Source: Candidatus Atribacteria bacterium
GTDB lineage: Bacteria; Atribacterota; JS1; SB-45; 34-128
DNA: 12,980 nucleotides
Direction: 5' to 3'
Assembly (NCBI GenBank): GCA_003451675.1
Contig: DMCY01000025.1
Location: 1-12,980 of the forward strand
Made by a program: the position numbers and the translations under genes. This document shows positions 1 through 12,980 of the stretch, piece after piece; position 1 is the stretch's first letter, and each line of letters starts with the position of its first letter. The notes beneath the pieces are model-generated. The model made no database searches, was not told where the DNA came from, and saw only the letters and a list, made by a program, of their open reading frames with translations.

Positions 1-420
1 GGGATCATCTTTAATTTCCTTACCCTCCCCATTAGAGTATTGGGTGATGATAAGGGTAATGTTATCGGGATGGAATGTCTGAAGATGAAATTAGGTGAAC
101 CGGATGATTCAGGTCGAAGAAGACCCATTCCCATTCCCGGTTCTAATTTCCTAATCGAAACAGATATGGTCATAGATGCCATCGGCACCTCAGCTAATCC
201 TATTGTAGCCCGCAGTGCCACCGGGGTCAAGATTAACCAGTGGGGTTATTTTGTTATAGATGATAACACCAAAACTACTACCAAAGAAGGGATCTTTGCC
301 GGAGGAGATATTGTCCGAGGTTCGGCTACCGTAATCTCTGCAGTAGGAGATGGCAAGGTAGCAGCTCGGGCAATAGATGAATTCTTGTCTTCGGGGAGGA
401 GTTTGAGAAAAAGGTTTTAA
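1..420 (+). CDS. GltD/NfnB-type NAD(P)H-dependent flavoprotein, 3' part only
   Basis: The reading frame is open from the first base to TAA at 418-420, so only the last 139 codons are present and the start lies outside the window. The visible part matches the C-terminal NAD(P)H/FAD domain of the glutamate synthase small subunit family. It has 'VIDAIGTSANP' near the middle and then the hallmark FAD-binding end 'GIFAGGDIVRGSATVISAVG' followed by 'GKVAARAID'. These proteins move electrons from NAD(P)H through FAD to glutamate synthase, or to ferredoxin in the NfnAB transhydrogenase and sulfide dehydrogenase relatives. The fragment alone cannot separate GltD from NfnB/SudA. Glutamate dehydrogenase lies 222 bases downstream, which suits a nitrogen or redox role, but the gap argues against tight cotranslation. 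Confidence 0.85.
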   Translation, partial: GIIFNFLTLPIRVLGDDKGNVIGMECLKMKLGEPDDSGRRRPIPIPGSNFLIETDMVIDAIGTSANPIVARSATGVKINQWGYFVIDDNTKTTTKEGIFAGGDIVRGSATVISAVGDGKVAARAIDEFLSSGRSLRKRF

Positions 421-443
421 ATTTTTAGTTTAATTGTGTTTAA

Positions 444-469
444 AGGTTCAATTCATCGAGCTCATTAGG
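444..469. repeat. Degenerate copy of the palindromic intergenic element
   Basis: The bases 'ggttcaattcatcgagctc' followed by 'attag' resemble the first hairpin and flank of the elements at 5471-5544 and 11184-11261, which read ggttcgattcatcgaaccc then gctaag in the better copy. Pairing is damaged here and the second hairpin is not recognisable. It is probably a decayed relic, and chance similarity cannot be ruled out. Confidence 0.35.
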
Positions 470-535
470 AAGGTTAATGTGAGTTTAGATGATTAATATA
501 CATAAAAAATAAATAATATGAATTATTCTAAAAAA

Positions 536-556
536 GGGAGGTAAGCAATGGGCTAG
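536..556 (+). promoter_or_regulatory. Strong Shine-Dalgarno before a two-codon ORF (ATG-GGC-TAG)
   Basis: GGGAGGT at 536-542 is followed, six bases after the GGAGG core, by ATG at 548-550, one GGC codon and TAG at 554-556. The glutamate dehydrogenase start is 86 bases further on with its own Shine-Dalgarno. This is either the fossil start of a lost gene or a minimal upstream ORF in the gdh leader. The rest of the 421-642 gap shows only AT-rich sequence and the palindrome relic at 444-469. Confidence 0.4.
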
Positions 557-642
557 AAAGAAAATTTAGAATTTTAAGTTTTAATTAAATCATGTTTAAG
601 TTAAATTAAAATATAAAAAAATATTTAGGAGGACTTTATAAA

Positions 643-1947
643 ATGACTAAAGAAATGAACCCTTTTGAACTCGTTCAAGCACAATTTGATCATAATGCAG
701 AATTACTCAATCTTGATTCTTCTTTACGGGAATTTATGAGAGAGCCAGAAAGGGCTATACAATTTACCATTCCGATAGATATGGATAATGGTACCACCAA
801 GACATTTACCGGTTTTAGAGTTCAACATTCTACCGCTCGGGGGCCAGCTAAAGGTGGTCTTCGTTTTGCAGAAGATGAGACAATTGATATGGTAAAACAA
901 TTAGCTATGATGATGGCCTGGAAATGTGCAGTGGTAGATATTCCTTTAGGTGGAGGTAAAGGTGGAATTATCGTAGATCCAAGAAAATTATCTGATAGAG
1001 AGACTGAAAGATTATGCCGAGGTTGGGTTAGGAAGGTATATGATCTTGTAGGCCCGGAGATAGATGTTCCTGCCCCAGATGTAGGCACTAATCCTCAGGA
1101 CATGCTCTGGATAATGGACGAATATGATGTTATTGCCAGATCTAGAAAGCCTGGCTTTGTTACTGGTAAGGCAGTAGGGGTAGGTGGTTCACTTGGCAGA
1201 ACAGAGGCTACTGGTTACGGTACGGTTTACTGTATTCGAGAAGCACTAAAGAGGCTGGGTATTAATTTTAAAAATGCCACCGCTTCTATTCAGGGTGCTG
1301 GTAATGTTGCCCAATATACCTGCGAAAAATTTGTTCAATATGGCGGGAAAGTAGTAGCAATATCTTGCTGGGATCCTAAAGACAAAAAAGTCTATACTTA
1401 CAGTTGCGAAAAAGGAATTGACCCTAAAGACTTACTTGCTCCAGGTACTTTGGATAAATTTGGAACTATCGATCCAGAAAAAGCCAAATCTTTTGGCTGG
1501 GAACAAGAAGGTGGAGACGCCTGGTTAAAGAAAAACGTTAATGTTCTTATACCTGCAGCTTTGGGACAAGCAGTTACTCAGGATAATGTAAATGATATTA
1601 ATTTTGATACAGTTAAAGTTTATGCAGAAGCAGCCAATACTCCAACAACTTTAGAAGCAGATGAAGTCTTAAAAGAGAAAGGTGTCTATATGATTCCTGA
1701 TTTCATTTGTAATGCTGGTGGAGTAACTGTTTCTTATTTTGAAGAAGTTCAAAATAATATGAATTACTATTGGCCAAAAGACGAAGTTTTAGAAAAACTC
1801 GATTGTATTATGACTAATGCCTTCAACGCGGTAGCTGATTTAGCTATCGAGAAAAAATGCTATACCCGTGATGCTGCTTATTTAATTGCGATTCAACGTG
1901 TAGCTAAAGCAGTAGAGGGTAGAGGTTGGGTAAAACCTAAGAAATAG
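643..1947 (+). CDS. gdhA: Glutamate dehydrogenase (hexameric, NAD(P)-dependent)
   Basis: This 434-residue protein is of the usual length for the short bacterial and archaeal glutamate dehydrogenases. They interconvert glutamate and 2-oxoglutarate plus ammonia in the cytoplasm. The substrate domain shows 'GGLRF' (71-75), Lys94 in 'MMAWKCA', the catalytic Lys106 in 'PLGGGKGG' and Asp146 in 'APDVGTN'. The nucleotide-binding fold begins near 'IQGAGNVAQ' (216-224), and the C-terminal substrate-facing loop contains 'CNAGGVTVSYFEE'. The ATG at 643 follows AGGAGG at 627-632 with a normal spacing. Cofactor preference between NAD and NADP cannot be read safely from the sequence. The gene appears intact and monocistronic, flanked by long gaps. 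In a fermenter or syntroph it could run in the oxidative direction and supply 2-oxoglutarate towards succinyl-CoA; this is inference from the downstream pathway. Confidence 0.96.
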   Translation: MTKEMNPFELVQAQFDHNAELLNLDSSLREFMREPERAIQFTIPIDMDNGTTKTFTGFRVQHSTARGPAKGGLRFAEDETIDMVKQLAMMMAWKCAVVDIPLGGGKGGIIVDPRKLSDRETERLCRGWVRKVYDLVGPEIDVPAPDVGTNPQDMLWIMDEYDVIARSRKPGFVTGKAVGVGGSLGRTEATGYGTVYCIREALKRLGINFKNATASIQGAGNVAQYTCEKFVQYGGKVVAISCWDPKDKKVYTYSCEKGIDPKDLLAPGTLDKFGTIDPEKAKSFGWEQEGGDAWLKKNVNVLIPAALGQAVTQDNVNDINFDTVKVYAEAANTPTTLEADEVLKEKGVYMIPDFICNAGGVTVSYFEEVQNNMNYYWPKDEVLEKLDCIMTNAFNAVADLAIEKKCYTRDAAYLIAIQRVAKAVEGRGWVKPKK

Positions 1948-1953
1948 AAATTA

Positions 1954-2077
1954 GTATCTCGTATCTCGTGAATTGTATCTCGTAAAAAATAAATAGTCAG
2001 AAAGATTAAAGAAATTTGAAAATTATATATTAGAATGTATTTTTCTGGCGAGATACTAAATACGAGATACGAGATAC
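1954..2077. repeat. Inverted pair of heptamer arrays (GTATCTC family)
   Basis: The left array has GTATCTC at 1954, 1961 and 1975, with a variant GTGAATT at 1968, all in one 7-base phase. The right array has GAGATAC at 2050, 2064 and 2071, with TAAATAC at 2057. Read as reverse complement, 2048-2077 matches 1954-1983 at 25 of 30 positions by my count. The two arms enclose 64 bases of AT-rich sequence. The left arm begins six bases after the gdh stop and the right arm ends ten bases before the next Shine-Dalgarno. A transcript would fold into a long stem-loop. Confidence 0.85.
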
Positions 2078-2105
2078 GAAAAATGTTGGGAGAAGGTAAT
2101 TAAAA

Positions 2106-2915
2106 GTGGAGATATTTGCTTTAATAGGAGAGAGTGGAACTGGTAAGAGTCACAAGGCCTTATTAATTGCTCATAAATATAATATAAATTATATAATTGA
2201 TGATGGTCTTTTAATAAGGAAAGATAAAATATTAGCCGGACATTCTGCAAAAAAAGACAAGAACAGAATTCAAGCAATTAGGACAGCTATTTTCGAAGAG
2301 CCTTCTCATGCTCATGAAGTAATAGAGGTAATAAAAAAAGCTAAACCAACTAAGATATTGGTTATTGGAACATCGGTTAGGATGATTGATAAAATTATTA
2401 AAACTTTAGAATTGCCACCCCCTAAAAGAATTTTAAAGATTGAAGATGTTTCGACTGACAAAGAAATTGAGGAAGCAAAATCCGTTAGATTAAAAGAAGG
2501 GAAACATGTTATACCCTTACCTGGGATCGAAGTACAAAGAAAATTCCCGGTAAATATATTGGAATCATTGGAGATATTTTATAAGAGAAGATATAGTAAA
2601 AGGAAAATTGGTGAGAGAGCGATAGTAAGGCCGCCCTTTAGTTATTTTGGAAAATTATATGTTTCTGAAAATACAATTTTAGATATAATTATTTATATAC
2701 TTAAAGATTTCAAAGAAGTTGTAAAATTGGGTAAATCCCAAATCAGCATTAAAGAAGAAGGTATTCTGGTAAATATTAGTTTGGTGCTTAGATATGGGGA
2801 AAATATTCCCCAGGTTGGATTAAAAATTCAAAAAAGCCTCAAAAGTGAATTAGAATATATAACTGGCATAAATGTCATTTTAATAAATGTTTTTGTTTAT
2901 AATTTAAAATACTAA
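2106..2915 (+). CDS. P-loop NTPase fused to an Asp23/Gls24-like domain
   Basis: This 269-residue protein has a GTG start at 2106, preceded by gggagaagg at 2088-2096. An N-terminal Walker A motif 'GESGTGKS' spans 8-15. It is followed by 'IIDDGLLI' (30-37) and a hydrophobic strand 'KILVIGTS' (83-90), which lacks a clear Walker B acid. From about residue 177 the sequence changes to an Asp23/Gls24-like domain: 'FGKLYVSENTILDII', then 'VNISLVLRYGENIPQVG', and an end 'YITGINVILINVFV' that fits the family's usual pattern of a yG-N-IP stretch, a conserved Q and a TG-x-x-V ending. There is no signal peptide or membrane segment. Asp23-family proteins in Firmicutes are linked to envelope stress and lipid-associated complexes, and I recall similar P-loop fusions in clostridia. 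The exact function is unknown, and nothing ties it to the mutase cluster besides position. Confidence 0.72.
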   Translation: MEIFALIGESGTGKSHKALLIAHKYNINYIIDDGLLIRKDKILAGHSAKKDKNRIQAIRTAIFEEPSHAHEVIEVIKKAKPTKILVIGTSVRMIDKIIKTLELPPPKRILKIEDVSTDKEIEEAKSVRLKEGKHVIPLPGIEVQRKFPVNILESLEIFYKRRYSKRKIGERAIVRPPFSYFGKLYVSENTILDIIIYILKDFKEVVKLGKSQISIKEEGILVNISLVLRYGENIPQVGLKIQKSLKSELEYITGINVILINVFVYNLKY

Positions 2916-2943
2916 AAACAAAATAGCATAACAAGTAGTATAT

Positions 2944-3331
2944 AGCGTAAAGCGCAAAACGAAAAACATAAAACCAAAGCTTAAAACCTAAAATTAAAGA
3001 ATGGTATATAAATATTTAGCGTATAAAAAAACAGTATATAGTATTGAGTATCGAGTATATAGTAAAGAGGTAGTAGCCAGGAAACAAAATCCAGGAGACA
3101 GAATAATATTACATTATATATAGAGTTATTATATATTTTTCTGACTTCTGGCTACTGAATTCTGAATACTTGATTACTTAAAAAAAATAAAAAGTTTTAA
3201 CTTTTAAATTCTGGTTTTCTCTTTACGTTTTTCGTTATATGTTATTCATTACATATTACTTATAACTGTGTTTTAGACGCGATATTTTCTCTAGTTTTTT
3301 CTTAACTATATACTCGATACTATATACTATT
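2944..3331. repeat. Composite of three nested heptamer-array families
   Basis: This 432-base gap (2916-3347) has no credible gene. Six arrays keep a 7-base phase. A is 2944-2992, starting AGCGTAA, AGCGCAA, AACGAAA. B is 3034-3068, units of the form GTAnnnA such as GTATCGA. C is 3069-3103, units such as GCCAGGA and TCCAGGA. C' is 3139-3180, units such as TTCTGAC and TTCTGAA. A' is 3222-3263, units such as TTTTCGT. B' is 3304-3331, units such as TACTCGA and TACTATA. B and B' pair as inverted repeats at about 24 of 28 positions. A/A' share a 14-base inverted segment with one mismatch, and C/C' share the word GTAGCCAG. Array B' ends four bases before the mutase Shine-Dalgarno. Confidence 0.75.
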
Positions 3332-3347
3332 ATTTGAGAGGTGCAAG

Positions 3348-5027
3348 ATGTTTGATAAAGAAGAAATGAAAAAAATTAAACAATTAAAGAAAGAATGGGA
3401 AAATAATGTTGTACAGAAGACTCTTGAACGTTTTCCCGAAAGAAAAGATAAATTTGTTACTGGTTCAGGGAAAGAGGTTGAGCGTCTATATACTCCTGTA
3501 AATTTAGAAGAGTCTGACTATAATAAAGAGTTGAATTTCCCTGGACAATACCCTTATACTCGCGGGGTGCAACCAACTATGTATCGAGGCCGATTTTGGA
3601 CTATGCGTCAATATGCCGGTTTTGGCACAGCAGAAGAATCTAATAAGCGTTATAAATACCTGTTAGATCAAGGACAAACCGGATTAAGTGTTGCTTTTGA
3701 CCTACCCACACAAATTGGCTATGATTCAGATAACGATATGTCCTTGGGCGAAGTAGGAAAAGTGGGGGTAGCCATAGATTCTTTAAAAGATATGGAGATG
3801 TTATTTAATGGGATTCCCCTTAATAAAGTAAGCACTTCAATGACTATAAATGCTCCTGCATCTGTACTCTTAGCCATGTACATTGCAGTAGCGGAAAAAC
3901 AAGGAGTAGCTCCTGATAAACTAAAGGGGACTATTCAAAACGATGTACTAAAAGAATATATTGCTCGGGGAACTTATATCTTCCCTCCAACTCCCTCAAT
4001 GAGATTAATTACCAATATCTTTGAATTTTGTTTTAAAGAGATGCCTCTATGGAATACCATTAGTATAAGTGGATACCATATCCGAGAAGCTGGAGCTACA
4101 GCAGTTCAAGAAGTGGCCTTTACTTTGGCAGATGGAATAGCTTATGTGGATGCAGCAATAAAAATTGGATTGAAAGTTGATGATTTTGCACCAAGATTAT
4201 CTTTTTTCTTTAATGCTCATAATGATTTATTAGAGGAGGTAGCAAAATTTAGAGCAGCTCGAAGGTTGTGGGCTAAAATTATGAAAGAAAGATTTGGAGC
4301 TAAAAATAAAAAGTCTTTAATGCTTAGATTTCATACTCAAACAGCTGGGTGTACTTTAACGGCACAGCAACCAGACAATAATATTATAAGGGTTACTATG
4401 CAAGCTTTAGCAGCAGTATTGGGTGGAACCCAATCTCTCCATACAAATTCAAGAGATGAAGCCCTGGCTCTACCTGCTGAAGATTCGGTAAGGATTGCCC
4501 TTAGAACTCAACAAGTTTTAGCTTACGAAAGTGGAGTAACTGAAACAGTTGATCCTTTGGCCGGTTCCTACTATATAGAAACCTTAACCAATGAAATTGA
4601 GAAGCAAGCTTTGGAATATATTGAAAAAATTGATAAATTAGGCGGCGTTACTCAAGCTATTGAAAAAGGATTTATTCAACAGGAGATACAGAATAGTGCT
4701 TATCAATACCAGAAAGATATTGAAGAGAGAAAAAGGATAGTAGTAGGTGTTAATAAGTTTAAGATAAAGGAAGGGTCACCTAAAGGCCTTTTGAAAGTTA
4801 ATCCGGAAGTGGGTCGCCGGCAAGTTGAGGAACTTAAAAAGTTAAAAGAGGAAAGAGACAGTCATAAAGTAAAAGAAACTTTGAAATTATTAGAGAAGGC
4901 TGCAAAAACAGATGCTAATTTAATGCCCTTGATCTTAGATTGTGTAAAATCTTATGCCACATTGGGCGAAATTTGTGATGTGTTAAGAAGTATCTTTGGT
5001 GAATATAAAGAGTCTGTAAAGCTTTAG
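3348..5027 (+). CDS. mcmA1: Methylmalonyl-CoA mutase, large (catalytic TIM-barrel) subunit
   Basis: This 559-residue protein is the acyl-CoA-binding half of a split B12-dependent mutase that interconverts (R)-methylmalonyl-CoA and succinyl-CoA. The length is normal for the split form. Residues known from the Propionibacterium enzyme fall at the same numbers here: Tyr89 in 'RQYAGF', Arg207 in 'IARGTY' and His244 in 'SGYHIREAG'. Tyr89 together with Arg207 is the signature of methylmalonyl-CoA specificity and argues against isobutyryl-CoA or 2-hydroxyisobutyryl-CoA mutase. The cobalamin-binding domain is absent from this chain and is encoded by the next gene, 18 bases downstream. The ATG follows gagaggtg at 3336-3343. 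The charged C-terminal stretch (about 470-515) looks helical and may mediate subunit contact. Confidence 0.96.
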
Positions 5028-5045
5028 AAAGTGGAGGAATGAATA

Positions 5046-5441
5046 ATGGAAGGGAAAAAAATTAGAGTATTAATAGCTAAACCTGGTCTTGATGGTCATG
5101 ATCGAGGGGCAAAGGTTGTAGCAAGAGCTTTAAGGGATGCTGGAATGGAGGTTATTTATACTGGATTACGGCAGACTCCTGAGCAGATTGTGGAAACTGC
5201 TATCCAGGAAGATGTAGATGTTATTGGATTGAGTATTTTATCGGGAGCTCATACCCATCTCTTCCCCAAAGTAATGGAACTTCTAAAAGAAAATAATATT
5301 AAAGATATTATCGTTATGGGCGGAGGAGTAATCCCCGAAGAAGATATTCCTGAATTAAAAAAGGTAGGTATAGCAGAAGTATTCACCCCTGGGACTGACA
5401 CTCGTGATATAATTAAGTTTATTAAAGAAAAAGTAAAATAA
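5046..5441 (+). CDS. mcmA2: Methylmalonyl-CoA mutase, small (B12-binding) subunit
   Basis: This 131-residue protein consists only of the cobalamin-binding Rossmann-like domain. The base-off/His-on motif DxHxxG is present as Asp16, His18 and Gly21 in '[10 protein letters not shown]'. The 'SIL' segment at 63-65 and 'MGGGVIP' at 91-97 line the nucleotide-tail pocket. It supplies adenosylcobalamin to the large subunit, and the two genes are 18 bases apart with gtggagg (5031-5037) before the ATG, consistent with paired translation. A stand-alone domain of this size is typical of split mutases. Confidence 0.96.
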
Positions 5442-5446
5442 TTAAT

Positions 5447-5467
5447 AGCGTAGAGCGTAGAGCGGAT
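5447..5467. repeat. Short heptamer array (AGCGTAG)
   Basis: AGCGTAG occurs at 5447 and 5454, followed by a variant AGCGGAT at 5461, in one 7-base phase. It starts five bases after the mcmA2 stop. Its word resembles AGCGTAA at 2944 in the gap before mcmA1. No matching reverse-complement arm is evident at the other end of this gap, where a different word occurs (5575-5588). Confidence 0.6.
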
Positions 5468-5470
5468 AGA

Positions 5471-5544
5471 GTAGGGGTTCGATTCATCGAACCCGCTAAG
5501 AAAAATTACCAAAACAACTCGGGGCGGATAAATCAGCCCCCTAC
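5471..5544. repeat. Palindromic intergenic element, copy 1
   Basis: The element is bounded by gtagggg (5471-5477) and its perfect inverse cccctac (5538-5544). Inside, 5475-5483 pairs perfectly with 5486-5494 (gggttcgat with atcgaaccc), and 5521-5529 pairs with 5532-5540 with one mismatch. The two hairpins are joined by a linker carrying aattaccaaaacaac (5504-5518), which recurs unchanged in the copy at 11184-11261. The outer stem competes for bases with both hairpins, so two folds are possible. It looks like a REP- or MITE-like dispersed element. Confidence 0.8.
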
Positions 5545-5574
5545 ACTGCACACTTAAGCTATAGGTAAATAGTC

Positions 5575-5588
5575 GCGATACGTGATAC
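5575..5588. repeat. Heptamer pair (GCGATAC, GTGATAC)
   Basis: Two phased heptamers stand four bases before the weak Shine-Dalgarno (aaaggg, 5593-5598) of meaB. The same word GCGATAC occurs at 11138 and 11145 as the right arm of another gap. With the AGCGTAG array and the palindromic element, it accounts for most of the 165-base gap between mcmA2 and meaB. Confidence 0.5.
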
Positions 5589-5606
5589 GAACAAAGGGTA
5601 TGTTAA

Positions 5607-6575
5607 ATGGAAAAAGAAATCATTAAAAAAATAATTAATGGTGATCGCAGAGCAGCTGCAAAGCTAATAACTTTAGTAGAAAATAACTTTAGTCAAGCTC
5701 AGAAGATTTTGAGAAAACTATATAACTATACTGGGAATGCCCTGGTAATAGGGATAACAGGTCCTCCCGGTTCAGGCAAGAGTACTATTACTGATAAACT
5801 TACCAAAACATTAAGAAAAAAGGGCAAGAAAGTAGGTATTATTGCTATAGATCCTACTAGTCCGTTTACGGGAGGAGCGTTGTTGGGTGATAGAATTCGC
5901 ATGCAGGATTTAAGCTTAGACAAAGGTGTTTTTATAAGAAGTATGAGTACTCGAGGGCATCTAGGAGGACTTTCTCAGGCTACCCAGGCAACGGTTAAGA
6001 TATTAGATGCTTTAGGTAAAGATATAATATTTATTGAAACAGTTGGAGTAGGTCAATCAGAAGTAGATATAGTTAAAGTAGCAGATACAGTTGCACTAAT
6101 AAGTATGCCAGGAATGGGAGACGATGTTCAGATCATAAAAGCTGGAATAATGGAAATCGGAGATATTTTTGTGGTCAACAAAGCCGACAAAGAAGGTTGC
6201 GAACGTTTAGCTACCGAGATAGAAATGATGTTAGATTTAAACCAAAATAGCAGATGGCGCCCCCCGGTTTTAAAGACTATAGCTACAGACAATGTTGGTA
6301 TTCAAAAACTTTTGGAAGAAATTGATCGACATATCAAATATCTAAAGGAAAGTGGAGAGTTAGAGCAAAGGCGCCTGGAGAGTGCTAAAAAAGAGATATT
6401 TGACCTTATCCAGGAACAATGGAAAGAAATACTTTCAACTTTTATTGATAATGGATTTTTAAATAAGATAGCAGCTAAAATAGTAAAGCGGGAAGAAGAT
6501 CCCTATACTGCAGTAGAGAAATTATCAAATATATTAATACATTCTTATACACAAGGAGGTGTAAAAAATGGTTGA
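5607..6575 (+). CDS. meaB: MeaB/ArgK-type GTPase, chaperone of methylmalonyl-CoA mutase
   Basis: This 322-residue G3E-family GTPase loads and protects adenosylcobalamin in methylmalonyl-CoA mutase and helps to eject damaged cofactor. The nucleotide-binding motifs are in order: Walker A 'GPPGSGKST' (52-60), 'DPTSPFTGGALLGDRIRM' (82-99) including the switch region, 'ETVGVGQSE' (144-152), and the guanine-specific 'NKAD' (191-194). The C-terminal helices (about 235-320) form the dimerisation arm known in this family. Older annotations call it an arginine/ornithine transport kinase (ArgK), which the context does not support. The ATG at 5607 follows a weak aaaggg. The stop overlaps the epimerase start by eight bases, which indicates coupled translation. 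Confidence 0.95.
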   Translation: MEKEIIKKIINGDRRAAAKLITLVENNFSQAQKILRKLYNYTGNALVIGITGPPGSGKSTITDKLTKTLRKKGKKVGIIAIDPTSPFTGGALLGDRIRMQDLSLDKGVFIRSMSTRGHLGGLSQATQATVKILDALGKDIIFIETVGVGQSEVDIVKVADTVALISMPGMGDDVQIIKAGIMEIGDIFVVNKADKEGCERLATEIEMMLDLNQNSRWRPPVLKTIATDNVGIQKLLEEIDRHIKYLKESGELEQRRLESAKKEIFDLIQEQWKEILSTFIDNGFLNKIAAKIVKREEDPYTAVEKLSNILIHSYTQGGVKNG

Positions 6576-6972
6576 AAAGATAGATCATATTGGAATTGCG
6601 GTAAAAAGTGTTAAAGAAACCAGTGAACTTCTAAGCAGTATACTGGGGTTGAAAGTTGCTGGCGAAGAGATTGTAGAAGAGCAGAAAGTTAAAGTTGCTT
6701 TTTTACCTTTAGGTGATAGTGAATTGGAACTGTTAGAATCCACTTCACCAGAGGGTCCTATTGCCAGGTTTATTGAGAAGAAAGGCGAGGGGATTCAACA
6801 TATTGCTTTTAGAGTTAATAATATTGAGGAAGTATTAGAAAAATTAAAAAAGGAAGGAGTTAGGTTAATAGACGAAAAACCGAGGTATGGAGCAGGCGGA
6901 GCAAAAATAGCCTTCTTACATCCTAAGAGCACTAATGGTATTCTTGTTGAATTGTGCGAAAGAGATAAGTAA
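6568..6972 (+). CDS. mce: Methylmalonyl-CoA epimerase
   Basis: This 134-residue VOC/glyoxalase-fold enzyme interconverts (R)- and (S)-methylmalonyl-CoA. It links the mutase (R form) to the biotin-dependent carboxyltransferase (S form). Candidate metal ligands are His7 in 'IDHIGIAV', His78 in 'GIQHIAFRV' and Glu128 in 'LVELCE'. The fourth is probably Glu54 in 'ELELLE', where some relatives have Gln. Other family marks are 'SPEGPIARFIEKKGEGIQH' (60-78) and 'PRYGAGGAKIAFLHP' (105-119). A strong aaggaggtg (6553-6561) precedes the ATG, and the first eight bases overlap the end of meaB. Confidence 0.95.
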   Translation: MVEKIDHIGIAVKSVKETSELLSSILGLKVAGEEIVEEQKVKVAFLPLGDSELELLESTSPEGPIARFIEKKGEGIQHIAFRVNNIEEVLEKLKKEGVRLIDEKPRYGAGGAKIAFLHPKSTNGILVELCERDK

Positions 6973-6992
6973 ATAAAATAGAAGTCTAATTA

Positions 6993-7102
6993 GTATCTCG
7001 TATCTCGTGAGTCGCATCTCGTGAAGAAAATAGAATTCAGAATTTAGATAGCAAAGGTTAAGAAGTTTGATCAAATATATCTAAACGCGATAGGATATAC
7101 GA
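6993..7102. repeat. Heptamer element, second GTATCTC copy
   Basis: The left array (6993-7022) has GTATCTC at 6993 and 7000, then GTGAGTC and GCATCTC, and differs from the array at 1954-1983 at only three of 30 positions. The right arm is decayed: ACGCGATA at 7085-7092, followed by ggatatacga to 7102. It occupies the first part of the 301-base gap before mmdA, starting 20 bases after the epimerase stop. Confidence 0.7.
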
Positions 7103-7110
7103 GTAAAAGG

Positions 7111-7159
7111 TTTTGAGTTTTGAATTATGGTTTTTCGGTTTTCGTTTTAAGTTTTTAGC
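7111..7159. repeat. Seven phased heptamers of TTTTnnn type
   Basis: Heptamers starting at 7111, 7118, 7125, 7132, 7139, 7146 and 7153 mostly begin TTTT or TTTA, for example TTTTGAG, TTTTCGG and TTTTCGT. The word TTTTCGT is shared with 3229 and is the inverse of AACGAAA-type units at 2958. The remainder, to about 7215, holds GCATAAA- and GCTTAAT-like words. No gene or terminator was found in 6973-7273. Confidence 0.6.
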
Positions 7160-7273
7160 TCTACAAAAAAAGCCCAAAATCATAGCATAAAGTTTATAGC
7201 TTAATACAGCATAAAAAACAGGAAATTAGTTGAGAATTATAAAAATACTGGAGAAAGGTGGTAAGATAAATTA

Positions 7274-8830
7274 ATGAAATTATCAATTGATGAATTGATG
7301 AAAAATTTAAAAGAAAAAGAAGAAAAAGTAAAAGCAGGCGGAGGGGAGAAGAGAGTAAAAGCCCAACATGAAAAAGGCAAGCTTACTGCTCGAGAAAGAA
7401 TTGACCTTCTTTTAGATAAAGATAGCTTTGTAGAACTTGACCTTTTAGTTGAGCACAGATGTAACAATTTTGGTATGGACAAAGTGGAGGCACCCGGCGA
7501 GGGAGTCGTAACTGGTTATGGAACTATTAATGAAAGACTGATTTATGTTTTTGCTCAGGATTTTACCGTTATTGGCGGTTCGTTGGGAGAAATGCACGCT
7601 AAGAAGATATGTAAGGTGTTGGATATGGCTATGAAAATGGGTGCACCGTGTATCGGAATAAACGATTCTGGCGGAGCCCGCATTCAAGAAGGAGTAGATT
7701 CTCTAAGTGGCTATGGTCAGCTATTTTACCGTAATACTATTGCTTCCGGAGTAATCCCTCAAATTTCTATAATTGTTGGCCCAGCTGCCGGCGGAGCAGT
7801 CTATTCTCCTGCCATAATGGATTTTGTATTTATGGTAAAGAATGTAGGCATAATGCATATTACAGGACCAGATGTGATTAAAGCGGTTACCGGAGAGGTA
7901 GTTACTTCAGAGAAATTAGGGGGAGCTATGACTCATAATCGAAAGAGTGGAGTGGCTCATTTTGCTGCAGAGAACGAAGAGGAAGTTTACCAGATGGTAA
8001 GAAAGATGATGGGTTATCTACCCTCTAATAATATGGAAACCCCTCCTTCTATAGAATGTAAGGATGATCCCAATCGAATGGAAGAGGCTCTTTTAAATAT
8101 TATACCTACAGATCCTAATAAACCTTATGAGATGAAAGATGTTATAAAATTAATTGTAGATGAGGGAGATTTTTTTGAATCTCATCCTTATTTTGCAACT
8201 AATATGCTTACTGGGTTTGCCAGATTAAATGGCCAATCCGTAGGTATAATTGCTAATCAACCAAAAGTCTTAGCGGGCTGTTTAGATATTGATGCTTCTG
8301 ATAAAGCTGCTCGTTTTGTTAGATTTTGTGATGCTTTTAATATTCCTATTTTAACTTTGGTAGATGTTCCAGGATTTTTACCAGGGACTGCGCAGGAGTA
8401 TGGGGGGATTATCCGACATGGAGCAAAATTGCTATATGCTTATTCGGAAGCAACTGTTCCTAAAATTACTTTAATTGTTCGTAAATCTTATGGAGGGGCT
8501 TATCTGGCAATGTGTAGCAGGGATTTAAGGGCAGATCAGCTAATCGCCTGGCCTACAGCAGAAATTGCCGTAATGGGTTCGCAGGGAGCAGCAAATATTA
8601 TCTTTAGAAAAGAGATAGCCAAAGCAGATAACCCTGAAAAGGTTCGTCAAGAGAAGATTGATGAATTTCAACAAAAATTTTCTAATCCATATGAAGCAGC
8701 TAAACGAGGTTATGTAGATATGGTTATTGACCCTCGGGAAACCAGACCACGTCTTATAACAACTTTTGAGATGCTATCTACAAAGAGGGAAAGTAGACCG
8801 GCGAAGAAACACGGTAATTTCCCAGTGTAA
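7274..8830 (+). CDS. mmdA: Methylmalonyl-CoA decarboxylase / propionyl-CoA carboxylase, carboxyltransferase subunit
   Basis: This 518-residue protein is the CoA-side carboxyltransferase, moving CO2 between (S)-methylmalonyl-CoA and carrier-bound biotin. It is full length for the MmdA/PccB/12S family, with two crotonase-like halves. The N-terminal oxyanion-hole region is 'SGGARIQEG' (132-140) with '[12 protein letters not shown]' (169-180). The C-terminal half has '[12 protein letters not shown]' (367-378) and 'SYGGAYLAM' (405-413). Asp421 in '[12 protein letters not shown]' corresponds to the Asp that marks propionyl-CoA rather than acetyl-CoA enzymes. The ATG at 7274 follows gagaaaggtgg (7251-7261). 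The genes downstream encode anchor, biotin carrier and membrane pump, so a Na+-linked methylmalonyl-CoA decarboxylase is the best reading. Use of the same subunit as a 12S transcarboxylase is also possible. Confidence 0.94.
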
Positions 8831-8840
8831 ACAGTATATA

Positions 8841-8976
8841 GTTACTTAGTTACCTGGTTACCTAGTTAGCTAGTTATCTGGTTTGATAATTTACCAGTAG
8901 AAAATTATTAATAAGCTAGTTTATCGATAAATATTATTAACCAATTAACTAAGTAACCAACTAACCAATTAACGAC
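8841..8976. repeat. Inverted pair of octamer arrays (GTTACCTA / TTAACCAA)
   Basis: Unlike the other gaps, the period here is eight. The left array has GTTACTTA, GTTACCTG, GTTACCTA, GTTAGCTA and GTTATCTG at 8841, 8849, 8857, 8865 and 8873. The right array has TTAACCAA, TTAACTAA, GTAACCAA, CTAACCAA and TTAACGAC from 8937 to 8976. The arms are approximate reverse complements enclosing about 60 AT-rich bases. A GTATATA word sits at 8834, three bases after the mmdA stop, and the right arm ends five bases before the next Shine-Dalgarno. It fills the 165-base gap. Confidence 0.75.
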
Positions 8977-8995
8977 TAAATAAGGAGGAATAAAT

Positions 8996-9364
8996 ATGTT
9001 TGAAGGAATTAATGGAGCTATACAGGTAGCAATTATAGATATAATTATAGTGTTTTTAGTTTTGGGAGGGTTAGCTTTAATTATAGTATTCTTAAAGAAT
9101 ATTGTAGGAATTAAAAAAGAAAAAAAGATACCTAAAGAAGTTAAGGTCACTTCTCCACCATCAAGCATTACTTCAATAAAAGAAAAAGAAGAAATTAATG
9201 GTAAATTAGTAGCCGTAATTACTGCTGTGGTAGCTTCATATTTAGAAAAACCAAAAAGTAAATTTAAAATACTTAACATTAAAAAATATCAAACATCCTT
9301 GATTGCTCCCTGGACTGCTATAGGGAGGCAAGAATTAATGTTAGAGAAAAATATTAAATATTAA
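8996..9364 (+). CDS. OadG-like gamma/delta anchor subunit of the Na+-pumping decarboxylase
   Basis: This 122-residue protein starts at an ATG after AAGGAGG (8982-8988). One hydrophobic helix at about 11-33 ('VAIIDIIIVFLVLGGLALII') should span the membrane. A charged linker with Pro/Ser follows. The C-terminal part, 'LVAVITAVVASYLEKP' and 'APWTAIGRQELM' (from about 70 to 115), matches the tail seen in larger OadG/MmdD proteins. Members join the carboxyltransferase to the membrane pump and assist assembly. The position between mmdA and the biotin carrier supports the call. The short length and low complexity lower certainty compared with its neighbours. Confidence 0.82.
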   Translation: MFEGINGAIQVAIIDIIIVFLVLGGLALIIVFLKNIVGIKKEKKIPKEVKVTSPPSSITSIKEKEEINGKLVAVITAVVASYLEKPKSKFKILNIKKYQTSLIAPWTAIGRQELMLEKNIKY

Positions 9365-9394
9365 TATCGAAAGAAAAGGAGAAAGATAAACAAA

Positions 9395-9808
9395 ATGAGA
9401 AAATTTCAAATTAAAGTAGACGGTAAGGTATATGAAGTAGAAGTAGAAGAAGTAGGGGGGAATGAATCATCAACTGGAACCATTTCTGCTCCTCAACCGG
9501 TTGTAACTAAAGTGAAAGAAGAGCCGGTAAGTAAGAAAGCAGCTAAACCCTCATCTAGTCCAACTCCTACTAAAACACCAACTGCAGCAGTGGCAGGAGA
9601 GGAAGTAGTAGCACCTATGCCCGGTAAGGTACTTCAGCTAAAGGTAGCCGAGGGAGATAGTGTAAAAGAAGGGGATACTTTATTAATTTTAGAAGCGATG
9701 AAGATGGAAAATGAAATTGTAGCCAATACCTCAGGAAACGTAAAAAAGATAAATGTATCCACAAATGATATGGTAGATACAGGTGATGTCTTATTAGTGA
9801 TAGGTTAG
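9395..9808 (+). CDS. Biotin carboxyl carrier protein of the decarboxylase
   Basis: This 137-residue carrier holds the biotin that shuttles CO2 between carboxyltransferase and pump. The N-terminal part (1-20) resembles the start of other gamma/1.3S carriers ('FQIKVDGKVYEVEVEE'). A Pro/Ala/Ser/Thr-rich flexible linker runs from about 40 to 68. The biotinyl domain covers 70-137 with 'VAPMPGKV' (72-79) and the biotinylation motif 'EAMKMENE' (100-107), where Lys103 is the expected biotin site. A Shine-Dalgarno-like aaaaggaga (9374-9382) lies 12 bases before the ATG. It may serve both the MmdA- and PycB-type carboxyltransferases in this window, because no other biotinyl domain is encoded here. Confidence 0.93.
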   Translation: MRKFQIKVDGKVYEVEVEEVGGNESSTGTISAPQPVVTKVKEEPVSKKAAKPSSSPTPTKTPTAAVAGEEVVAPMPGKVLQLKVAEGDSVKEGDTLLILEAMKMENEIVANTSGNVKKINVSTNDMVDTGDVLLVIG

Positions 9809-9826
9809 AATAGAAAGGAGAAGTTA

Positions 9827-10945
9827 ATGGATATTTTGATGAAAATCCTGCCTTTATTTAGTCTTTCGGGATTTGCCGGACTTACTTTAGGTAATATTAT
9901 AATGCTTATTGTGGCAGGTGTATTAATGTATTTTGCCATAGTAAAGAAGTGCGAACCTTTACTCCTTTTACCTATCAGTTTTGGAGCGGTATTGGTAAAT
10001 CTACCCTTGACTGGACTAATGGAAGAAGGAGGTCTTTTGTATTTTATTTCTTGGGGGATAAAACATGAAGTTTATCCCTGTTTAATCTTTATGGGGATTG
10101 GGGCAATGACTGATTTTGGTCCTTTATTAGCCAATCCGATAACCTTCCTTTTAGGTGCCGCGGCTCAAGTAGGTGTATTTGTAGCTTTAATCGGGTCGGT
10201 GCTTTTAGGATTTACTATTCAGGAAGCAGGTTCTATAGGAATTATTGGCGGTGCAGATGGACCAACAGCAATTTATCTTACTGTTAAAATGGCTCCCCAA
10301 CTATTAGGAGCAATAGCAGTAGCGGCGTATTCTTATATGTCGTTAGTTCCTATAATTCAACCTCCTATAATGAAATTATTAACTACGGTTGAGGAAAGAA
10401 AAATAGTTATGAAGCAGCTTAGGCCAGTATCCCGGTCAGAGAGAATACTTTTTCCTATTATTTCAACCGTTTTAATTGGTCTATTATTACCAGCTTCGGT
10501 TCCCATTATCGGTATGCTGATGTTAGGGAATCTGTTTAGAGAAAGTATGGTAGTAAATAGATTGTCTAATACGGCACAAAATGAATTAATTAATATTGTT
10601 ACTATATTTTTAGCTACTTCTGTAGGGGCAACGATGCAAGCTGAATATTTTTTGACCTTTAATACTATTAAAATAATTTTACTAGGTTTAATTGCTTTTG
10701 CCTTCGGAACTGCTGGTGGAGTCCTATTTGCCAAGCTATTAAATAAAATTACCGGAGGAAAGATTAATCCTTTGATCGGTGCTGCTGGAGTATCCGCAGT
10801 ACCTATGGCAGCCAGAGTGGTTCAGAAAGTGGGGCAAGAAGCAAATCCCAGCAACTTCCTATTAATGCATGCCATGGGACCTAATGTGGCCGGAGTAATT
10901 GGAACCGCAGTTGCTGCTGGGGTAATGTTGACTTTGTTGCAATAA
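9827..10945 (+). CDS. Na+-pumping decarboxylase, beta subunit (OadB/MmdB/GcdB family)
   Basis: This 372-residue polytopic membrane protein decarboxylates carboxybiotin and couples this to Na+ export. The length fits the family, and repeated hydrophobic segments run through the chain. The key '[13 protein letters not shown]' motif (138-150) contains Asp144, the counterpart of the Na+-binding Asp203 of Klebsiella OadB. '[12 protein letters not shown]' (169-180) and '[15 protein letters not shown]' (345-359) are further conserved pore segments. The ATG at 9827 follows gaaaggag (9813-9820), 18 bases after the biotin carrier stop, so the last three genes form a tight unit. The substrate of the complex is set by the carboxyltransferase, hence methylmalonyl-CoA from mmdA, or oxaloacetate if the 11413 gene product joins. 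Confidence 0.95.
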
Positions 10946-10954
10946 AGTCAATTT

Positions 10955-11158
10955 GTATATCGTATATCGTATATCGTGAAGAGGATAGGAGTCAGCAGCC
11001 AGAATCCAGAATATAATAGAATCGAGTATCGTCTATTGTGACAATTCTATAAAAACGAAAAAAAAGATTTAGGAAATATCATAATAAAGAATGTAAACAG
11101 TTTCTATGCGTTATTTTTGTAATTAAGAAGTTTTAACGCGATACGCGATACGATATAC
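10955..11158. repeat. Heptamer element (GTATATC family) with inner GCCAGAA words
   Basis: Three perfect GTATATC units (10955-10975) start nine bases after the pump gene stop and are followed by GTGAAGA. Phased words follow from 10984, including GTCAGCA, GCCAGAA and TCCAGAA, which resemble array C in 3069-3103. The right arm has GCGATAC at 11138 and 11145 and GATATAC at 11152. Its reverse complement matches the left 21 bases at 17 positions. The 467-base gap 10946-11412 holds no credible gene. Confidence 0.75.
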
Positions 11159-11183
11159 GAAAATGGTTTTTAGCCTCAGTGGT

Positions 11184-11261
11184 GTAGGGGCTCGATTTAT
11201 CGAGCCCGCTAGAAGAATTACCAAAACAACAAGGGTAGGATAAACCCGACCTTTGCCCTAA
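11184..11261. repeat. Palindromic intergenic element, copy 2
   Basis: It begins gtagggg (11184-11190) and contains a perfect nine-base inverted pair, gggctcgat (11188-11196) with atcgagccc (11199-11207). Relative to copy 1 one pair has changed from T-A to C-G, which keeps the stem. The linker aattaccaaaacaac (11216-11230) is identical to copy 1. The second hairpin is weaker (gggt 11233-11236 with accc 11244-11247). The outer stem survives as taggg (11185-11189) with cccta (11256-11260). Confidence 0.75.
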
Positions 11262-11317
11262 ACATACTTATTTTATATAAATGGACGTAATATATATTTT
11301 AGCTAATTTAATTTTTT

Positions 11318-11343
11318 ACAAGGCAGGTTTTAGCCTGCGTTGT
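11318..11343. repeat. Stem-loop with cores gcagg / cctgc
   Basis: The inner stem 11323-11327 pairs with 11334-11338 around a six-base loop, and acaa (11318-11321) pairs with ttgt (11340-11343) across one mismatch. A true uridine run does not follow, so it is a weak terminator candidate. It looks more like a third kind of dispersed palindrome. Confidence 0.5.
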
Positions 11344-11354
11344 TTATATATAGA

Positions 11355-11374
11355 ATTCGATTTATTCATCGAAT
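11355..11374. repeat. Small inverted repeat attcgat / atcgaat
   Basis: A seven-base perfect stem encloses a six-base loop, 17 bases before the Shine-Dalgarno of the carboxyltransferase gene. Its sequence echoes the first hairpin of the palindromic element (ttcgat/atcgaa) and may be a shortened derivative. It could also act as an operator or leader hairpin. Confidence 0.4.
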
Positions 11375-11391
11375 AGATTATAAAATTGATC

Positions 11392-11398
11392 AAGGAGG
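11392..11398 (+). promoter_or_regulatory. Shine-Dalgarno that decides the start of the PycB-like gene
   Basis: AAGGAGG lies downstream of the in-frame TTG at 11386 and 14 bases upstream of the in-frame ATG at 11413. The TTG has no Shine-Dalgarno of its own, so ATG 11413 is preferred. The spacing is longer than usual. Confidence 0.65.
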
Positions 11399-11412
11399 CT
11401 TCAGTTACACTT

Positions 11413-12954
11413 ATGGGAGAAAGTGCAATATTAACAAAAATAGTAGATTCTAATGTAGAAATAAATAATGGCAATACTTTAGAAAAAAAGCTTTCTTTAA
11501 AAAAAGACAATAGCCCCAAGGATATACTTTTAAAAGAAAAATCGCAGCTAAAAAAACCCCTTAAAATTACCGATACAACATTAAGAGATGCGCATCAGTC
11601 ATTATTAGCAACTCGAATGACTACCAAAGAGATGGTGCCCGCATGTGAAAAGTTAGATGCAGTAGGGTTTTACTCTATGGAAGTTTGGGGAGGTGCTACT
11701 TTTGATAGCTGTATGCGATTTTTAGATGAAGATCCCTGGGATAGGTTGAGAACTTTAAAGAAGTATCTTCCCCACACTAAGCTCCAAATGTTATTGCGAG
11801 GACAAAACATATTGGGTTATAAGCATTATTCTGATGATGTAGTTACAGAATTCGTAAAAAGAGCAGTCGTTAATGGAATAGATATTATTCGTATTTTTGA
11901 TGCTTTGAACGATATCCGTAATATGGAAACTGCTTTTAAAGTAGCTAAATCAGAAGGCGCCCATGTTCAGGGAACTATCTGTTTTACTATAAGTCCATTT
12001 CATAATAATGAGGTATTTGTGAAGAAGGCACGGGAGATGGAGCAAATGGGAGCAGATTCGATCTGTATAAAAGACATGGCCGGCTTAATTTCCCCCTATG
12101 AAGCATATAATTTAACCAAAGATATTAAAGAGGTCATTTCTATACCTCTTCAACTACATTGTCATTTTACCAGTGGAATGGGGATGATGGCTTATTTGAA
12201 AGCTACAGAAGCTGGGGTGGATGTAGTAGACACAGCAATATCATCATTGGCTCTTCAAACTTCTCAGCCTGCTGTAGAACCTTTAGTAGAAACTTTAAGG
12301 GGTACACCTTATGATACCGGGTTAGATTTAAAATTGGCTTATGAAATTGCTTCTTACTTTAAAAAAGTTAGAGAAAATCATAAAGATATGGAATCCAATA
12401 TTCAGGATATAGATACTCGGGTATTAACATATCAAATTCCTGGAGGAATGCTTTCTAATTTAGCTGTTCAGTTAAAACAGCAAAAAGCGGAAGATAAATA
12501 CGAAGAAGTCTTAAAAGAAATTCCACGAGTTCGAAAAGAATTAGGTTATCCTCCTTTGGTTACTCCGACCAGTCAGATAGTGGGAACCCAGGCGACCTTG
12601 AATGTTATTTTAAAAGAACGGTATAAGATGATTCCGGAAGAAGTTCGAAAATATCTTAAGGGATTTTATGGCCGGCCACCTGCACCTATTGATCCAGAGA
12701 TTATTAAGAAAGTAAAAATAAAAAAAAGTGAAATGATTAAATGTCGGCCGGCTGATTTATTAGAGCCTGCTATCGAAAAAGCCAAAAAGGAAGCATCTTA
12801 TTTAGCTGAAAACATAGAAGACATTCTGTCTTATATTTTATTCCCCGAAGTTGCCAGAGATTTTCTAAAGAAAAAAATTGCTAAAAAATATTGTTTGGGA
12901 ATGGAGATATTAAATGGTAATAATAATTATGATGAAGAAGGGTATGGAGTGTGA
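11413..12954 (+). CDS. Pyruvate/oxaloacetate carboxyltransferase (PycB / OadA / transcarboxylase 5S-like), without biotin domain
   Basis: This protein of 513 residues from the preferred ATG is a TIM-barrel carboxyltransferase exchanging CO2 between biotin and pyruvate/oxaloacetate. Numbering from that start, 'ITDTTLRDAHQS' lies at 52-63 with metal ligand Asp54. 'MEVWGGATFD' is at 89-98, the probable carbamylated metal-bridging Lys220 is in 'CIKDMAG', and His249 and His251 in 'LHCHFTSGM' complete the metal site. The post-barrel region carries 'PGGMLSNL' and 'TPTSQIVGTQATLNV'. The chain ends after 'LFPEVARDFL' plus a short tail, with no biotinyl domain, so it must use a separate carrier such as the one at 9395. 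About 50 Lys/Asp-rich residues precede the barrel and are not expected in the family. It follows a 467-base repeat-filled gap and may be a separate transcription unit. Confidence 0.93.
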   Translation: MGESAILTKIVDSNVEINNGNTLEKKLSLKKDNSPKDILLKEKSQLKKPLKITDTTLRDAHQSLLATRMTTKEMVPACEKLDAVGFYSMEVWGGATFDSCMRFLDEDPWDRLRTLKKYLPHTKLQMLLRGQNILGYKHYSDDVVTEFVKRAVVNGIDIIRIFDALNDIRNMETAFKVAKSEGAHVQGTICFTISPFHNNEVFVKKAREMEQMGADSICIKDMAGLISPYEAYNLTKDIKEVISIPLQLHCHFTSGMGMMAYLKATEAGVDVVDTAISSLALQTSQPAVEPLVETLRGTPYDTGLDLKLAYEIASYFKKVRENHKDMESNIQDIDTRVLTYQIPGGMLSNLAVQLKQQKAEDKYEEVLKEIPRVRKELGYPPLVTPTSQIVGTQATLNVILKERYKMIPEEVRKYLKGFYGRPPAPIDPEIIKKVKIKKSEMIKCRPADLLEPAIEKAKKEASYLAENIEDILSYILFPEVARDFLKKKIAKKYCLGMEILNGNNNYDEEGYGV

Positions 12955-12958
12955 ATCA

Positions 12959-12972
12959 GTATCGAGTGTGCG
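12959..12972. repeat. Possible start of a further heptamer array
   Basis: GTATCGA at 12959, followed by GTGTGCG, begins four bases after the stop of the last gene. The word is identical to the unit at 3048. The window ends too soon to confirm an array. Confidence 0.4.
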
Positions 12973-12980
12973 CCAAGAAA

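Follow-up and report, generated by a model that had tools for sequence, protein, structure and literature searches.

The period-7 word arrays in the intergenic gaps of an Atribacterota operon, on a 12,980-nt stretch of a Candidatus Atribacteria contig, hereafter the window, probably belong to small elements whose full form encodes a single protein, S23: they would be the end arms of these elements, or what is left of them after decay or shortening. S23 is known from 23S rRNA intervening sequences (IVSs) and forms a four-helix bundle; its fold is solved, and we know of no assigned function and no catalytic activity. In a full element, a leader and then the S23 gene would lie between two arrays of 7- or 8-base words, an inward-pointing one in front and a reverse-complement one behind, the latter often beginning at or near the S23 stop codon. 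S23-less versions, reduced to arm, spacer and arm, would occupy intergenic gaps, and word and S23 would both be specific to the element lineage. This anatomy and the inward polarity were observed, and convergent arrays are associated with S23 genes in many phyla. Heptamer repeats are known and so is S23; we found no publication that links them.

The preliminary description of this DNA had noted 7-base-phased words in most gaps, and autocorrelation bears this out. Across seven window gaps of 120 bp or more, together 1883 bp, self-match at offset 7 was 0.419 vs 0.300 for 300 dinucleotide shuffles (z 12.1), and offset 14 gave z 7.0; coding sequence in the window peaks at multiples of 3 only. By gap, offset-7 z was 4.9 (1948-2105), 9.8 (2916-3347), 2.7 (5442-5606), 5.7 (6973-7273) and 3.9 (10946-11385). 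The claim that 7-base arrays occupy most gaps stands, with two exceptions. The period is 8 in gap 8831-8995 (z 6.6, against z 1.3 for period 7), and no array is present in gap 421-642 (offset-7 z 0.7). Similar arrays are common in relatives from the window's family. In 200 contiguous kb of one relative, G012, there are 44 period-7 and 52 period-8 arrays (shuffles, 0.9 and 0.5), with 1, 2 and 8 at periods 6, 9 and 10, and 48 of its 102 gaps carry arrays. Cyanobacterial STRRs are uniform heptanucleotide repeats; the words here drift, keeping fixed positions while other bases vary, as had been described. Phase also persists across word changes. In 142 arrays, found by offset 14, the match was 0.672 at offset 7, 0.631 at 21 and 0.581 at 28 (about 0.27 off phase), and heptad phase is kept across at least four words. 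Median units per array were 4.7 and 4.5, values compatible with five but not discriminating.

Table 1. Array words and inverted arm pairs in the window (positions in nt from its first base)
Feature	Position	Strand	Remarks
5' arm GTATCTC GTATCTC GTGAATT GTATCTC GTAAAAA	1954..1988	+	dispersed element
3' arm, reverse GTATCTC words	2049..2079	-	gap RNA fold z -7.6
Array AGTATAT/AGCGTAA/AAAACNN, word changes, phase constant	2936..2993	+	score 19, period 7
5' arm AGTATAT AGTATTG AGTATCG AGTATAT AGTAAAG	3033..3069	+	
5' arm, CCAG/ACAG words (YCAGRAN class)	3072..3104	+	
3' arm TTCTGAC TTCTGGC TACTGAA TTCTGAA	3139..3170	-	
Reverse AAAACNN / CGTTTTT words	3182..3267	-	score 21
3' arm ACTATAT ACTCGAT ACTATAT	3305..3330	-	partner of 3033-3069
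5' array AGCGTAG AGCGTAG AGCGGAT	5447..5469	+	
Reverse array CGCGATACGTGATACGA..	5574..5600	-	position of the 3' arm of G004's S23 element
5' arm GTATCTC GTATCTC GTGAGTC GCATCTC GTGA	6993..7024	+	
3' arm AACGCGATAGGATATACGAG	7084..7103	-	10 nt, 90%
Array GTTTTGA GTTTTGA ATTATGG TTTTTCG GTTTTCG	7110..7158	-	score 20, dispersed
5' arm octads TAGTTACT TAGTTACC TGGTTACC TAGTTAGC TAGTTATC	8839..8883	+	score 25, period 8
3' arm octads ATTAACCA ATTAACTA AGTAACCA ACTAACCA ATTAACGA	8936..8980	-	score 21, period 8
5' arm GTATATC x3 + GTGAAGA	10955..10984	+	
CAG words AGGAGTC AGCAGCC AGAATCC	10987..11012	+	
3' arm ACGCGAT ACGCGAT ACGATAT ACGA	11136..11160	-	
Inverted arm pair	3038-3068/3300-3330		31 nt, 90%
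Inverted arm pair	1951-1998/2033-2080		48 nt, 75%
Inverted arm pair	8841-8876/8938-8973		36 nt, 78%
Inverted arm pair	10952-10980/11133-11161		29 nt, 79%
Inverted arm pair, weak	6997-7006/7094-7103		10 nt, 90%

The inverted arrangement reported earlier is likewise supported for most arrays. Inverted arms of array words occur in five of the window's six array gaps (Table 1); in gap 5442-5606 the sole reported inverted pair is a REP hairpin pair, and in gap 2916-3347 two inverted pairs cross. Across 729 gaps, with words and strand defined after inspection of examples, the same word on both strands was convergent in 57 of 58 gap-word cases, divergent in none and mixed in one. All forward runs preceded all reverse runs in 141 of 146 gaps with at least two array runs, and no gap in this survey had two paired word classes. 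One genome, G010, has few arrays and no polarity (5 and 4 vs 4 and 4); its three examined S23 genes all have arms. As to arm pairing, reverse-complement words are indeed present in both arms, but complementarity in register between same-gap arms did not exceed that of same-genome arrays matched for word similarity (13.31 vs 13.12, n=128, p 0.75; a looser control gave the same outcome). The arms have words in common and not base-paired order, and a base-paired hairpin as the selected feature was rejected. RNA fold z was modestly lower in array gaps than in others (median -1.70 vs -1.11, 70 gaps each), and window gaps other than the first gave -4.6, -3.2, -2.2, -1.7 and -0.1.

No S23 gene lies in the window itself. 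In its family S23 is multicopy (12/14 genomes, up to 11 matches), and it occurs in 6/10 and 3/5 genomes of two other families (f2 and f6), in 0/8 of a third (f5) and in 0/14 control genomes. Two genomes, G002 and G013 (90% and 92% complete), have arrays, and an S23 gene was not found in them. The proteins belong to PF05635/TIGR02436 by HMM matches above the curated cut-off (Pfam, E 8e-41 for L194; TIGR02436, E 4e-38 for L194, 3e-41 for L114 and 1e-38 for L193). They match PDB entries 2gsc (E 7e-32), the solved structure of the Xanthomonas campestris S23 protein, and 2rld (E 1e-10), with five chains each. Their resemblance to Avd is weak, the best match (E 6e-8) falling short of the cut-off. 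Two scans of viral contigs confirmed no S23. Separately, 25 viral contigs carry GTATCTCGTATCTCGT.

Twenty-six S23 genes from several phyla were chosen blind to their flanks. The inverted flank match exceeded all 100 shuffles in 20 of them, and 17 also had arrays on both sides; the corresponding figures for 200 random family genes were 6 and 3, one-sided arrays being frequent (77/200). An inverted match by itself is no mark of S23, because 15/21 RAYT genes pass via their own hairpins. Among plasmid S23 genes, 10/14 exceeded all 60 shuffles (two of the loci, L359 and L360, are near copies). Along 50 kb of a Nostoc plasmid, S23 reaches a score of 30, and none of the 32 other complete genes exceeds 12. 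Six of the 26 and four of the 14 genes failed the inverted-flank test, and S23 genes of Thermoanaerobacter and Tepidanaerobacter had no array. At L194 the first 26 or so residues of an S23 lead directly into a 3' arm (tblastn, 73% identity; HMM E only 0.014). The YCAGRAN word class adjoins S23 at L395, L369 and L371; AAAAC/TTTTGAA arms were found at none of the S23 loci examined. In 50 genomes of other groups, with one locus examined and the two-copy cut chosen after seeing the data, at least two S23 copies went with period-7 arrays (7/13 vs 3/37 genomes, Fisher p 0.0014); the relation was weaker for any copy (p 0.073).

Across 38 mutually related loci (those without arms excluded), the arm word co-varies with the sequence of S23 (Mantel r 0.48, p 0.0002), in agreement with the first suspicion that a protein is tied to the heptads. 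The word is shared by 15/23 S23 pairs at least 70% identical and by 1-8% of less alike pairs. We infer that S23 binds the words, as DNA or RNA. In two relatives the gap between the B12 and MeaB genes (window 5442-5606) holds S23 sequence: G004 has an intact S23 gene with GTATCGC arms, and G007 an S23 3' remnant (score 88 vs shuffled maximum 43). Local scores also exceed shuffles in G012 (62 vs 35), in G005 (38 vs 26) and in the window (34 vs 30, weak alone), and do not in G009 (30 vs 37) and G003 (32 vs 33).

The co-variation also fits recognition of a target, the arrays being pre-existing sites into which S23 genes home, and two S23 genes (L362, and L193 at 5779-6129) do sit in arrays that are direct instead of inverted. 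Insertion into a direct array would, however, leave flanks of the same direction, whereas convergent flanks are the rule in both sets of S23 genes, and we regard homing as unlikely. A regulatory role is similarly doubtful. Global regulators might bind the paired arrays, whether IHF/HU-like or translational, an idea put forward for the same anatomy in the available text on Geobacter metallireducens (PMC2700814) and Beggiatoaceae (PMC4679880); positions inside words are conserved, and the window and G012 share 94% identity in the first gap, as against 81-87% in the flanking genes. Against this, array gaps are replaced as wholes from one relative to another: a match over 0.75 or more of the longer gap occurs in only 1/26 pairs with flanks 92-96% identical and in 5/15 with flanks at least 96% identical. 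Arrays also show no preference for gap type (268/579 co-directional, 25/50 divergent, 14/32 convergent).

Under neutral polymerase slippage, heptamers would expand because the active site of the polymerase takes up about 7 bases, inverted pairs would form by hairpin-templated copying, and S23 would be a passenger. The polymerase-footprint idea has been published, as cited in the available part of PMC4692102. Whole words are gained and lost in arrays, where indels commonly span 7 or 14 bases (22 of length 7, eight each of 6 and 8, in 98 gap pairs that are not independent), and heptad similarity decays slightly with distance. Slippage predicts neither inward polarity across words nor S23 flanking and co-variation; same-gap arms show no in-register excess, and E. 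coli K-12 has no arrays in 50 kb (18 gaps). We hold it to be a rather improbable source of the arrays. Hypermutation was rejected, substitution being hardly raised (0.116 inside arrays vs 0.099 outside).

REP-type elements mobilised by RAYT transposases are a very remote candidate: Y1_Tnp genes occur in 13/14 family genomes, but 0/21 have arrays on both sides and four on one, and 22 flanks inspected by eye mostly carried other hairpins. A co-occurring transposase, which it had been suggested to look for, did not emerge otherwise: 1230 ORFs contained no transposase family with at least three copies at 50% identity. Nor did a reverse-transcriptase copying machine, or a retroelement/DGR, find support; 7-base indels are seen, but RVT_1 occurs in only 3/14 family genomes and is absent from G001, G002, G003, G005, G008, G009 and G012, all with arrays or the GTATCTC pattern.

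Returning to S23-encoding elements, the unit would spread as a mobile element, new elements presumably inserting within old ones. The element at 1948-2085 has copies, spacer included, at seven other, unrelated loci. This does not hold generally, and a mobile unit with a fixed spacer was rejected as a rule: spacers are mixed, often with other repeats, and spacer homologues (22/36 vs 33/108 controls) are confounded by REPs. Where G002 and G003 differed strongly in length, at two places, the cause was gene content and not insertion sequences. Galileo, a foldback-like transposon, reportedly has internally repetitive ends. Like MITEs and foldback-like transposons, the S23-less copies are non-coding and dispersed, with inverted ends of tandem subunits; unlike them, they showed no target-site duplication at present/absent sites (by eye) and no autonomous transposase relative, and the full form found encodes S23.

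We speculate that each subunit of a pentameric S23 ring takes one word, which would account for the fixed step of 7-8 bases; the TRAP ring, an analogue, reads spaced triplets. In the most far-reaching form of this reading, which we judge less likely than not, S23 would be a pentameric reader of tandem words, with matched evolution of word and protein, that spreads its own and S23-less copies by some route, possibly RNase III-cut RNA, such that the over-represented bacterial heptamers, the Geobacter, Xanthomonas and cyanobacterial repeats and the 23S rRNA IVSs would form one class.

The phenomenon, first put forward as a candidate for an undescribed system, is not wholly undescribed. In its available text, PMC4692102 reports heterogeneous Xanthomonas heptamers, GGGAATC or (GGGANTN)n, mostly of four units and on average 28 nt from the 5' neighbouring gene; convergent pairs number 70 in one species and 75 in another. 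It also names the STRR of Calothrix. The Xanthomonas repeats resemble the present arrays in their convergent heterogeneous heptamers, but the study covers this word class alone, as quadruplexes, and a link to S23 was not found in that text. The available part of PMC2700814 lists 'global regulator binding sites' of classes 1-3 in Geobacter metallireducens (24, 21 and 8 pairs), read as sites for IHF/HU or unknown regulators; each site has four octanucleotides (GTTGCTYN) or five heptanucleotides (MTYCTGA) and is paired with one on the other strand. Reverse-complemented, the class 3 word gives the TCAGAAG-type word found here. TAACTGA repeats of Beggiatoaceae and cyanobacteria are intergenic heptamers, mixed with others in Microcystis, and in Cyanothece most of their indels come in steps of 7 nt, but as far as the available text of PMC4679880 goes they are regarded as direct repeats that may act in translation. 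The 23S rRNA IVSs have inverted-repeat ends around an S23 gene, as do the elements proposed here; the accessible part of PMC4990558 calls their function and origin unclear and cites, among hypotheses, descent from mobile elements that needed the gene in order to move. L372, the one S23 locus tested for this location, is such an insert, an S23 gene with drifting-heptad ends inside a 23S rRNA gene (RF02541). The window elements differ in lying between protein genes rather than in a 23S rRNA helix, in their many, mostly S23-less copies and in their arms of tandem 7-8-base words.

Since the words change together with S23, a puzzle met piecemeal in several bacterial groups may share one cause. Three loose ends, the over-representation of heptamers, the role of S23 and the origin of 23S rRNA inserts, become one question, and binding tests could start from the pairs of word and S23 that co-vary across phyla. 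Reading of one word per S23 subunit, if true, would be a new mode of nucleic-acid recognition and would make the elements a new kind, able to occupy about half of a genome's gaps, as in G012 (48/102).

The phased 7-base words reported in the preliminary description of the window hold up: over seven gaps, period 7 and its harmonic both exceed shuffles (z 12.1 for period 7), and the coding sequence shows self-match peaks at multiples of 3 only. The pattern holds for most gaps but not all, one having period 8 and another lacking an array. Similar arrays occur in the relative G012, in which 200 contiguous kb yielded 44 period-7 arrays (0.9 in shuffles), 52 period-8 arrays (0.5), and 1, 2, and 8 arrays at periods 6, 9, and 10, with a 7/8 array in 48 of 102 gaps. 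G001, the nearest compared genome (30% of sampled 31-mers common to the window), gave 136 period-7 arrays on pattern-bearing contigs (2.4 in shuffles) and 25 on other contigs (0.7), both sets being biased by contig choice. G016 of family f2 had four arrays (0.4 in shuffles); the array scan of G011 (family f1, that of the window) gave none. Tandem GTATCTCGTATCTCG, with at most one mismatch, is present in 9/9 genus members compared, 4/5 other family genomes, and, as one copy each, 3/27 genomes outside the family. In other groups, 74 loci with 435 gaps totaling 100 kb contained 22 period-7 arrays against 1.75 in shuffles, with at most six at other periods. At Bacteroidota/Ignavibacteria loci L317 and L324, heptad arrays seem by eye to lie also inside reading frames; 25 IMG/VR contigs (L333–L357) with GTATCTCGTATCTCGT carry 34 period-7 arrays in their gaps. 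The window itself encodes a propionate/methylmalonyl-CoA operon (gene names from reading of frames; gene ends set by an ORF rule, not annotation), and its mutase has as best named match an Atribacterota MAG at 95% identity.

Four genomes supplied 482 heptad and 136 octad arrays, which clustering reduced mainly to a handful of classes: the heptads GTATNTC, GTATNNA, AGTCGTT/AGTGAAT, AGCGTAT, YCAGRAN, and AAAACNN, and also AGTTANCC, ACCAATTN, and TTAGTTAG. Phase, said earlier to persist where the word changes, is indeed kept over at least four words. Indels within arrays favor length 7 (22, versus 8 each at lengths 6 and 8), and those outside show no such peak (44, 44, and 33 at lengths 6, 7, and 8); for all multiples of 7 among indels of at least 4, the contrast is small (36/164 inside, 83/497 outside).

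These arrays have a direction. With the strand of each word fixed as in 5' arms, 57 of the 58 gap-word cases with a word on both strands (729 gaps, eleven genomes) were convergent, one mixed, and none divergent. Seven words match forward in the left gap half and reverse in the right, irrespective of gene strands: inward versus opposite matches were 338 and 310 versus 23 and 51 in co-directional gaps, 27 and 25 versus 15 and 4 in divergent gaps, and 21 and 10 versus 4 and 0 in convergent gaps. Because most arrays are unpaired, inward polarity holds for unpaired arrays too; 141/146 gaps with at least two runs read all forward, then all reverse. By genome, polarity was absent from G010 (5 and 4 versus 4 and 4). 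An origin by slippage alone does not predict this polarity. Inverted similarity scored at least 16 in 37% of 143 array gaps (direct 18%, shuffled 3%). Base pairing of the arms was not borne out: in-register complementarity within a gap was no higher than that with arrays of other gaps in the same genome at equal word similarity (128 pairs, 13.31 versus 13.12, p 0.75), and a base-paired stem is not supported, the arms of a gap sharing words, not order.

Turning to partner genes, the reverse transcriptase suggested earlier was mostly absent from the genomes examined, and no transposase family of at least three copies appeared among 1230 ORFs. RAYT genes are present, but 0/21 had arrays on both sides (4 one-sided); 15 had inverted flanks above 50 shuffles, formed by their own hairpins. 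Family RAYT genes (L293–L310, L312, L190, L258) mostly carry such hairpins (GGGGACGGTTCTCTG, GGGGTCAGGTCT, AAAGGTGCCAGGCACC). Inward arrays enclosed six frames. The flanking words matched in one of these, which encodes an S23 protein (PF05635/TIGR02436, the four-helix bundle of 23S rRNA intervening sequences) and lies between octads. PF05635 was found in 12/14 f1 genomes (at most 11 matches each), 6/10 f2, and 3/5 f6, and in 0/8 f5 and 0/14 control genomes; in G002 and G013 arrays were present and no S23 was found. Matching convergent arrays were seen among the S23 flanks read, those of G004 included.

We then took 26 further S23 genes (8 + 18, among many more matches), chosen by score and genome spread with flanks unseen. 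An inverted flank match exceeded all 100 shuffles in 20. Arrays of 7/8 bases stood on both sides of 17 genes, all of them among these 20, and 24 genes had a one-sided or two-sided array. The corresponding counts among 200 random f1 genes were 6 inverted, 17 with arrays on both sides, 3 with both, and 77 with at least one side; among 120 short genes, they were 7, 5, 1, and 49. The RAYT and random-gene controls therefore make the matched array pair, not the inverted flank as such, the mark of S23; in their light, the inverted-flank test taken alone counts for less and the paired arrays count for more. S23 genes with paired arrays come from Atribacterota (f1, f2, f6), Ignavibacteria, Alkaliphilus, Dethiosulfatibacter, Soehngenia, Synergistaceae, and Propionigenium. 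The inverted-flank test failed at L384, L385, L387, L390, L391, and L395, although L395 clearly shows its 5' array, with a short fragment on the 3' side. Of 47 plasmid S23 places, 14 were read and 10 exceeded all 60 shuffles (two being near copies); of the other four, L362 is flanked by direct arrays, L366 and L371 fell below threshold, and L367, short at 120 bp, scored 33 with 200-bp flanks, without a shuffle baseline. The L372 gene lies wholly within a 23S rRNA gene. In a 50-kb Nostoc stretch the S23 gene scored 30 versus at most 12 for any other complete gene, and convergent pairs without S23 were also seen by eye. On cyanobacterial plasmids (L362, L365, L370), S23 sits inside CRISPR operons, as cas6-S23-cas4 twice and cas10-S23-Cmr3 once.

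Word and protein vary together. Across 38 loci with arms, S23 identity correlates with word similarity (Mantel r 0.48, p 0.0002), for mutually related loci, with arms of 18 typed from outputs, and five armless loci and near copy L360 left out. The two members share their word in 15/23 S23 pairs at least 70% identical and in 1–8% of pairs below 70%. Four S23 types go with GTATNNN (L114, L229, L378, L396, L397), AGTCGTT/AGTGAAT (L374, L376, L377, L379), AGTAATR (L375, L381, L398, across two families), and TCAGAAG (Atribacterota L395, cyanobacterial L369 and L371). The window contains GTATNNN, TCAGAAG-type, and AGTT octad words, the last those of the L194 S23; in relatives, AGTCGTT occupies the orthologous gap between MmdA and MmdD. 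None of the S23 loci read had AAAAC/TTTTGAA arms.

Individual gaps retain parts of S23. The B12-MeaB gap (5442-5606 in the window) holds an intact S23 in G004, about the last 25 codons plus an arm in G007 (score 88 versus a shuffled maximum of 43), and the arm in G012 (62 versus 35) and G005 (38 versus 26); the window scores 34 versus 30, and G009 and G003 do not exceed shuffles. At L194 the first 26 or so residues of an S23 lead directly into the 3' arm (HMM E 0.014). Between G003 and G002 (mutase 97% identical), many gaps differ wholesale and certain elements show clean presence/absence differences at orthologous sites, with no target duplication visible there.

Coordinates of gap elements and associated repeats
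Sequence	Position	Feature
Window	1948-2085	Element found again, with spacer, at seven unrelated loci
Window	1948-2105	Gap 94% identical to G012 (L163); flanking genes 81-87%
Window	5442-5606	Gap whose G004 orthologue holds S23 with matching convergent arrays
Window	5470-5547	GTAG-tagged REP dimer (GTAGGGG...CCCCTAC type)
Window	11183-11260	GTAG-tagged REP dimer (same type)
L193	3482-3765	Broken S23 gene adjoining a long one-direction run of AGATTGGC octads
L232	14256-14586	Clean insertion of a different repeat, TCATTGCGAGGAGCAAAGCGACGAAGCAATC (G003 versus G002)
L033	11669-15002	Tissierellales gaps; core hairpin near GGAAGYTTTACTWACGTAAARC beside the 5' arm in several heptad arms (by eye)

The first gap may be so well conserved because it is constrained, or because the element alone was copied. 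The REP dimers, also in many f1 genomes, belong to a separate, known repeat kind (PMC3733652).

Among the papers listed by full-text searches (e.g., the best 15 of 224 and best 12 of 19, with subscription literature mostly outside scope), no link of heptamer repeats with S23 was found. Reports on Xanthomonas (PMC4692102), Geobacter (PMC2700814), and Beggiatoaceae (PMC4679880) each cover a portion of an apparently identical phenomenon. The arrays are probably the ends and S23-less derivatives of putatively mobile S23 elements. S23 is a pentamer in solved structures, with five chains each, and in a passage of PMC4990558; as a guess, each subunit might take one word.
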